Assembly: GCA_029237815.1 (NCBI GenBank)
Contig: JAQZBP010000001.1
Span: 310,001 to 374,000, forward strand
Length of the DNA stretch: 64,000 bases
Origin: Moraxellaceae bacterium
Lineage (GTDB): Bacteria; Pseudomonadota; Gammaproteobacteria; Pseudomonadales; Moraxellaceae
Reading direction: 5' to 3'
Every line of letters begins with the position of its first letter. Position 1 is the first letter of the stretch. Positions 1-64,000 of the stretch are shown in pieces. The position numbers and the translations under genes are program-made. The notes beneath the pieces are model-generated. The model worked only from the letters and a program-made list of their open reading frames with translations, was not told the DNA's origin and made no database searches.

Positions 1-1
1 G

Positions 2-1123
2 AAACGCTGGCGCCTTCCCCTGCTGTTCGTGCTGCTCGGCGTTTTCTTCGCCGCCTGCTTCACCATCGAAACGCAGGAGCGCGAACTCGGCATGAGCCGC
101 GAAGCGCGCCTCAACCCCTGGCTGGCGGCCGGACGCGTGCTGGAGCGCAACCGGGTGACGGTGCGTTTCGCACCGGAATATGTGCGGCTACCGCCGCGCG
201 CGCGCGTGCTCGTGCTGGCCACCCCGCTCGAGTACCTCGACGCCGCCGAGCAGCGCGACCTGCTCGACTGGGTCAAGCGTGGCGGCCATCTCGTCACGGA
301 GCTGCAGGATGACAGCGATGACGGCGAGACGAGCGCGAGCCTGCTGGCGCGCGAACTCGACGTGCGGCTCGTCGTACGCGAACTCGACGACAAGGAACTG
401 GCGGCGATGGCCGAGGAAAGGTCGCTGCGCGCGACCACCCTGCAGGGCGATGGCGTCCTGCAGGCCGGCTTCGACCACGACCTCTCGCTGCGCCATGGCA
501 AGCAGCAACCACTCTGGCAGGCCGCCGACAGATATGGCGCGCATGCGCTGCGCTTCACCGTGGGCCAGGGCCGCATCACCGTGGTGAGTGACCTGTACTG
601 GATGCAGAACCGCCGTCTCGACGACGGTGACCACGCCGGCCTGCTCTGGCGCGTCGTGGACGCGCGCGCCGGCGACCAGGCCTGGCTGGTCCACGGCACC
701 GAGCGCCCGTCGCTGCTGTCATTGCTGTGGGAGCAGGCGGCGCCGTTCTTCATCGCGCTCGCCGTGTTCATCGCCGCCTGGCTGTGGTCGGTGAGCCGCC
801 GCTTCGGCCCACTGCTGGGCACCGAGGCGGCACCGCGACGCCGGCTTGCCGAGCACCTCGAAGCCGCCGGCCGCTACCTGATGCGCCATGGCGGCCTGAA
901 AACCCTTTTCGACAGCAGCCGGCAACGCCTGCTCGCGCATGTGCAGCGCCGCTATCCGCAATGGCGCCGCCTGCCGCCCGCCGAGCTGGCCGAACACCTG
1001 GCGGAGCGGGCGCGCATCGAAAGCGCGGCCGTGCTGCGGCTGCTCGAAACCGGTGAGCCGAAACACATCCTGCAATTCGCGGCGGACATCCGCCTGATCA
1101 ACCGCTTGAGGAAAGCGCTATGA
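2..1123 (+). CDS. DUF4350 domain membrane protein, 5' end cut by window
   Basis: The reading frame is open back to the window edge, so the true start lies upstream; at least 373 residues are present. The visible protein starts with a hydrophobic segment (RLPLLFVLLGVFFAACF), has a DUF4350-like soluble part, and a second membrane segment around residues 245-265 (AAPFFIALAVFIAAWLW). It ends in a basic cytoplasmic tail. Its stop overlaps the MoxR start (ATGA), so the two are translationally coupled. DUF4350 proteins commonly sit with MoxR and DUF58 genes; the biochemical function of this trio is not established. The name rests on context and overall architecture. Confidence 0.8.
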   Translation, partial: KRWRLPLLFVLLGVFFAACFTIETQERELGMSREARLNPWLAAGRVLERNRVTVRFAPEYVRLPPRARVLVLATPLEYLDAAEQRDLLDWVKRGGHLVTELQDDSDDGETSASLLARELDVRLVVRELDDKELAAMAEERSLRATTLQGDGVLQAGFDHDLSLRHGKQQPLWQAADRYGAHALRFTVGQGRITVVSDLYWMQNRRLDDGDHAGLLWRVVDARAGDQAWLVHGTERPSLLSLLWEQAAPFFIALAVFIAAWLWSVSRRFGPLLGTEAAPRRRLAEHLEAAGRYLMRHGGLKTLFDSSRQRLLAHVQRRYPQWRRLPPAELAEHLAERARIESAAVLRLLETGEPKHILQFAADIRLINRLRKAL

Positions 1124-2121
1124 ACGACATCACGGAAGCCCCGGTCGCGAGCCCGGCCAACAACAACCTCGCCAGGGCCGCGCAGATTCTCGAGCGCCTG
1201 CAGGGCGAGATTGCCCGCGCCGTGGTCGGCCAGCAGGACGCCATCGAGCTGACGCTGATCGCGCTGCTCGCCGGCGGCCACGTGCTGGTGGAAGGCGTGC
1301 CCGGCCTTGGCAAGACACTGCTGGTGCGCGCGCTGGCGAAGACCTTCGGCGGCAGCTTCGCACGCATCCAGTTCACGCCCGACCTCATGCCCTCGGACGT
1401 GACCGGCCATGCGCTCTACGAGCTGAAGAGCCAGGAGTTCAAGATCCGCAAGGGCCCGGTGTTCACGCACCTGCTGCTCGCCGACGAGATCAACCGCGCC
1501 TCGGCCAAGACGCAGGCTGCGCTGCTCGAGGTGATGCAGGAAAACCAGGTCACCATCGAAGGCCAGTCCTTCCCGTTGCCGCGGCCCTTCATGGTGCTGG
1601 CGACGCAGAATCCGATCGAACAGGAGGGCACCTATCCGCTGCCGGAAGCGCAGCTCGACCGCTTCCTGCTCAAGATCGTCATCGACTATCCCGCCGAGAG
1701 CGACGAGCGCGCGCTACTCAGCCTGGTGACGCAGGGCCGCGTCGGCGACGTGCTGGACGTGGAAAGCCTGGCCACCCTGGTGACGCCGGAAACGGTGCAG
1801 GGACTGCAGCGTCTGGCGGCCGCCACGCGCATCGAGGACCGCGTGCGCGACTACGCCGTCGCCATCGTGCGCAGCACGCGCCAGTGGCCGGGCGTCTCGG
1901 TGGGCGCCGGCCCGCGCGGCGGCATCGCGCTGCTGCGCGCCGCGCGTGTCGCCGCGCTCATGGAGCAACGCGACTTCGTGACGCCGGACGACGTCAAGCG
2001 CCTCGCCATTCCGGCGCTGCGCCACCGTCTCGTGCTGTCGCCAGAGCTCGAGATGGAAGGGCTGGACAGTGCCGACGTGCTGCGCCAGATCCTGGAGCAA
2101 GTGCAGGCGCCGCGCCTCTGA
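1120..2121 (+). CDS. MoxR-family AAA+ ATPase
   Basis: A 333-residue AAA+ ATPase of the MoxR type. Walker A is GVPGLGKT (59-66), Walker B ends in ADEINRA (DE at 122-123) and the sensor-1 stretch is ATQNP (161-165). MoxR ATPases are thought to act as chaperone-like maturation factors for metalloenzymes or protein complexes, working with DUF58 or VWA-type partners. The start overlaps the upstream stop by 4 nt and the stop overlaps the DUF58 start by 1 nt (TGATG), so the three genes form a tight operon. The substrate here cannot be deduced from sequence. Confidence 0.95.
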   Translation: MNDITEAPVASPANNNLARAAQILERLQGEIARAVVGQQDAIELTLIALLAGGHVLVEGVPGLGKTLLVRALAKTFGGSFARIQFTPDLMPSDVTGHALYELKSQEFKIRKGPVFTHLLLADEINRASAKTQAALLEVMQENQVTIEGQSFPLPRPFMVLATQNPIEQEGTYPLPEAQLDRFLLKIVIDYPAESDERALLSLVTQGRVGDVLDVESLATLVTPETVQGLQRLAAATRIEDRVRDYAVAIVRSTRQWPGVSVGAGPRGGIALLRAARVAALMEQRDFVTPDDVKRLAIPALRHRLVLSPELEMEGLDSADVLRQILEQVQAPRL

Positions 2122-3440
2122 TGCGTCTCTTGCGCCTGCTTCCCGGCCCCCGCCTCCTGCCCCTGCTGGCCGCCTGGACGGCGCTCGCCCTCGCGCTGGT
2201 CGCCCTGCCTGCGCTGGAGCGCGTGTGGCTGGGCATGGCGTCGCTGGGCCTGCTGGCGCTGGCCTGGGAAACGCTGGCGCTCGGCTTCGTGCAGACGCCG
2301 GAATGCCGGCGCGACATCGCGCCGGTGCTGCCGCTCGGCGTGCACCGCGAGGTGACGCTGGAGTTGGACCACCGCGGTCGCGCACCGCTGCGGCTGCAGG
2401 CCTTCGACCACCATCCCCAGGATGCGGAAGTGGAGCACCTGCCGCTCGAGGTGCTGCTGCCGCCGCAATCGCGCACGCAGGTGCGTTACCGCCTGCGCTT
2501 CAACCGGCGCGGCGTGCACCGCTTTCCCGGTATCGACCTGCGCTTTCCGGGGCGGCTGGGCCTGCTCACGCGACAGGTCTTCGTGGCGATGCCGGGCGAG
2601 GTGCGTGTCTACCCGAACTTCGCTGAAGTGTCGAAGTACGCGCTGCTCGCCAGCGACAACCGTCTCTCCCAGCTCGGCATCCGCCAGCGCCGCCGGCGCG
2701 GCAGCGGTCTCGAGTTCCACCAGCTGCGCGAATACCGTGAAGGCGACTCGCTGCGGCAGATCGACTGGAAGGCGACGTCGCGCCTGCGCAAGCTGATCGC
2801 GCGCGAATACCAGGACGAGCGCGACCAGCAGATCATGCTGCTGCTCGACGGCGGCTTCCGCATGCGCACGCAGGACGGCCGCCTGTCGCACTTCGACGAA
2901 TCACTGAACGCGCTGCTGCTGCTCGCCTACGTGGTGCAGCGCCAGGGCGACGCCGTCGGCCTGATGAGCTTCGCCAACGAGGAGCGCTTCCTGCCGCCGG
3001 CCAAGGGCAAGGAAGTGCTGGCGCGAATGATGAACGCCGTGTTCGACCTGGAGGCCGGCGCGCAGACGCCGGACTTCATCAGTGTCTGCACCCAGCTCGG
3101 CGAGCGCCTGCGCAAGCGCAGCCTGGTCGTGATCATCACCAGCCTGCGCGACGAGGACAGCGCGGAACTCGCGGAGGCCTGCCGGCTGCTGATGGAGCGC
3201 CATCTCGTGCTGGTCGCCAACCTGCGCGAGCGTGTCCTCGACGACCTCGACCTCGCGGAGCCCGCCGATACCGAGGCGGCCCTCACCACCGCCGCCACGC
3301 ACCAGTACCTGCAGGAGCGGGAGAAATCCCTGAACCGGCTGCGCCACGACGGCGTCGTGGTGCTGGATACGCGCCCGGACGCGCTGGCCGTGGGGCTCAT
3401 CAACCGCTATCTCGACATCAAGCGCAGCGGGCGGCTCTGA
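2121..3440 (+). CDS. DUF58 domain protein, MoxR partner
   Basis: A 439-residue protein beginning at the ATG that overlaps the MoxR stop by one base; the longer open frame upstream is only an overlap with moxR. Two hydrophobic segments lie near the N terminus (about residues 10-55). A DUF58 core follows, with the typical EYREGDSLRQIDWKA stretch, then a VWA-like C-terminal half containing LLLDGGFRM. DUF58 proteins usually pair with MoxR ATPases and may deliver substrates or sense the envelope. The function is unproven. Confidence 0.93.
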   Translation: MRLLRLLPGPRLLPLLAAWTALALALVALPALERVWLGMASLGLLALAWETLALGFVQTPECRRDIAPVLPLGVHREVTLELDHRGRAPLRLQAFDHHPQDAEVEHLPLEVLLPPQSRTQVRYRLRFNRRGVHRFPGIDLRFPGRLGLLTRQVFVAMPGEVRVYPNFAEVSKYALLASDNRLSQLGIRQRRRRGSGLEFHQLREYREGDSLRQIDWKATSRLRKLIAREYQDERDQQIMLLLDGGFRMRTQDGRLSHFDESLNALLLLAYVVQRQGDAVGLMSFANEERFLPPAKGKEVLARMMNAVFDLEAGAQTPDFISVCTQLGERLRKRSLVVIITSLRDEDSAELAEACRLLMERHLVLVANLRERVLDDLDLAEPADTEAALTTAATHQYLQEREKSLNRLRHDGVVVLDTRPDALAVGLINRYLDIKRSGRL

Positions 3441-3452
3441 GGCGCTAGCACT

Positions 3453-4082
3453 CTAGCGCGGCGGTCGGTCGAGCAGGTGGAAGCGCGGCAGCGACAGGCG
3501 CCAGCGGATCGCCGCCAGCCGGATGGCGAACACCACGAGCATCGCCACGACGGCCGCAACGCCATCACCCAGGCCCGATTCGCGTAGCGCGATGAACACC
3601 AGCGCGCCGGCCAGGCAGGCCGTGGCATAGATTTCCTTCTGGAAGATCAGCGGGATCTCGTTGCAGAGCACATCGCGCAATACCCCTCCCGCAACGCCGG
3701 TCATGATGCCCATGATCACGGCGGTGCTGGCCGGCGCCCCCTGCGCCAGCGCAATGCCGGCGCCGCCCACCGTGAACACAGCAAGACCGGCGGCATCGGC
3801 CAGCAGCAGGCCGACCTCCGGGATCGGCCGGGTGAAGCGCACCCAGAGCACGGTGGCGAGCGCGCCCAGCGACGCCACGAGGATGTAGCTGTCGTCGCGG
3901 ATCCAGGTGACCGGATGACGGTCGAGGATGAGGTCGCGCAGCGTGCCGCCCCCCAGCGCCGTGATGATGGCGATGACGAGCACGCCGAAGAAATCCATGG
4001 ACTTGCGCCCCGCCATCAATGCGCCGCTGACGGCAAAGACGAAGATGCCGAAGAGATCGGCGAGGTGGAGGAAGTACTGCAT
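3453..4082 (-). CDS. TRIC/YicG-type (UPF0126) membrane protein
   Basis: A 209-residue, very hydrophobic protein with about seven transmembrane helices in two similar halves. Each half carries the family glycine-rich motif (ALGGGTLRD in the first, GVAGGVLRD in the second). Prokaryotic members are related to trimeric intracellular cation channels; the transported ion in bacteria is not settled. The ATG giving MQYFLHLADL is chosen over one 14 codons upstream because family members start there. The gene is convergent with the DUF58 operon, with only 12 bp between the stops. Confidence 0.88.
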   Translation of the reverse strand: MQYFLHLADLFGIFVFAVSGALMAGRKSMDFFGVLVIAIITALGGGTLRDLILDRHPVTWIRDDSYILVASLGALATVLWVRFTRPIPEVGLLLADAAGLAVFTVGGAGIALAQGAPASTAVIMGIMTGVAGGVLRDVLCNEIPLIFQKEIYATACLAGALVFIALRESGLGDGVAAVVAMLVVFAIRLAAIRWRLSLPRFHLLDRPPR

Positions 4083-4381
4083 GGCGAGGGTCCCGCGTCC
4101 GCTGTCCCTGTGACAGCAAAGCACGGAATCGTGACAGGAGCCCGCGGCGTCGGCGATTGCACAAGCCCCGGACCCGGGCTGTCATCGATACGGCATTGAC
4201 GCGACCGTTGTTGATAAGCGGCAGCGCTCTCCGGAATGAACAGAGGTGTTGCTGGAAAGCCGGTCACGGCCGGGCAGAGAGCGCCGCGTTGCAGGGAGAG
4301 CTGGCTCTCCCGGGCTCAGCACGACTGCGGGCCGTACCATCCGGCGTCTGGCCGTGCGGCCAGCGGTGGGCCAGGCCTCGC
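4083..4381. other. Non-coding gap between the TRIC gene and hisC
   Basis: These 299 bases hold the leader of the minus-strand TRIC gene and the 3' flank of hisC. A small hairpin (6-bp arms at 4348-4353 and 4358-4363) follows the hisC stop but lacks a T tract. I see no convincing gene; open frames here have poor composition and are continuations of antisense frames across hisC. Confidence 0.6.
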
Positions 4382-5440
4382 CTACTGCAGGATTTCCTGC
4401 AGCGCTTTCACCAGCGCCAGGTTCTGCTCCGGCGCACCGATGGTGATGCGCAGGAACTGGTCGATGCGCGGCAAACGGAAGTGGCGCACGATGATGCCCC
4501 GCTCGCGCAGCTGCTGCGCCAGCCAGCCGGCGTCGTGGCCGGGCAGCGTGGCGAAAACGAAGTTGGCTGCCGACGGCAGCACCTCGATCCCGAGCGCGTC
4601 GAGTTCCGCGACCAGAGCCTCGCGGCTCTCGACCACCGCGCGGCAGGTCGCCTCGAAATAGTCACGGTCGGCAAAGGCCGCCGCGGCGCCGACGATGGCC
4701 ATGCGCCCGAGCGGATAGGAATTGAAACTGTTCTTGATGCGCTCCAGCGCCTCGATGAGCGCCGGCTGGCCGATGGCCAGGCCGACACGCAGTCCCGCCA
4801 GCGAGCGCGATTTGGACAGCGTCTGCGTCACCAGCAGGTTCGGGTACTTCGCGACCAGGCCGACCGCCGTCTCGGCGCCGAAATCGACATAGGCCTCGTC
4901 GACCACCACCACCGACTCCGTGTTGCGTGCGAGCAGCGCCTCGATAGCCGCCAGCCCCAGCGCGACGCCCGTGGGCGCGTTCGGGTTCGGGAAGATGATG
5001 CCGCCGTTGTCGGCCGGATACTGCGCCAGGTCGATCTCGAACGACTCCGTCAGCGGCAGCTGCCGGAACGACACGCCATAGAGCCCGCAATACACCGGGT
5101 AGAAGCTGTAGGTGATGTCCGGGAACAGGATCGGCTTTTCATGGCGGAGCAGGCCGTGAAAGACATGCGCCAGCACTTCATCGGAGCCGTTCCCGACAAA
5201 GACAGACGCCTTGTCGACACCGTAGTACTCCGCGATCGCCTGCTTGAGCACATCGCTGTTGGGATCGGGGTAGAGGCGAAGGCTGTCGTTCAGCTCGGCC
5301 TGCATGGCGGCCAGCGCCTTCGGCGAGGGTCCGTAGGGATTCTCATTGGTGTTGAGCTTCACCAGATTGGCGATGTTCGGCTGCTCGCCCGGAACATAGG
5401 GCACGAGATCGTGAACGAAGGAACTCCAGAACTTGCTCAT
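4382..5440 (-). CDS. hisC: Histidinol-phosphate aminotransferase
   Basis: A 352-residue fold-type I PLP aminotransferase. It converts imidazole-acetol phosphate and glutamate to histidinol phosphate. The Schiff-base lysine is K210 in [17 protein letters not shown]-contacting residues lie in PNPNAPTG and [10 protein letters not shown] (D181), and the N-terminal [13 protein letters not shown] motif is typical of HisC. A strong Shine-Dalgarno (GGGGAAG) precedes the ATG. It is third in the run hisG-hisD-hisC, separated from hisD by a 167-bp gap containing decayed inverted repeats. Confidence 0.96.
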
Positions 5441-5463
5441 GTCTTCCCCTGAAGATGAATCGT

Positions 5464-5565
5464 GCAGGTCGGGCTTCTGTCCGGCTCATGCATGTAGGTC
5501 AGGCATCAGACCGATTTTCCGGTCACTCCGGCTGCCATGGCCCTTCGGCCTGTATCCCGACCTGC
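5464..5565. repeat. Degenerate REP-like inverted repeat cluster
   Basis: Between hisD and hisC, GCAGGTCGGG (5464-5473) is the exact reverse complement of CCCGACCTGC (5556-5565). The sequence between contains a partial internal copy (TGTAGGTCAGGC). The pattern resembles the GTAGGTCGGGC-type palindromes common between genes in gammaproteobacteria, here apparently decayed. It may fold in the hisD-hisC transcript. Confidence 0.4.
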
Positions 5566-5607
5566 GCGGTGACGGCCGGGACGCTTCGGACTGAAGCATG
5601 CCGCTGC

Positions 5608-6915
5608 TTACTTGAGGATGCGGTACTCGGCGGAGCGGGCGTGCGCTTCCAGGCCCTCGCCGCGCGCCAGTGTCGACGCGACCCGGGCCAGCGCTGACGC
5701 TCCCTGCGCGGAGCAGCCGATCAGGCTGCTGCGCTTCTGGAAATCGTACACGCCGAGCGGCGACGAGAACCGCGCCGTGCCCGAGGTCGGCAGCACATGG
5801 TTCGGCCCCGCGCAGTAGTCGCCAAGCGCCTCGGGCGTGTAGCGCCCCATGAAGATGGCGCCGGCGTGGCGGATCTCGGGCAACAGCGCTTCAGGATCCG
5901 CGACCGACAGCTCGAGATGCTCGGGCGCGATGTAGTTGATGAGCTTGAGGGCTTCTTCACGGTCGCGCACCTTGATCAGCGCACCGCGGGTCGCCAGCGA
6001 TTTGCTGGCGATTTCGCAGCGCGCGAGCTGCGGCAGCAGGCGCTCGATGCTTGCGTAAACGCGCTCGAGGAAGTCCTGGTCCTCGCTGATGAGAATCGCC
6101 TGCGCGTCCTCGTCGTGCTCCGCCTGCGAGAACAGGTCCATGGCGATCCAGTCCGGATCGGTGCGGCCATCGCAATACACGAGGATTTCGGAAGGCCCGG
6201 CGATCATGTCGATGCCGACCTGGCCGAACACCATGCGTTTCGCCGTCGCCACGTAGATATTCCCGGGACCCACGATCTTGTCCACGCGCGGCACGGTCGC
6301 GGTGCCATAGGCCAGCGCCGCCACCGCCTGCGCGCCGCCCAGCGTGAACACGCGATCGACGCCGGCGAGACGCGCGGCGGCGAACACCAGCTCATTCACC
6401 TCGCCACGCGGCGTCGGCACGACCATGATGATCTCGCGCACGCCCGCCACCTTGGCCGGCATGGCGTTCATCAGCACGGAGGACGGATAGGAGGCCTTGC
6501 CGCCCGGCACGTAGATACCGACGCGATCCAGCGGCGTGATCTGCTGCCCGAGCACGGTGCCGTCGGCCTCGGTGTACTGCCAGGACTCCTGGCGCTGCCG
6601 CTCGTGGTAGACGCGCACGCGATCGCGCGCCACCGTCAGCGCCTCGCGCTCCGCCGGCGTGATGCGCTGCAGCGCCTCCTCGAGGCGGGCCTGCGACACC
6701 TCCAGCGTGCCCATGTCAGTCGCCTGCAGGCCGTCGAAACGGTTGGTGTACTCGATGAGCGCGGCATCGCCCTCGCGACGCACGCGCGTGACGATCTCGG
6801 TCACGGCCTGCTGCACGCCGGCATCGCTGACCGACTCCCAGGACAGCAGCTGCTCCAGGCGCTTGTCGAAGCCGGTGACACTGGTGTCCAGGCGGGGAAT
6901 GATCTCGGATGTCAT
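5608..6915 (-). CDS. hisD: Histidinol dehydrogenase
   Basis: A 435-residue enzyme for the last two steps of histidine synthesis, oxidising L-histidinol to histidine with two NAD+. Family landmarks include the nucleotide-binding [13 protein letters not shown] region, [13 protein letters not shown], the [11 protein letters not shown] stretch, [11 protein letters not shown] with its metal/catalytic Glu-His, and HAGAIFMG near the C terminus. The length matches the E. coli enzyme (434). The ATG giving [10 protein letters not shown] is chosen because a GAGG Shine-Dalgarno precedes it; another ATG lies 20 codons upstream in frame. Confidence 0.96.
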
Positions 6916-6927
6916 GGCAACCTCGGT

Positions 6928-6967
6928 GGCCCGCTTGGCGGGCCTGCACTCCTGCATGCTGTGCAGG
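6928..6967 (-). promoter_or_regulatory. Two hairpins in the hisG-hisD spacer
   Basis: Two adjacent perfect stems lie just upstream of hisD. One has 7-bp arms (6928-6934 / 6938-6944, loop TTG). The other has 6-bp arms (6951-6956 / 6962-6967). Neither is followed by a T run. They could stabilise or process the his mRNA; this is inference only. Confidence 0.35.
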
Positions 6968-7011
6968 CAGATCAAAAATACAGGCGGATCAGGGCAGAAC
7001 CGCCAGAGGCC

Positions 7012-8993
<1,982 letters not shown>

Positions 8994-9066
8994 TTAAACG
9001 GCTCCGGGCGTGAGTGCCGCGGAACAAACCCTGACCACCGCCTGCGCGCCGGCCAGGGCCGGATTG

Positions 9067-9315
9067 TCATGAGAAGAGGCTGGCCTTGCGCCACTCCTCC
9101 TTGGTGAAAGTGCGCATGCTCACGGCATGAATCGCGCCGCTGGCGATATGGTCGTTAAGCGGAGCATAGATCAGCTGCTGCTTGGCCACCGGGCGCATGC
9201 CCGCAAAACGGTCGCTCACGACCGTCACGGTGAACTTGCCGCCCTCGCCCTGCACGGTGACTTCGGCATCGGGCAGGGCAGCACTCAGCAGGGACTTGAT
9301 CTCTTCAGGGGTCAT
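9067..9315 (-). CDS. ibaG: BolA-family protein IbaG/YrbA
   Basis: An 82-residue BolA-like protein. It shows the family core with the LIYAPLNDHIASGAIHAVSMRTFT stretch (positions 49-72, which include the conserved His of Fe-S ligation). IbaG interacts with monothiol glutaredoxins and influences acid resistance. Its place between mlaB and murA is the standard gammaproteobacterial arrangement. Confidence 0.93.
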   Translation of the reverse strand: MTPEEIKSLLSAALPDAEVTVQGEGGKFTVTVVSDRFAGMRPVAKQQLIYAPLNDHIASGAIHAVSMRTFTKEEWRKASLFS

Positions 9316-9325
9316 TACTTCTCAC

Positions 9326-9625
9326 TCAACTGATTTCCGGCAGCGCCTCGGCGAGGCCGCTGACGCGCAGGATGGCACGGCATCGCTCCGGCACCTTGGT
9401 AATTCGCAGCCGGCCATTACGGGCCACCATGCTGCGCGCCCAGCGCAGCAGCACCGCCACGCTGATGGTACTCGCCCCCTGCAGTCCGCTCAGGTCGACC
9501 ACGGCATCCGCCGGCATCTTCGCCAGCAGGGCCAGACCTTCATCGCAGCAGGCATCGGCATTGCTGAAGTCGAGGGCGCCGCTGACCTTCAGCGTGCCCT
9601 CGTCCACCGCCAGGACCGCGCTCAC
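9326..9625 (-). CDS. mlaB: STAS-domain protein of the Mla transporter
   Basis: A 99-residue STAS-domain protein. MlaB binds the ATPase MlaF and is needed for assembly and activity of the inner-membrane MlaFEDB complex. The STAS core VVDLSGLQGASTISVAVLL carries a Ser/Thr pair near the helix start. I start it at the GTG whose GTGA overlaps the mlaC stop; the longer frame upstream is antisense-like overlap with mlaC. This gives a family-typical length. Confidence 0.9.
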   Translation of the reverse strand: MSAVLAVDEGTLKVSGALDFSNADACCDEGLALLAKMPADAVVDLSGLQGASTISVAVLLRWARSMVARNGRLRITKVPERCRAILRVSGLAEALPEIS

Positions 9626-10266
9626 TTGGCGCTCGCCTTGGCGCCATCCTTGGTCGCGTCGATGGCCGTGGTATCCGGCGTCCAGCCGGCAATGGCCTTG
9701 TCGATGCTGCCGCGGTTGGCTTCGACCGCGGAGCCGAACTGGTTGCGGAACGTCAGGCCGAGGTTGATACCGTTCAGGATCAGGTTCTGCACCTTCCACT
9801 TGCCGGCCTTGTCGAGCTGCATCTGGAAGGTCACGGGGTAGACCTGCCCGGTCGTGCCGAATACGTCGACGTCGACCTGCGCCTTCTTGGGATCGCTGCC
9901 CGGCTTGTAGGGCTTGAAGACAATCTTCTGGCCTTCGTAGCTGGTCAGCCCCTTGGCATAGGTGCGGATCAGGCTCTGCTTGAATACCCGCACGAACTCG
10001 GTCTGCTGCTGCGGGTTGGCCTGGCGGTAATACTGCCCCATCACGCGGCGGGCGATGCCCTCCACGTCCATGAATGGCGTGATGTTCTCCTCTACGAGGC
10101 GATACAGCGCATTCGGATCCTTCTTCAGGACGTCCTTTTCCTTGGTGATGCGCGACAGAAGGGTGTCCGTGGCGGTCTGCAGCACCTGCTGCGGGTTCTC
10201 CGCGGCGCCTGCCAGCAGCGGCAGACTCAGCATCAGTGCAGCGGTAAGACGTTGCCAGAACTTCAT
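9622..10266 (-). CDS. mlaC: Periplasmic phospholipid shuttle MlaC
   Basis: A 214-residue protein with a signal peptide (MKFWQRLTAALMLSLPLLAGAA, roughly residues 1-21) and an MlaC/Ttg2D-type domain including the conserved RRVMGQYYRQA stretch. MlaC carries phospholipids between the outer-membrane MlaA-porin complex and the inner-membrane MlaFEDB. It is fourth in the mlaF-E-D-C-B operon, 19 bp after mlaD. Confidence 0.95.
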   Translation of the reverse strand: MKFWQRLTAALMLSLPLLAGAAENPQQVLQTATDTLLSRITKEKDVLKKDPNALYRLVEENITPFMDVEGIARRVMGQYYRQANPQQQTEFVRVFKQSLIRTYAKGLTSYEGQKIVFKPYKPGSDPKKAQVDVDVFGTTGQVYPVTFQMQLDKAGKWKVQNLILNGINLGLTFRNQFGSAVEANRGSIDKAIAGWTPDTTAIDATKDGAKASAK

Positions 10267-10285
10267 GAAAATCTCCCAGTCGGCC

Positions 10286-10762
10286 TTATTCCGCCGGCTT
10301 GGCGGGCTCGTTGGCCTTGTTGAACAGGAACTTGCCGATCAGATCTTCCAGCACCAGCGCAGACTGGGTCTGTTCGATTTCGTCACCCGCCTTGAGGAAG
10401 GTGTCGTCAGCGCCCGGCACGATCCCGATGTATTTCTCGCCCAGGAGACCGGCCGTCAAGATAGAAGCAACGGCGTCGGTACTGATCTCGTTGACATCGT
10501 TATGGACGTCCAGCGTGACTTTCGCCTTGAGGGTCTTGGGATCCAGGCGGATATCCGTGACCCGGCCGATGACCACGCCCGCCATCGTGACCTTGGCGCG
10601 CACGGTCAGGCCGCCAGCGTTCTGGAAACTGGCATAGACCTTGTAGCTGGGCTTGCTGGTCTCCTCGGAGAGGCCGCTGACCTTGATCGCCAGGAAGAAA
10701 AGCGCGGCGATGCCGGCCACCATGAAGACGCCGACCGCCATTTCAACGACACGAGTACGCAT
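10286..10762 (-). CDS. mlaD: MCE-domain protein MlaD
   Basis: A 158-residue protein with one N-terminal transmembrane helix (about residues 8-27) and a single MCE domain containing GGLTVRAKVTMAGVVIGRV. MlaD forms the hexameric periplasmic ring of the Mla phospholipid transporter. The acidic/Ala-rich C-terminal tail follows the ring domain. It is separated from mlaE by only 3 bp. Confidence 0.95.
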   Translation of the reverse strand: MRTRVVEMAVGVFMVAGIAALFFLAIKVSGLSEETSKPSYKVYASFQNAGGLTVRAKVTMAGVVIGRVTDIRLDPKTLKAKVTLDVHNDVNEISTDAVASILTAGLLGEKYIGIVPGADDTFLKAGDEIEQTQSALVLEDLIGKFLFNKANEPAKPAE

Positions 10763-10765
10763 GCT

Positions 10766-11545
10766 TTAAAAGCCTCCGAACATGACAGCGGTCAGGATGA
10801 AATCCAGCCCCAGCACCGCCAGTGATCCATACACCACGGTACGCGTGGTGGCGCGCGAGATACCCTCGCTGGTGGGTTCGCAGTCGTAGCCCTGGAACAC
10901 GGCGATCCAGGTCACCGCCACGCCGAAGACCACGCTCTTGATGATGCCGTTGACCACATCGTCGTAGAACTCGACCGAGTTCTGCATGTTGGCCCAGTAA
11001 GAGCCTTCGTAGATGCCCAGCCAGTCCACACCGATCAGGCGTCCGCCGAGAATGCCGACCGCCGAGAAGATCAGCGCCAGCACCGGCATGGAATAGAAGC
11101 CCGCCCAGAAGCGCGGCGCCACGATGCGGCGCAACGGGTCGACCCCGATCATCTCCATGCTGGAGAGCTGCTCGGTGGCCTTCATGAGGCCGATCTCGGC
11201 GGTCAGGGCCGAGCCGGCGCGGCCGGCGAAGAGCAGCGCCGTAACCACGGGCCCCAGTTCACGCAGCAGGGTCAACGCGACGAGGCTGCCGAGCGCCTGC
11301 TCGCTGCCGTAGGTGGTGAGGATGTTGTAGCCCTGCAGGCCCAGCACCATGCCGATAAAGAGGCCCGACACCACGATGATGGCGAGCGACAGCACGCCCA
11401 CGGCATAGAGCTGATGCACGAGCAGCGGGAAGCCGGTGCGCAGGCGCGGCACGGCGAAGATGGCCTGGGCCAGGAAGAGGCCGGAGGCACCAATCGTGCG
11501 CAGGATCTCGATGGTGGATTCGCCCAGGCGGCGGATGGGTTCCAT
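10766..11545 (-). CDS. mlaE: Mla permease
   Basis: A 259-residue inner-membrane permease with five or six hydrophobic helices and the family stretch [24 protein letters not shown] that contacts the ATPase. It is the membrane subunit of the MlaFEDB phospholipid transporter. Its start overlaps the mlaF stop by one base. Confidence 0.96.
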
Positions 11546-12372
11546 CAGGCGCGGCCTCCCGGAGTGAGTTCGTCGGCAAAGGCAGGCGCCGGATAACGGA
11601 AACGCACGGGACCATCGGGCCGACCGTGCAGGAATTGCTGCAGGAAGGGCGACTCGGAGGCCTGCAGTTCATCCGGCGTCCCTTCCCCGATGACCTTGCC
11701 GCCCGCCAGCACATAGATGTAGTCGGCAATCGACAGCGTCTCGTGGATGTCGTGGGAAACAATCACGGAAGTCAGGCCGAGCGCCTCACGCAGGGTACGG
11801 ATCAGGGTGACCAGCACGCCCATCACGATGGGGTCCTGCCCGGCGAAGGGCTCGTCGTACATGATCAGGGCCGGGTCCAGGGCAATGGCTCGGGCCAGCG
11901 CCGCACGACGGTTCATGCCGCCGGACAGCTCGGCCGGCATCAGGTTCTCGGCCCCGCGCAATCCCACCGCCTCCAGCTTGAGCAACACCAGTTCGCGGAT
12001 CAGCGGCTCGGACAGGGTTGTGTGGGCCCGCAGGGGGAAGGCAACGTTCTCGTAGACCGAGAGGTCGGTAAACAGGGCCCCGGACTGGAACAGCATGCCC
12101 ATCTTGCGGCGGGTGGCGAAGAGCTCCTCGCGGCTCAGGTCGGGCACGTTGCGGCCGTCGACCAGCACTTGCCCGGTTTCCGGCCGGAGCTGGCCACCGA
12201 TAAAGCGCAGCAGGGTGGTCTTGCCACAGCCGGAGGGGCCCATGATGGCGGTGACCTTGCCACGGGCGATATTGACGTTCACCCCGTCGAAGATGGGGCG
12301 CTTGCCGCGGGAGAAGCTGAGATTGCGGATCTCGACCAGGTTGTCGGCCGCCGGGACTGGGCTCTGCGTCAT
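11545..12372 (-). CDS. mlaF: Mla ATP-binding subunit
   Basis: A 275-residue ABC ATPase powering Mla phospholipid transport. Walker A is GPSGCGKTT, the signature is [14 protein letters not shown] and Walker B is [13 protein letters not shown]. The start [18 protein letters not shown] is chosen over a frame 41 codons longer, because the extra residues are not family-like. It is first in the mla operon and divergent from kdsD; the two starts are 219 bp apart and presumably share a promoter region. A yrbG-type Ca2+/Na+ exchanger gene, found here in E. coli, is absent. Confidence 0.95.
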
Positions 12373-12591
12373 GCGTCTGGTTTCCGGCAAGGCCGGCTCG
12401 GCAAAAAGTGCGCGCACTATACCACTCCTGCTGTCCGGTGACAGGCAGCCAGGGTGTGCGCCGGCGCGCAATTCCGGCCTGTAACGACTCGTCACCGATG
12501 CCTAGTAGGTATTTGCTACGGCGCTGGTGGATAATGCGCGCCGTCCCATGGCCCCTGCATCCGGGCGGCCCACCCCGATAGAGAGCTCTTG

Positions 12592-13563
12592 ATGGCCGAC
12601 TTTGACTTCATCCGCGCCGGCCAGCGCGTGATCCAGATCGAGCAGACCGCGCTCGAGAACCTCAAGCCCCATGTCAACGCCGACTTCCAGCGCGCCTGCG
12701 CCCTGATGCTCGCCGGCACTGGCCGCGTAGTCGTGACCGGCATGGGCAAGTCCGGCCATATCGGCAACAAGATCGCCGCCACCCTGGCATCCACCGGCAC
12801 CCCGGCCTTTTTCGTGCACCCGGGCGAGGCCAGCCACGGCGACCTCGGCATGATCACGCCCCAGGACGTGGTCATCGCCATCTCGAATTCCGGTGAGACC
12901 GCCGAGGTGCTGACCATCGTGCCGCTGATCAAGCGCATGCACGCAAAGCTCATCTCAATCACCAACAACGGCCAGTCAACTCTCGCCCGCGCCGCCGACG
13001 TCAGCCTTGAGATCGGCAAGTCGCCCGAGGCCTGCTCGCTCGGCCTCGCGCCCACCTCCTCCACCACCGCCACCCTGGTCCTGGGCGACGCCCTCGCCGT
13101 GGCCCTGCTCGAGGCGCGTGGCTTCACGCCGGAAGACTTCGCCCTCTCCCACCCGGGCGGCTCGTTGGGCCGCAAGCTGCTGCTGCGCGTCGAGGACGTG
13201 ATGAACAAGGGCGAGCAGGTGCCTGTGGTCCGGACCGGCACGCTGGTTATCGATGCGCTGATGGAGATCACCAAGAAGGGCCTCGGCATGACCACCGTGG
13301 TGGACGCCGACGGCCGGCTCGTCGGGCTCTATACCGATGGCGACCTGCGCCGCAGTCTCGACCAGAAGATCGATGTCCACCACACCGCCATCGAAGACGT
13401 CATGAACATCAAGTGCACCACGGTCACGCCGCAGCTGCTCGCCGCGGAAGCCCTGGCCGTGATGCAGGACCGCAAGATCAATGGCGTCGTGGTGGTGGAT
13501 GACGGGAAGCGCCCGGTGGGCGCGCTCAACATGCACAACCTGCTACGCGCCGGGGTGATGTGA
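12592..13563 (+). CDS. kdsD: D-arabinose 5-phosphate isomerase
   Basis: A 323-residue isomerase converting ribulose 5-phosphate to arabinose 5-phosphate, the first step towards Kdo for LPS. It has an N-terminal SIS domain (GMGKSGHIGNKIAATLAS; the sugar-phosphate SNSGET motif) and two C-terminal CBS domains. The ATG is chosen over an adjacent upstream TTG because GAGAG lies at good spacing. It starts the plus-strand run kdsD-kdsC-lptC-lptA-lptB. Confidence 0.96.
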   Translation: MADFDFIRAGQRVIQIEQTALENLKPHVNADFQRACALMLAGTGRVVVTGMGKSGHIGNKIAATLASTGTPAFFVHPGEASHGDLGMITPQDVVIAISNSGETAEVLTIVPLIKRMHAKLISITNNGQSTLARAADVSLEIGKSPEACSLGLAPTSSTTATLVLGDALAVALLEARGFTPEDFALSHPGGSLGRKLLLRVEDVMNKGEQVPVVRTGTLVIDALMEITKKGLGMTTVVDADGRLVGLYTDGDLRRSLDQKIDVHHTAIEDVMNIKCTTVTPQLLAAEALAVMQDRKINGVVVVDDGKRPVGALNMHNLLRAGVM

Positions 13564-14108
13564 TGCAGGGAACCCAGATGGACGACGTCATGCAGCTGGC
13601 CACCGGCATTCGCCTGCTGGCGCTGGACGTGGACGGCGTACTCACCGATGGCCGCCTCTACTTCGCGGAAGACGGTCAGGAGCTCAAGACCTTCGACACC
13701 CAGGACGGTCACGGCATCAAGATGCTCATGCAGGCCGGGGTGCAGTGCGCCATCATTACCGGCCGCAACACGAAGCTGGTCGAACGCCGCGCCCGGAACC
13801 TCGGCATCGCCCACCTGCTGCAGGGGCGGGAGGACAAGCTGGTCGCGCTGCGCGAGCTGTCCTCGGAGCTGGGCGTGGCACTCGAACACATCGCCTATGT
13901 GGGTGATGACTGGCCCGACCTGCCCGCGCTGCGCGCCGTCGGACTCGGTGTCGCAGTCGCCAACGCCCATCAGGAGCTGCGCGTGCATGCCGACTACGTG
14001 ACGCGGCTCGAAGGCGGTCGCGGCGCGGTGCGCGAAGTGTGCGACCTGATCCTGAAGGCGCAGGACCGCTACGACACCGCCCTCGCCCCCTACCTGCACC
14101 ACGACTAG
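13563..14108 (+). CDS. kdsC: KDO 8-phosphate phosphatase
   Basis: A 181-residue HAD phosphatase removing phosphate from Kdo-8-P. HAD motif I is LDVDGVLTDG, motif II is IITGR and the late motif is GDDWPDLPAL. The first ATG overlaps the kdsD stop (TGATG). A second in-frame ATG at 13578 has a better Shine-Dalgarno (AGGGA), so the true start could be either. The short HAD form without a cap domain fits KdsC tetramers. Confidence 0.95.
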   Translation: MQGTQMDDVMQLATGIRLLALDVDGVLTDGRLYFAEDGQELKTFDTQDGHGIKMLMQAGVQCAIITGRNTKLVERRARNLGIAHLLQGREDKLVALRELSSELGVALEHIAYVGDDWPDLPALRAVGLGVAVANAHQELRVHADYVTRLEGGRGAVREVCDLILKAQDRYDTALAPYLHHD

Positions 14109-14116
14109 GCGGCGCC

Positions 14117-14686
14117 ATGGACGCCCGCAACCTCCTCAGTCTCTCCGGCATGCTCTTCGTCTTGGGCGCCGCCGGTTACTACTGGGGCATGGGGCATCAG
14201 CGCGGCCTCGCGCCGGACGCCGACGAAGCAAGCCGGCCCGACTACGTGATCACCGGCATCCGCAGCCAGGAAAGCGACGCGCAGGGGCGGCTGCTGCGCC
14301 GGCTGCAGGCGAGCGAACTGCGGCACTATGACGCCCCCCAGGATCGTGCCGAGGTGGACCGCCCCGTGTTCACTCTCTACGACGAAGGCAAGGAGGCCTG
14401 GCGAGTCACCGCGCAGCGCGGTACCAGCTTCAACCAGAACGAGGAAGTGCGGTTGGAGGGGGGCGTGCATGCCGAGCGCCGCGACCCCGCCGCCCTGCCC
14501 CTGACCTTCGATGCCGCGGCCCTGACCGTCTTCCCCCGCGAGGAACGGCTGCTGACGCAGGCCGCAGTCCGGATCGAAAGCCCCCAAGGCCAGCTCGTCA
14601 GCCAGGGCCTGGAGGCCCGGCTGAAGACCGGCGAACTTGTGCTACTCCAGAACGTGACAGGAAACTATGCGCCCGCATCCCGCTGA
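14117..14686 (+). CDS. lptC: LPS export protein LptC
   Basis: A 189-residue bitopic inner-membrane protein. It has one N-terminal transmembrane helix (about residues 5-24, LLSLSGMLFVLGAAGYYWGM) followed by a periplasmic beta-jellyroll domain. LptC hands LPS from the LptB2FG extractor to LptA. The start is 8 bp after kdsC, and the 3' end overlaps lptA by 20 nt. Confidence 0.93.
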   Translation: MDARNLLSLSGMLFVLGAAGYYWGMGHQRGLAPDADEASRPDYVITGIRSQESDAQGRLLRRLQASELRHYDAPQDRAEVDRPVFTLYDEGKEAWRVTAQRGTSFNQNEEVRLEGGVHAERRDPAALPLTFDAAALTVFPREERLLTQAAVRIESPQGQLVSQGLEARLKTGELVLLQNVTGNYAPASR

Positions 14687-15185
14687 AGTTCTTTTCCTTG
14701 CCGCCCTGGCGCTGCCCCTGGCGGCGCAGGCCCTGCCCAGCGACCGTGAACAGACCATCCGTGTCTCGGCGAACAGTGCCCGCTTCAACGAGAAGACCGG
14801 CATTGCCACCTATACGGGTGCCGTGGTGATCAAGCAGGGCACGCTGGAAATCCGGGCCGACGAGATCGTCATCACCACCGATCCCGAGGGCAACATCCTG
14901 ACCACGGTGGCGCGCGGCAACCCGGCGCACTACCAGCAGCAGCCGGACCCCAAGAAAGGCCTGGTCACCGCCGAGGCGGCGCGCATCGACTACGATGCCC
15001 GGAACGAGATCATCACCCTGAACGGCAAGGCACGCCTGCGCCAGGACGGCTCAAGCTTCCAGGGCAGCACCATGACCTACAACAGCCAGACCCAGCAGGT
15101 GGACGCTCGAGGGCAGGGGGCCGAGCGCGTCCAGCTGGTGTTCCCGCCACAGGCACGCCCCAACGCAAAGGATAAACAGAAGTGA
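14667..15185 (+). CDS. lptA: LPS transport periplasmic bridge protein LptA
   Basis: A 172-residue protein with a signal peptide ([14 protein letters not shown], cleavage near residue 22) and an OstA/LptA jellyroll, including the [18 protein letters not shown] repeat-like stretch. LptA units stack into the bridge that carries LPS across the periplasm. The stop overlaps the lptB GTG start (GTGA). Confidence 0.95.
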
Positions 15186-15907
15186 GCCAGTTGATCGTCA
15201 ACGGCCTGGCCAAGAGCTACAAAGGCCGCCAAGTCGTGCGGGATGTGTCGCTATCGGTGGCCAGCGCCCAGATCGTCGGCCTGCTCGGGCCCAACGGCGC
15301 CGGCAAGACCACCAGCTTCTACATGATCGTGGGCTTGGTCCCCATGGATGCCGGGCGTATCCGCATCGATGACGAGGATATTTCCGGCCTGCCCATGCAC
15401 GGCCGCGCGCGCCGCGGCATCGGCTACCTGCCGCAGGAAGCTTCGATCTTCCGAAAGCTCACCGTCGAGCAGAACATCCTGGCCATCCTCGAGACCCGCA
15501 AGGATCTCGACAAAGCGGCCCGCGAGGAAAAGCTGCAGTCACTGCTCGAGGAGTTCCATATCACCCATATCCGCAAGAACCTCGGCATGAGCCTGTCGGG
15601 CGGCGAGCGCCGGCGCGTGGAGATCGCCCGCGCCCTGGCCGCAGAGCCGCAATTCGTGCTGCTCGACGAGCCCTTCGCGGGTGTCGATCCCATCTCGGTC
15701 TCGGACATCAAGGGCATCATTACCCACCTGAAGAACCGCGGCATCGGCGTGCTCATCACCGACCACAACGTGCGCGAGACCCTCGACATCTGCGAGAAGG
15801 CCTACATCGTGAGCACCGGCTCGGTGATCGCCGAAGGCACGGCCGCCGACATCCTCGCCAACGAAACCGTGCGCAAGGTTTACCTGGGCGAGCAGTTCAG
15901 CCTCTGA
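15182..15907 (+). CDS. lptB: LPS export ATPase LptB
   Basis: A 241-residue ABC ATPase of the Lpt machine. Walker A is GPNGAGKTT, the signature is LSGGERRR and Walker B is [13 protein letters not shown]. It drives LPS extraction from the inner membrane with LptFG, encoded elsewhere. It starts with GTG overlapping the lptA stop, indicating coupling. No strong terminator follows before the next gene. Confidence 0.97.
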
Positions 15908-16020
15908 GACAACCCGGCCGCTACAGCCGTTACAAATCCCTGTGCGAATGCCTCCGGAAAATCCGGGCGCCTCAACTACGTTGAAGGGAGTAATACCCTC
16001 AACTGCACAGGAGAAACCAA

Positions 16021-16287
16021 ATGGATTGGCTTGCTGTCATCATCGTCGGCGGCATCATTGGCTGGCTGGCGAGCATCATGATGAAGACCGATGCCCAGCA
16101 GGGCATTCTCCTCAACGTGGTCATCGGGATCGTTGGCTCCATCCTGGGACGCTGGCTCTTCGCCGATGTCCTCGGCATCGGATCCGCCGGTGCCTCGGGA
16201 GACTTCAACCTGCCCGGCCTTCTCTTCGGTGTATTGGGCGCAGTCATCCTGATCGCCATCCTGAGAGCCTTGCGAATATTTGCCTGA
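16021..16287 (+). CDS. GlsB/YeaQ/YmgE-family small membrane protein
   Basis: An 88-residue hydrophobic protein with three predicted transmembrane helices and glycine-rich GGIIGWLAS and GIVGSILGRWLF motifs. It belongs to the transglycosylase-associated/GlsB family linked to general stress responses; the molecular function is unknown. AGGAGA lies 8 nt before the ATG. It sits between lptB and rpoN, where it is not part of the usual gene set, and has its own leader and a strong terminator, so it is probably a separate unit. Confidence 0.87.
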   Translation: MDWLAVIIVGGIIGWLASIMMKTDAQQGILLNVVIGIVGSILGRWLFADVLGIGSAGASGDFNLPGLLFGVLGAVILIAILRALRIFA

Positions 16288-16301
16288 TCGACTCCCTGCC
16301 C

Positions 16302-16329
16302 AAAAAAGCCTGCATTAGCAGGCTTTTTT
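16302..16329 (+). terminator. Rho-independent terminator after the GlsB-like gene
   Basis: A perfect 12-bp stem (16302-16313 / 16318-16329) closes a 4-nt loop and includes a run of six T on the plus strand. The A run on the other arm makes it potentially bidirectional. It separates the lpt/GlsB-like block from rpoN. Confidence 0.9.
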
Positions 16330-16392
16330 GTATCTTTATCTTTTCTACGAAATTTTCATGATGGGTCACGGCCCGCTTCTTGCACATCCATG

Positions 16393-16398
16393 TATACT
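16393..16398 (+). promoter_or_regulatory. Possible -10 box for rpoN
   Basis: TATACT lies 52 bases before the rpoN ATG, just after the upstream terminator, so rpoN is likely transcribed from here. No good -35 hexamer is seen at the proper distance, so the call is weak. Confidence 0.3.
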
Positions 16399-16449
16399 GC
16401 GCAGGTCTCGCCCGGACCCTCCCTGAACGGGCGTGGAGCGCAGCAGTCC

Positions 16450-17958
16450 ATGAAGCCCACCCTCCAGCTACAGATCGGTCAGCATCTGACCATGACGCCG
16501 CAATTGCAGCAGGCCATACGCCTGTTGCAGCTATCGACGCTGGAGCTCCAGACCGAGATCCAGGAGGCGCTGGACTCCAACCCCATGCTGGAGATGGCCG
16601 ACGATGACGGCGAGCCAGCGGAAAAGCCCGACGATACGCCCATCGACTACGCTGCCGCCGAGGAAGCCCTGGCCAGTGTCGGCGCCGAAGGCCAAGGGGC
16701 CGAGGAACAGGCCCTCGACATCGACCGCTCCGAGGCCATGCCCGACGAGCTGCCGGTAGACTCCCTCTGGGAAGACGTTTTCTCATCCGGCTCCAGCAGC
16801 GCTGCCGGCCCCGCCGGCGATGACGACGACAATCCCATCGAGGCGCGCAGCGCCGCCCCCGAGACCCTGGCCCAGCACCTCGCCTGGCAGCTCAACCTGA
16901 CGCCCTTCTCCGACCTCGACCGCGCCATCGGCATGGCCATCCTGGACGCCATCGACGAGCGCGGCTACCTGACCGCCAGCCTGGACGACGTTCTGGCCGC
17001 CGTGGCCGACCCGGAAGACCCCTATGCCGTGGAAATGGACGAGGTCGAGGCCGTGCTGCACCGCATCCAGCAGTTCGACCCCCCTGGCGTGGCCGCCCGC
17101 GACCTGCGCGAATGCCTGTTGATCCAGCTGCGCCAGCTGCCGGAGACCCTGCCGAACCGGGCCGAGGCGATTGCCATCGTGCGCGACCACATCGAGCTGC
17201 TCGGCAGCCGCGACTTCGCCGGCCTCATGCGCAAGCTCAAGCTGAATGAAGGCGGCCTCAAGGCGGCCATCGGCCTGGTCCAGACACTCAACCCCAACCC
17301 GGGCGGCCGCATCGGCGGCGTCAGTGAAACCGAATACATCACCCCGGACGTGATCGTGCGCCGCAAGCACGATCGCTGGACCGTGGAGCTGAATCCCGAC
17401 ACCGCTCCGAAACTGCGCGTGAATTCGAGCTACGCCTCGCTGGTCCGCCGCGCCGACAGCAGCGCCGACAACACCTACCTGCGCAACCACCTGCAGGAGG
17501 CGCGCTGGTTCATCAAGAGCCTGCAGAGTCGCAACGAAACCCTGCTCAAGGTGGCCGCCTGCATCGTCGAGCACCAGCGCGCCTTTCTCGAACACGGTCC
17601 GGAATCCATGAAGCCCATGGTGCTGCGCGATATCGCGGAAGAGGTCGGCATGCACGAATCCACTATTTCGCGCGTGACCACCCAGAAATTCATGCACACC
17701 CCGCGCGGCATCTTCGAGCTGAAGTACTTCTTCTCCAGCCATGTCAGCACCACGGGCGGCGGCGAAGCCTCGAGCACGGCCATTCGTGCCATGATCCGCA
17801 AGCTCGTCGGCCAGGAGGACCCGCGCAAGCCGCTCTCCGACAACAAGATTGCTGACCTGCTGCTGGAGCAGGGCATCGAGGTGGCGCGGCGCACCATCGC
17901 CAAGTACCGCGAGTCCCTCAACATCCCACCCTCGAACGAGCGCAAGCAGCTGGTCTGA
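16450..17958 (+). CDS. rpoN: RNA polymerase sigma-54 factor
   Basis: A 502-residue sigma-54. The Gln/Leu-rich activator-interacting region I ([25 protein letters not shown], residues 5-29) is at the N terminus. An acidic region II follows, then the core-binding region, the HTH ([17 protein letters not shown]) and the C-terminal RpoN box, which here reads [12 protein letters not shown]. The start is placed at MKPTLQLQ rather than 20 codons upstream, where the extra codons would cover the likely promoter. It leads the rpoN-hpf-rapZ-ptsH region; the usual ptsN is missing. Confidence 0.97.
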
Positions 17959-17970
17959 GCACTTCACCAC

Positions 17971-17991
17971 GCTGCCGCCATCGGCGGCAGC
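17971..17991 (+). terminator. GC-rich hairpin after rpoN
   Basis: A perfect 9-bp stem (17971-17979 / 17983-17991, loop ATC) begins 12 bases after the rpoN stop. No T tract follows, so it may pause or stabilise the 3' end rather than terminate by itself. Confidence 0.45.
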
Positions 17992-18272
17992 GCGACCACA
18001 TGCGTGAGTCCGACTCCCCGCAGCCCTCCCCTCCGCCGGTATCGCTACACTGATTGCAGGGTAGCTGCGTGACCGTCCCGGGCTTTCTCACCCGGGACAG
18101 TCCGGCCGCGCTTTTCCGCCCGTCTTCCGCCATAGCGGATAAACGGGGCTTGCTCCGGCGCGCCGGCCCTGTGATAGAGTCGAACCAAGGTTTGACGCTT
18201 AAGACAGATGAGCAGGCCCCGGCAGATCGTGCCAGCCTCAAGGGAAAATCGCCGCCCGCCCGGGTGGCAGGC

Positions 18273-18300
18273 GCTGCCGGCATGGACCCCTGCCGGCAGC
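18273..18300 (+). repeat. 10-bp inverted repeat in the hpf leader
   Basis: GCTGCCGGCA (18273-18282) and TGCCGGCAGC (18291-18300) form a perfect stem around an 8-nt C-rich loop, 133 bp upstream of hpf. It could be an RNA structure in the leader or the body of a small RNA. Confidence 0.5.
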
Positions 18301-18433
18301 CGGAAAGGGACCTCTGCTCGAACTCGCAAGCCGTCCGGACGCTCCGGGACGTCTTCTTGCCCCGCTGCTGCCCGCCCGACTCAGGGTTTGATGCAAGGCC
18401 CACTGGTGGTCATCAACAAGAGAGGAAAGGCCT

Positions 18434-18724
18434 ATGCAAATGGTAATCAGCGGTCATCACGTCGAAATCACCCAGGCCCTCAAAGATTACGTCGGCTCCA
18501 AGCTCGAGAAAGTTGAGCGACACTTCGATCACATCACCAGCATGCAAGTGATCCTGAGCATCGACAAACTGGTGCAAAAAGCCGAAGCGACCATCCGTAT
18601 CGCCGGCGCCGAACTCTTCGCCAATGCCGAGTCTTCCGACATGTACGCGGCCATCGACCTGCTCAGCGACAAGCTGGACCGCCAGATCGTCCGGCACAAG
18701 GAAAAGCTCCAGAACCGACACTGA
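18434..18724 (+). CDS. hpf: Ribosome hibernation promoting factor, short form
   Basis: A 96-residue short-type HPF/YfiA fold (residues 1-95, MQMVISGHHVEITQALKDYV at the start). Short HPF binds the decoding region of 30S and, with RMF, forms inactive 100S dimers during stasis. AGAGGAAAGG precedes the ATG. The gene is followed by a clear terminator, so hpf is not obligately cotranscribed with rapZ. Confidence 0.95.
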   Translation: MQMVISGHHVEITQALKDYVGSKLEKVERHFDHITSMQVILSIDKLVQKAEATIRIAGAELFANAESSDMYAAIDLLSDKLDRQIVRHKEKLQNRH

Positions 18725-18740
18725 GCCACAAGCTCCCGCA

Positions 18741-18770
18741 AAGACCCGGCCCATTGCCGGGTCTTTTGTT
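18741..18770 (+). terminator. Terminator after hpf
   Basis: A 10-bp stem (18741-18750 / 18756-18765) with a 5-nt loop is followed by TTGTTTTG. It lies 17 bases after the hpf stop. Confidence 0.85.
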
Positions 18771-18903
18771 TTGCGGGCGGCCGTGGCGGATCCGGTCACA
18801 GAAATGCATGCCGCACGGTTGCATCTTCCGCCGCCGGCCCCGACCATTGTGGAACGCTCAGCCGCATCGCGACACGACCCGGCCGGCCTCCAGGGACCTC
18901 CTA

Positions 18904-19770
18904 ATGCAACTCGTCATCGTCAGCGGCCGTTCCGGCTCCGGCAAGACCACCGCCCTCCACCTGCTGGAGGACATGGGCTACTACTGCGTGGACAACCTGC
19001 CGCTCGCCCTGCTGCCCCAGCTCGCGGACACCCTGCGCGGGCGCCCCGAAGTCAGCCACCTGGCCATCGGTGTCGATGCCCGCAATGCACCGGCCGACCT
19101 CGTGCAGTTCGACGAGGTGCTGCGCGGCGTGGAAATGCGTGGCATGAGCGTCACCACGATCTACCTGGATGCCCGCGACGAGGTCCTGCTGGCGCGCTAT
19201 AGCGCCACCCGCCGCCGCCATCCGCTCAGCAACAAGTCGCGCTCGCTGAAGGAAGCCATCGCGGTCGAGCGTCAGCTGCTGGACCCGGTCAGCAACCGGG
19301 CCCTGCTGCATATCGACACCAGCGCCCTCAATGTGCACGAACTTCGCGACCAGCTGCGCGAACGACTCGAGGGCCGCGACGAGCACGACCTCACCGTGCT
19401 GCTGCAGTCCTTCGCCTTCAAGCATGGCGTGCCGCTGGACGCCGACCTGGTCTTCGACGTGCGCTGCCTGGCCAACCCGCACTGGCACCCCGACCTGCGC
19501 CACATGACCGGCCTCGACACGGCGGTCCGCGAGTTCCTCGACAAGGATGCGCTCGTAGAAAGCCTGTATAGGGACCTCTCCGGCTTCCTGCTAAAGTGGC
19601 TGCCGGAGTTCCGCCAGAACGACCGCAGCTACCTCACTGTCGCCATTGGCTGTACCGGCGGCCAGCATCGCTCGGTCTACATGGTGGAGCGGATTGCCGC
19701 CCATCTGCGTGGCGGACTGCCTCTGGTGCAGGTGCGCCATCGCGACATCGACCGCCGCGAGTCACACTGA
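18904..19770 (+). CDS. rapZ: RNase adapter protein RapZ
   Basis: A 288-residue P-loop protein with Walker A GRSGSGKT at residues 8-15 and a conserved C-terminal domain (TVAIGCTGGQHRSVYMVERI). RapZ senses glucosamine 6-phosphate and, in E. coli, targets the GlmZ sRNA to RNase E. The start MQLVIVSGRSG has AGGGA at good spacing; the 50 upstream in-frame codons lie in the leader. The usual ptsN between hpf and rapZ is missing. Confidence 0.95.
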   Translation: MQLVIVSGRSGSGKTTALHLLEDMGYYCVDNLPLALLPQLADTLRGRPEVSHLAIGVDARNAPADLVQFDEVLRGVEMRGMSVTTIYLDARDEVLLARYSATRRRHPLSNKSRSLKEAIAVERQLLDPVSNRALLHIDTSALNVHELRDQLRERLEGRDEHDLTVLLQSFAFKHGVPLDADLVFDVRCLANPHWHPDLRHMTGLDTAVREFLDKDALVESLYRDLSGFLLKWLPEFRQNDRSYLTVAIGCTGGQHRSVYMVERIAAHLRGGLPLVQVRHRDIDRRESH

Positions 19771-19822
19771 TGCCACGGCCTGTGCACCCGATAACAACCC
19801 GGCAAACCGGGACAAGAGCGCC

Positions 19823-20092
19823 ATGATCGAGACGGAGATCGAAATCATCAACAAGCTTGGCCTGCACGCCCGTGCGGCGGCCAAGCTCGTCAGTGTCGCC
19901 ACGCAGTTCCAGGCAAAGGTCCAGATCGGCCGGGGCGAGCGCCTGATCGACGCCAAGAGCATCATGGCCCTGCTCATGCTCGGCGCCGGCAAGGGCAGTG
20001 TCCTGCGCCTGCGCGTGGAGGGCTCGGACGCCGAGGCCGCGCACGCTGCCGTGACTACCCTGATCAACAACCGCTTCGACGAAGCGGAATAA
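19823..20092 (+). CDS. ptsH: HPr-like phosphocarrier (nitrogen PTS NPr type)
   Basis: An 89-residue HPr. The phosphorylated histidine is H15 in GLHARAAAKLV, and a serine occupies the regulatory position (S46 in DAKSIMALLML). In this chromosomal position the protein is usually called PtsO/NPr and works with EI-Ntr and EIIA-Ntr rather than in sugar uptake. It starts 52 bp after rapZ. Neither EI nor PtsN lies in the window, so its partners must be elsewhere. Confidence 0.93.
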   Translation: MIETEIEIINKLGLHARAAAKLVSVATQFQAKVQIGRGERLIDAKSIMALLMLGAGKGSVLRLRVEGSDAEAAHAAVTTLINNRFDEAE

Positions 20093-20101
20093 CCCGCCAC
20101 C

Positions 20102-20134
20102 GGCCAGGCAATGTCGCCACGACATTGCCTGGCC
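20102..20134 (+). repeat. Perfect 15-bp hairpin between ptsH and darP
   Basis: The arms at 20102-20116 and 20120-20134 are exact reverse complements around a 3-nt loop (CCA). The structure starts 10 bases after the ptsH stop and ends just before the darP Shine-Dalgarno (20139-20145). No T tract follows. It may be an RNase processing or attenuation structure that uncouples darP from ptsH. Confidence 0.75.
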
Positions 20135-20152
20135 CCCGAGAAAGAATCCGCC

Positions 20153-20692
20153 ATGTCCCGCCACTCCATCCACGACGATCTCGACGACGACGATTTCGGC
20201 ACCAGCAAGACCGAGCAGAAAAAGGCCATGGAGCGCCTGCAGGCGCTTGGCGAACGACTGGCCACGCTGAACATCGACCAACTGAAGAAGATGCCGGTCT
20301 CGGAAACGCTTTTTACCGCGCTGGTGGAGCTGAAGCGGCTGAAGGCGCACGAGGCCGTGCGCCGCCACAAGCAGTACATTGGCAAGCTCATGCGCAGCGA
20401 GGACGAGGACGCCATCCTCGGCGTACTGAACCCGCTCGCCAATCCCTCGCTCAACAAGCAGCTCGAGCTGCTGATCGACCGCCTGCTCAACCAGGGCGAC
20501 TCCGCCATCAATGACGTGGTGCGCCGCTATCCTGCCGCCGAACGCCACACCATGCGCCAGCATGTGCGTGCCGCGCTGAAGGAGGGCCTCGAGCAGGCTG
20601 AACTCCCGGAAGAACAGCGGGCCTTGGCGGAGCGTCCGGCACGCAAGAAGCTGCTCATGTACCTGCGCGAAGTCGCAGCCCTGGCGGACTGA
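20153..20692 (+). CDS. darP: 50S ribosome-associated protein DarP/YjgA
   Basis: A 179-residue DUF615/YjgA protein with an acidic N terminus (DDLDDDDFG) and a helical body containing AVRRHKQYIGKLMR. DarP binds late 50S assembly intermediates and promotes peptidyl-transferase centre maturation. The ATG with GAGAAAG upstream is chosen over one 14 codons earlier that falls within the hairpin. In Pseudomonas this gene sits between tldD and pmbA; neither is present here. Confidence 0.93.
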   Translation: MSRHSIHDDLDDDDFGTSKTEQKKAMERLQALGERLATLNIDQLKKMPVSETLFTALVELKRLKAHEAVRRHKQYIGKLMRSEDEDAILGVLNPLANPSLNKQLELLIDRLLNQGDSAINDVVRRYPAAERHTMRQHVRAALKEGLEQAELPEEQRALAERPARKKLLMYLREVAALAD

Positions 20693-20736
20693 CGCGGGGA
20701 CGACCCACCTGCAACGGTCACTGCATCGCCAGCAAG

Positions 20737-20763
20737 AAAGCCCGCTTCAATGGCGGGCTTTTT
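20737..20763 (+). terminator. Terminator after darP
   Basis: A 9-bp stem (20737-20745 / 20753-20761) is followed by TT, with five consecutive T in total. It lies between darP and the convergent HMG-CoA reductase gene. Confidence 0.85.
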
Positions 20764-20815
20764 CATGGGCGTGGATGCCCGGACGGAAGGCAGCAGCCGC
20801 CCTCAGAGCATCATG

Positions 20816-21985
20816 CTAGGGACGGTTGCGCCCGAGCTTGTCGTGGCTAGACACCCACTGGTCCGAGACGATGGCCGAGGCCAGCGACAATTCACCGCAC
20901 AGCACGGTCGCCGCCACGATCTCCGCGAACTTCTGCACCTTGCCCTGCCCATAGCAGCCCATCACCTCCAGGCATTCCTTCTGCGTGGGCAGCCCGGTGC
21001 CGCCGCCATAAGTGGCCACGACCAGCGCCGGAATGGTGGCGGAAAAATAATAATCACCGTTGGGCTTCAGCTCGCCGTGCACGAAGCCGGCGGAGGATTC
21101 GGCCACGTTCGCCACGTCCTGCCCGCAGGCAATGAAAAGGGCCGTGACGCCATTGGCGAAGTGCGCGCCGTTGTTCACCGACCCCGCCATCAGCGCGCCC
21201 ATATTGGACAGCTGGCGCTGCTTGAACAGCGCCTCGCCGGTGGTGTGCATGACGTCCTGGATCAGCTTCGCCGGCAGCGTGATCTCGGCGACCACGCGCT
21301 TGCCGCGCGTATGCAGGCTGTTCACGTGCGAGTGCTTCTTGTCGGTATCGAAGTTGGCGGCGAGAGAGAAATGCTCAAGGCCGGCAGGGCGCTGCGCGAG
21401 GATCCACATGCAGGCCTCGCGCGTGGCCTTGGACACCATGTTCTGGCCGGCGGCGTCGCCCGTGGTGAAGCAGAAACGCAGCCAGCGCATCTTGCCCATG
21501 GCGTACTGCTCGATATTGCGCAGCCGGCCGGAGCGCGTGGTGGTTTCGGCCGCCGCCTTGATGGCAGTGAAATTGGCGACGACCCAGTCGCCGAAATCGC
21601 GGGCGTGGCGGGCATTTTCGAAGACGAACACCGGCGCGCGCTGCATGCTGTCGTCGATGACCGTGGTGCGCACACCGCCCGCCTCGCGTGTCAGGCGCAT
21701 GCCCCGGCTGTAGCTGGCGACAAGCGTGCCTTCGCTGGTGGCCATGGGTACGTAGAACTCGCCCTGCGCGTGCTCGCCCTGCACCAGCAGCGGACCGGCG
21801 AAGCCGAGCGGAATCTGCGCGACACCGGCGAAGCCCTCGATGTTGCCGGGCAGCAGGGCCGGGTCGATGGAGTAGCTGCCGACGTGGGTCAGGTCAGCGC
21901 CGGTCGCGGCCGTCACGGCCTGGCGGCGGGCCGATGCCATCTCGCGGGTGTAGTCGTTCTCGGAATCGCGCGGGAGTTTTTGCAT
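20816..21985 (-). CDS. HMG-CoA reductase, class I-like
   Basis: A 389-residue protein of the hydroxymethylglutaryl-CoA reductase family, which reduces HMG-CoA to mevalonate with NADPH. All four catalytic residues of class I enzymes have a counterpart: Glu85 (ATSEGTLVAS), Lys in DTDKK (216/217), Asp290 (ACGQDVANVAESS) and His381 (SSHDKLGRNR). The cofactor stretch GDAAGQNMVSKAT and the glycine-rich ATYGGGTGLPTQ are also present. GGAGCC precedes the ATG. It follows a cNMP-binding gene on the same strand with a 122-bp gap. Most bacteria of this type use the MEP pathway, and ispE is in this window, so its role is unclear. Confidence 0.9.
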   Translation of the reverse strand: MQKLPRDSENDYTREMASARRQAVTAATGADLTHVGSYSIDPALLPGNIEGFAGVAQIPLGFAGPLLVQGEHAQGEFYVPMATSEGTLVASYSRGMRLTREAGGVRTTVIDDSMQRAPVFVFENARHARDFGDWVVANFTAIKAAAETTTRSGRLRNIEQYAMGKMRWLRFCFTTGDAAGQNMVSKATREACMWILAQRPAGLEHFSLAANFDTDKKHSHVNSLHTRGKRVVAEITLPAKLIQDVMHTTGEALFKQRQLSNMGALMAGSVNNGAHFANGVTALFIACGQDVANVAESSAGFVHGELKPNGDYYFSATIPALVVATYGGGTGLPTQKECLEVMGCYGQGKVQKFAEIVAATVLCGELSLASAIVSDQWVSSHDKLGRNRP

Positions 21986-22080
21986 GTAAGGCTCCAGGTC
22001 AGAGCCCCTGTTGTGCCTGATGCGGACTTACTTGGCATTGGCGGAACTGACAGGCGCGGCAATCGCGCCGACGACGACAG

Positions 22081-22100
22081 GCAGCGCAGCGCAGCGCAGC
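22081..22100. repeat. (GCAGC)x4 short tandem repeat
   Basis: Four perfect copies of a 5-bp unit occupy 22081-22100, just after the stop of the cNMP-binding gene and about 95 bp upstream of the HMG-CoA reductase start. Copy number could vary by slippage and alter the leader length. Confidence 0.8.
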
Positions 22101-22107
22101 GTGAGTA

Positions 22108-22572
22108 TCAGGCGAGAGAAGGCATGAACTCGGCAAGACGATCCGAGGTCTTGCGCAGGTTGAAGGACAGCAGCAGCGCAATGCCCCGCATGATCTTGAT
22201 GCCGATGGCGGGATGCTCGGCCAGGATGTGCTCGAAGCTCTCGCGTGTCAGCACCACGAGGCTGGACGCCGTGGCGGCGCGCACGCTGGCGGAGCGCGTC
22301 AGGCGATCCAGCAGCGCCATCTCGCCGATGGAGCTGCCCTTGGCGAGCTTGCTGATGACCACCGGCTGCGCGCCCTGGTTCAGCTTGATCACCTCGAGGT
22401 TGCCGGAGGCGACGAAGCACAGGTAGTCACCCTTCTCGCCCTCGCGGAACACGAGCTCGCCCGGCGCGACCTTGCGCAGGTACAGCTGGCCCTCCAGCGT
22501 ATGCAGCTCATCAGGCTGCAGGGTGGAAAATATCGGGATCAGGCTCAGGTCGTCGGCCAGCCGTTCACTCAT
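22108..22572 (-). CDS. Stand-alone cyclic-nucleotide-binding domain protein
   Basis: A 154-residue protein consisting of one CRP-type cNMP-binding domain (about residues 12-125) and a short helical tail; there is no DNA-binding HTH and no membrane segment. The phosphate-binding cassette is intact: GEMALLD at 83-89, then Arg93-Ser94 in RSASVRA, so cAMP or cGMP binding is plausible. GGAGGG precedes the start. It lies upstream of HMG-CoA reductase and 90 bp downstream of nit on the same strand. It may act as a protein-protein regulator. Its target is unknown. Confidence 0.88.
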   Translation of the reverse strand: MSERLADDLSLIPIFSTLQPDELHTLEGQLYLRKVAPGELVFREGEKGDYLCFVASGNLEVIKLNQGAQPVVISKLAKGSSIGEMALLDRLTRSASVRAATASSLVVLTRESFEHILAEHPAIGIKIMRGIALLLSFNLRKTSDRLAEFMPSLA

Positions 22573-22662
22573 GTCGCCCTCCGGGACGTGACCCGCTGCA
22601 CGGCAGGCAGCGCTACCGTCTTGTAGCTCAAAAGCTGGAGGACGTACCGGGCATGCGTCGCA

Positions 22663-23487
22663 TTACAGGCGACGGTGACGATGGACGGGCATATTGCGGC
22701 GCAGGCGGTCCTGCTCGGCGGCGTCACGCTCCGCGGTGATGACCCCGGGCCGGTCGCCGGCGCTCCCGGCGAGCACGCGTCCCCAGGGGTCGATGATCTG
22801 GCTATGGCCCCAGGTCACGCGCGTGGCGGTGTGGCGGCCGCCTTGCGCCGCCCCGACGACATAGACCTGGTTCTCGATGGCGCGTGCGCGCAGCAGGGCC
22901 TGCCAGTGCGCCTCGCCGGTCAGCGCCGTGAAGGCGGCCGGCACGGTAATGATTTCCGCGCCGTCGTCGAGCAGCGCGCGGAACAACTCAGGAAAACGCA
23001 GGTCGTAGCAGATGCTGAGTCCGAGACGCCCCACGGGCGTGTTCACGCAGACAGGCTGGTCGCCGGGCTCGAACGTGGCGGACTCGCGGTAACTGCCCTG
23101 GGCGTCTCCGATGTCCACGTCAAAGAGATGGATCTTGTCGTAGCGCGCCACGACCTCGCCGTCGGAATCGATCACGTGGCAGGTCGTGCGCACGCGGCCG
23201 TCCGGCACCGGCGTGCCGTCCGGGCGTGTCGCCGCCGGCAGCGTGCCGGCCACGATCCAGAGGTCCAGCTCACGCGCAAGAGCGCCGAGGCGACCGAGCA
23301 GCTCGGGCAGGCGCGGCGCCACCTCGCGGTATTGCGCGGCGTCAAAGACGGCGAAGTTCTCGGGCAGGACGGCGAGCAGCGCCCCCGCTGAAGCCGCTTC
23401 GCGCAGCAGGCTGGCGGCGACCGCCCAGTTGGCCTCCAGGTCCACGCCGGAGCACATCTGTATGGCCGCAAGGCGGGGCTGGCTCAT
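22663..23487 (-). CDS. Carbon-nitrogen hydrolase (Nit family)
   Basis: A 274-residue nitrilase-superfamily amidase with the catalytic triad Glu43 (LPENF), Lys118 (YDKIHLFD) and Cys160 (SICYDLRFPE). The pattern is of the Nit1/YbeM branch, some members of which hydrolyse deaminated glutathione; I infer but cannot prove that substrate. It overlaps the yhdP stop by 4 nt (ATGA), as in Pseudomonas. Confidence 0.93.
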   Translation of the reverse strand: MSQPRLAAIQMCSGVDLEANWAVAASLLREAASAGALLAVLPENFAVFDAAQYREVAPRLPELLGRLGALARELDLWIVAGTLPAATRPDGTPVPDGRVRTTCHVIDSDGEVVARYDKIHLFDVDIGDAQGSYRESATFEPGDQPVCVNTPVGRLGLSICYDLRFPELFRALLDDGAEIITVPAAFTALTGEAHWQALLRARAIENQVYVVGAAQGGRHTATRVTWGHSQIIDPWGRVLAGSAGDRPGVITAERDAAEQDRLRRNMPVHRHRRL

Positions 23488-26400
23488 CGTGCGCTCTCCT
23501 GTGTCACGACCGGGGCGGACGCCACGCCCGCGGTCTTGCGGGCCTGCGACTGCGCCGCCGCCTTGGTGGTCTGCTTCTCCACGCGGGGATTGGCCCAGTC
23601 GCCGCTCACGCGGTAGTGCAGTTGCGTGGCCCGGTCGATCTGCTTGTCGAAGGCCATCTGGGCGGCCGCAACGGCGCCGCCGACCACCGGGCCGGCCATC
23701 ACCACCGCGGCAAGCGGCACGGCACTGGTCATGGGCATGGTGACGGTGATCTGCTGGTCCACCTGCTTCTGCCCGAGGTCGAGGCGACCGTCACCCTGCG
23801 CCTGCAGCGTGGGGCCCGTCACCGCGAGCGCCGCCGGCTGCATGACGCCGGCCTGCAGCGGTCCTTCGAGGGTGATGCGGTCGAAGACAAGGCCGCGGCG
23901 CACCACGTCGGAGAAATCGCCCTTGAAGCGGCGGCGCAGGTTGTCGAGGTCGAACCAGCCGAAAATGCGGCTGGCGCTGGTCCCGGTACTCACGTTGAGC
24001 AGGCGCCCTTCCTCGAGGACGATCTTGAGGCGGCCATCGAGGCCGCCCGGCGTGGCCTTGTCGGGCGCGCCGCGCCAGGCCAAGTCGAAGTCGGCGGTGG
24101 CCTGCCGGCTGACCACGCCCGGATTGAGTCCGAAGGCGCCCAGCAGGCCGCTGATATTGGGGCTTGCCGCCCTGCCCTGCAGGCGGGTGGCGACGCCGCC
24201 GCGCCACTGCCAGTCGAGCTTGCCATTGAAGGTGAGTACGGGGCTGCGCAACGCGATGCCGTCGACACGCAGGCCGGAAGGGATGGGCATGAGCCTGCCG
24301 TTGACCGCGACCGGACCGAGTCCGGGCCAGGCGGCGAGCCGCAGCCCATCGCCGCGCACGACCAGCGGCCGGTTGCCGAGTCCGGCGACCGGATTGAGAC
24401 CGGCCGGCGCCTCCTTGCGGCTACCCGGCGCCGTGGGCAACGGCCATTGCAGGCGGCTGAAGGACACTCCGATGTCGCTGCCGGCGGCATCCGGCCACTG
24501 CGCGCTGCCGACCAGCTCGTCGCTGTCCAGCGTCACCAGCCAGTTACCGGGCTGGCGGGCAAGCCCGACGTGCGCATTGCGGACCAGCCAGCCCTCGGCC
24601 AGCAGCTGGCGGGCATCGACGGACAGGCGGGTCAGCTCCGGCCATGCGGTCTCGCCACGGGCAGCCACGGTGGCCGGCTGGGCCGGCTTCTGGAACAGCG
24701 CCAGCCAGGGCCGCCATTCGCCAAGGTCCAGGCGCGCGACACGACCCTCGACTTCGATGCCGCGCTTTTCAGGCCAGGCAGCGGCCGTACTGTCGAGCCG
24801 GAACAGCGCGCGCTCCACGCGATTGCCTTTCCAGACCAGGCCCGCGCTCATGCGCTGCCCGTATTGCAGACGCGCCATCTGCTCCTCGCCCCCGAACACC
24901 ACCTGGTAGCGCAGCGGCACGTTTTCCTGCGGAGTCTTGCCGAGAGGTGCCGGCAGCTTGATGCGCATGCCGGCCAGTGAACTGTCGAGCTGCAGGCGGG
25001 CGTTGCCCCCGGACGGAATGCTCACACGGGCCTGGTAGTCCGCCTTGCCGCTGGCGATATCGAGCAGGCTGGAGGCCAGCCAGCGCCGCAGGGCGGGCAC
25101 CTCGGCCGAGCCGGCTACGTTGACGAGGATTTCCGGTCGCTCGCCCTGGCGGGTGCGGATGTCGGCCTGCACGGGCGCTTCGAGCAGGCGGGCATCGAGC
25201 CGCGTCGACTGCAGTCCTGCGGCGCTCGAGTAGCGTATGTCGCCGGTGAGCCCGGTGGCGACGAGGTTGGCCGCGGTAAGGCCGAGCTGGTTGTCGCTGA
25301 GCCGGGCGGCAATATCCACATCGACCGGGCCGCCACGCAGGGGCACGGCGAGTGCGAGCCGTCCCTGCACGGGCCCCTCCAGCGTCAGGGTGTCCGCCAG
25401 GCCGGGCGTATGAACCTTGAGCGGGCTGTCGCGGAAGAGCTGCATGATGTCGCGGCCATTGCCGGCAATTTCGGCGGCAACCTTGATGACGGGATCGTGC
25501 AGGTCGGCGACCTCCGCCGTGACCGGGGCGGCAACCGTCCCGTCGAGCAGGTGGGCGCGCGTGGCAGCCACTGTCAGATGGCGGCCATCCAGGGTGACGC
25601 GGGCGTCGAGGTCGCGGATTTCCGGCCAGCCGGTCGCGTACTCGACGCGGCCGCCGACGAGGTCGAACTGCATCAGCAGGCGCGCCGGGTCCTGGTCGGG
25701 CACTGCGCGCACAGGCCCTTCATAGGCAATGTCGGCGCGCCGCACGGCCCCCGCCTTGATGCCCTGCCGCATCCACGCGACAGCCTTTTCGCTGCTGCTG
25801 CGCGGGAGGTAGCGCCAAGTGCTGGATGCGCGGGCGTCGACCACTGCGCCGAGCAGGGACAGCCGGCCCGCCCCCGGATTGCCGCGCGGCAGCGTCAGGC
25901 TGGCCAGCGCCGTGCCCTGGGCATCGGAATTGGCGACCTGGAGGTGGTCGGAATCAAGGCGCCAGCCTTCCGCCTCGTTCACGAAGCGCAGCTGACCGCG
26001 CAGCGACTGCAGGTGCAGGGGCTCGCGCAGCAGCCCCGGCAGGTCCAGCCGCGCCGCGCGGGTGTCGAGGCCTACCCAGGCGCGCTGGGGTGTCCAGCGC
26101 AGCCAGCCGGTAACGTTGCGCATGCCGGGACGAACCCCGGTGCTCGTAATGGCAAGGCGTCGCACCTGCGTGTCCAGCCGGCGCAACTGCCAGCGCCCTT
26201 CCGGCAGGGGCGACAGATCAAGGCGCAGGCCGACCAGCTCGCCGTCCGGCGCGGCATCGCGCAGCAGGCTGCGTTGCACCTCGGACAGCGGCGCGTCGGC
26301 GAGCAGCCGGGCCGCAGCGCCGATATTGGCCTGGGCCGCCGCGATCGTGAGCGTCCCCGGGTTGGAGCGCACCGCCAGCCGCGGCACAGGCCAAGGCTGG

Positions 26401-27377
26401 CCGTCGACGGTACCGCGCAGCCTGTCTGCGGTGAGCTGCCAATCGGCACCGTGGCGATGCCAGGCTATAACACCACGAAGGTTCCGGACGGCGTGCTGGC
26501 GACCATTGTGCTGCAGATCGACTTCGGGCCAGTCGACCTCGGCCTGGACCTTGTTCAGCTGGCCACGATGGAAGTCGAACCAGTAGCGTCCGCCGCCACG
26601 CAGGTGGCTGATGTCGGGCGCAGCGGCGGGCAGTACCGGCAGCCAGTCGTCGAGTGCCAGCACCGGCAGCTCGGCCCAGAGCCGCAGGCGGCCGTCCTGC
26701 CAGCGCAGGGGGTCGCCGTCGAGGTCGATCTGGACGCCAAGATCGGAGGTCACACCGGGCAGGCGCACGCGGCCGGCCAGGCGATGGCTGTCGCCCGCAT
26801 TGCGGTTGACCACCTCGACGCTGCTCAGGGTGAGCGGGGGAAAACGGTTGAGCGCCAGGCTGACGCGGCTTTCGCTGAGCGCCAGCACCGGCTGGCGCAG
26901 CACGAAGCGGAGGGTCTGCTCGGCGGTTCCGGCATCGCGCCGGGCCAGGCCCGCCAGCTCGCGCAACTGCAGACTGCCGTCGGGCTGCTGGTCGATATGG
27001 ATGCGCAGGCCGCGCAGGCGCACGTCCACCCGCAGCTCGCGGTGCCAGAGGCTCTGCCAGATGGCCGGCCGGAGCTCGACCTCCGGCACCTGCAGCAGGA
27101 CCACCGCGCGGTCGGCGGGATCGCGCAGCTCGAGCTTGACGAGGCTGACCCGCAGCTGCGTCCCGTCCACCTGTCCCTGCAGCCGCTCCAGCGTGACGGG
27201 CACGCCGATACGCGCCGACAGCGCCGCCTCCGCGTCAGGACGATAGCGGTCCAGCAGCGGGAGCAGTTGCTGGCTGATGGCCACCAGCACGGCAATGATG
27301 ACGATGCCCACCAGTCCGAGCGTCAGCAGCTGGTGCCAACACCAGAGTGCACGCAATCGGAAGGCCTGCCATTTCAT
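23484..27377 (-). CDS. yhdP: YhdP family AsmA-like lipid transport protein
   Basis: A 1297-residue protein with one N-terminal transmembrane helix (about residues 15-37, LLTLGLVGIVIIAVLVAI) and a very long periplasmic region rich in beta strands, typical of the AsmA/TamB-type bridge proteins. YhdP, with TamB and YdbH, moves phospholipids from the inner to the outer membrane. The length fits the family (E. coli 1266). It is between rng and nit, the conserved order. Confidence 0.94.
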   Translation of the reverse strand: MKWQAFRLRALWCWHQLLTLGLVGIVIIAVLVAISQQLLPLLDRYRPDAEAALSARIGVPVTLERLQGQVDGTQLRVSLVKLELRDPADRAVVLLQVPEVELRPAIWQSLWHRELRVDVRLRGLRIHIDQQPDGSLQLRELAGLARRDAGTAEQTLRFVLRQPVLALSESRVSLALNRFPPLTLSSVEVVNRNAGDSHRLAGRVRLPGVTSDLGVQIDLDGDPLRWQDGRLRLWAELPVLALDDWLPVLPAAAPDISHLRGGGRYWFDFHRGQLNKVQAEVDWPEVDLQHNGRQHAVRNLRGVIAWHRHGADWQLTADRLRGTVDGQPWPVPRLAVRSNPGTLTIAAAQANIGAAARLLADAPLSEVQRSLLRDAAPDGELVGLRLDLSPLPEGRWQLRRLDTQVRRLAITSTGVRPGMRNVTGWLRWTPQRAWVGLDTRAARLDLPGLLREPLHLQSLRGQLRFVNEAEGWRLDSDHLQVANSDAQGTALASLTLPRGNPGAGRLSLLGAVVDARASSTWRYLPRSSSEKAVAWMRQGIKAGAVRRADIAYEGPVRAVPDQDPARLLMQFDLVGGRVEYATGWPEIRDLDARVTLDGRHLTVAATRAHLLDGTVAAPVTAEVADLHDPVIKVAAEIAGNGRDIMQLFRDSPLKVHTPGLADTLTLEGPVQGRLALAVPLRGGPVDVDIAARLSDNQLGLTAANLVATGLTGDIRYSSAAGLQSTRLDARLLEAPVQADIRTRQGERPEILVNVAGSAEVPALRRWLASSLLDIASGKADYQARVSIPSGGNARLQLDSSLAGMRIKLPAPLGKTPQENVPLRYQVVFGGEEQMARLQYGQRMSAGLVWKGNRVERALFRLDSTAAAWPEKRGIEVEGRVARLDLGEWRPWLALFQKPAQPATVAARGETAWPELTRLSVDARQLLAEGWLVRNAHVGLARQPGNWLVTLDSDELVGSAQWPDAAGSDIGVSFSRLQWPLPTAPGSRKEAPAGLNPVAGLGNRPLVVRGDGLRLAAWPGLGPVAVNGRLMPIPSGLRVDGIALRSPVLTFNGKLDWQWRGGVATRLQGRAASPNISGLLGAFGLNPGVVSRQATADFDLAWRGAPDKATPGGLDGRLKIVLEEGRLLNVSTGTSASRIFGWFDLDNLRRRFKGDFSDVVRRGLVFDRITLEGPLQAGVMQPAALAVTGPTLQAQGDGRLDLGQKQVDQQITVTMPMTSAVPLAAVVMAGPVVGGAVAAAQMAFDKQIDRATQLHYRVSGDWANPRVEKQTTKAAAQSQARKTAGVASAPVVTQESAR

Positions 27378-27609
27378 AGGAAATCTGCGGATAGGAATTG
27401 ATGGATAGGGTAAGGGTTGCCGGCCTCGAGCGCCTGTGGGTCCCTGTGTTGTTCTGTCCCGTTTTTCTTAGCCCGGGCAGCCTAGCTCCCCGGGGTCCAA
27501 ATTCAGTTGCGAAACTGTGACGCCAGCGCGCCATCCAGGCCTGGGCAACGGTACGGAGAGTGCCACGCCCGGCCCCGGAAAGCCGTGAAGCACGTCCCCC
27601 TGCGGCGCC

Positions 27610-29082
27610 CTAGAGCAGGACGATGTCGTACTGCTCCTGGTTATACAACGCCTCCACCGAGAACTTGATCGGCTTGCCGATGAAGGCCTCGAGGTCGGCC
27701 ACCGCCCCCGATTCCTCGCCGAGGAGCCGGTCGATGATCTTCTGGTTGGCCACCACCCGGTAGCCGTTGGCCGCGTCGTAGGCCCGGGCCTCGCGCAGGA
27801 TCTCGCGGAAGATCTCGTAGCAGACCGTTTCGGCCGTCTTGACCGTGCCGCGGCCATCGCACTCGGAACAGGTCTCGCAGAGCAGGTGCTCCAGCGACTC
27901 GCGGGTGCGCTTGCGCGTCATCTCGACGAGGCCAAGCTCGGAGACCTGCGTGATTTTGGTTTTGGCGTGATCACGCGAGAGCATCTTCTCCAGCGAGCGC
28001 AGCACCTGCTGCTTGTGCTCGGCCTCCTCCATGTCGATGAAGTCGAGGATGATGATGCCGCCGAGGTTGCGCAGGCGCAGTTGGCGCGCGATCACATGCG
28101 TCGCCTCGAGATTGGTCTTGAACACCGTGTCCTCGAGCGTGCGCGTGCCGACGAAGGAGCCGGTGTTGACATCGACCGTGGTCATGGCCTCGGTCTGGTC
28201 GATGATGAGGTAGCCGCCCGACTTCAGCAGCACCTTGCGCTGCAGCGCCTTCTGCAGGTCGTCCTCGATGTTGTAGAGCTCGAAGAGCGGACGCTCGCCG
28301 GGATAATGCTCGATGCGCTCCTTCACACCCGGCACGAAGTCGCGCACGAACTCGTCCACTTTGGTGTAGGTTTCGCGCGAGTCGATCAGCACCTTGTGCA
28401 CGCTGCCACTGACGAGGTCGCGGATGGTGCGCAGGTAGAGCGGCAGCTCCTCGTAGATCAGCGCCGGCGTGCCCGCCGTCTTGCAACGCTCCTGCACCCA
28501 GCGCCACAGCTTGACCAGGAACTGCATGTCGCGACGCAACTCGACCTCGCTGACGCCTTCCGCCACCGTGCGCACAATGAAGCCGCCGACGCTGGTTTCC
28601 GGGCTCTCCTGCTGCAGTTCTCGGATAAGACCCTTGAGGCGCTCGCGCTCGGTCTCGTCCTCGATACGCTGCGACACACCGATGTGCTCGCCCTGCGGCA
28701 TGTAGACGAGGTACCGCGAGGGAATCGACAAATCGGTGGTGAGGCGGGCGCCCTTGGTACCCATCATGTCTTTCATGACCTGCACGACGACGCTCTGGCC
28801 CTCATGCAGCAACTCGGAAATCAGCGGCGTGCGCTCGCGCTCGCCCTCGACCTTGGGCCACACGAGGTCGTTCACATGCAGGAAACCCGTGCGCTCATGG
28901 CCAATGTCGATGAAGGCCGCCTGCATGCCGGGCAGCACGCGCACCACGCGCCCCTTGTAGATGTTGCCGACCATGCCGCGCCGCGCCGTGCGCTCCACAT
29001 AGAGCTCCTGCACGACGCCATTCTCGACGAGGGCGACACGGCACTCCATGGGCGTGACATTGATCAGTATTTCTTCAGACAT
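27610..29082 (-). CDS. rng: Ribonuclease G
   Basis: A 490-residue endoribonuclease. The N-terminal S1 domain spans about residues 35-120 (GNIYKGRVVRVLPGMQAAFIDIG). The catalytic DNase I-like region contains TTVDVNTGSFVG, which includes metal-binding Asp, and is followed by a Zn-link-like cysteine stretch (CETCSECDGRG). RNase G matures 16S rRNA 5' ends and degrades some mRNAs. It lacks the long C-terminal scaffold of RNase E. It is downstream of maf on the same strand. Confidence 0.96.
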   Translation of the reverse strand: MSEEILINVTPMECRVALVENGVVQELYVERTARRGMVGNIYKGRVVRVLPGMQAAFIDIGHERTGFLHVNDLVWPKVEGERERTPLISELLHEGQSVVVQVMKDMMGTKGARLTTDLSIPSRYLVYMPQGEHIGVSQRIEDETERERLKGLIRELQQESPETSVGGFIVRTVAEGVSEVELRRDMQFLVKLWRWVQERCKTAGTPALIYEELPLYLRTIRDLVSGSVHKVLIDSRETYTKVDEFVRDFVPGVKERIEHYPGERPLFELYNIEDDLQKALQRKVLLKSGGYLIIDQTEAMTTVDVNTGSFVGTRTLEDTVFKTNLEATHVIARQLRLRNLGGIIILDFIDMEEAEHKQQVLRSLEKMLSRDHAKTKITQVSELGLVEMTRKRTRESLEHLLCETCSECDGRGTVKTAETVCYEIFREILREARAYDAANGYRVVANQKIIDRLLGEESGAVADLEAFIGKPIKFSVEALYNQEQYDIVLL

Positions 29083-29124
29083 TGCCGGGCCTTTCTTTTT
29101 TTGCCAGCGGATCGCCGCCGCGAA

Positions 29125-29700
29125 TCATTCGAGTATGCGGATGCCGAACCGCGCCAGCAGCTCCGCCGTTTCAGCCAGCGGCAACCCCACGACGTTGCTG
29201 TAGCTGCCGTCGATGCCGGTGACGAAGATCGCCCCCCGGCCCTGGATGGCATAGCCGCCCGCCTTGTCCACCGGCTCGCCGCTCGCCCAGTAGGCGCGCA
29301 TCTCTGCCGCATCGATCGGACGGAAGCGTACCGTGGTCGCCACCACGCGCACCTCGAGCCGCTCGCGATGGCCCACGGCCACGCCGGTCAGCACGCGATG
29401 CGCGCGCCCCGCCAGGCGGGACCACATCGCCACTGCCTCCTCCTGCGAGGCCGGCTTGCCGAGAATGTCATCGCCCAGCACGACCGTGGTGTCGGCGGCG
29501 ACGACCACGCCCTCCCCTGCCGCCGCAACGCCGGCCACGGCCTTCTCGCGGGCGAGGCGGGCGACATAGTCGGCGGGGGCTTCCCCGTCACGACGGGATT
29601 CGTCGATATCCACGCGCAGTACCGAGAACTCCAGCCCGAGCTGTGCAAGCAGCTCGCGACGGCGTGGCGAGGTGGAGGCAAGAAAAAGACGGTCTGGCAT
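29125..29700 (-). CDS. maf: Maf-type nucleoside triphosphate pyrophosphatase (YhdE type)
   Basis: A 191-residue Maf/HAM1-fold protein. It has the N-terminal [11 protein letters not shown] motif, the Asp-containing [11 protein letters not shown], and [16 protein letters not shown]. The closest E. coli relative is YhdE, which hydrolyses dTTP, UTP and modified pyrimidines as house-cleaning. The start [14 protein letters not shown] is chosen over a longer frame. Its position mreD-maf-rng is conserved. Confidence 0.95.
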
Positions 29701-29919
29701 GTACAGCTCGGCTGGCAGAGCGACGCACGCTCCTGAACGCCGGCAATCATAAGGGCTACGCGCCGGCCGCGGTATGCACCAGCACAATGCATGGCAGGAA
29801 TTTCACGATGAACCGGGGCGCTTGCCTGCAAGGGCAGCAACGTGCTGCGCGCCGGGCGCCGTCCACAGTTGAACGAGGAAGATGTCACACGGGGCAGCAG
29901 GCCACCCCGCAATCGGGGA

Positions 29920-30402
29920 TCAGCGTCCCGGCAGGGTGTAGCGCCGCAACGCCATCATCACGGTCGGCCAGAGCAGCGCGCTGCCCAGCGCCGGCAGCCA
30001 GTAGAGCATTGACGCCGGCGGGGTCGCGACGATGCCGAGCAGGATGCGCTTCGCGATCAGGCTGGCGAACACCACCGCCAGCACGAGGCCGCTGGTCTGC
30101 CACAGGGAGAAAACGGTGACCCAGCGCCAGGACAGCCGCACCATCCAGGCCACCAGCGCCAGCACCAGCGCATGCACGCCGAAGGGCGTGCCAAAGAGCA
30201 CGTCCATCAATATGCCGAGGAAGAAGCCCGCCCAGATTCCCATGATGCCGGGCGCATTCATCGCCCAGAAGATCAGCACCATCGTGACAAATTCCGGACG
30301 CCAGTAGGCAAGCGCCTGGGGCAACGGCAACACGGCCAGGACGAAGGCCAGAAAGAAGCTCAGCGGCAGGGCAATCACCGGAACATGCGCATTTCTAGCC
30401 AT
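29920..30402 (-). CDS. mreD: Rod shape-determining protein MreD
   Basis: A 160-residue inner-membrane protein with about five transmembrane helices and the family GFFLGILMDVLFGTPFGVHAL stretch (from about residue 65). MreD works with MreB, MreC, RodA and PBP2 in lateral wall growth. It starts at the ATG overlapping the mreC stop by 8 nt, with GGAGG 5 nt upstream. A 219-bp gap without a clear gene separates it from maf. Confidence 0.94.
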   Translation of the reverse strand: MARNAHVPVIALPLSFFLAFVLAVLPLPQALAYWRPEFVTMVLIFWAMNAPGIMGIWAGFFLGILMDVLFGTPFGVHALVLALVAWMVRLSWRWVTVFSLWQTSGLVLAVVFASLIAKRILLGIVATPPASMLYWLPALGSALLWPTVMMALRRYTLPGR

Positions 30403-31291
30403 TGACGCCTCCATGGGCAGGCGCTGGAGCATCCGGTGCCACCGGGGCGGCCGGCGTCGGCTGCTGGGGGCGACTGTAGAGCATCAGTACGTGGCGGCTG
30501 CGGTCCAGCTCGGCCACCGGCTTGACCTGTATCTCGGCGAATTCGCTGGAGCCGGTCTTGCTCACCTTGGCCACCACGCCCACCGGATAGCCGGCCGGAA
30601 AGCGCAGCCCCAGTCCCGAGCTCAGCAACAGGTCGCCTTCTTTCATGTCCGCCGATTCCGGCACGTACTGCAACACCAGGCGGTCGATGTCGCCGGAGCC
30701 GGCGAGGATGGCGCGCACGCCGTTGCGCGCCACGCGGACCGGCAGCGCATGCTCGCGGTCGGCGATCAGCATGACGCGCGACACCTGCGGACCGACCTCG
30801 ATGACCTGCCCCATGATGCCGCGCGCATCGAGCACGGTCTGGCCCTGGTAGATACCATCGGGCGTGCCCTTGTTGACCAGCACGATGTGGCGCAGGGGAT
30901 CGGCATCGACCCCGATGATTTCGGCGATGAGCACACGCCCGTCCACGACGATGGTGGAATCGATCAAGCCGCGCAGGCGCGCGTTTTCGGCAGCAAGTTC
31001 GGAAAACTTCTGCAGGCGGCCGGAGAGCACGAGCAGCTGGCTCTTGAGGTATCTGTTTTCCTCGCGCACCGCCTCGTCGCTCATGGTCGCGGTCACCAGC
31101 CACTCGGTGAAACGGCCGGGCCAGCTCATGACTTCGTAGACAGGCGAGAGCAGCCCGTTCAGCTGGAAGCGAACGGGGTCGGTCACGCTCTTGAAGCGCG
31201 CATCGACGAACATCAGGGTGATGGCAAGCAAGGTCGCGAACAGCAGCCGGTAGCCACCGCTGGACTTCTTGCTGAACAGGTTGTTTTCGAT
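30395..31291 (-). CDS. mreC: Rod shape-determining protein MreC; start codon uncertain
   Basis: MreC is the bitopic periplasmic scaffold of the elongasome. The visible protein has an N-terminal membrane helix (YRLLFATLLAITLMFVDARF), a coiled coil with LENARLRGL-like heptads, and the beta domain with GLGLRFPAGYPVGVV. The first usual start codon is TTG at 31231, but that would cut the membrane helix in half. The frame is open without ATG/GTG/TTG back to a TAA near 31320. ATC at 31291 has GGGAG 8 nt upstream, and CTG lies at 31279. I extend to 31291 (298 aa) as the best guess; from TTG it would be 278 aa. Confidence 0.85.
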   Translation of the reverse strand: MENNLFSKKSSGGYRLLFATLLAITLMFVDARFKSVTDPVRFQLNGLLSPVYEVMSWPGRFTEWLVTATMSDEAVREENRYLKSQLLVLSGRLQKFSELAAENARLRGLIDSTIVVDGRVLIAEIIGVDADPLRHIVLVNKGTPDGIYQGQTVLDARGIMGQVIEVGPQVSRVMLIADREHALPVRVARNGVRAILAGSGDIDRLVLQYVPESADMKEGDLLLSSGLGLRFPAGYPVGVVAKVSKTGSSEFAEIQVKPVAELDRSRHVLMLYSRPQQPTPAAPVAPDAPAPAHGGVNG

Positions 31292-31328
31292 GACCTTATC
31301 TCCCGAATCTGCGTTCGGAGCTTAAAAC

Positions 31329-31355
31329 AACGAGCCGGCAAAAAGCCGGCTCGTT
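31329..31355 (-). terminator. Hairpin between mreB and mreC
   Basis: A perfect 11-bp stem (31329-31339 / 31345-31355, 5-nt loop) reads on the minus strand into GTTTTAA, shortly before mreC. It is likely a partial terminator that lowers mreCD expression relative to mreB. Confidence 0.75.
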
Positions 31356-31464
31356 TTCTCACTTTGATCCGTCTCCGGGCAAGACGCCCGGCAGGTCAAG
31401 GCGAGGCCGAAAGCACGCACCGACGACCGCGGCCCAGCCCGCTGGGCGACCGCCGTCGCGCCGG

Positions 31465-32640
<1,176 letters not shown>

Positions 32641-32736
32641 CTAACTCTAAACAAACGAGGTCCTTTGGACAAGCTGCGAACTGTGCTAATTTGCCGAGCC
32701 TTACGCGTTCCCAACAATTCTTTCCCGAGCAATTCC

Positions 32737-33024
32737 ATGAGCCTGACTGCCGCCGATGTGGCCAAGATTGCCCATCTCGCCCGCCTTCAGTTGAGCGCCG
32801 AAGAAGAGGGGCGGGTCACCGACCGACTGAACGACATCCTGCACCTGGTCGACCAGCTCCAGGCGGCTCACACCGCCGGGGTGGAACCGATGGCCCACCC
32901 GATGGACGCCACCCAGCCCCTCCGCGAGGACATCGTGACCGAGGCCAACCGCCGCGAGACCTACCAGGCCATCGCCCCGGCGACGGAGGCCGGCCTCTAC
33001 CTCGTCCCCAAGGTCATCGAATAA
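32737..33024 (+). CDS. gatC: Asp/Glu-tRNA amidotransferase subunit C
   Basis: A 95-residue GatC, which wraps around and stabilises GatA in the GatCAB amidotransferase. It has the family core [16 protein letters not shown] and [17 protein letters not shown]. The start MSLTAADV is chosen because upstream in-frame codons lie in the mreB/gatC promoter region. The gene leads gatC-gatA-gatB. Confidence 0.95.
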
Positions 33025-33118
33025 ATCTACCCAATTACTGGAAGGGCCTCCCCGTCCCGCTTCACATTCCCGGGAAGCGACAGCAAGGCGGATGAGGAGG
33101 CACCGGAGCCCACTGCAC

Positions 33119-34588
<1,470 letters not shown>

Positions 34589-34598
34589 GGACGACAGC

Positions 34599-36047
34599 AT
34601 GACCTGGGAAGTTGTTATCGGCCTGGAAATCCACGTCCAGCTCAACACGAAATCCAAGATTTTCTCCGGCTCCGCCACCGCCTTCGGTGCCGAGCCCAAC
34701 ACACAGGCCAGCCTGATCGACCTCGGCATGCCCGGCGTGCTGCCGGTGCTGAACAAGGAAGCCGTGCGCAACGCGGTCCGCTTCGGCCTCGGCATCAACG
34801 CCGCGATCGGCCGCAAGAGCGTGTTTGCCCGCAAGAACTATTTCTATCCCGACCTGCCCAAGGGCTACCAGATTTCGCAGATGGACCTGCCCATCGTCGG
34901 CAAGGGCTTTATCGACATTGCGCTCGATGACGGCAAGACCAAGCGCGTCAACATCACCCGGGCCCATCTCGAAGAGGATGCCGGCAAGTCACTGCACGAA
35001 GACTTCTCGGGCATGACCGGCATCGACCTCAATCGCGCCGGCACGCCGCTGCTGGAAATCGTGTCGGAGCCGGACATGCGCTCGGCGAAGGAGGCCGTGG
35101 CTTATGCCAAGGCCATCCACGCGCTGATCCGCTACCTGGACATCTCCGATGGCAACATGGCCGAAGGCTCCATGCGCTGCGACTGCAACGTCTCGATCCG
35201 CCGGAAGGGCGAGGAGAAGTTCGGCACGCGTCGTGAAATCAAGAACGTGAACTCCTTCAAGTTCATCGAGAAGGCGATCAATTCCGAAATCGAATGGCAG
35301 ATCGACGAACTGGAGTCTGGCCGCGCCATTCATCAGGCCACCGTGCTCTACGATCCGGCGAGCAACAAGACACGCGCCATGCGCAGCAAGGAAGAAGCCA
35401 ACGACTACCGCTACTTCCCCGACCCCGACCTGCTGCCGGTGGTGCTTGACGAGCAACTGATCGACGACATTCGCAGCAAGCTGCCGGAACTGCCCGTGGC
35501 CAAACGCGAGCGCTTCATCAGCGTCTACGGCCTGCCCGAGTACGATGCCGGCGTGCTGGTGTCCGATCGCGAGCTCGCCGACTACTTCGAAGCGACGGTG
35601 AAAGCCGCCAACGGTGCCGCAAAGCAGGCCTCCAACTGGGTCATGATGGACGTTCTGGGCGGCCTCAACCGTACCGAGTCGGAGATCAGCGACTGCCCGG
35701 TGACGCCGGCGCAGCTCGGCGGCCTCATCAACCGCATCAACGACAACACCATCTCCGGCAAGATCGGCAAGCAGGTGTTCCAGGCGCTGTGGGACGGCGA
35801 AGGCGCCAGCGCCGACGAGGTCATCGAGAAGCAGGGGCTCAAGCAGGAGTCGGACTCCGGCGCCATCGAGGCACTGATCGACGGCGTGATCGCCGCCAAT
35901 CCGCAGCAGGTGGACCAGTACCGCGCTGCCGAAGAGGCCAAGCGCGGCAAGATGTTCGGCTTCTTTGTCGGCCAGGTGATGAAGGTGTCGCAGGGCAAGG
36001 CCAATCCCGCCCAGGTCAACGAGCTGCTGAAGAAAAAGCTCGGCTGA
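34599..36047 (+). CDS. gatB: Asp/Glu-tRNA amidotransferase subunit B
   Basis: A 482-residue GatB, the kinase/transamidase subunit that activates the tRNA-bound acid and transfers ammonia. It starts [20 protein letters not shown], shows the [13 protein letters not shown] region and ends with a YqeY-like helical tail ([10 protein letters not shown]). GAGGA precedes the ATG, 10 bp after gatA. The operon ends in a strong terminator. Confidence 0.96.
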
Positions 36048-36064
36048 TCGCGCCACGTGCCACG

Positions 36065-36091
36065 AAAAAGCCCCGCAATGCGGGGCTTTTT
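36065..36091 (+). terminator. Terminator after gatB
   Basis: A perfect 12-bp stem (36065-36076 / 36080-36091, loop AAT) ends in five T, and A residues on the other arm make it bidirectional. It lies between the convergent gatB and VOC genes. Confidence 0.93.
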
Positions 36092-36121
36092 CATTCAGTG
36101 ACGCAAGTCCTGCAAAATAAA

Positions 36122-36601
36122 TCAGGTCGGCACGATAGAAGAGAACACCTCTTCCATACGCGCGGAGAGCTGCTCTGCCGTCACGTTCTCGATATGGCTC
36201 GCAAGCGTCCAGACATAGCCGAAGGGATCCTCGACCTGACCGGCACGGTCGCCGTAGAACTTGTTCTCCAGCGGACGCACCGGCCGCGCACCGGCCGCCA
36301 CCGCACTGGCGTATACGGAGTCGACGTCCTCCACGTAGATCAGCAGGCTCACCGGCGTGCCGCCTATAGCCTCGGGGCTACGGGCGCCGAGGCCGGGGAA
36401 CTCGTCGGCGATCATGAGGATGCTGTCGCCGATTTCCAGCTCGGCATGGCCGATGCCACCGCCGGGCGCGGGCAGGCAAAGCCGGGGCTTCGCACCGAAG
36501 GCCTTCTGGTAGAAGGCCATGGCCCGCGCCGCGCCTTTCACAATGAGATAAGGGGTCACGCTGTGGTAGCCGTCCGGGACGGCCTTGATGTTCCTTTCCA
36601 T
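36122..36601 (-). CDS. VOC-family (glyoxalase/PhnB-like) protein
   Basis: A 159-residue vicinal-oxygen-chelate fold protein of the PhnB/YciB type. It has two beta-alpha-beta modules, with YLIVKGAARAMAFYQKAFGA in the first half and NKFYGDRAGQVEDPFGYVW in the second; the latter ends in the typical DPFGxxW motif. Such proteins bind diverse ligands, and no function can be given. It follows the ABC1-kinase gene on the same strand with a 118-bp gap. Confidence 0.9.
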   Translation of the reverse strand: MERNIKAVPDGYHSVTPYLIVKGAARAMAFYQKAFGAKPRLCLPAPGGGIGHAELEIGDSILMIADEFPGLGARSPEAIGGTPVSLLIYVEDVDSVYASAVAAGARPVRPLENKFYGDRAGQVEDPFGYVWTLASHIENVTAEQLSARMEEVFSSIVPT

Positions 36602-36719
36602 GGTTACTGCTCCTTGCTGGATGATGCCGTTGGCGTCCTGCCAACCCGTTGTCCATTCCCCCGGAGAATCGGCCAGCGCGACTAAATATGCCGCCCTGTC
36701 CGGCTCCTCGAAAAACGCA

Positions 36720-38024
36720 TCAGTGCAGCAGATGCGGATTCTTGCCGTCGCCCATCATGGCGATGCGGTCGTCGGCGAACACATTCAGATCGGGCGCGAG
36801 AATCTTCACGTAGCGATCGAAATAGAGGATCTGTTTCAGCAGCAGGGCGAAGGCACGCGGAAAGCGGATGCCGTGCCGCTCGCCCGCCGCCACGATGTCC
36901 AGCATGATGCGGTTGATCTCGTTGTCGTTCACCGCGCCATTCAGGACATGCTCGGGATCGACCAGCGTGAAGCTGCTGTAGAGCGCCTCGAGGTCGCGCG
37001 TGAGCGCGTCGACATTCACGGTGCGCCGCGTCATGCCGATGCGCGTCATGCTCTCCGCCATCTTGCGGAAATCACCGTCCGTGAGCGATTCCACGAAGGC
37101 ATGGGTTGCTTCCCATGTATCGGGATTGATGCGGCCAACAATGCCGAAATCAATGAAGCCGAGGCGACCATCCGTGAGCACCATCAGGTTGCCAGCGTGG
37201 AGATCCGCATGGAAGCTCTCGCACAGCATGAGACTGGAAAACCAGGTGTTCATGGCCGTGATCAGGGTGCCCGCCGGATCGCGTGTGTACTTCTTGATGG
37301 TCTCGAGATCCGTCAACGGCACGCCATAGAAGCGCTCCATGGTCAGCACGCGCAGACTGGAGGCCTGCTCGTAGACCTTCGGCGCGATTGCGCTCTCGTT
37401 GCCGGTGCGCTTGAGGAACTCGTTGAAGTCGCGGATGTTGCGCGCCTCCTTGAAGAAATCCGTTTCCTCCATCATGCAGGCCTGGATTTCCGACACGATG
37501 GCGGAGAGCGAGGCGAACTTGATCTTGGGAAACACCATCTCCACGATCTTTGCCGTGAAATAAAGAAAGTTGAGATCCGTGAGCAGGATATTCTCGACGC
37601 CCGGCTTCTGGATCTTGATCACCACCTGCTCGCCGGAGACGAGGCGCGCGGCGTGCACCTGGGCGATCGATGCCGAGGCCAGCGGTTTCTCGTCGATCTC
37701 CGCGAAGATCTCGCCGAGGGGACGCTTCAGCTCGCGCTCCAGCACGGCGCGCATGACGTCAAAGGGAAGCGGCGTCGTCTTGTCCAGGCAATGCTGGAAC
37801 TCGGTGACGTAGGCCTCCGGGAAAAGTGAGGGCGAACTTGCCACAAACTGTCCCAGCTTGACGTAGGTGGCGCCCAGTTTCTCAAAGGTCTGGCGCAGCA
37901 GGCGCGGGGTTGGCGGCCGGTCGCCGAGCAACCAGCCGACGCCGGCGCCGGCCAGCACCGAGCCGGTCTGGGTCAGTCGCAGCAATCCCTTCAGCGCATT
38001 CCCGAAATTCGCGTAACGATTCAT
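36720..38024 (-). CDS. ABC1/UbiB-family atypical kinase
   Basis: A 434-residue ADCK/UbiB-like protein. Landmarks are the N-terminal KLGQ motif (YVKLGQFVASSPSLFP), the alanine-rich loop ASIAQVHAA, the ion-pair region VVIKIQKPGV, the catalytic loop HADLHAGNLM and the metal-binding FIDFG. Family members support ubiquinone biosynthesis or membrane-lipid homeostasis. It is shorter than E. coli UbiB (546) and lacks the C-terminal double membrane segment, so I do not name it ubiB. AGAGGGAAG precedes the chosen ATG. Confidence 0.9.
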   Translation of the reverse strand: MNRYANFGNALKGLLRLTQTGSVLAGAGVGWLLGDRPPTPRLLRQTFEKLGATYVKLGQFVASSPSLFPEAYVTEFQHCLDKTTPLPFDVMRAVLERELKRPLGEIFAEIDEKPLASASIAQVHAARLVSGEQVVIKIQKPGVENILLTDLNFLYFTAKIVEMVFPKIKFASLSAIVSEIQACMMEETDFFKEARNIRDFNEFLKRTGNESAIAPKVYEQASSLRVLTMERFYGVPLTDLETIKKYTRDPAGTLITAMNTWFSSLMLCESFHADLHAGNLMVLTDGRLGFIDFGIVGRINPDTWEATHAFVESLTDGDFRKMAESMTRIGMTRRTVNVDALTRDLEALYSSFTLVDPEHVLNGAVNDNEINRIMLDIVAAGERHGIRFPRAFALLLKQILYFDRYVKILAPDLNVFADDRIAMMGDGKNPHLLH

Positions 38025-38173
38025 CAACTTCCCTCTTCTACCACTGGACGCGCCGCAATGAGGCGGCACGCAAGACAACAAGAAAACGTGATACCGGTTT
38101 GCAGCCTGCAGGCCGCTGTCATGGCCTTCAGACCATAGTCCAGCGGACCGCAACAGTGACTACGCTGCAGGTA

Positions 38174-38941
38174 TTAATGCGCCTCCGCGGGACGCTGTAC
38201 CCCACACACTGCGCAGGCGGCATCACGCGGCACCACCAGCGTTCGCATCGCCATGTTCGCCGCCTCCCAGAGCCAGAGCCGGCCCACCAGAGGCTGGCCA
38301 ACGCCCGTCAGCAGCTTCAGCGCCTCGGTGGCCGCCAGGGTTCCCGCCACACCCACCACTGGCGCCAGGACGCCGGACTCGGCGCAGGCGGCCGCGGCTT
38401 CGTCGACATCGGGGTAGAGGCAGCGATAGCAGGGCGAGTCCGGACGGCGCGCATCGAATACAGCGAGCTGCGCGGAGAAACCGATGGCCGCCGCGCTTAC
38501 CAGCGGCCTGCCTCCGGCCACGCACGCGGAATTGACCAGATCGCGTGTCGCGAAGTTGTCACAGCCGTCAACGACAAGATCGACGGAGGCCACCAGCTCC
38601 GCGGCATTGTCGGGACTAAGTAGTACTCCGGATTCCCGGATGCGCACATGCGGATTCTGTAAGCGAAGTCGCTCGGCAGCGACAGCCGTCTTGAGCCGGC
38701 CAATGTCCGCCGCGCAGAACAGCACCTGCCGCTGCAGGTTGCTCGCGTCCACGGTGTCGAAATCCACCAGCAGCAACTCGCCCACGCCCGCCGCCGCCAG
38801 GTAGAGGGCGACCGGGCAGCCGATGCCGCCCAGCCCGACCACCATGACACGCGCCCGCTTCAGCTTTTCCTGCGCCGCCACATCGAATTCGGGCAGCATG
38901 ATCTGGCGCGAATAGCGCAGCAGCTCGTCATCGCTCAGCAC
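38174..38941 (-). CDS. moeB: MoeB/ThiF/HesA-type adenylyltransferase
   Basis: A 255-residue E1-like enzyme that adenylates the C-terminal glycine of a ubiquitin-like sulfur carrier (MoaD or ThiS). The nucleotide loop is [14 protein letters not shown], followed by [14 protein letters not shown]. Zn-binding cysteine pairs are in CYRCLYP and CAVCG. In the prmC-moeB context the name moeB fits, though ThiF cannot be excluded. It starts with GTG, overlapping the prmC stop by 7 nt. Confidence 0.9.
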
Positions 38942-39774
38942 GGCAGGCGGCCTCCCGTGATGCGATCCTGCCCGGCCAGGTCACGGCGGGTTTCAATCGC
39001 AATGAAGGCCTGCTCTGCCAGCAGTGCACGTACGGCAGACCCCTGCGCATAGCCATGCTCCAGCAGCAGCCAGCCGCCCGCCACCAGATGCCCTGGCGCG
39101 GCGGCGACGATACGGCGCAGGTCGGCAAGACCGTCCTCGCCTGCGGCAAGTGCGCTGAGCGGCTCGAAGCGCAGGTCGCCCTGCGCCAGATGGGGATCGT
39201 CCACGGCGATGTAGGGCGGATTGGACAGCAGCAGGTCAAAGCGGCGGCCCAGAAGTGCCGAGAACCAGTTGCTCTCGAGCAGCTCCACGTCAAGTGCCAG
39301 CGCATGCGCGTTTGCGCGGGCCACTTTCAGGGCACCCGCCGACGCATCCACCGCCACCACTTGGCAACCCGGACGCTCCTTCTTCACAGCCAGCGCGATG
39401 GCGCCGCTGCCGGTCCCGAGATCCAGCACCTGCATCGCGGCCTGTGGCGCCAACAGCTCCAGTGCCCACTCCACCATGAGTTCGGTCTCGGGACGCGGAA
39501 TCAGCGTTGCGCCATTCACCAGCAGATCGAGCGACCAGAAGCCACGCGCGCCAGTGATATAGGCCACTGGATCGCCGGCCAGGCGGCGCTGCAGGGCTGC
39601 CTCGAAATCACGTTGCTCCTGCTCCCCGAGGGCCGCATCGGCGTAGGCGCGCAGCCAGGCACGATCCCGCTCGAGGACATGCTGCAGCAGGCAGTCGGCA
39701 TCGATGCGCGCGCTCGGCGACACATCGGCAAGCCGCCGACCGGCCTCGGCCAGCGCCTCGCCCACCGTAGTCAT
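38935..39774 (-). CDS. prmC: Release factor glutamine methyltransferase
   Basis: A 279-residue SAM-dependent N5-glutamine methyltransferase that methylates the GGQ glutamine of RF1 and RF2. It has the SAM motif [14 protein letters not shown] and catalytic SNPPYI, plus the N-terminal helical domain that recognises release factors. The start overlaps the prfA stop (ATGA), so enzyme and substrate are coupled. Confidence 0.95.
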
Positions 39775-40856
39775 GCCGCGCTCTCCGACAGCTGCGCGAG
39801 CTGGTCGGCCTGGTATTCCCTGGCTAGCGCCGCCAGCACTTCATCGAGGTCGCCCTCGATGATGCGATCCAGCGAATACAGCGTGAGGTTGATGCGGTGG
39901 TCGGTCAGCCGGCCCTGCGGAAAATTGTAGGTGCGGATGCGCTCGGAACGATCCCCAGAACCGACGAGGTCACGCCGCAGCGAGGCCTGCGCCTCGTGCT
40001 GCTCGGCCTGCCGCGAGGCCAGCAGCTTCGCCGCCAGCAGGCTCAGGGCGCGGGCCTTGTTCTTGTGCTGCGAGCGCTCGTCCTGGCACTCCACGGTGAT
40101 GCCGGTGGGCAGGTGCACGATGCGGATGGCGGAGTCAGTGGTGTTCACATGCTGGCCGCCGGCGCCCGAAGAGCGGAAGGTATCGATGCGCAAGTCTTCC
40201 TTGCGGATGTCGATGCTCTCGACCTCCTCAACCTCCGGCAGCACGGCCACGGTACAGGCCGACGTGTGGATGCGGCCCTGCGATTCCGTCGCCGGCACGC
40301 GCTGCACGCGATGTACGCCAGATTCGAACTTGAGGCGCGCATAGACATTCTCGCCTTCCACTCTCGCGATGACTTCCTTGTAGCCGCCATGCTCACCGGC
40401 ACTGGCCGAGACGATCTCCACGCGCCAGCGCTGCCGTTCGGCGTAGCGCGCGTACATGCGGAAGAGATCACCAGCGAAGATCGCGGCCTCGTCGCCCCCC
40501 GTTCCGGCGCGGACTTCCAGCCACACGTTGCAGCTGTCGTTCGGATCCTTGGGCAACATGGCCCGCTCGAGGTCGCCCTGCAATGCTTCGATCTGCAGCA
40601 CGCAGCTTTTCACTTCCTGCTCGGCAAGCTCGCGAAAGTCGGGATCTTTCAGCAGCGCACGCGCGTCGGCCTCGCCCTGCTCGGCCGTGCGTAGCGCGGC
40701 GAAGGCCGCCACCACCGGTTCGAGTTCGGCATGCTCTTTCGACAGCTTGCGGTAGCGGTCGTTGTCGGCGAGCACGGCAGGATCGGCCAGCAGGGCGCTG
40801 ACTTCCTCCGCGCGCTCGACCAGCAGCTCCAGCTTGTGGCGCAGCGAAGATTTCAT
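39771..40856 (-). CDS. prfA: Peptide chain release factor 1
   Basis: A 361-residue class I release factor for UAA and UAG. The catalytic GGQ is in [14 protein letters not shown]. The stop-codon-reading region fits RF1, with the [15 protein letters not shown] stretch. It overlaps hemA upstream (ATGA) and prmC downstream, giving the conserved hemA-prfA-prmC unit. Confidence 0.97.
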
Positions 40857-42178
40857 GCCGCGTCACCGCCACGTGACGCACCGGATTCATCGCCAGGCTT
40901 GTCGGCAGACGCCTTTTCGTCCACTTCGCTGCGCAAGCCGAGCAGCTCGGCCGCCCAGGCCATTTTCTCGGCCTCGCCTTCCGCGGCCGCCTTCTTCAGC
41001 GCAAGGCTGGGCGCATGCAGGAACTTGTTCGTGAGGGCGCGGCTGAATCGCTCGATCACCTCGCGCGGGTCGGCGCCCTTCGCCAGGCTGGCGACTGCGC
41101 GCTCGGTTTCCTGCACGCGCAACGCCTCGGCTTGCTGGCGGTAGGCCATCACAGTGGCGGCGGCGCCCTGCTCGCGGCGCGCCGTCATGAACTGGGTGGC
41201 ACGCGCGATCACGAGCGCCTCGGCGGCCACCGCGGCTTCGCGGCGGGAGCGCATGTTTTCTTCCACCACCGACTGCAGGTCGTCGACCGTATACAGATAA
41301 ACATCCTGCAGTTCCGCCACCTCCGGCTCGATATCGCGGGGCACGGCGATGTCGACCATGAACACGGGCTTGTGCCGGCGCCGCTTCAGGGCGCTTTCCA
41401 CCATGCCCTTGCCGAGCAGCGGAAGCGGCGAGGCGGTGGAGGAGATCACGATGTCGGCATGCACCAGCGCCTCGGGGATTTCCTCCAGCGACACGGCGCG
41501 CCCGCCGAACTGCTGCGCCAGCGCCAGACCGCGCGAGAGCGTGCGGTTGGCCACCGTTATCCTGGTCACGCCCTGCTCGTACAGGTGCTTGCCCACGAGC
41601 TCGATCATCTCGCCGGCGCCGATCAGCAGCGCCTCGGCGTCGCGTAGGTCGGCAAATATCTGCCGCGCCATCTGCACGGCGGCAAAGCCAACGGATACCG
41701 GATTGGCACCAATGGCCGTTTCCGTGCGGATCTGCTTGGCGGCGGCGAAAGTGGCCTGGAACAGCCGCTCCAGTGAAGGCCCGAGAGTGCCGGCGGCAGC
41801 GGCCTGCGAGTAGGCAGTCTTCATCTGCCCGAGGATCTGCGGCTCGCCGAGCACCATGGAGTCAAGACCTGCGGCCACGCGGAACATGTGCCGTACGGCT
41901 TCTTCATCTTCGTACTGGTAGATGCTGCGCGAGATCTCATCGAGGGCGAGATGGCGGTGGCGCGACAGCCAGCCGAGCAGCGCAGTGGTGTTCTCAGCCG
42001 AGAGCCGACCATAGAACTCGGTGCGGTTGCAGGTCGAGAGGATGGCGATCTCGCTCACGCCGGCTTCCGCCAGGGCGGCGCGCAGGGCCGCCTCCAGCGT
42101 TTCGGGCGTGAAGGCGACTTTCTCGCGCAGGTCGAGCGAAGCCGTCTTGTGGTTGATGCCGAGCGCCAGAAACCCCAT
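40853..42178 (-). CDS. hemA: Glutamyl-tRNA reductase
   Basis: A 441-residue enzyme reducing glutamyl-tRNA to glutamate-1-semialdehyde with NADPH, the first step of C5-pathway tetrapyrrole synthesis. Catalytic Cys50 is in [10 protein letters not shown]. The NADPH domain includes [11 protein letters not shown] and the C-terminal dimerisation helix follows. The start [15 protein letters not shown] is preferred over a TTG 15 codons upstream. The C-terminal tail is Lys/Glu/Ala-rich and longer than in E. coli (418). Confidence 0.95.
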
Positions 42179-42483
42179 GCCTAACCCGTGTGCCGAAGCC
42201 GTGCCGTGAACAGCGACCTGCAAGGCCGCTTGAATATGTGCCGCGCAGGTACCGCCGCAAGAAAACCCCGGGCCGGGCCGGCCGAGCGGAAGCGGCGGGA
42301 GCCCGGGCTGGAAAGGAGGCGGATTTTGCGGGATAGGCGCAGCAAAGACAAACCGCCGCCCCCTCCCGAAGGGGCGACTACCCGCCTGTCACAGGCACTC
42401 GATGGCGACGGAGCCTCTTTTTTGCCAAGATGACCTCCTTTCCTGTCCGTCCGCGGGCTCCCATCCAGATACGCAGTCCCGAC
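42179..42483. other. 305-bp divergent region between hemA and the TPR gene
   Basis: This region must hold promoters for hemA (minus) and the TPR-lolB-ispE operon (plus). It contains a small hairpin (42357-42362 / 42371-42376). It also holds two distant exactly complementary 10-mers, GGAAAGGAGG (42310-42319) and CCTCCTTTCC (42434-42443). I find no reliable -35/-10 pair and no gene. Confidence 0.5.
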
Positions 42484-44262
42484 ATGGCCCACCGCGCTAT
42501 TCCCCTCCTGTTACTCCCGCTGCTGGTTGCCTGTGCCGCCCAATCCCCGGTTCGCCCTCCGTCTCCAGCCACGGCCGCTGCCCCGACCATCAATGCCGCG
42601 ACGGAGCCCCAGGTAACACCGGCCCCGGTCGCACAGCCCCAGCAGGAACCGGCCTACCGGCCTTTCCCGCCCGCCACCCTCGAGTCGCTGCTGACCGCCG
42701 AAATGGCCGTGCTGCGCCAGCGGCCGGACATCAGCCTGGCCAATTACCTGGAACAGGCCCGCGCGACCCGGGACCCGGCCGTGGTGGCCCGCGCCACCAC
42801 CATCGCCCAGGTGCTGGGGCAGCCGCAGAGCCTGGAAATGGCGCAGCTCTGGACGGAGGTTGCGCCCGATTCCGCCGATGCCTGGTTCCTCTTCAGCCTG
42901 AACAGCCTGCGCCAGCGCAAGTTCGACCTCGCCATGCCGGCCCTGGATCGCCTGCTGGCCCTGCAGCCGGAAGCGGATCTCGAACAGCTCTTCATCGCCG
43001 CCATCCCTTCCAGCCAGGCCGACCGAGATGAACTCTCGCGCAAGCTGGCCGACCTGGCGAAAACCCGGCCGGATAATCCGCACATCCTCTTCGGTCAGGC
43101 GCTCCTGCGTGCGCAGAGCGGCAGGCCGGCAGAGGCCCTGGTCATTGCCGACGCCGCGCGCCGACTGCGGCCCGGCAGCGTGCAGATCACCTTGCTCGAG
43201 GCCAAGATGTTGACCGAGCTCGGCCGCAGCAAGGAGGCCGTAGCGCTGCTGCGCCAAGCCCTGCGCAAGCACCAGGAAAGCGCTGCCCTGCGCCTCAACC
43301 TCGGCAGGGCGCTGATCCGCGCGGGCGATCTCGACAATGCCGAAGTCGAGTTCAGCGCCTTGTTGGCGCGCACACCCGGTGACGAAAGCCTGCGGCTCAG
43401 CCTCGCCCTGGTCGCCTACGAGAACCGCCACGACGACGTCGCCCGGCATGAGCTCGAGATGCTGCAGGACAGCGAGGCGTTCGGTGACGAGGCACGCTAT
43501 TTCCTGGGCCTGCTTGCCGCACGCCAGAACCGTATCGCCGACGCCCTTGCCGCCTTCGAAACCGTGCAGCCAGGCAATCAGTACCTGCCGGCACTGGCCG
43601 AGATATCCCGGCTGCTGGCCGCCCAGGGACGCGCCGATGAGGCCCGCCGCCGCCTGGCAGAGGCCCGTGCGCTGACGCCGGAGCTCCTGATCCCCCTCTA
43701 TCAGCTCGAGGCCGAGCTGCTCAACGAGAATGAGCAGGCCGCCGAGGCCTGGAAACTGCTGACCGCTGCGCTGGCCGATCAGCCGGGCCACCCGCATTTG
43801 CTGATGAGCCGGGCCCTCACCGCGGAGAAGCTCGACCGTCTCGAGGACTTCGAGGCGGACATGCGCGAAGTCCTGCGCCGTGAACCCGAGAACCCCACGG
43901 CCCTGAACGCCCTCGGCTACACCCTGGCAGACCGCACCAGCCGGCTTGACGAGGCCGAGGCGCTGATCCGTCGCGCCCACGGCCTCAAGCCCAACGACCC
44001 GGCGATCATCGACAGCCTCGGCTGGGTCAAGTACCGCCGCGGCGACTTCGCCGGCGCGCTGGTCGAGCTGCGCAAGGCCTATGCGCTATTCCCCGATGAC
44101 GAGGTCGCCGCCCACCTGGGTGAGGTGCTCTGGGCCCTGGGCCAGCGCGAGGAAGCCCGGCGCATCTGGGACGAGGCGTTGCGCCAGCACCCCAAGAGCG
44201 CCTTCATCCCGCGCACCCGGCAGCGCCTGGATCCCGTCGCCTGCAGCAGCAACTGCCCGTGA
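42484..44262 (+). CDS. TPR-repeat lipoprotein
   Basis: A 592-residue lipoprotein. The signal is lipobox-terminated (LLLPLLVAC, lipidated Cys17), then a Pro/Ala-rich linker (residues 20-60), then many tetratricopeptide repeats from about residue 100 to the end, such as NPTALNALGYTLADR and SLGWVKYRRGDFAGALVELRKA. An ATG 18 codons upstream is possible but would place charged residues before the signal. The equivalent Pseudomonas gene also precedes lolB. The function is unknown; the repeats suggest protein-protein scaffolding at the outer membrane. Confidence 0.9.
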   Translation: MAHRAIPLLLLPLLVACAAQSPVRPPSPATAAAPTINAATEPQVTPAPVAQPQQEPAYRPFPPATLESLLTAEMAVLRQRPDISLANYLEQARATRDPAVVARATTIAQVLGQPQSLEMAQLWTEVAPDSADAWFLFSLNSLRQRKFDLAMPALDRLLALQPEADLEQLFIAAIPSSQADRDELSRKLADLAKTRPDNPHILFGQALLRAQSGRPAEALVIADAARRLRPGSVQITLLEAKMLTELGRSKEAVALLRQALRKHQESAALRLNLGRALIRAGDLDNAEVEFSALLARTPGDESLRLSLALVAYENRHDDVARHELEMLQDSEAFGDEARYFLGLLAARQNRIADALAAFETVQPGNQYLPALAEISRLLAAQGRADEARRRLAEARALTPELLIPLYQLEAELLNENEQAAEAWKLLTAALADQPGHPHLLMSRALTAEKLDRLEDFEADMREVLRREPENPTALNALGYTLADRTSRLDEAEALIRRAHGLKPNDPAIIDSLGWVKYRRGDFAGALVELRKAYALFPDDEVAAHLGEVLWALGQREEARRIWDEALRQHPKSAFIPRTRQRLDPVACSSNCP

Positions 44263-44882
44263 AACTGTCACACCCCCTGGTGGCCACCGTTCTTGCCGCC
44301 CCGCTCCTGCTCACCGCCTGCGCCAGCCGGCAGCCGGTCTACACGAATCCCACCCTGCCGGCGCAGTGGGAAGCCGAGGGCAAGGCAGCCGTACGTGGCC
44401 CCGAGCGCGGCACCAATGTCTATTTCACCTGGACGCAACTGGGTGAGCGCTACCGCATCATCGTGCGCGGCCCGTTGGGCCTCGGCCGCGCCGAACTGCT
44501 CGGCGAGCCTGGCCTCGTGCGCCTGGCTGGCGACAACATTCCAGAAGAAGTAAGTGCAAACTCACTTGAAGAGCTACTGGAGAAGGCCACCCAGCGCCAA
44601 GCCCCCGTATCCCATGCCTTACACTGGATGAGAGCGGAGCCCGCCACGTCCCGCGCGGAAATCCAGCGGGGGCCCGACGGCAAGATCCTGCAGATCCGGG
44701 AAAACGGCTGGACCATCCAGTACCTGGAGTGGAGCCCCGAGGCGCCCAACCTGCCGCGCAAACTGACCGTGAGCGGCCCGGATGGCCAGGCCACCGTGGT
44801 CATCGGCCTGTGGCGTCTCCGCCTGACACCGGAGGAGACCGGCCTGCATCCGACCCCACCCGCCGTGGAGGCGGCACCGTGA
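44259..44882 (+). CDS. lolB: Outer-membrane lipoprotein receptor LolB
   Basis: A 207-residue lipoprotein with lipobox LLLTAC (Cys21) and the LolB fold (WEAEGKAAVRGPERGTNVYFTW). LolB accepts lipoproteins from LolA and inserts them into the outer membrane. It starts with GTG overlapping the upstream stop and ends overlapping the ispE GTG, giving three coupled genes. The upstream TPR lipoprotein would itself be a LolB client. Confidence 0.94.
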   Translation: MKLSHPLVATVLAAPLLLTACASRQPVYTNPTLPAQWEAEGKAAVRGPERGTNVYFTWTQLGERYRIIVRGPLGLGRAELLGEPGLVRLAGDNIPEEVSANSLEELLEKATQRQAPVSHALHWMRAEPATSRAEIQRGPDGKILQIRENGWTIQYLEWSPEAPNLPRKLTVSGPDGQATVVIGLWRLRLTPEETGLHPTPPAVEAAP

Positions 44883-45739
44883 AACGGCTCGCCTCCCTCT
44901 CACTCCCCGCGCCAGCCAAGCTCAACCTCTTTCTTCATATCAACGGCCGGCGACCGGACGGCTACCACCTGCTGCAGACCGTTTTCCAGTTCCTCGACCG
45001 GGCCGACACCCTGCATTTCACCCGGCGCGAGGATGACGAGGTGCGCCTCTCGCCCGAACTGCCCGGGGTTCCGGCAACAGCCAATCTGGTCGTGCGTGCC
45101 GCGCGCCTGCTGCAGGCCGAAACCGGGTGCCGGCTGGGCGCGGACATCGTGCTGGAGAAGCGCCTGCCCATGGGCGGCGGCATCGGTGGCGGCTCCTCGG
45201 ACGCCGCCACCACCCTGCTCGCCCTGAACCGCCTCTGGGAGCTGTGCCTGGATGAGGACCGGTTGGCCAGCCTCGGCCTCCAGTTGGGAGCCGATGTCCC
45301 CGTCTTCGTGCGCGGTCGGGCCGCCTTTGCCGAAGGGGTCGGCGAGCGCCTGGAGCCGGTCGATATCGAGCAACCCTGGTACCTCGTTTTGACGCCAGAG
45401 GCCCATGTCGCCACGGCCGACGTCTTCCGGCACCCGCAATTGACACGTCATACCCCCGCCATTACATTAGCCGCCTTTCGCGCGGGAGGTGGGGCCGAAA
45501 CCCTGCGAAATGACTGCGAAAACGTGGTCAGGACGCTCTCTCCCGAGGTCGATGCCGCGCTGGTTTGGCTCTCTTCACATGGCCACGCGCGGATGACCGG
45601 AACCGGTGCCTGCTGTTTCCTGCCCTGCCCCGATCGCGCCAGCGCCGAGTCACTGCTGGCACGGAGCCCGATCCCCGGCTTCGTGGCGCACGGCATGAAT
45701 CGCTCGGCAGCGCATGTCGCTCTTGATGCCGTCGGTTGA
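44879..45739 (+). CDS. ispE: 4-diphosphocytidyl-2-C-methylerythritol kinase
   Basis: A 286-residue GHMP kinase of the MEP isoprenoid pathway. It has the N-terminal PAPAKLNLFLHINGRRPDGYH, the ATP loop PMGGGIGGGSSDAA and the C-terminal RMTGTGACCF. It starts at GTG within the GTGA overlap with lolB; the longer upstream frame only overlaps lolB. Its presence shows that the organism has at least this MEP step although an HMG-CoA reductase gene is also in the window. Confidence 0.96.
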   Translation: MKRLASLSLPAPAKLNLFLHINGRRPDGYHLLQTVFQFLDRADTLHFTRREDDEVRLSPELPGVPATANLVVRAARLLQAETGCRLGADIVLEKRLPMGGGIGGGSSDAATTLLALNRLWELCLDEDRLASLGLQLGADVPVFVRGRAAFAEGVGERLEPVDIEQPWYLVLTPEAHVATADVFRHPQLTRHTPAITLAAFRAGGGAETLRNDCENVVRTLSPEVDAALVWLSSHGHARMTGTGACCFLPCPDRASAESLLARSPIPGFVAHGMNRSAAHVALDAVG

Positions 45740-45841
45740 TCCAGATGAATTCCGCCTCTGCATGAGGCCCGGCGAGAGAAACGCTGTGAGTGCCCGTCTC
45801 TCGTCACCTGTTCCGGCAACGGAATAAAGGAAAGCAGTTAC

Positions 45842-45916
45842 AGGGGCGTCGCCAAGCGGTAAGGCAGCGGGTTTTGATCCCGCCATGCGTTGGTTCGAAT
45901 CCAGCCGCCCCTGCCA
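45842..45916 (+). tRNA. tRNA-Gln (TTG anticodon)
   Basis: A 75-nt cloverleaf with acceptor AGGGGCG/CGCCCCT, anticodon loop TTTTGAT holding TTG, T arm with GGTTCGAATCC and an encoded CCA (45914-45916). It lies between ispE and prs, as in Pseudomonas. Confidence 0.96.
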
Positions 45917-45925
45917 TATTTATTT

Positions 45926-45945
45926 CCTTCCTCGATTGAGGAAGG
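45926..45945 (+). terminator. Hairpin after tRNA-Gln
   Basis: A perfect 8-bp stem (45926-45933 / 45938-45945, loop GATT) starts 10 bases after the tRNA. No T run follows, so it may be a processing structure between tRNA and prs rather than a full terminator. Confidence 0.5.
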
Positions 45946-46007
45946 CGCCCGTCGGGGCACCCGGGGGATGCAGCCGCGTCCCGCTCGCACGACAACGGTA
46001 CGCCATC

Positions 46008-46958
46008 ATGCCCAACCTGGTCCTCTTCACCGGCAACGCCAATCCCGAGCTCGCCCACAAGGTGGCCGCGCAACTGCGCATTTCCATGGGTGACGCACAT
46101 GTGGGCCGGTTCTCCGATGGCGAGATCGCGATCGAGATCAATGACAACGTACGCGGCAAGGACGTGTTCATCCTGCAGAGCACCTGCCACCCCACGAATG
46201 ACAACCTGATGGAAATCATCGTGATGACGGACGCGCTGCGCCGCGCCTCCGCCGGCCGCATCACCGCGGTGATCCCCTACTTCGGCTATGCGCGCCAGGA
46301 CCGCCGCGTGCGTTCAGCGCGCGTGCCCATCACCGCCAAGGTGGTGGCGGACATGCTGACCACGGTCGGCGTCGACCGCGTGCTCACCGTCGATCTGCAT
46401 GCCGACCAGATCCAGGGCTTCTTCGACATTCCCGTGGACAACATCTATGCCTCGCCGGCGCTGCTCGCCGACCTGGTGAAGCAGGGCTACGAGAACCTGA
46501 TGGTGGTCTCGCCCGACGTCGGCGGCGTGGTGCGTGCCCGTGCCGTGGCCAAGCAGCTCGACGATGCCGACCTCGCCATCATCGACAAGCGCCGCCCCAA
46601 GGCCAACGAATCCCAGGTGATGCACATCATCGGCGAAGTGAAGGGCCGCGACTGCGTGATCGTCGACGACATGGTCGACACCGCCGGCACCCTGTGCAAG
46701 GCCGCCGCCGCGCTGAAGGAGCATGGCGCCCGTCGCGTCATGGCCTATTGCACGCACGCCGTGCTCTCCGGCGCCGCCATCAACAACATTGCCGGCTCGC
46801 AGCTGGACGAGCTGGTGGTGACGGACACCATTCCGCTCACCGAAGAAGCGCTGGCCTGTGGACGCATCCGCCAGGTGTCACTGGCGCCGATGCTGGCCGA
46901 GACCGTGCGCCGCATCAACAACGAGGAATCCATCAGCGCGATGTTCGAGCTGCTCTGA
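46008..46958 (+). CDS. prs: Ribose-phosphate pyrophosphokinase
   Basis: A 316-residue class I PRPP synthase making PRPP from ribose 5-phosphate and ATP for nucleotide, His and Trp synthesis. It has the catalytic flexible-loop region [33 protein letters not shown] and the PRPP-binding DDMVDTAGT. The start [10 protein letters not shown] is chosen because upstream codons run back into the tRNA. The product feeds HisG in this window. Confidence 0.97.
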
Positions 46959-47105
46959 CGCACCGGACCTCCGCTGGAAACGCCTTTCGGGCGCGTGCGA
47001 GCCACACTGGCCGCCGCCCCGGAAACTTGCCGCGCAATACCGCGAGGCGAAGAACGCCGCCCGTCCCTGGTCGCAGGGGGCGAGTGGTTAACCGGAGACA
47101 TCAAC

Positions 47106-47711
47106 ATGTCCGCTAGCTTTACGCTGAATGCCCAGAGCCGGAGCGACGCAGGGAAAGGTGCGAGCCGCCGCCTGCGTCGCCTGGAAGCCCGCCTGCCCGC
47201 CGTGATTTACGGTGGCAGCCAGGGCGCACAGTCCATCTCCCTGGAACTGCGCGAACTGAACAAGGCCCTCGAATCCGAAGCCTTCTACTCCCACGTACTG
47301 ACCATCAGCATCGACGGCCAGCCGCAGCAGGCCGTGCTGAAGGCCCTGCAGCGTCACCCGGCCAAGAACACGCCGATGCACGCCGACTTCCTGCGCGTGG
47401 ACGCCACCCACAAGCTGACCATGAAGGTGCCGGTGCACTACCTGAACCAGGACACCTGTGTTGGCGTGAAGATGGAAGGCGGTGAGCTGGCCATCATGGC
47501 CGCCGAAGTGGAAATCGCCTGCCTGCCGTCCAACCTGCCGGAATTCCTGACGGTGGACCTGGCCGACATCCATATCGGCACCACCCTCCACCTGTCCGAC
47601 ATCCAGCTGCCGGCCGGTGTGGAAATCCCCGCGCTGACGCTGGGTCATGATCACGACCAGCCGATCGCCAACGTGCACAAGTCGCGCGTGGAAGAACCCA
47701 AGGCCGAATAA
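47106..47711 (+). CDS. rplY: Ribosomal protein bL25, long CTC/TL5 form
   Basis: A 201-residue bL25 with the 5S rRNA-binding N-terminal domain (residues 1-95) and an additional C-terminal TL5/CTC beta domain, unlike the 94-residue E. coli form. GGAG precedes the ATG. It sits between prs and pth, the conserved order. Confidence 0.95.
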   Translation: MSASFTLNAQSRSDAGKGASRRLRRLEARLPAVIYGGSQGAQSISLELRELNKALESEAFYSHVLTISIDGQPQQAVLKALQRHPAKNTPMHADFLRVDATHKLTMKVPVHYLNQDTCVGVKMEGGELAIMAAEVEIACLPSNLPEFLTVDLADIHIGTTLHLSDIQLPAGVEIPALTLGHDHDQPIANVHKSRVEEPKAE

Positions 47712-47728
47712 TCCCGGCTGCGGTACAG

Positions 47729-47757
47729 AAAGCGGGGCTCAGGCCCCGCTTTTCGTT
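47729..47757 (+). terminator. Terminator after rplY
   Basis: A perfect 10-bp stem (47729-47738 / 47743-47752, loop TCAG) ends in four T. It lies 18 bases after the rplY stop. Confidence 0.88.
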
Positions 47758-47770
47758 AGCAGGCTTTTTC

Positions 47771-47792
47771 GATGTATCGCTTGCGATACATC
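47771..47792. repeat. Perfect 22-bp palindrome
   Basis: GATGTATCGC and GCGATACATC flank a TT centre (47771-47792), directly next to the larger inverted repeat. It is AT-richer than the surroundings. It could be a DNA-binding site or part of the same palindromic element. Confidence 0.7.
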
Positions 47793-47880
47793 CTCCGCAG
47801 GAGCGGCTGCCGCCGCGAATAGACGAGCTGGCATCGTGTCACGCGAAGAACTGTTCGCGGCGGCAGCCGCTCCTGCGGAG
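47793..47880. repeat. REP/BIME-like element: perfect 27-bp inverted repeat
   Basis: The arm at 47793-47819 is the exact reverse complement of 47854-47880, with a 34-nt spacer. The core GGAGCGGCTGCCGCCGCGAA resembles repetitive extragenic palindromes of Pseudomonas and Xanthomonas (AGGAGCGGCTT..GCCGCGAA type). It ends 50 bp before pth. Transcribed, it would form a long stem between rplY and pth. Confidence 0.9.
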
Positions 47881-47930
47881 ACACTGGCACCACACTGGTC
47901 AATGGTCCTGCGCCGCAGGAGATCGATGCC

Positions 47931-48521
47931 ATGAGCGGAATCAGACTGATCGTCGGGCTCGGCAACCCCGGCCCCGAATATGCAGCCACCCGGCACAATG
48001 CCGGCCAGTGGTTCGTGGAGCGGCTTGCCGCCAAACATGGCATCCGGCTCGTGAGTGAGCCCAAGTATCACGGCCTTGCCGGCCGCGGCAGCGTGCAGGG
48101 CCAGGACCTGCGCCTGCTGGTGCCGACGACCTTCATGAACCTCTCCGGCCAGTCGGTCGGTGCGCTCGCCACGTTCTTCAAGATCCTGCCGGACGAGATC
48201 CTGGTCGCGCACGACGAGCTCGACCTGCCGCCCGGCACCGTGCGTCTCAAGACCGGCGGCGGCCACGGCGGCCACAACGGGCTGCGCAGCATTATCGGCG
48301 CGCTGGCCAACACCAACTGTTTTCATCGCCTGCGGATCGGCATCGGGCATCCGGGCAACGCCAAGGACGTGTCGGGCTTCGTGCTGTCGAAAGCACCCGC
48401 GAAGGAGCAGGAGCTCATCGAGCGCGCGCTGGACGAGGCGGTCGCACTCAGCGATGACATGATCGCCGGCAAGCTGGCCCATGCCATGAACAAGCTGAAC
48501 GGCTTCAAGGCAGGCCTGTAG
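47931..48521 (+). CDS. pth: Peptidyl-tRNA hydrolase
   Basis: A 196-residue Pth that recycles tRNAs dropped from the ribosome as peptidyl-tRNA. Asn12 is in GLGNPGPEY and catalytic His22 is in ATRHNAGQ; the [13 protein letters not shown] loop is present. AGGAG precedes the ATG. A palindromic repeat overlaps the stop. Confidence 0.97.
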
Positions 48522-48541
48522 GCCGGGCGTCAGCCCGGCCT
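48520..48541. repeat. REP-like palindrome at the pth 3' end
   Basis: AGGCCGGGC (48520-48528) and GCCCGGCCT (48533-48541) form a perfect 9-bp stem with loop GTCA. The repeat starts inside the pth stop codon and resembles the GTAGGCCGGGC-type intergenic repeats of gammaproteobacteria. It may protect the pth mRNA 3' end. Confidence 0.6.
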
Positions 48542-48644
48542 CCTACGCACGGGCGGCACCAGAGGAATGGCCGGGCACACGCCCCGCCCACCACAGAATT
48601 GAACGGGTACGGCAGGCGCCGGCCCAGGAAGAGGTGAAACGAAC

Positions 48645-49736
48645 ATGGCTATCAACTGCGGCATCGTCGGGCTTCCCAACGTCGGCAAGTCGACACTCTT
48701 CAATGCGCTCACCAAGGCCGGCATCGCCGCAGAGAACTTCCCGTTCTGCACCATCGAGCCCAACACCGGCATCGTGCCCGTGCCCGATGCACGCCAGGAC
48801 AAGCTCGCTGCGATCGTGAAACCCGAGCGCGTGATGCCGGCCACCATGGAATTCGTCGACATTGCCGGCCTCGTCGCGGGCGCCTCCAAGGGTGAAGGCC
48901 TCGGCAATCAATTCCTGGCCAACATCCGCGAGACCGACGCCATCGCCCATGTGGTGCGCTGCTTCGAGGATGACAACGTCATCCATGTCGCCAACCGCAT
49001 CAACCCGGTGGACGACATCGAGATCATCAACATGGAGCTCGCGCTCGCCGACCTCGACACCGCCGAGAAGGCGCTGAAGCGCGTCGAAAAGCAGGCCAAG
49101 GGCGGCGACAAGGAAGCGCAGGCACTGAAGGCGGTGATCGAGAAAATCCTGCCGGCGCTCGGCGAAGGCCTGCGTGCCCGCTCCCTCGGCCTTAGCGCGG
49201 AAGACATCGCCACCCTGAAGCCACTCTGCCTGATCACCACCAAGCCGGTGATGTATATCGCCAACGTCGCCGAGGACGGCTTCAGCAACAACCCGCACCT
49301 CGATGCGGTGACGAAGTACGCCGAAGCCGAAGGCGCGCAGGTGGTGCCGATCTGCAACAAGATCGAAGCCGAAATCGCCGAGCTCGACGAAGCCGACAAG
49401 GCCGAGTTCCTGGAGACGCTGGGCATGGAAGAGCCCGGCCTCAACCGCGTGATCCGCGCCGGCTACAAGCTGCTGGGCCTGCAGACCTACTTCACCGCCG
49501 GCGTGAAGGAAGTGCGTGCCTGGACCGTGAAGATCGGCGCCACCGCGCCGCAGGCCGCGGGCGTGATCCACACCGACTTCGAGAAGGGCTTCATCCGCGC
49601 CGAAGTCGTCGCCTACGAGGACTTCGTGAAGTACAACGGCGAAGCCGGCGCCAAGGAAGCCGGCAAGTGGCGACTCGAAGGCAAGGAGTACATCGTCAAG
49701 GATGGCGACGTGATGCACTTCCGCTTCAACGTCTGA
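48645..49736 (+). CDS. ychF: Redox-regulated ATPase/GTPase YchF
   Basis: A 363-residue Obg-like P-loop protein. Walker A is [12 protein letters not shown], the G3 is DIAGLV and the C-terminal TGS/ubiquitin-like domain contains [19 protein letters not shown]. YchF binds ATP, associates with ribosomes and modulates oxidative stress responses. AGGAAGAGG lies upstream. It is conserved next to pth. Confidence 0.97.
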
Positions 49737-49755
49737 GGCGCATGCCCCGGCATTG

Positions 49756-49781
49756 AAAAGGCCCGCATTTGCGGGCCTTTT
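49756..49781 (+). terminator. Terminator after ychF
   Basis: A perfect 11-bp stem (49756-49766 / 49771-49781, loop ATTT) ends in four T. It is almost the same sequence as the terminator downstream of ppa at 58732. Confidence 0.9.
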
Positions 49782-50003
49782 GCTGGACGCCACCTCGGCT
49801 CCGGCTGCGCCGTCTCACTGCGTCTTGACCAGCGCCGAAGCTTTTGCGGACTGATCCACTCGTCGGCGCAGCAGAGCTGGCAAACGAATCTCCATCCGTC
49901 CCCTGCCCCGCCTTGGGCCGCCACAACAAGTCTGGACTGTGTACTGCCTCACTCCTCCGACACCCGCAGGCCGCCCGTCCCGACTCCCCACCCGGCGGCA
50001 CGG

Positions 50004-50009
50004 TATACT
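50004..50009 (+). promoter_or_regulatory. Possible -10 box of the CNNM/CorC gene
   Basis: TATACT lies 30 bases before the GTG start, which would give a leader of about 23 nt including the AGGAG site. The -35 position has no good match. Confidence 0.35.
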
Positions 50010-50038
50010 CAGCGCATTCCGAGGGTCAGGAGTTCCCC

Positions 50039-51361
50039 GTGAGTCTTAGCAGTCAGCTGCTCATCATTCTCGCGCTCATCGTCGCCAGCGCCTTCTTCGC
50101 CATCTCCGAGCTCTCGCTGGCGGCAGCGCGACGCCTCAAGCTGACGGTCCTTTCAGAGGGCGGCGACCTGCGCGCCCGCGAAGTGCTGGCCCTGCAGGAA
50201 AAGCCCGGGCACTTCTTCACCGCCATCCAGGTGGGCGTCAACACCGTGGCCATCCTGGCCGGCGTCTTTGGCGAGTCCGCCCTGACGCCCTACTTCCAGC
50301 GCCTGCTCAGCGTCTTCTTCACGGGCCCCTGGATACTGACCACCGGTCAGGTACTGTCCTTCCTGGCCATCACCTCGCTGTTCATCGTCTTCGCCGACCT
50401 GCTGCCCAAGCGCATGGCCATGCTCGCGCCGGAACGCATGGCGCTGCTCACCATCGGGCCGATGAAGACCTGCATCACCCTGTTCAAGCCGGCCGTCTGG
50501 TTCTTCAACGGGGTTTCCGACTGGCTGCTCAAGCTGCTGGGGCTCTCCGACCGCCGCGCCGAGGAAATCACCTTCGCCGACATCTCCGCCGTGGTGGATG
50601 CTGGCGCCGAGGCCGGCGTGCTACCCCGGCAGGAGTACCACCTGATCGAGAACGTCTTCGGCCTGGAGTCACGCCTCGTGCCGTCGGCGATGACCACTCG
50701 CGAGAGCATCGTGTACTTCACCCTGCAGGACAGCGAGGCAGACATCCGCCAGCAGATCGCCCAGCATGCCCACTCGAAATTCCTGGTCTGCGACGATGTG
50801 ATCGACCGCGTGGTGGGCGTGGCCGACACCAAGGACCTGATGACCCTGCTGATCAGCAACAAGCCCCTGACCCCGCAGGGCGCGCCCTGGATCAAGCCGG
50901 TGCTGACGGTGCCCGACAGCCTCACCCTCTACGAACTGCTGGACCAGTTCCGCTCCACCCGCGAAGACTTCGCGGTGGTGCTGAACGAATACGCGCTGGT
51001 GGTCGGCCTGATCACCCTGAACGACGTGATGAGCACGGTGATGGGCGATCTCGTGATCGCCAGCCAGCAGCAGATCGTGAAGCGCGACGACCACAGCTGG
51101 CTGGTGGACGGCCTGACCCCGGTGGACGACGTGATGCGCACCCTGGAGATCGACTCCTTCCCCGAGGACAGCAGCTACGAAACCATCGCCGGCTTCATGA
51201 TGTACAGCCTGCGCAAGATGCCCAGGCTGACCGACGCGGTGACCCACGGAGGCTACAAGTTCGAGGTGGTCGACCTGGAAAACCATCGTATCGACCAGCT
51301 TCTGGTGACCCGCTTGCCGACCCATGCCTCCACCGTCGCGGAGGAGCACGGGGCCGCTTGA
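50039..51361 (+). CDS. CNNM/CorC-type (HlyC/UPF0053) transporter-like protein
   Basis: A 440-residue membrane protein. An N-terminal DUF21/CNNM domain has about four hydrophobic segments (LLIILALIVASAFFAISELSL first). Two CBS domains follow (about residues 200-330), then a C-terminal CorC/HlyC domain. Relatives take part in Mg2+/Co2+ efflux or polyamine export; the old haemolysin name is not supported. GTG is chosen with AGGAG 6 nt upstream; the longer frame has no start signals. Confidence 0.92.
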   Translation: MSLSSQLLIILALIVASAFFAISELSLAAARRLKLTVLSEGGDLRAREVLALQEKPGHFFTAIQVGVNTVAILAGVFGESALTPYFQRLLSVFFTGPWILTTGQVLSFLAITSLFIVFADLLPKRMAMLAPERMALLTIGPMKTCITLFKPAVWFFNGVSDWLLKLLGLSDRRAEEITFADISAVVDAGAEAGVLPRQEYHLIENVFGLESRLVPSAMTTRESIVYFTLQDSEADIRQQIAQHAHSKFLVCDDVIDRVVGVADTKDLMTLLISNKPLTPQGAPWIKPVLTVPDSLTLYELLDQFRSTREDFAVVLNEYALVVGLITLNDVMSTVMGDLVIASQQQIVKRDDHSWLVDGLTPVDDVMRTLEIDSFPEDSSYETIAGFMMYSLRKMPRLTDAVTHGGYKFEVVDLENHRIDQLLVTRLPTHASTVAEEHGAA

Positions 51362-51401
51362 CAGGCGGCGGCCCCATGGACAAAATGCGCGCCTCTTGCG
51401 T

Positions 51402-51478
51402 GGCTATGTAGCTCAGTTGGTTAGAGCGCAGCATTCATAATGCTGATGTCGCAGGTTCAAGTCCCGCCATAGCCACCA
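51402..51478 (+). tRNA. tRNA-Met (CAT anticodon, elongator type)
   Basis: A 77-nt cloverleaf with acceptor GGCTATG/CATAGCC, anticodon loop TTCATAA with CAT, and an encoded CCA (51476-51478). The first base pair G-C and overall similarity to E. coli metT indicate elongator Met. A CAT anticodon could also be tRNA-Ile2 after lysidine modification, but the sequence matches Met better. Confidence 0.93.
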
Positions 51479-51980
51479 TTTTTCTCCTCCGCGTCACCCT
51501 GCCCCTCCCCTGAAATTCCTCACCCTGGCTCTGGCGAATGCCTGACCAACCCCTGCTGCTGCCTGCATCGTCGAACCTGAAGCCAGTATTCAGGTCACTG
51601 GATCCGCTCGGCCGCGCTCTCGTCTTGCTGATCCGGGACGGACCGGAGCCAAGGCACCAGACGTGGAAACCGGCACCCTTCCACAATCCGTGGGGGGACT
51701 TGCCATGGCCGACTCCCTGTCGCTCCCTGCGGGATTGGTTGGTGGCGGACCGAGCGTCCTTGCCATGTCTTTGGGCCCTCTGAATTGGTACGCGACGATA
51801 TCCGGCTCACGCGAGCCCTTGTCGCCATCGCCACTTGGCTCAGCTCATTTCGAGGTTGCCAGGGCGGTCTCCAGCGCCGCAATCTAGCTGCTCGCCAAGG
51901 CGCGCCTGTCGGCGCCCGACCCCACCGTCGGCACAGGCTCATGCGTGGGTTCACGCAGGCGGGACCGTCGAGCAATAGAC
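51479..51980. other. 502-bp non-coding stretch after tRNA-Met
   Basis: No gene with good start signals or recognisable product is seen. Several small frames on both strands are Arg/Pro/Ser-rich and look random. The stretch separates tRNA-Met from an accessory-looking RsgA gene, and could be the decayed end of inserted DNA, but no direct repeat of the tRNA end was found by eye. Confidence 0.5.
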
Positions 51981-53051
51981 ATGCTTCAGTTAAGTCTTGA
52001 AACCCTGGGCTGGAATGCCTGGTTCAGCGAGCAAGCCCGGCTCCATTGCAACCCGGGCGGGGCTGTCGCGCGAGTGGCGGCCGTGGATCGCGATCAATTG
52101 CTGCTGCTGGACGAAACCGGCGCCTTCCGGGCAAGGCTTTCCGGCAAGCTCATGCACGATGCGACGTCACCGGCGGCCCTCCCGTGCGTAGGTGACTGGG
52201 TATGTGTGGAAAGGACGGCGAACGACCAGTTCGGGCTGGTTCGTAGCGTCCTGGACCGGAAAACCTGCCTGCGGCGCCGGGCCGCAGGAGAGTCCGCCGA
52301 CTACCAGATGATTGCGGCAAATGTCGATTGCGTGATCATCGTCCAGTCCTGCCACTACGACTTCAGCCTCAATCGGCTGGAGCGCTACCTGGTGATGGTT
52401 CGGGAGGGCGGCGCAACACCCTATGTACTCCTGACAAAGACCGATCTGGTTGGGTCTGAGGTACTGGCTGCCCAACTGGAGTCAATCCGCCGCGCCGGCG
52501 TGACAGCGCCCGTGTTCACCCTGAGCAACGTCACGGGAGAGGGTGACGAAGACCTGAGGGCTATCCTCTCCCCCGCCAGGACGTATTGCTTTGTCGGATC
52601 CTCGGGCGTCGGGAAGAGCACCATCGTCAATGGACTCGCAGGCCGGGACCTGCTGGCGACAAATGCCGTCAGCGGAACGGGAGAGGGGCGACATACAACC
52701 GTTCGCCGGGAGCTCATCCTCCTCGACAATGGCGCGATGGTCATCGACAACCCGGGCACGCGGGAATTTGGCGTGCTGGCTGCCGAGATCGGGATCGAGG
52801 CCAGCTACGCCGACATCGCTGCACTGTCCTCGCAATGCCACTTCAGGGATTGCACCCACACCACCGAACCCGGATGCGCCGTTCTGGACGCGCTGGCGCG
52901 GGGTGAAATTGATGCCGCTCACCACGGGAACTTCCTCAAGCTGAGAAAGGAATCCGAGCACTATCAGATGTCCTACGCGGAAAAGCGCAGAAAAGAGAAG
53001 GAATTCGGTCGGTTCATCAAGCGGGTCAAGAAGGACCAGGAACAGGACTAG
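51981..53051 (+). CDS. rsgA: RsgA-like circularly permuted GTPase
   Basis: A 356-residue GTPase of the RsgA/YjeQ family, which helps 30S maturation. The G motifs are in permuted order: TKTDL (G4), then GSSGVGKST (G1), then DNPGTREFG (G3). The C-terminal Zn knuckle is CHFRDCTHTTEPGC. The C-terminal tail (KRRKEKEFGRFIKRVKKDQ) is typical of the longer second RsgA type in gammaproteobacteria, so it may be a paralogue of a canonical rsgA elsewhere. The Shine-Dalgarno is weak. Confidence 0.9.
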   Translation: MLQLSLETLGWNAWFSEQARLHCNPGGAVARVAAVDRDQLLLLDETGAFRARLSGKLMHDATSPAALPCVGDWVCVERTANDQFGLVRSVLDRKTCLRRRAAGESADYQMIAANVDCVIIVQSCHYDFSLNRLERYLVMVREGGATPYVLLTKTDLVGSEVLAAQLESIRRAGVTAPVFTLSNVTGEGDEDLRAILSPARTYCFVGSSGVGKSTIVNGLAGRDLLATNAVSGTGEGRHTTVRRELILLDNGAMVIDNPGTREFGVLAAEIGIEASYADIAALSSQCHFRDCTHTTEPGCAVLDALARGEIDAAHHGNFLKLRKESEHYQMSYAEKRRKEKEFGRFIKRVKKDQEQD

Positions 53052-53149
53052 CGACAACGCGATGGACGCCGCCGCCCTGCTCGCTCCCGGCACTGGCGTG
53101 CGGCATCTTCGTGGTGGCACCTGCAGGCCGGTGGTAGCATCCCCGCCCC

Positions 53150-54190
53150 ATGCGTATCGCCGACCTTCATCAACGCCTCGCCGACCTCGGCGCCCTGCCC
53201 GTACACCGCGACCGGGTGGTGCGCGCCTGGCTGCAGGGCAAACCCCTCAATGCCGCCAGTCGCCGCCGCGATAACGAGCAGCAGTTGCCGCTGTCGCTGC
53301 GCCATGGCTTGCCGGCGCTGGCGGAGGAGCTGGACGGCCTGGTGCGCCTTCGCTCGAAGCACCCGGGCGCCGACGGTTCGGCGCGCCTGCTGATCGACCT
53401 GTCGGACGGCCAGATGATTGAAGGGGTGCTGCTGCCGCGCGACGGTCTGTGTGTGTCGACCCAGGTAGGGTGTGCCGTCGGCTGCCGCTTCTGCATGACG
53501 GGCAAGAGCGGATTGATACGCCAGCTCAGCAGCCTGGAAATCATTGCCCAGGTCGTGCTCGGTCGACGGCTGCGCCCGGTGAAAAAAGTGGTGTTCATGG
53601 GCATGGGCGAACCCGCCCACAACCTGGACAACGTACTGGACGCCATCGACCTGCTCGGCACGGATGGCGGTATCGGCCACAAGAACCTGGTGTTCTCCAC
53701 TGTCGGGGACTTGCGCGTGTTCGAGCGCCTGCCGGAACTCCGCGTGAAGCCCGCCCTGGCCTTGTCACTGCACACGACGAAGGCCGGCCTGCGTGAGCAC
53801 CTGCTGCCCAAGGCGCCGAGGATTGACCCCGACGATCTCGTGGAGCATGGCGAGGTCTACGCGCGCCGCGTCGGCTACCCGATCCAGTACCAGTGGACAC
53901 TGCTCAAGGACATCAATGACGGCCAGGATGAGCTGGAGGGAATCCTGCGCCTGCTCAAAGGCAAGTACGCGGTGCTCAACCTGATTCCTTTCAACAGCCT
54001 GGAAGGGGACGACTACCAGCGCCCCGATGGCGCGCGCATTGTCGAGATGGTGCGCTATCTGCACAGCCGTGGCGTGCTCACGAAGGTTCGCAACAGCGCC
54101 GGCCAGGACGTCGAAGGTGGGTGCGGCCAGTTGCGGGCGCGGGCCGTGGATATCGTCAACACCCGCCGACTGCGTGACACCCTGCTCTGA
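53150..54190 (+). CDS. RlmN/Cfr-family radical SAM rRNA methyltransferase
   Basis: A 346-residue radical SAM protein. The cluster motif is CAVGCRFC (Cys108, 112, 115), the GMGEPAHN SAM motif is intact, and both extra cysteines of the RlmN/Cfr mechanism are present: Cys101 in GLCVSTQ and Cys325 in EGGCGQL. RlmN methylates C2 of A2503 in 23S rRNA and A37 in some tRNAs; Cfr modifies C8. The N-terminal domain is shorter and divergent from E. coli RlmN (384), so it may be a second RlmN-like enzyme. It follows rsgA with a 98-bp gap. Confidence 0.88.
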   Translation: MRIADLHQRLADLGALPVHRDRVVRAWLQGKPLNAASRRRDNEQQLPLSLRHGLPALAEELDGLVRLRSKHPGADGSARLLIDLSDGQMIEGVLLPRDGLCVSTQVGCAVGCRFCMTGKSGLIRQLSSLEIIAQVVLGRRLRPVKKVVFMGMGEPAHNLDNVLDAIDLLGTDGGIGHKNLVFSTVGDLRVFERLPELRVKPALALSLHTTKAGLREHLLPKAPRIDPDDLVEHGEVYARRVGYPIQYQWTLLKDINDGQDELEGILRLLKGKYAVLNLIPFNSLEGDDYQRPDGARIVEMVRYLHSRGVLTKVRNSAGQDVEGGCGQLRARAVDIVNTRRLRDTLL

Positions 54191-54357
54191 ATCGCGACAA
54201 GCGCCTTGGGCTCCCCACAGCACTACTGGAAACGACGGCAAGGCAATCAACCATCCCGCGTATCCCACCGACGCCTGATTCCCCCTAGATTCGCCTTCAC
54301 CGCCGCAGCACGGATGCGGCACCACCCTCCCCAAGGCGCGCCAAGGCAGGCTCCCAC

Positions 54358-54639
54358 ATGAAACCGGCACTGACTCTTCTTCTCACGATTCTGGCAGGCA
54401 ACCCCGCCACGGCAGATGTCCTGTCTGACGACTCCCTCTCCGGCGCCAGCGTCCTCACGGATGAAGAGGCATCAGAGACCGCGCTGACTGACAGCTATCT
54501 GCCCATCAGCGACAACAGGCGGGAGGAAGGCATGCGACCGAACCGGAAGGAGCTGATCTCCACGCTGGAGCGGCTACGAATCGCCGAGGTCGAAGCCGCG
54601 CGCAAAGCCCCGCAGCTCACCGTCAACGCCGAGCGCTAG
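54358..54639 (+). CDS. Small exported hypothetical protein
   Basis: A 93-residue protein with a signal peptide (MKPALTLLLTILAGNPATA, cleavage near residue 19) and a short mature part rich in Asp, Glu and Ser. The mature part ends in a charged helix (ELISTLERLRIAEVEAARKA). AGGCAGG lies upstream of the ATG. I do not recognise a family. The convergent BLUF gene ends 24 bp beyond its stop. Confidence 0.65.
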   Translation: MKPALTLLLTILAGNPATADVLSDDSLSGASVLTDEEASETALTDSYLPISDNRREEGMRPNRKELISTLERLRIAEVEAARKAPQLTVNAER

Positions 54640-54663
54640 CGCGAACAACGCAGGCGGCCGGAG

Positions 54664-55074
54664 TCAGGCCAGTTTGCGAAAGCTGTCGAGATACTGGCCC
54701 GCTTCGCCATCCTGGCGCACCAACGCCGCGAGGTCGGTATTCCGGTTGAAGAAATCGACGAAGCCTTCAGGGCAATCGGCGGCATTGAGCCGGCGAAATC
54801 CCATGGACCACTCTCCGAAGGCCCGCTGCTCGATACGGCTCTCGTCGAGCATCATGATGCGTTGGTGCCGGGCGTCCTTGGCAATGCGCGCAAAGGCTGT
54901 GCGCACTGCCTCTTCCGGACCCTCCAGTACCTGCAGGAAATCGCCGTCGCGATAGATCAGCATGCCGGAAATGCCGTCACGCGTGTTGTTGTGCCGGCTC
55001 TTCTCCAACAGGGCGTCGAGCTCCTGCGGAGAATACGGATGGGTGGCAGCACTGACATAGACAAGGCTGAGCAT
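54664..55074 (-). CDS. BLUF-domain blue-light photoreceptor
   Basis: A 136-residue short BLUF protein: one flavin-binding domain (residues 1-95) and a helical cap. The photochemical residues are present: Tyr6 (LVYVS), Asn30 (RHNNTRDGISG), Gln48 (FLQVLEG), and the Trp89/Met91 pair in EWSMGF. It has no output domain, so it probably signals through partners, like BlrB, PixD or YcgF-type systems. The ATG with GGAG upstream is chosen over 94 more upstream codons that look non-coding. No obvious partner regulator is adjacent. Confidence 0.92.
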   Translation of the reverse strand: MLSLVYVSAATHPYSPQELDALLEKSRHNNTRDGISGMLIYRDGDFLQVLEGPEEAVRTAFARIAKDARHQRIMMLDESRIEQRAFGEWSMGFRRLNAADCPEGFVDFFNRNTDLAALVRQDGEAGQYLDSFRKLA

Positions 55075-55090
55075 GGCGAGAGCTCCGGAA

Positions 55091-55107
55091 GGGGGATATT
55101 TACCCCC
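55091..55107 (-). promoter_or_regulatory. G5/C5 hairpin in the BLUF gene leader
   Basis: GGGGG (55091-55095) and CCCCC (55103-55107) flank an AT loop just upstream of the BLUF Shine-Dalgarno. It could mask or expose the ribosome site. A -10-like TATAGT (minus strand, 55139-55144) lies further upstream without a clear -35. Confidence 0.4.
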
Positions 55108-55262
55108 AAACAGATGCCCATAAAGCGATAGCAACACCACTATACAAGCCTGGACAGAAGACGGCGCTGCACTGCCGGTGGCGCCGTCCCGCCGGCGTAT
55201 GGGCAACTGCCCGTCGCCTTCAAAGCCATATCCTCGCCGCAGGGTTCGCGCTGGCGGCACGC

Positions 55263-55288
55263 AAAAAAAAGCCCGGCATCCGCCGGGC
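55263..55288 (-). terminator. Terminator of the first AdeT-like gene
   Basis: On the minus strand a 7-bp stem (55271-55277 / 55282-55288, 4-nt loop) runs into eight T (55263-55270). It ends the AdeT-like gene at 55308 and insulates the BLUF gene. Confidence 0.92.
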
Positions 55289-55307
55289 CCAATCACGAAA
55301 TCAGGGG

Positions 55308-56360
55308 CTATTCGTCGTCGAGGATGCACTCCTCGTTCGACGGGTCGTAGCGGCAACGCACACGCTTCAGGAATCGCATCATGTCGGCGTCGTATTCACC
55401 TTCACGTGTCAGCATCACGCGCGCCTCGCGCATCATGCGGAAGTAGCCATCGACCTCTACCTGCGGCACCTTGGACCAGTACTTCGACGGGATATCGGCC
55501 TCGGACTTCTTGATCTGGGCAAAGGCCTGCTCAAGGCGGCTGCTGACGACATTGCGGATCTTCTGCCCATCACCCGGCTTGAACTTCTCGTGGCGGATCA
55601 CGATGACGCCGGTGATCTGCATGAACGGCATGTTGACGATGGCGCCGCGGGAGCCAAGCCCGCGGTAAAGCTCGAGCGGACGGAAGGCGATGGCCGGAGC
55701 GGAGACGATATCGACCTGGCCATTATTGAACTTGGCCGCAAAATTGATGATGTCCGAGGACACCGGCTGGGCACCGATACGCTGCACCAGACGCGCCTGG
55801 GTCTTGTCCCAGTCGAACACGGCGATGCGCTTGCCGGCGGCCTTGGCCAGGGTATTGATGCTGCGGTCGTCCACAAAAGGATAGACGGCGCCCAGCGGGA
55901 TCAGGCCCGCCACCTCGTAAGGGCCGCTCACCATGCGCTCGGCGCTCTTCGGACTCATCAGCAGGGAGAGTACGGCGCGCAGGGTCTGCTCGGAGGGCAC
56001 GGCGCCGATGGCATCCACGCTTCCGACAAACCGGTTGAGCTGGCGGCCACGCAGATTGGTGATCATCACCGCATCGCACTGGCCGGCCTTGAAGTCCTCA
56101 AACGCCAGCGCCTCGTTCATGTAGGGCATCAGGACGAGGTTGATGCCCTCGCGCTGGGCTTCCAGCGTGATGTCGCGCGCCAGGGCATAGGTTTCCCCCT
56201 GCGAACCCATGAGATCGAAGACGCAGGCCTTCGGACCCGCAGGCGGCGTGATCGCGACCCGGGGCCTGGCAGGCGTATCGGCTGCCAGCGCCGGCAAGGC
56301 AAGCCCCAGCAGGGCAGCGCCAAGCAAGCCAGTCCGCAGGTAGGCAATTCGGTTCTTCAT
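55308..56360 (-). CDS. AdeT1/2-like periplasmic solute-binding protein (copy 1)
   Basis: A 350-residue exported protein with a signal peptide (TGLLGAALLGLALPALAA, cleavage near residue 28). It has the same architecture as its neighbour: CVFDLMGSQG, AGQCDAVMI, a substrate-binding-like LAKAAGKRIAVFDWDKTQA, and a C-terminal cysteine pair. Four cysteines (46, 95, 336, 345) are shared with copy 2, suggesting two disulfides. Similar proteins are described as putative solute-binding or AdeT-type, with no proven ligand. AGAGGC precedes the ATG; no permease is nearby. Confidence 0.85.
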   Translation of the reverse strand: MKNRIAYLRTGLLGAALLGLALPALAADTPARPRVAITPPAGPKACVFDLMGSQGETYALARDITLEAQREGINLVLMPYMNEALAFEDFKAGQCDAVMITNLRGRQLNRFVGSVDAIGAVPSEQTLRAVLSLLMSPKSAERMVSGPYEVAGLIPLGAVYPFVDDRSINTLAKAAGKRIAVFDWDKTQARLVQRIGAQPVSSDIINFAAKFNNGQVDIVSAPAIAFRPLELYRGLGSRGAIVNMPFMQITGVIVIRHEKFKPGDGQKIRNVVSSRLEQAFAQIKKSEADIPSKYWSKVPQVEVDGYFRMMREARVMLTREGEYDADMMRFLKRVRCRYDPSNEECILDDE

Positions 56361-56563
56361 CAGCAAAGCCTCTTAACGGTTTCCGGCAATCACGGCCGGA
56401 ACAGGGGGCGTCCAGACCCGCTCGTTCATCCCTGGGGCACAATTTATTCGCGCCTGCGCGCTATTTTCCCCTCACTGCCAGTGCCTGGCAGGACGGTCGT
56501 CGCCGTCTGGCGCCGGTCATCCGGCGCCAGGGCCACGATTTTACGGGCTCCAGAAACACAGAA

Positions 56564-56580
56564 GGGGCCCTAGGGGCCCC
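56564..56580 (-). terminator. Terminator of the second AdeT-like gene
   Basis: A GC-only 7-bp stem (56564-56570 / 56574-56580, loop TAG) reads into TTCTGTGTTTC on the minus strand, 18 bases after the stop. The two AdeT-like genes are therefore probably separate units. Confidence 0.65.
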
Positions 56581-56597
56581 CAGGCAGCGTACCGCCC

Positions 56598-57614
56598 TTA
56601 CTCATCCGTCAGCGAACACTCGGCCGCGTCCGGCTCACGCTTGCAGCGCACGCGCTTCAGGAGCGTCATCATCTGCGGGTTGTAGTAGCCGGACTTGGTC
56701 AGGTGGATGCGCATTTCGCGCATGATCTTCTCATAGCCGTCGCGATCGGAAAGCGGGATATGCATCCAGTGCTTGGAGTCCACCTCGCGTTCCATGTTAC
56801 GGATCATGCCGAAGAAGCGCGGGACCTGCTCGGAGATGTAAGTACGGCTCTTCTGGCCAAAGGTCGGAGGAAACTTGTCCTTGCGAATCAGCAGCTGCAA
56901 GGTGAGGTTGATCACCGGGAAGCGGGCGATACCGCCTTTGGTTCCCAGGCCCTTGTAGAGCTCCATCGGCTTGTACAGCGGAATTGGTGCAAACAGGATG
57001 TCGACCTGACCGTTGTTGAACTTGCCGCCATAGGACGTCAGGTCGGCTGCCACGGGCACGGCGCCCACGATCTTGACCATTTCGGCCTGGGACTTGTCCC
57101 AGTCCAGCACAGCCACTTTCTTGCCGGCGGCCTTGGCCAGGGAGTTGATGCTGCGGTCGTTCACAAAGGCATATGCGGCGCCAACAGGGATGGCCCCCAC
57201 CACTTCATATGGGCCACTGGCCAGGCGGGGTGCCAGCTTGGGATTGGCGAGCAGGTCAATCACATCGCGCATATGGGTATAGCTAGGCACCGCGCCGACG
57301 GCGTCGATGGAGCCCGTGAACTGGTTGAACTGGCGGGCCCGCATACCGGTGATCAGGGCGCCATCACACTGGCCGGCTTTGAAGTCGTCCGCCGCGATGC
57401 CCTCGTTGGTGTAGCTCTTGGACACGATATTGACGCCCCAGGCGCGGGCCGCCAGAACATAATCCTTCATCATGTTGGTGGCGTCGCCCTGCTGGCCGAG
57501 GATGTCCCAGACGCAAAAAGTAAGCTGCCTGCTGTCGGCATGGGCGACCGGAACTGAGAACAGGAAGCACAACCCCATCAGAGTTTGCGCCGCACGAAAG
57601 ACTGCCCGCTTCAT
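56598..57614 (-). CDS. AdeT1/2-like periplasmic solute-binding protein (copy 2)
   Basis: A 338-residue exported protein (signal MGLCFLFSVPVAHA, cleavage near residue 26), clearly a paralogue of the adjacent gene. Shared features are CVWDILGQQG, AGQCDGALITG, LAKAAGKKVAVLDWDKSQA, KFNNGQVDI and a C-terminal KRVRCK..EC motif. Cysteines 34, 83, 324 and 333 match those of copy 1. AAGGGAG precedes the ATG. The tandem pair probably arose by duplication with divergence of the ligand site. The function is unknown. Confidence 0.85.
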   Translation of the reverse strand: MKRAVFRAAQTLMGLCFLFSVPVAHADSRQLTFCVWDILGQQGDATNMMKDYVLAARAWGVNIVSKSYTNEGIAADDFKAGQCDGALITGMRARQFNQFTGSIDAVGAVPSYTHMRDVIDLLANPKLAPRLASGPYEVVGAIPVGAAYAFVNDRSINSLAKAAGKKVAVLDWDKSQAEMVKIVGAVPVAADLTSYGGKFNNGQVDILFAPIPLYKPMELYKGLGTKGGIARFPVINLTLQLLIRKDKFPPTFGQKSRTYISEQVPRFFGMIRNMEREVDSKHWMHIPLSDRDGYEKIMREMRIHLTKSGYYNPQMMTLLKRVRCKREPDAAECSLTDE

Positions 57615-57662
57615 GACCGCTCCCTTCTTATTTTTCTAGTGGCTTCTTATCGGGTTTTGTCG

Positions 57663-57691
57663 ACTGTACCGGACTTGCTGGCGTGCTCCAA
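57663..57691 (-). promoter_or_regulatory. Candidate promoter of AdeT-like copy 2
   Basis: On the minus strand, TTGGAG (57686-57691) and TACAGT (57663-57668) are separated by 17 bp, with the -10 ending 49 bases before the ATG. Matches are moderate (3/6 and 4/6). Confidence 0.4.
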
Positions 57692-57867
57692 CACCTAACA
57701 TCCTGAGGATCTGCAACGACGCAACATGAACCAGTTGGCATTTTAACCACATACCCCGTCCGGGGGAGAATACCCGCGACACCGGAAACCCGACTGCCTC
57801 ACCGACGCGGCGCATGAGCGGCAAGAAACGGTCAGCATGTCTGCTGGCCGGACCGGAAACAGGCAAT

Positions 57868-57899
57868 AAAAAAGGGGATGGTCAGAGGGGACCATCCCC
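57868..57899 (-). terminator. Terminator after the phasin gene
   Basis: A perfect 10-bp stem (57874-57883 / 57890-57899) reads on the minus strand into six T (57868-57873). Confidence 0.9.
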
Positions 57900-57943
57900 A
57901 AGAGGGTTACCACAACTCTGTCAGCGCAGGGCTGACCGCCCGA

Positions 57944-58312
57944 TCAGGCGGCGCTGCGCTTTTCGCCGGCAGCGACCAGTTCGTCGAACAGGCGCTGGGA
58001 CTCTTCCTTCAGCTTCAGGCCGGACAGGCGCTGCTTCAGGCTTTCCACCTGGGCCTTAAGGTCGGCCGTCTTCAGCTTCTCGGCTTCGGACTTCAGGACT
58101 TCCACTAGGCCGGTAGCTGCCACGACAGCCTTGCTGGCCTCGACGCCGCGCACTTCGGTGCCCTTGGCAATGACCTTGTCGTACTGCTTCTTGCCTTCCT
58201 CTTCGACCTTGGAGGCCAGGCCGAGATTGGCCAGGTAAATCTGCTGGCCGAGGCTCTTAACGCGCTCCACCAGGGTCTGCTGAGATTCGGACAACTGCTT
58301 GAGCTCACCCAT
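57944..58312 (-). CDS. Phasin-like PHA granule-associated protein
   Basis: A 122-residue, almost entirely helical protein with long amphipathic heptads (LVERVKSLGQQIYLANLGLA; AEKLKTADLKAQVESLKQRL) and no membrane segment. It resembles PhaF/PhaI-type phasins, which coat polyhydroxyalkanoate granules. It lacks the Lys/Ala-rich histone-like tail of PhaF. AAGGA lies upstream. No pha synthesis genes are in the window. A perfect -10 and a palindrome precede it. Confidence 0.8.
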   Translation of the reverse strand: MGELKQLSESQQTLVERVKSLGQQIYLANLGLASKVEEEGKKQYDKVIAKGTEVRGVEASKAVVAATGLVEVLKSEAEKLKTADLKAQVESLKQRLSGLKLKEESQRLFDELVAAGEKRSAA

Positions 58313-58398
58313 GACACATATCCTTGAAAGAAATTAGAAAAGGGAAAATCCCGAAAGGGGCGACCCGGTCATTTCGGAGGCTCGGGTCAACGCCGGGA

Positions 58399-58428
58399 AT
58401 TATAGGAATCGGCCTGCGGGCGCAGGCC
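58399..58428 (-). promoter_or_regulatory. Phasin promoter -10 with overlapping palindrome
   Basis: On the minus strand a perfect TATAAT (58399-58404) lies 87 bases before the phasin ATG. A 7-bp-arm palindrome (58411-58417 / 58422-58428) sits where the spacer and -35 would be, and no good -35 hexamer is visible. The palindrome is a candidate operator. Confidence 0.5.
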
Positions 58429-58463
58429 CGTACTGTCCGACACGAGGACAAAATCATTGGACT

Positions 58464-58676
58464 TTATTGTCGGTTTCGGGCTGGACCAGCCAGAAGTCTG
58501 AGCAACTCCAGACGGACGGAGATGCGGGCCTCGTAAGCGTCACGACTGGACAGCCGGCAGCCCGGGGGTAGCTCGTCAAAGTGCTCGCGCTCGTTCTCCA
58601 GTCTCAGGACCTCGCTTCTGAGCTCCCTCAGGAGCTCTTCCGTGGGACGGGAAAGCGGAAGCCGGTCGTCACTCAT
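58464..58676 (-). CDS. Small conserved-looking hypothetical protein, 70 aa
   Basis: A 70-residue charged, helical protein (ELLRELRSEVLRLENEREHF forms a likely coiled coil; RDAYEARISVRLELLRLL a second helix) with no signal or cysteine-rich motif beyond one Cys. An excellent AAGGAG lies 7 nt before the ATG, supporting a real gene. It is between phasin and ppa on the same strand. I do not recognise the family. Confidence 0.65.
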   Translation of the reverse strand: MSDDRLPLSRPTEELLRELRSEVLRLENEREHFDELPPGCRLSSRDAYEARISVRLELLRLLAGPARNRQ

Positions 58677-58731
58677 GGCACGCTCCTTGTGCTGCTGACT
58701 GCAGATGACCGAACCCGGGAATTCTAGGCAC

Positions 58732-58759
58732 AAAAAAGCCCGCATTTGCGGGCTTTTTT
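58732..58759 (-). terminator. Terminator after ppa
   Basis: A perfect 12-bp stem (58732-58743 / 58748-58759, loop ATTT) with A6 and T6 flanks, so it works on both strands. It separates ppa from the 70-aa gene. Confidence 0.92.
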
Positions 58760-58776
58760 GTGTCGCGGCGTGTGCG

Positions 58777-59304
58777 TTATTGCTTCGCTGCAGCCAGGGC
58801 CTTGAGCACATCGGCGCGGGCCGCCTCAGCGCCTTCCCAACCGGTCAGCTTGACCCACTTGCCGGGCTCCAGGGCCTTGTAGTTTTCGAAGAAGTGCTTG
58901 ATCTGGGCGAGCAGCAGCTCGGGCAGGTCGGTGTACTCCTTCACGTTCTTGTAGAGCGGGGTGAGCTTGTCGTGGGGCACGGCAATGAGCTTGGTGTCGA
59001 TGCCCGCCTCGTCTTCCATGTTGAGCTTTCCCACCACGCGGGAACGGATCACGGAACCCGGCTGCACGGGGAATGGGGTCACGACCAGCACATCCAGGGG
59101 ATCGCCATCTTCGGAAAGCGTGTGCGGGATGTAGCCATAGTTAACGGGGTAGGACATGCCAGTGCCGATGAAGCGGTCCACGAACAGCGCGTCCGAGTCC
59201 TTGTCGATCTCGTACTTGATGGGGGCGGCATTGGCCGGGATCTCGATGATGACGTAGATGTCGTTCGGCACATCCTTGCCGGCCGGGACGTTGCTGTAGC
59301 TCAT
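58777..59304 (-). CDS. ppa: Inorganic pyrophosphatase
   Basis: A 175-residue family I soluble pyrophosphatase hydrolysing PPi and pulling biosynthetic reactions forward. The metal-binding signature is [11 protein letters not shown], with NYGYIPHTL before it. The length equals E. coli Ppa. It is a single gene with its own terminator. Confidence 0.97.
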
Positions 59305-59384
59305 GGCGTGCTCTCTGGGAAGGGTAAGGAAAAACGGGGCGCATTATAGCGCCCCGCCCTGCCCCGCCAAGCTACCGTTTGGTC

Positions 59385-59765
59385 TCAGGCGGCCACCACG
59401 AAGAACCCGACGATACAGGCCACCCCGGCCGCCCAGACCACGGACCGCAGGGCGGCCCTGTCAGTGATGTAGAGCACCCCGTAGGCGAGCCGAAGGGCTA
59501 TGTAGGTCAGCGCCAAGGCATCGACCGGTCCCTGCGGGGCCTGGGCCTGGTGAGCAACAATGACGGCCGCCATGAAGCCCGGAATGGACTCGAAGGTATT
59601 GAGCTGCGCCCAGTGGGCCCGCTTGGCAGGCCCCTCGAGCCGATCCAGGTACTCGCGTGGATTGTGGTTGTCGCGCGGACGGAAACCGCTGGTGAACTTG
59701 GCGACCCCGGTCCAGACATAGGGCATCAGGATGGCAGCGAGCACACACCAGTAGGCGATGGTCAT
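59385..59765 (-). CDS. MAPEG-family membrane protein
   Basis: A 126-residue inner-membrane protein with four hydrophobic segments and the MAPEG-type [16 protein letters not shown] and [11 protein letters not shown] motifs. Eukaryotic relatives are glutathione-dependent enzymes; bacterial function is unknown. It overlaps the cysK stop by 4 nt (ATGA), so it is coupled to cysteine synthesis, a precursor of glutathione. Confidence 0.88.
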
Positions 59766-60736
59766 TGCACCGTTTCCTGGTCGGAGAACATGCCATCGAA
59801 GAGCGCCGTGGACAGGTAACGCTCACCGGAGTCCGGCAACACCACGACGATCAGCTTGCCGGCATTTTCCGGCCGGGCAGCAATTCGTGCCGCGGCGCAG
59901 ACAGCCGCACCGCAGGAAATCCCCGCCAGGATGCCCTCTTCCCGCATCAGGCGACGGGCGAATTCGATGGCCTCCTCATTGCTCACCAGCTCCACTCCGT
60001 CCACCAGCGACAGATCAAGGTTCTTCGGTACGAAATTGGCGCCGATACCCTGGATCTTGTGCGGGGCCGGCGCCAGCGGCTGGCCATTGCGGGTCTGCGT
60101 GATCAATGGTGAGGCTGCAGGCTCGACGGCGATCGACTGGATGGCCTTGCCCTGGGTCTTCTTGATGTAGCGGGACACACCGGTCAGGGTGCCGCCGGTA
60201 CCGACGCCCGCCACGAAGATGTCGACCCTGCCATCGGTATCGCGCCAGATTTCCGGCCCTGTGGTCTTCTCGTGGATATCGGGGTTGGCCGGGTTCTCGA
60301 ACTGCTGCGGCATGTAGTAGCGGGCAGGATCGCTGGCGGCGATTTCGGCTGCTTTCTCGATCGCGCCCTTCATGCCCTTGGCGGGGTCGGTGAGCACCAG
60401 AGTGGCACCCAGCGCCTTCAGGACCTTGCGCCGCTCCAGGCTCATGGAAGCCGGCATGGTGAGCGTGATGCCGTAGCCGCGCGCCGCCGCGACAAAGGCC
60501 AGTGCAATACCGGTGTTGCCAGAGGTCGGCTCGACGATTTCCATGCCCGGCTTCAGCACGCCGCGGCGTTCGGCATCCCACACCAGGCTGGCGCCGATGC
60601 GGCATTTCACGGAGTAGGCCGGATTGCGCCCTTCCACCTTGGCATAGACAAGGGCATTGCCGCCGCATACGCGGTTCAATCGCACCAGCGGCGTATTGCC
60701 AATGGAAAGGGAGTTGTCGTCATAAAGCTGTGCCAT
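59762..60736 (-). CDS. cysK: Cysteine synthase A
   Basis: A 324-residue fold-type II PLP enzyme making cysteine from O-acetylserine and sulfide. The PLP lysine is K44 in [11 protein letters not shown], the substrate loop is PTSGNTGIA, and the phosphate-binding [10 protein letters not shown] is present. The start [20 protein letters not shown] has GGAGG upstream; the longer frame runs into the divergent promoter. It is divergent from the Kef-type gene across 155 bp. Confidence 0.95.
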
Positions 60737-60891
60737 GGTGAAGCCTCCATGTGGTAGAACTCGAACAATACCCGCGCGCCCCTCCCGCTGCGATAACCGC
60801 AGGATGACGGATTGATGACGGCCCGCCGGACAAGAAAACCGTGCGCCACTATCGGTCGTTTGGCAGGGGCGCGCAACCAGGGACACCCCGG

Positions 60892-62688
60892 ATGGATTTG
60901 CTGCAAATCGTTGCCGTTTTTCTTGGCACCACTCTGGTAATGGTGCCGCTGCTCAAGCGCTTCGGACTGGCCTCGGTCATCGGTTACCTCGCCACCGGCG
61001 TGCTGCTCGGGCCTTACGCGCTTGGCCTGCTGCACGACCCGCACGACGTGCTGGAGTTCTCCGAATACGGCATCGTGCTCCTTCTGTTCCTGATCGGCAT
61101 CGAGCTGGAGCCATCGCGGCTGTGGGTGCTGCGCCGCTCGGTGTTCGGGCTAGGCGGTCTACAGGTCATGCTCACCGGCCTCGCGCTCATGGGCGCGGTG
61201 TATGCGCTGGGACTGCCGCTACCGGTCAGCTTCGTCGTCGGTTTCGGGCTGGCGCTGTCGTCGACGGCGTTTGCCCTGCAATTGCTCAGCGAGAAAAACC
61301 AGCTGACTTCCAAGCACGGCCGGCGCGCCTTCGCCATCCTGCTGTTCCAGGACATGGCGGTGATTCCCCTGCTGGCGGTGGTACCGCTGCTGGGGGGCAA
61401 GGCCACTGACTATGGCTGGGACGACCTCGGCAAGCTGGTGCTGGTCGCCAGCCTCTTCATCCTTTCAAGCCGCGCCCTCATTCGCCCCGCACTGCGCTTC
61501 GTGGCGAGCGCCGGCACACCGGAGGTATTCACGGCCGCCGCCCTCTTCCTGGTCTGCGGCGCCGGAATCCTGACCGAATTCCTCGGCGTCTCGATGTCCT
61601 TGGGCGCTTTCGCCGCCGGCGTGCTGCTGGCAGACAGCGAGTACCGCCACGAGATCGAGGCCAGCCTGCTGCCAATCAAATCTCTGCTGCTCGGCCTGTT
61701 CTTCATTGCCGTCGGCATGACCGCCGACATCGCGCTGCTGAAGACGGAGGCCGGTCTCATCATGGCCTGTGTGCTCGGCGTCATGATGGTCAAGTTCGTC
61801 CTGCTGACACTGATCGGCCGCATCAGTGGCAGCAACCTGCACACCAGCGTACAGCTGGCCGTCCCGCTCGCCCAGGGCGGCGAATTCGCCTTCGTGCTCT
61901 TTTCCGCCGCCGCCGCCAACTCCGTTTTCTCGGAACAGCTCGCGCAGCGACTGATCCTGATCGTCACGCTTTCGATGGCGCTGACACCGTTTGCCTTTAT
62001 GTTGCTGGAGAAGGTGCTGGAGCCCCGGCTGCGGCCGACGGATCATCGCGACTTCGATGAGCTGCCCGAGGACCAGGCCAGTCCCGTAGTGATCGCCGGC
62101 TTCGGTCGCTTCGGACAGATCGTGGCGCGCGTGCTGCGCATGCACCATATCGGCTTCACCGCGCTGGAATCGGATGTGCGCCAGGTCGATTTCGTGCGCC
62201 GCTTCGGCAACAAGGTCTACTACGGCAATCCCGCCAATATTGATTTATTGCGGTCGGCAGGCGTCGGCAAGGCGAAGATCTTCGTACTGGCCATGGACGA
62301 TGTACGCGACTCGGTGAAGACCGCCTCGGCGCTGCATCGCCACTTCCCGCATGTCGCCGTCTATGCGCGCGCGCGTGACCGCGCCCATGCCTATCAGCTC
62401 ATGGACATCGGCGTCCACGTGATCAACCGCGAGACCTATCTCTCCAGCCTGGACCTGGCCGAGAAGATCCTCGTGGCGCTCGGCCTCGGCGCCGAACGCG
62501 CGGAGAACAGCATCCGGCGCTTCCGCGACTACGACGAGCAGCTCATGAAGCGGCAACACGCCATCTACCAGGACGAAGCGCAGCTCATGGAGAGCGTCAA
62601 GGAATCCATGCGCGAGCTCGAGGACCTGTTCGAGAGCGATGCCGTCGCCGCCGAGAAGCCGCCCGCGGCGGCACGTGAAACCACCTAG
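60892..62688 (+). CDS. Kef-type monovalent cation/proton antiporter
   Basis: A 598-residue protein of the CPA2 family. It has 12 or so transmembrane helices (residues 1-380, including [19 protein letters not shown] and QLLSEKN) and a C-terminal RCK/TrkA-N domain with the nucleotide motif [18 protein letters not shown] helical tail follows. It resembles KefC/KefB K+ efflux proteins that are gated by glutathione. AGGGA precedes the ATG. No kefF/kefG partner is adjacent. Confidence 0.93.
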
Positions 62689-62756
62689 CCGCGCCGCGGC
62701 GGCCAAATTTGCCACTATCCGCCAAAACACCCAACAACAACGCCACGGAGCGCCCG

Positions 62757-63326
62757 ATGACCAATCCCTACCGCAGTCCTGTCGCCACCGTCCAAGACGT
62801 TTACGTTCCAGTCACGGACGCCACCTATGAGCCGCGCATCTTCAGCACTGACGGGCGCCTCGGGCGGCTGCGGTACTTTGTCTATTCCTTCATTGTGCAG
62901 TTCGTGATGGCCTTCCTGGTCGGCATTCTGGCGGCCGTCGCCATTCCGCTCCTGGCCGGCCGCGATGGCGCGAGCGCACTGGCGCTACCCCTGATGGTGG
63001 CGATCTACGTCCCCATCCTCATCGCCATGCTGGTAATGGCCAAGCGCCGGCTCAACGACATGAACCAGAGCGGCTGGTTGTCGTTGCTGATGCTGGTGCC
63101 GCTCGTGAACCTGATCATGGCGCTCCTGCTGCTGTTCTGGCCGGGCAGCGCGGGCAGCAACAACTACGGCCCGCGGCCCGTGAAGAACTCCATGACGCTG
63201 ATCTTTTTCGGCGTGGTATTGCCGCTGCTGCTCGTCGGCCTGCTGGCCGCCTTCGCGGTACCCGTCTACCAGGAGTATGTGGCGCGGGCGCAGGCCGCCC
63301 AGGTGCAGTTCCCGCAGCAACCCTGA
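62757..63326 (+). CDS. DUF805 membrane protein with pilin-like C-terminal helix
   Basis: A 189-residue protein with a soluble N-terminal 50 residues, a DUF805-type hydrophobic core (RLGRLRYFVYSFIVQF; KRRLNDMNQSGW) and four helices. The last helix (VGLLAAFAVPVYQEYVARAQ) looks like the start of a type IV pilin shaft but has no prepilin cleavage site. ACGGAG lies upstream. It follows the Kef gene with 68 bp between. The function is unknown. Confidence 0.87.
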   Translation: MTNPYRSPVATVQDVYVPVTDATYEPRIFSTDGRLGRLRYFVYSFIVQFVMAFLVGILAAVAIPLLAGRDGASALALPLMVAIYVPILIAMLVMAKRRLNDMNQSGWLSLLMLVPLVNLIMALLLLFWPGSAGSNNYGPRPVKNSMTLIFFGVVLPLLLVGLLAAFAVPVYQEYVARAQAAQVQFPQQP

Positions 63327-63339
63327 ACCCCGACCCAAT

Positions 63340-63367
63340 AAAAAAGCCGGCGACTGCCGGCTTTTTT
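63340..63367 (+). terminator. Bidirectional terminator between DUF805 and the decarboxylase
   Basis: A perfect 12-bp stem (63340-63351 / 63356-63367, loop GACT) with A6 and T6 flanks serves both convergent genes. Confidence 0.93.
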
Positions 63368-63396
63368 ATTAGCGGCCAGGGCCGCTGTGCGAAAAA

Positions 63397-64000
63397 TTAC
63401 TTCACGTAGTAGGTCTTCAGCGGCGGGAAACCATTGAATTCCACCGAGCTGTAGGAGTTGGTGTAAGCGCCCGTGGTCATCCAGTAAAGACGATCGCCCA
63501 CGGCCAGGTTCAGCGGCAGCTGGTAATTGGAGTTCTCGTACATGATATCGGTGGAATCGCAGGTCGGGCCGGCGATCACCACGGTACCGGTGGGCGGGTT
63601 GCCTTCCAGCTTCTCCATGTAGATCGGGTACTTGATGGACTCGCCCATGGTCTCCATCAGGCCCTGGAACAGGCCGACATCGAGATACACCCAGCGGTTG
63701 AGGTCGGTACGCGACTTGCGCGAGATCAGCACCACCTCGGACACCAGCACGCCGGACTCACCCACCAGGGAACGGCCCGGCTCCAGGATGATCTCGGGCA
63801 GGTCGTCACCATAGTCGTCACGCAGGTAGCGCAGGATTTCCTCGGCATACACATTGATGGTGTTCACTTCGGAGATGTAGTTCGCCGGGAAGCCACCACC
63901 CATGTTGATCATCTTCAGCTCGATGTCTTCCTCGAGCTTCATCCAGTCGAACATGTACTTGACCTTGGACAGCGCGGCGTCCCACACGGCGATGTCCTTC
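63397..64000 (-). CDS. Ornithine/lysine decarboxylase, fold-type III (partial)
   Basis: The C-terminal 200 residues of a group IV PLP decarboxylase; the 5' part lies beyond the window. Diagnostic stretches are INMGGGFP, EPGRSLVGESG (PLP phosphate and ring contacts) and the active-site cysteine in GPTCDSTD. It makes putrescine or cadaverine. The window cuts the gene, so the substrate-specificity helix and the catalytic lysine cannot be checked. A terminator follows it on the minus strand. Confidence 0.9.
   Translation of the reverse strand, partial: KDIAVWDAALSKVKYMFDWMKLEEDIELKMINMGGGFPANYISEVNTINVYAEEILRYLRDDYGDDLPEIILEPGRSLVGESGVLVSEVVLISRKSRTDLNRWVYLDVGLFQGLMETMGESIKYPIYMEKLEGNPPTGTVVIAGPTCDSTDIMYENSNYQLPLNLAVGDRLYWMTTGAYTNSYSSVEFNGFPPLKTYYVK

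What the first reader, a model, noticed from the sequence alone, without database searches (positions are those of the whole stretch)
20816..22572. HMG-CoA reductase next to a stand-alone cNMP-binding protein, in place of tldD/pmbA
Seen: a 389-aa HMG-CoA reductase with all four catalytic positions kept (Glu85, Lys216/217, Asp290, His381) follows a 154-aa cNMP-binding protein on the same strand. The MEP-pathway gene ispE lies at 44.9 kb. Known: most bacteria rely on the MEP pathway, and HMG-CoA reductase is the mevalonate-pathway step. In Pseudomonas-type gene order tldD, yjgA/darP and pmbA sit between nit and ptsH; here darP remains but tldD and pmbA are absent. Inference: the pair may be a cyclic-nucleotide-gated mevalonate or acyl-CoA function acquired at this locus.
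Basis: partly seen in the sequence, partly recalled or inferred. Interest (0 to 1): 0.72.

Follow-up and report, generated by a model that had tools for sequence, protein, structure and literature searches.

The report
Orphan HMG-CoA-reductase-like enzyme, no mevalonate pathway
A bacterium that makes its isoprenoids by the usual MEP route carries a lone, well-conserved relative of HMG-CoA reductase (the statin target in humans); the same enzyme recurs in three bacterial phyla, always without the enzyme that feeds the mevalonate pathway, and the cyclic-nucleotide-binding gene beside it is probably just a neighbour.

Summary
The 389-aa gene is a genuine class-I-fold HMG-CoA reductase homologue with Glu85, Lys216, Asp290 and His381 kept, beside a 154-aa cNMP-binding protein. 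The genome has no HMG-CoA synthase, its only GHMP kinase is ispE, and dxr is present, so this is not pathway replacement. Two parts of the interpretation fail. (1) The cNMP gene belongs ancestrally to the locus (nit–cNMP, then darP) and is conserved in relatives that lack the reductase or carry it elsewhere. (2) tldD/pmbA are missing from all 37 same-family genomes searched, with or without the reductase, so nothing was replaced. The reductase belongs to an orphan clade spread over Pseudomonadota, Bacteroidota and Actinomycetota; 0 of 30 such genomes have HMG-CoA synthase. The clade keeps the catalytic residues, but all 86 sequences lack the lysine (human Lys735) that anchors the HMG carboxylate and carry DAAGQN for DAMGMN. 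The window's genome has complete leucine (Liu) and acyclic-terpene (Atu)-type operons but no detectable HMG-CoA lyase. I infer a CoA-dependent four-electron oxidoreductase of HMG-CoA or a related carboxyacyl-CoA in catabolism. The substrate is unproven; a Runella operon with 4-hydroxybutyryl-CoA dehydratase points to a C4 alternative.

The parts
20816..21985 (-). Orphan class-I-fold HMG-CoA reductase homologue, 389 aa (subfamily signature DAAGQN / DKKHSxxN / ATYGGGT / W377)
   Evidence: PF00368 413 bits; 6hr7 best PDB match; model TM 0.91 to 6hr7; subfamily residues
22108..22572 (-). Stand-alone cNMP-binding protein, 154 aa; ancestral neighbour of nit, judged not a functional partner
   Evidence: PF00027 75 bits; orthologues unlinked to the reductase in relatives; intact phosphate-binding cassette
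22663..23487 (-). nit: carbon-nitrogen hydrolase (deaminated-glutathione-amidase-like), context gene
   Evidence: PF00795 197 bits; NF043013-like, below cut-off
20111..20692 (+). darP (yjgA), convergent with the reductase gene; context gene
   Evidence: PF04751 129 bits; NF003593 above cut-off
20739..20759 (-). GC-rich inverted repeat AGCCCGC-cattgaa-GCGGGCT just downstream of the reductase stop; possible shared terminator
   Evidence: read by eye; not listed by the consensus scan
45083..45316 (+). GHMP kinase N domain of ispE (MEP pathway), the only GHMP kinase hit in the assembly
   Evidence: G000:C11:355083-355316; window = C11:310001-374000

Best explanation
The gene encodes a stand-alone, class-I-fold HMG-CoA-reductase paralogue from a bacterial clade that does not take part in isoprenoid synthesis. 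It most likely performs the HMGR chemistry (acyl-CoA + 2 NAD(P)H <-> primary alcohol + CoA, via bound aldehyde, with the Glu-Lys-Asp-His machinery) on HMG-CoA or a related carboxy-acyl-CoA in catabolism. In the window's organism the likeliest source is the leucine (Liu) and acyclic-isoprenoid (Atu) pathways, which make 3-hydroxy-3-alkylglutaryl-CoAs while the canonical HMG-CoA lyase was not found; the reductase would remove, or in reverse recover, these intermediates. The cNMP-binding gene is a positional neighbour that predates it at the locus. Shown: fold, catalytic residues, orphan status, unlinked cNMP gene, Liu and Atu-type operons without a detected lyase. Inferred: NADPH use, substrate, direction, physiological role.
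For: Fold and catalytic residues. Orphan: no HMG-CoA synthase in the own genome nor in any of 30 further reductase-bearing genomes from Pseudomonadota, Bacteroidota and Actinomycetota; only ispE among GHMP kinases; dxr present. HMG-CoA source present: the own genome encodes IVD, MCC-beta, methylglutaconyl/carboxygeranoyl-CoA hydratase and MCC-alpha in one run (L180), and an AtuA-SDR-carboxylase-dehydrogenase-hydratase-carboxylase-SDR-ligase run (L181). No HMG-CoA lyase (NF004283) in the own genome or in 18 of 23 reductase-bearing genomes of the family. Among carboxylase-bearing genomes of the family the lyase is present in 5 of 20 with the reductase against 27 of 36 without it (Fisher p 0.0005, not corrected for phylogeny). 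Acetoacetate-CoA ligase follows the Liu run in G006, which has a lyase, but not in G000 or G012, which lack it. cNMP gene unlinked.
Against: The HMG-carboxylate anchor Lys735 of human HMGR is Ser/Thr/Asn/Ala in 86 of 86 clade members, and Met655/Met657 are Ala/Gln, so HMG-CoA may not be the substrate. Some reductase-bearing genomes have neither lyase nor MCC/GCC-type carboxylase (G043, 95% complete; G084, 99% complete), so no known HMG-CoA source. Five genomes of the window's own genus carry both reductase and lyase. [quoted passage not shown] The associations are concentrated in few genera. The own assembly is 93% complete.
Confidence: 0.45

Rival explanations
1. The clade acts on a different, shorter carboxy-acyl-CoA, for example succinyl-CoA <-> 4-hydroxybutyrate + CoA, feeding 4-hydroxybutyryl-CoA dehydratase and crotonyl-CoA metabolism.
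For: In four Runella genomes the reductase is followed on the same strand by enoyl-CoA hydratase and then a 4-hydroxybutyryl-CoA dehydratase (best PDB matches 6vjr, 795 bits, and 1u8v); two Saprospiraceae carry the dehydratase 0.5-2.1 kb upstream of the reductase. Lys735 is lost in the whole clade while Arg257 is fixed (85 of 86), so the acyl end of the pocket is remodelled.
Against: The dehydratase is absent from the own genome and from most reductase-bearing relatives (5 of 118 genomes have it). The linkage is limited to Runella and one Saprospiraceae branch. No literature link was found.
Confidence: 0.2
2. It is an HMG-CoA reductase working in the catabolic direction on environmental mevalonate (mevalonate + CoA -> HMG-CoA), in the manner of Pseudomonas mevalonii.
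For: Catalytic residues kept; HMGR chemistry is reversible (established knowledge); hosts are heterotrophs without a synthase.
Against: Class I, not class II (TIGR00532 34 bits against a 260 cut-off). HMG-CoA lyase, which such a route needs, is missing from 18 of 23 reductase-bearing genomes of the family. No transporter or lyase was recurrent among the neighbours scanned.
Confidence: 0.12
3. A cNMP-gated reductase: the neighbouring cNMP-binding protein controls the enzyme.
For: Adjacent on the same strand in the seven genomes of the window's genus that have the reductase; cyclic-nucleotide pocket intact.
Against: cNMP orthologues (43-70% identical) occur next to nit in relatives without the reductase or with it on another contig, with the same pocket and C-terminal tail. 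Reductase loci outside the genus lack this neighbour.
Confidence: 0.05
4. Real HMG-CoA reductase feeding an unrecognised mevalonate shunt to isoprenoids.
For: Class I fold and catalytic residues.
Against: No HMG-CoA synthase, no mevalonate-family GHMP kinase, MEP genes dxr and ispE present.
Confidence: 0.04

Closest known systems
Archaeal/eukaryotic class I HMG-CoA reductase (6hr7/6hr8 Methanothermococcus; 1dqa human; 7uli Arabidopsis)
   Same: Fold (model TM 0.91 to 6hr7), Glu/Lys/Asp/His catalytic residues, Arg590, Asp690, Lys692, Asn755 and Arg871 equivalents kept
   Different: No Lys735 equivalent (Ser260), DAAGQN for DAMGMN, DKKHS for DKKPA, ATYGGG for GTVGGG, Trp377; no mevalonate pathway around it; 40-43% identity
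Class II (degradative) HMG-CoA reductase, Pseudomonas mevalonii type
   Same: Reductase superfamily; would also work without a biosynthetic pathway
   Different: TIGR00532 only 34 bits against a 260 cut-off; closer to class I throughout
HMGR-APH fusion proteins of Moraxellaceae relatives, gamma proteobacterium HdN1 and a Streptomyces plasmid
   Same: Share the DAAGQN motif and the loss of Lys735; 38-43% identical
   Different: About 770-960 aa with a C-terminal aminoglycoside-phosphotransferase-like kinase domain; the Moraxellaceae and HdN1 copies sit in a lipid-type gene cluster (L157, L159); a separate branch in the tree
Vibrio class I HMGR
   Same: DASGQN motif and no Lys735 equivalent
   Different: 40% identical; groups with the fusion branch rather than with this clade

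Membership tests
Class I HMG-CoA reductase | Full-length HMG-CoA_red domain and class I fold | tested here: met
   PF00368 413 bits, positions 3-368 of 368; TM 0.91 to 6hr7
Class I HMG-CoA reductase | Catalytic Glu559, Lys691, Asp767, His866 | tested here: met
   Invariant in 86 of 86 clade members
Class I HMG-CoA reductase | HMG-binding residues incl. Lys735 salt bridge and Ser684 (roles: PMC9500038) | tested here: not met
   Arg590, Asp690, Lys692 and Asn755 equivalents kept; Lys735 is Ser/Thr/Asn/Ala in 86 of 86; Ser684 is Ala/Glu in most, Ser in 17
Class I HMG-CoA reductase | NADPH-binding DAMGMN motif | tested here: not met
   DAAGQN in 86 of 86
Class I HMG-CoA reductase | Curated NADPH-HMGR model TIGR00533 above cut-off | tested here: not met
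   355 bits against a 442 cut-off
Class I HMG-CoA reductase | Reduces HMG-CoA to mevalonate with NADPH | not testable with these tools
   needs purified enzyme
Mevalonate pathway | HMG-CoA synthase and mevalonate kinases in the genome | tested here: not met
   No PF08540; only ispE among GHMP kinases
cNMP-gated enzyme system | Conserved linkage or fusion of cNMP protein and reductase | tested here: not met
   Linked only in one genus; unlinked or reductase absent elsewhere
Cyclic-nucleotide-binding protein (P0002) | Intact phosphate-binding cassette (G-E ... R-S/T-A) | tested here: met
   GEMALLDRLTRSAS; conserved in all 22 orthologues aligned

The most novel reading that the evidence does not exclude
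The clade is an uncharacterised enzyme family with HMGR chemistry on a substrate other than HMG-CoA (for example succinyl-CoA/4-hydroxybutyrate, or 3-hydroxy-3-isohexenylglutaryl-CoA), so that many bacterial genes now annotated 'hydroxymethylglutaryl-CoA reductase' are misannotated.
Probability: 0.4. Interest if true: 0.72.

Novelty: new variant of a known kind. Interest (0 to 1): 0.5.

Why it matters
The gene is annotated as the rate-limiting mevalonate enzyme (for example on an Alteromonas plasmid), yet all 30 further genomes tested across three phyla lack the enzyme that makes its substrate. A recent review flags lone HmgR genes in MEP-using Streptomyces as unexplained (PMC13001223). A catalytically intact but pocket-altered clade makes the question testable with one purified enzyme and a short substrate panel. 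It bears on genome-based calls of mevalonate capacity, on leucine and isoprenoid breakdown in bacteria that lack HMG-CoA lyase, and on a possible NAD(P)H-dependent acyl-CoA-to-alcohol catalyst.

Tried and rejected
Rejected: pathway replacement (no mvaS or mevalonate kinases, MEP genes present); functional coupling to cNMP (unlinked orthologues); replacement of tldD/pmbA (family-wide absence). A search for recurring neighbours over 84 flanking proteins gave nothing common to all lineages; only the AbfD/HpaB-family neighbours in Bacteroidota stood out. I first thought no HMG-CoA source existed in the own genome because the synthase and lyase are absent, but the MCC search showed a complete Liu run, so that claim was withdrawn. 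AbfD as a general partner was rejected (absent in own genome). Literature searches for this clade found no description.

Full report
What is there. The window lies in a 3.12-Mb, 12-contig assembly, about 93% complete; named relatives are Moraxellaceae/Pseudomonadales. On the minus strand the order is rng - yhdP - nit - cNMP - HMGR, convergent with ptsH - darP. The reductase (20816-21985) matches PF00368 over its whole length; the best solved relative is the archaeal class I enzyme 6hr7. An AlphaFold model from a 51-sequence alignment (mean pLDDT 87, pTM 0.88) matches 6hr7 at TM 0.91 and human and plant class I structures at 0.82-0.89.

No mevalonate pathway. The own genome has no HMG-CoA synthase. 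Its only GHMP-kinase hit is ispE at window 45083-45316, and dxr is present on contig C6. Thirty further genomes that carry the reductase, from Pseudomonadota, Bacteroidota and Actinomycetota, also have no HMG-CoA synthase. The orphan state is thus a property of the clade and not of one draft assembly.

The neighbour. The cNMP protein has a complete cyclic-nucleotide cassette, but its place next to nit is ancestral. In same-family genomes without the stand-alone reductase, nit-cNMP directly faces darP (L148, L150, L152). In G008, of the window's genus, a DUF2806 gene lies between cNMP and darP instead. In G012, G015 and G020 the reductase and the cNMP gene lie on different contigs. Outside the genus no reductase locus examined has the cNMP neighbour. 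The simplest reading is insertion of the reductase into the cNMP-darP gap in the ancestor of this genus. tldD/pmbA (PF01523) are absent from the own genome and from all 37 same-family genomes searched, with or without the reductase, so the reductase did not replace them.

A distinct clade. The stand-alone reductase occurs in 23 of 73 same-family genomes. A pattern scan found 191 related stretches in a genome collection, of which 80 were kept: Alcanivorax, Alkanindiges, Agitococcus, Paraperlucidibaca, Ketobacter, gamma proteobacterium HdN1, Runella, Saprospiraceae, Solirubrobacterales and others. In a maximum-likelihood tree these form one group (100/99) apart from archaeal/plant class I and from a Vibrio plus fusion branch; several reference branches are long, so deeper joins are unsure. 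Over 86 distinct sequences the catalytic Glu, Lys, Asp and His are invariant, as are the equivalents of Arg590, Asn755 and Arg871; Asp690 and Lys692 are kept in 85. The DAMGMN motif is DAAGQN in all 86, Lys735 is never Lys or Arg, Ala694 is Ser in all, and Trp377 and (85 of 86) Arg257 are fixed. In human and plant enzymes Lys735 (plant Lys441) makes the salt bridge to the HMG carboxylate (PMC9500038). Chemistry is therefore probably kept while recognition of the acyl end is changed. NADPH use is inferred only.

Metabolic setting. The own genome carries a Liu-type run (isovaleryl-CoA dehydrogenase, MCC-beta at 73% identity, hydratase, MCC-alpha; L180) and an Atu-type run with AtuA (PF07287, 481 bits; L181). 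These pathways make 3-hydroxy-3-methylglutaryl-CoA and its isohexenyl homologue (established knowledge; PMC4847356). HMG-CoA lyase (NF004283) was not found in the own genome nor in 18 of 23 reductase-bearing genomes of the family, several of them 99-100% complete. Within the family the reductase and the lyase tend to exclude each other: 5 of 23 against 27 of 50, p 0.012; among carboxylase-bearing genomes 5 of 20 against 27 of 36, p 0.0005. The reductase goes with the second, GCC-like carboxylase (18 of 23 against 18 of 50, p 0.001). These p-values ignore relatedness and rest on about 16 genera. The 43-49% carboxylase hits were taken as GCC-like; their operons were inspected only in G000, G017 and G024. 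In G006, which has a lyase, an acetoacetate-CoA ligase follows the Liu run; in G000 and G012, which lack a lyase, it does not.

Reading. The best-supported account is a non-isoprenogenic, HMGR-type, CoA-dependent four-electron oxidoreductase that handles HMG-CoA or a homologue in leucine/isoprenoid breakdown. Against this, G043 and G084 have neither lyase nor such carboxylases yet keep the reductase, AtuA may supply a lyase (PMC4847356), and Lys735 is lost. The chief rival, a C4 substrate, rests on the Runella operon reductase - enoyl-CoA hydratase - 4-hydroxybutyryl-CoA dehydratase in four genomes and nearby dehydratase genes in two Saprospiraceae, but the dehydratase is absent from the own genome. 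Only biochemistry can decide. No earlier description of this clade was found in the open literature searched; lone HmgR genes in MEP-using Streptomyces are noted as unexplained (PMC13001223).

Noticed in passing
L031:346-3072(-), L157:7609-10377(+), L159:6702-9500(+), L032: Relatives encode about 770-960-aa fusions: N-terminal region, HMGR-like domain, C-terminal APH-like kinase domain. In L157 they sit with LolA-like, MMPL transporter, prenyltransferase (NF004617), PEP-synthase-like and fatty-acid-CoA-ligase/OleC-like genes, which looks like an undescribed lipid or isoprenoid gene cluster.
   Followed up: partly
L173 (Streptomyces sp. NBC_01435 plasmid): A Streptomyces plasmid also carries an HMGR-APH-like fusion, so the architecture is not limited to Gammaproteobacteria.
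   Followed up: no
L074, L075, L076, L078 (Runella); L077, L079 (Saprospiraceae): Reductase, enoyl-CoA hydratase and 4-hydroxybutyryl-CoA dehydratase lie in tandem in Runella; the dehydratase lies near the reductase in two Saprospiraceae.
   Followed up: partly
L180, L182 (own genome and G012): Liu operons without HMG-CoA lyase and without the acetoacetate-CoA ligase that G006 has; the terminal step of leucine breakdown in these bacteria is unclear.
   Followed up: partly
L174 (Sinorhizobium meliloti plasmid pMl1): A distant HMGR homologue (34%) lies inside an acyl-CoA carboxylase / indolepyruvate-ferredoxin-oxidoreductase / MmgE-PrpD operon.
   Followed up: no
L171 (Alteromonas macleodii plasmid pBGP9): A plasmid-borne copy of the same reductase clade (72%), downstream of AMP-ligase, iron-containing redox enzyme and SDR genes; suggests mobility.
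   Followed up: no
whole family; own genome: tldD/pmbA (PF01523) are missing from all 37 same-family genomes searched, although nit, cNMP and darP stay adjacent in relatives without an insertion.
   Followed up: yes
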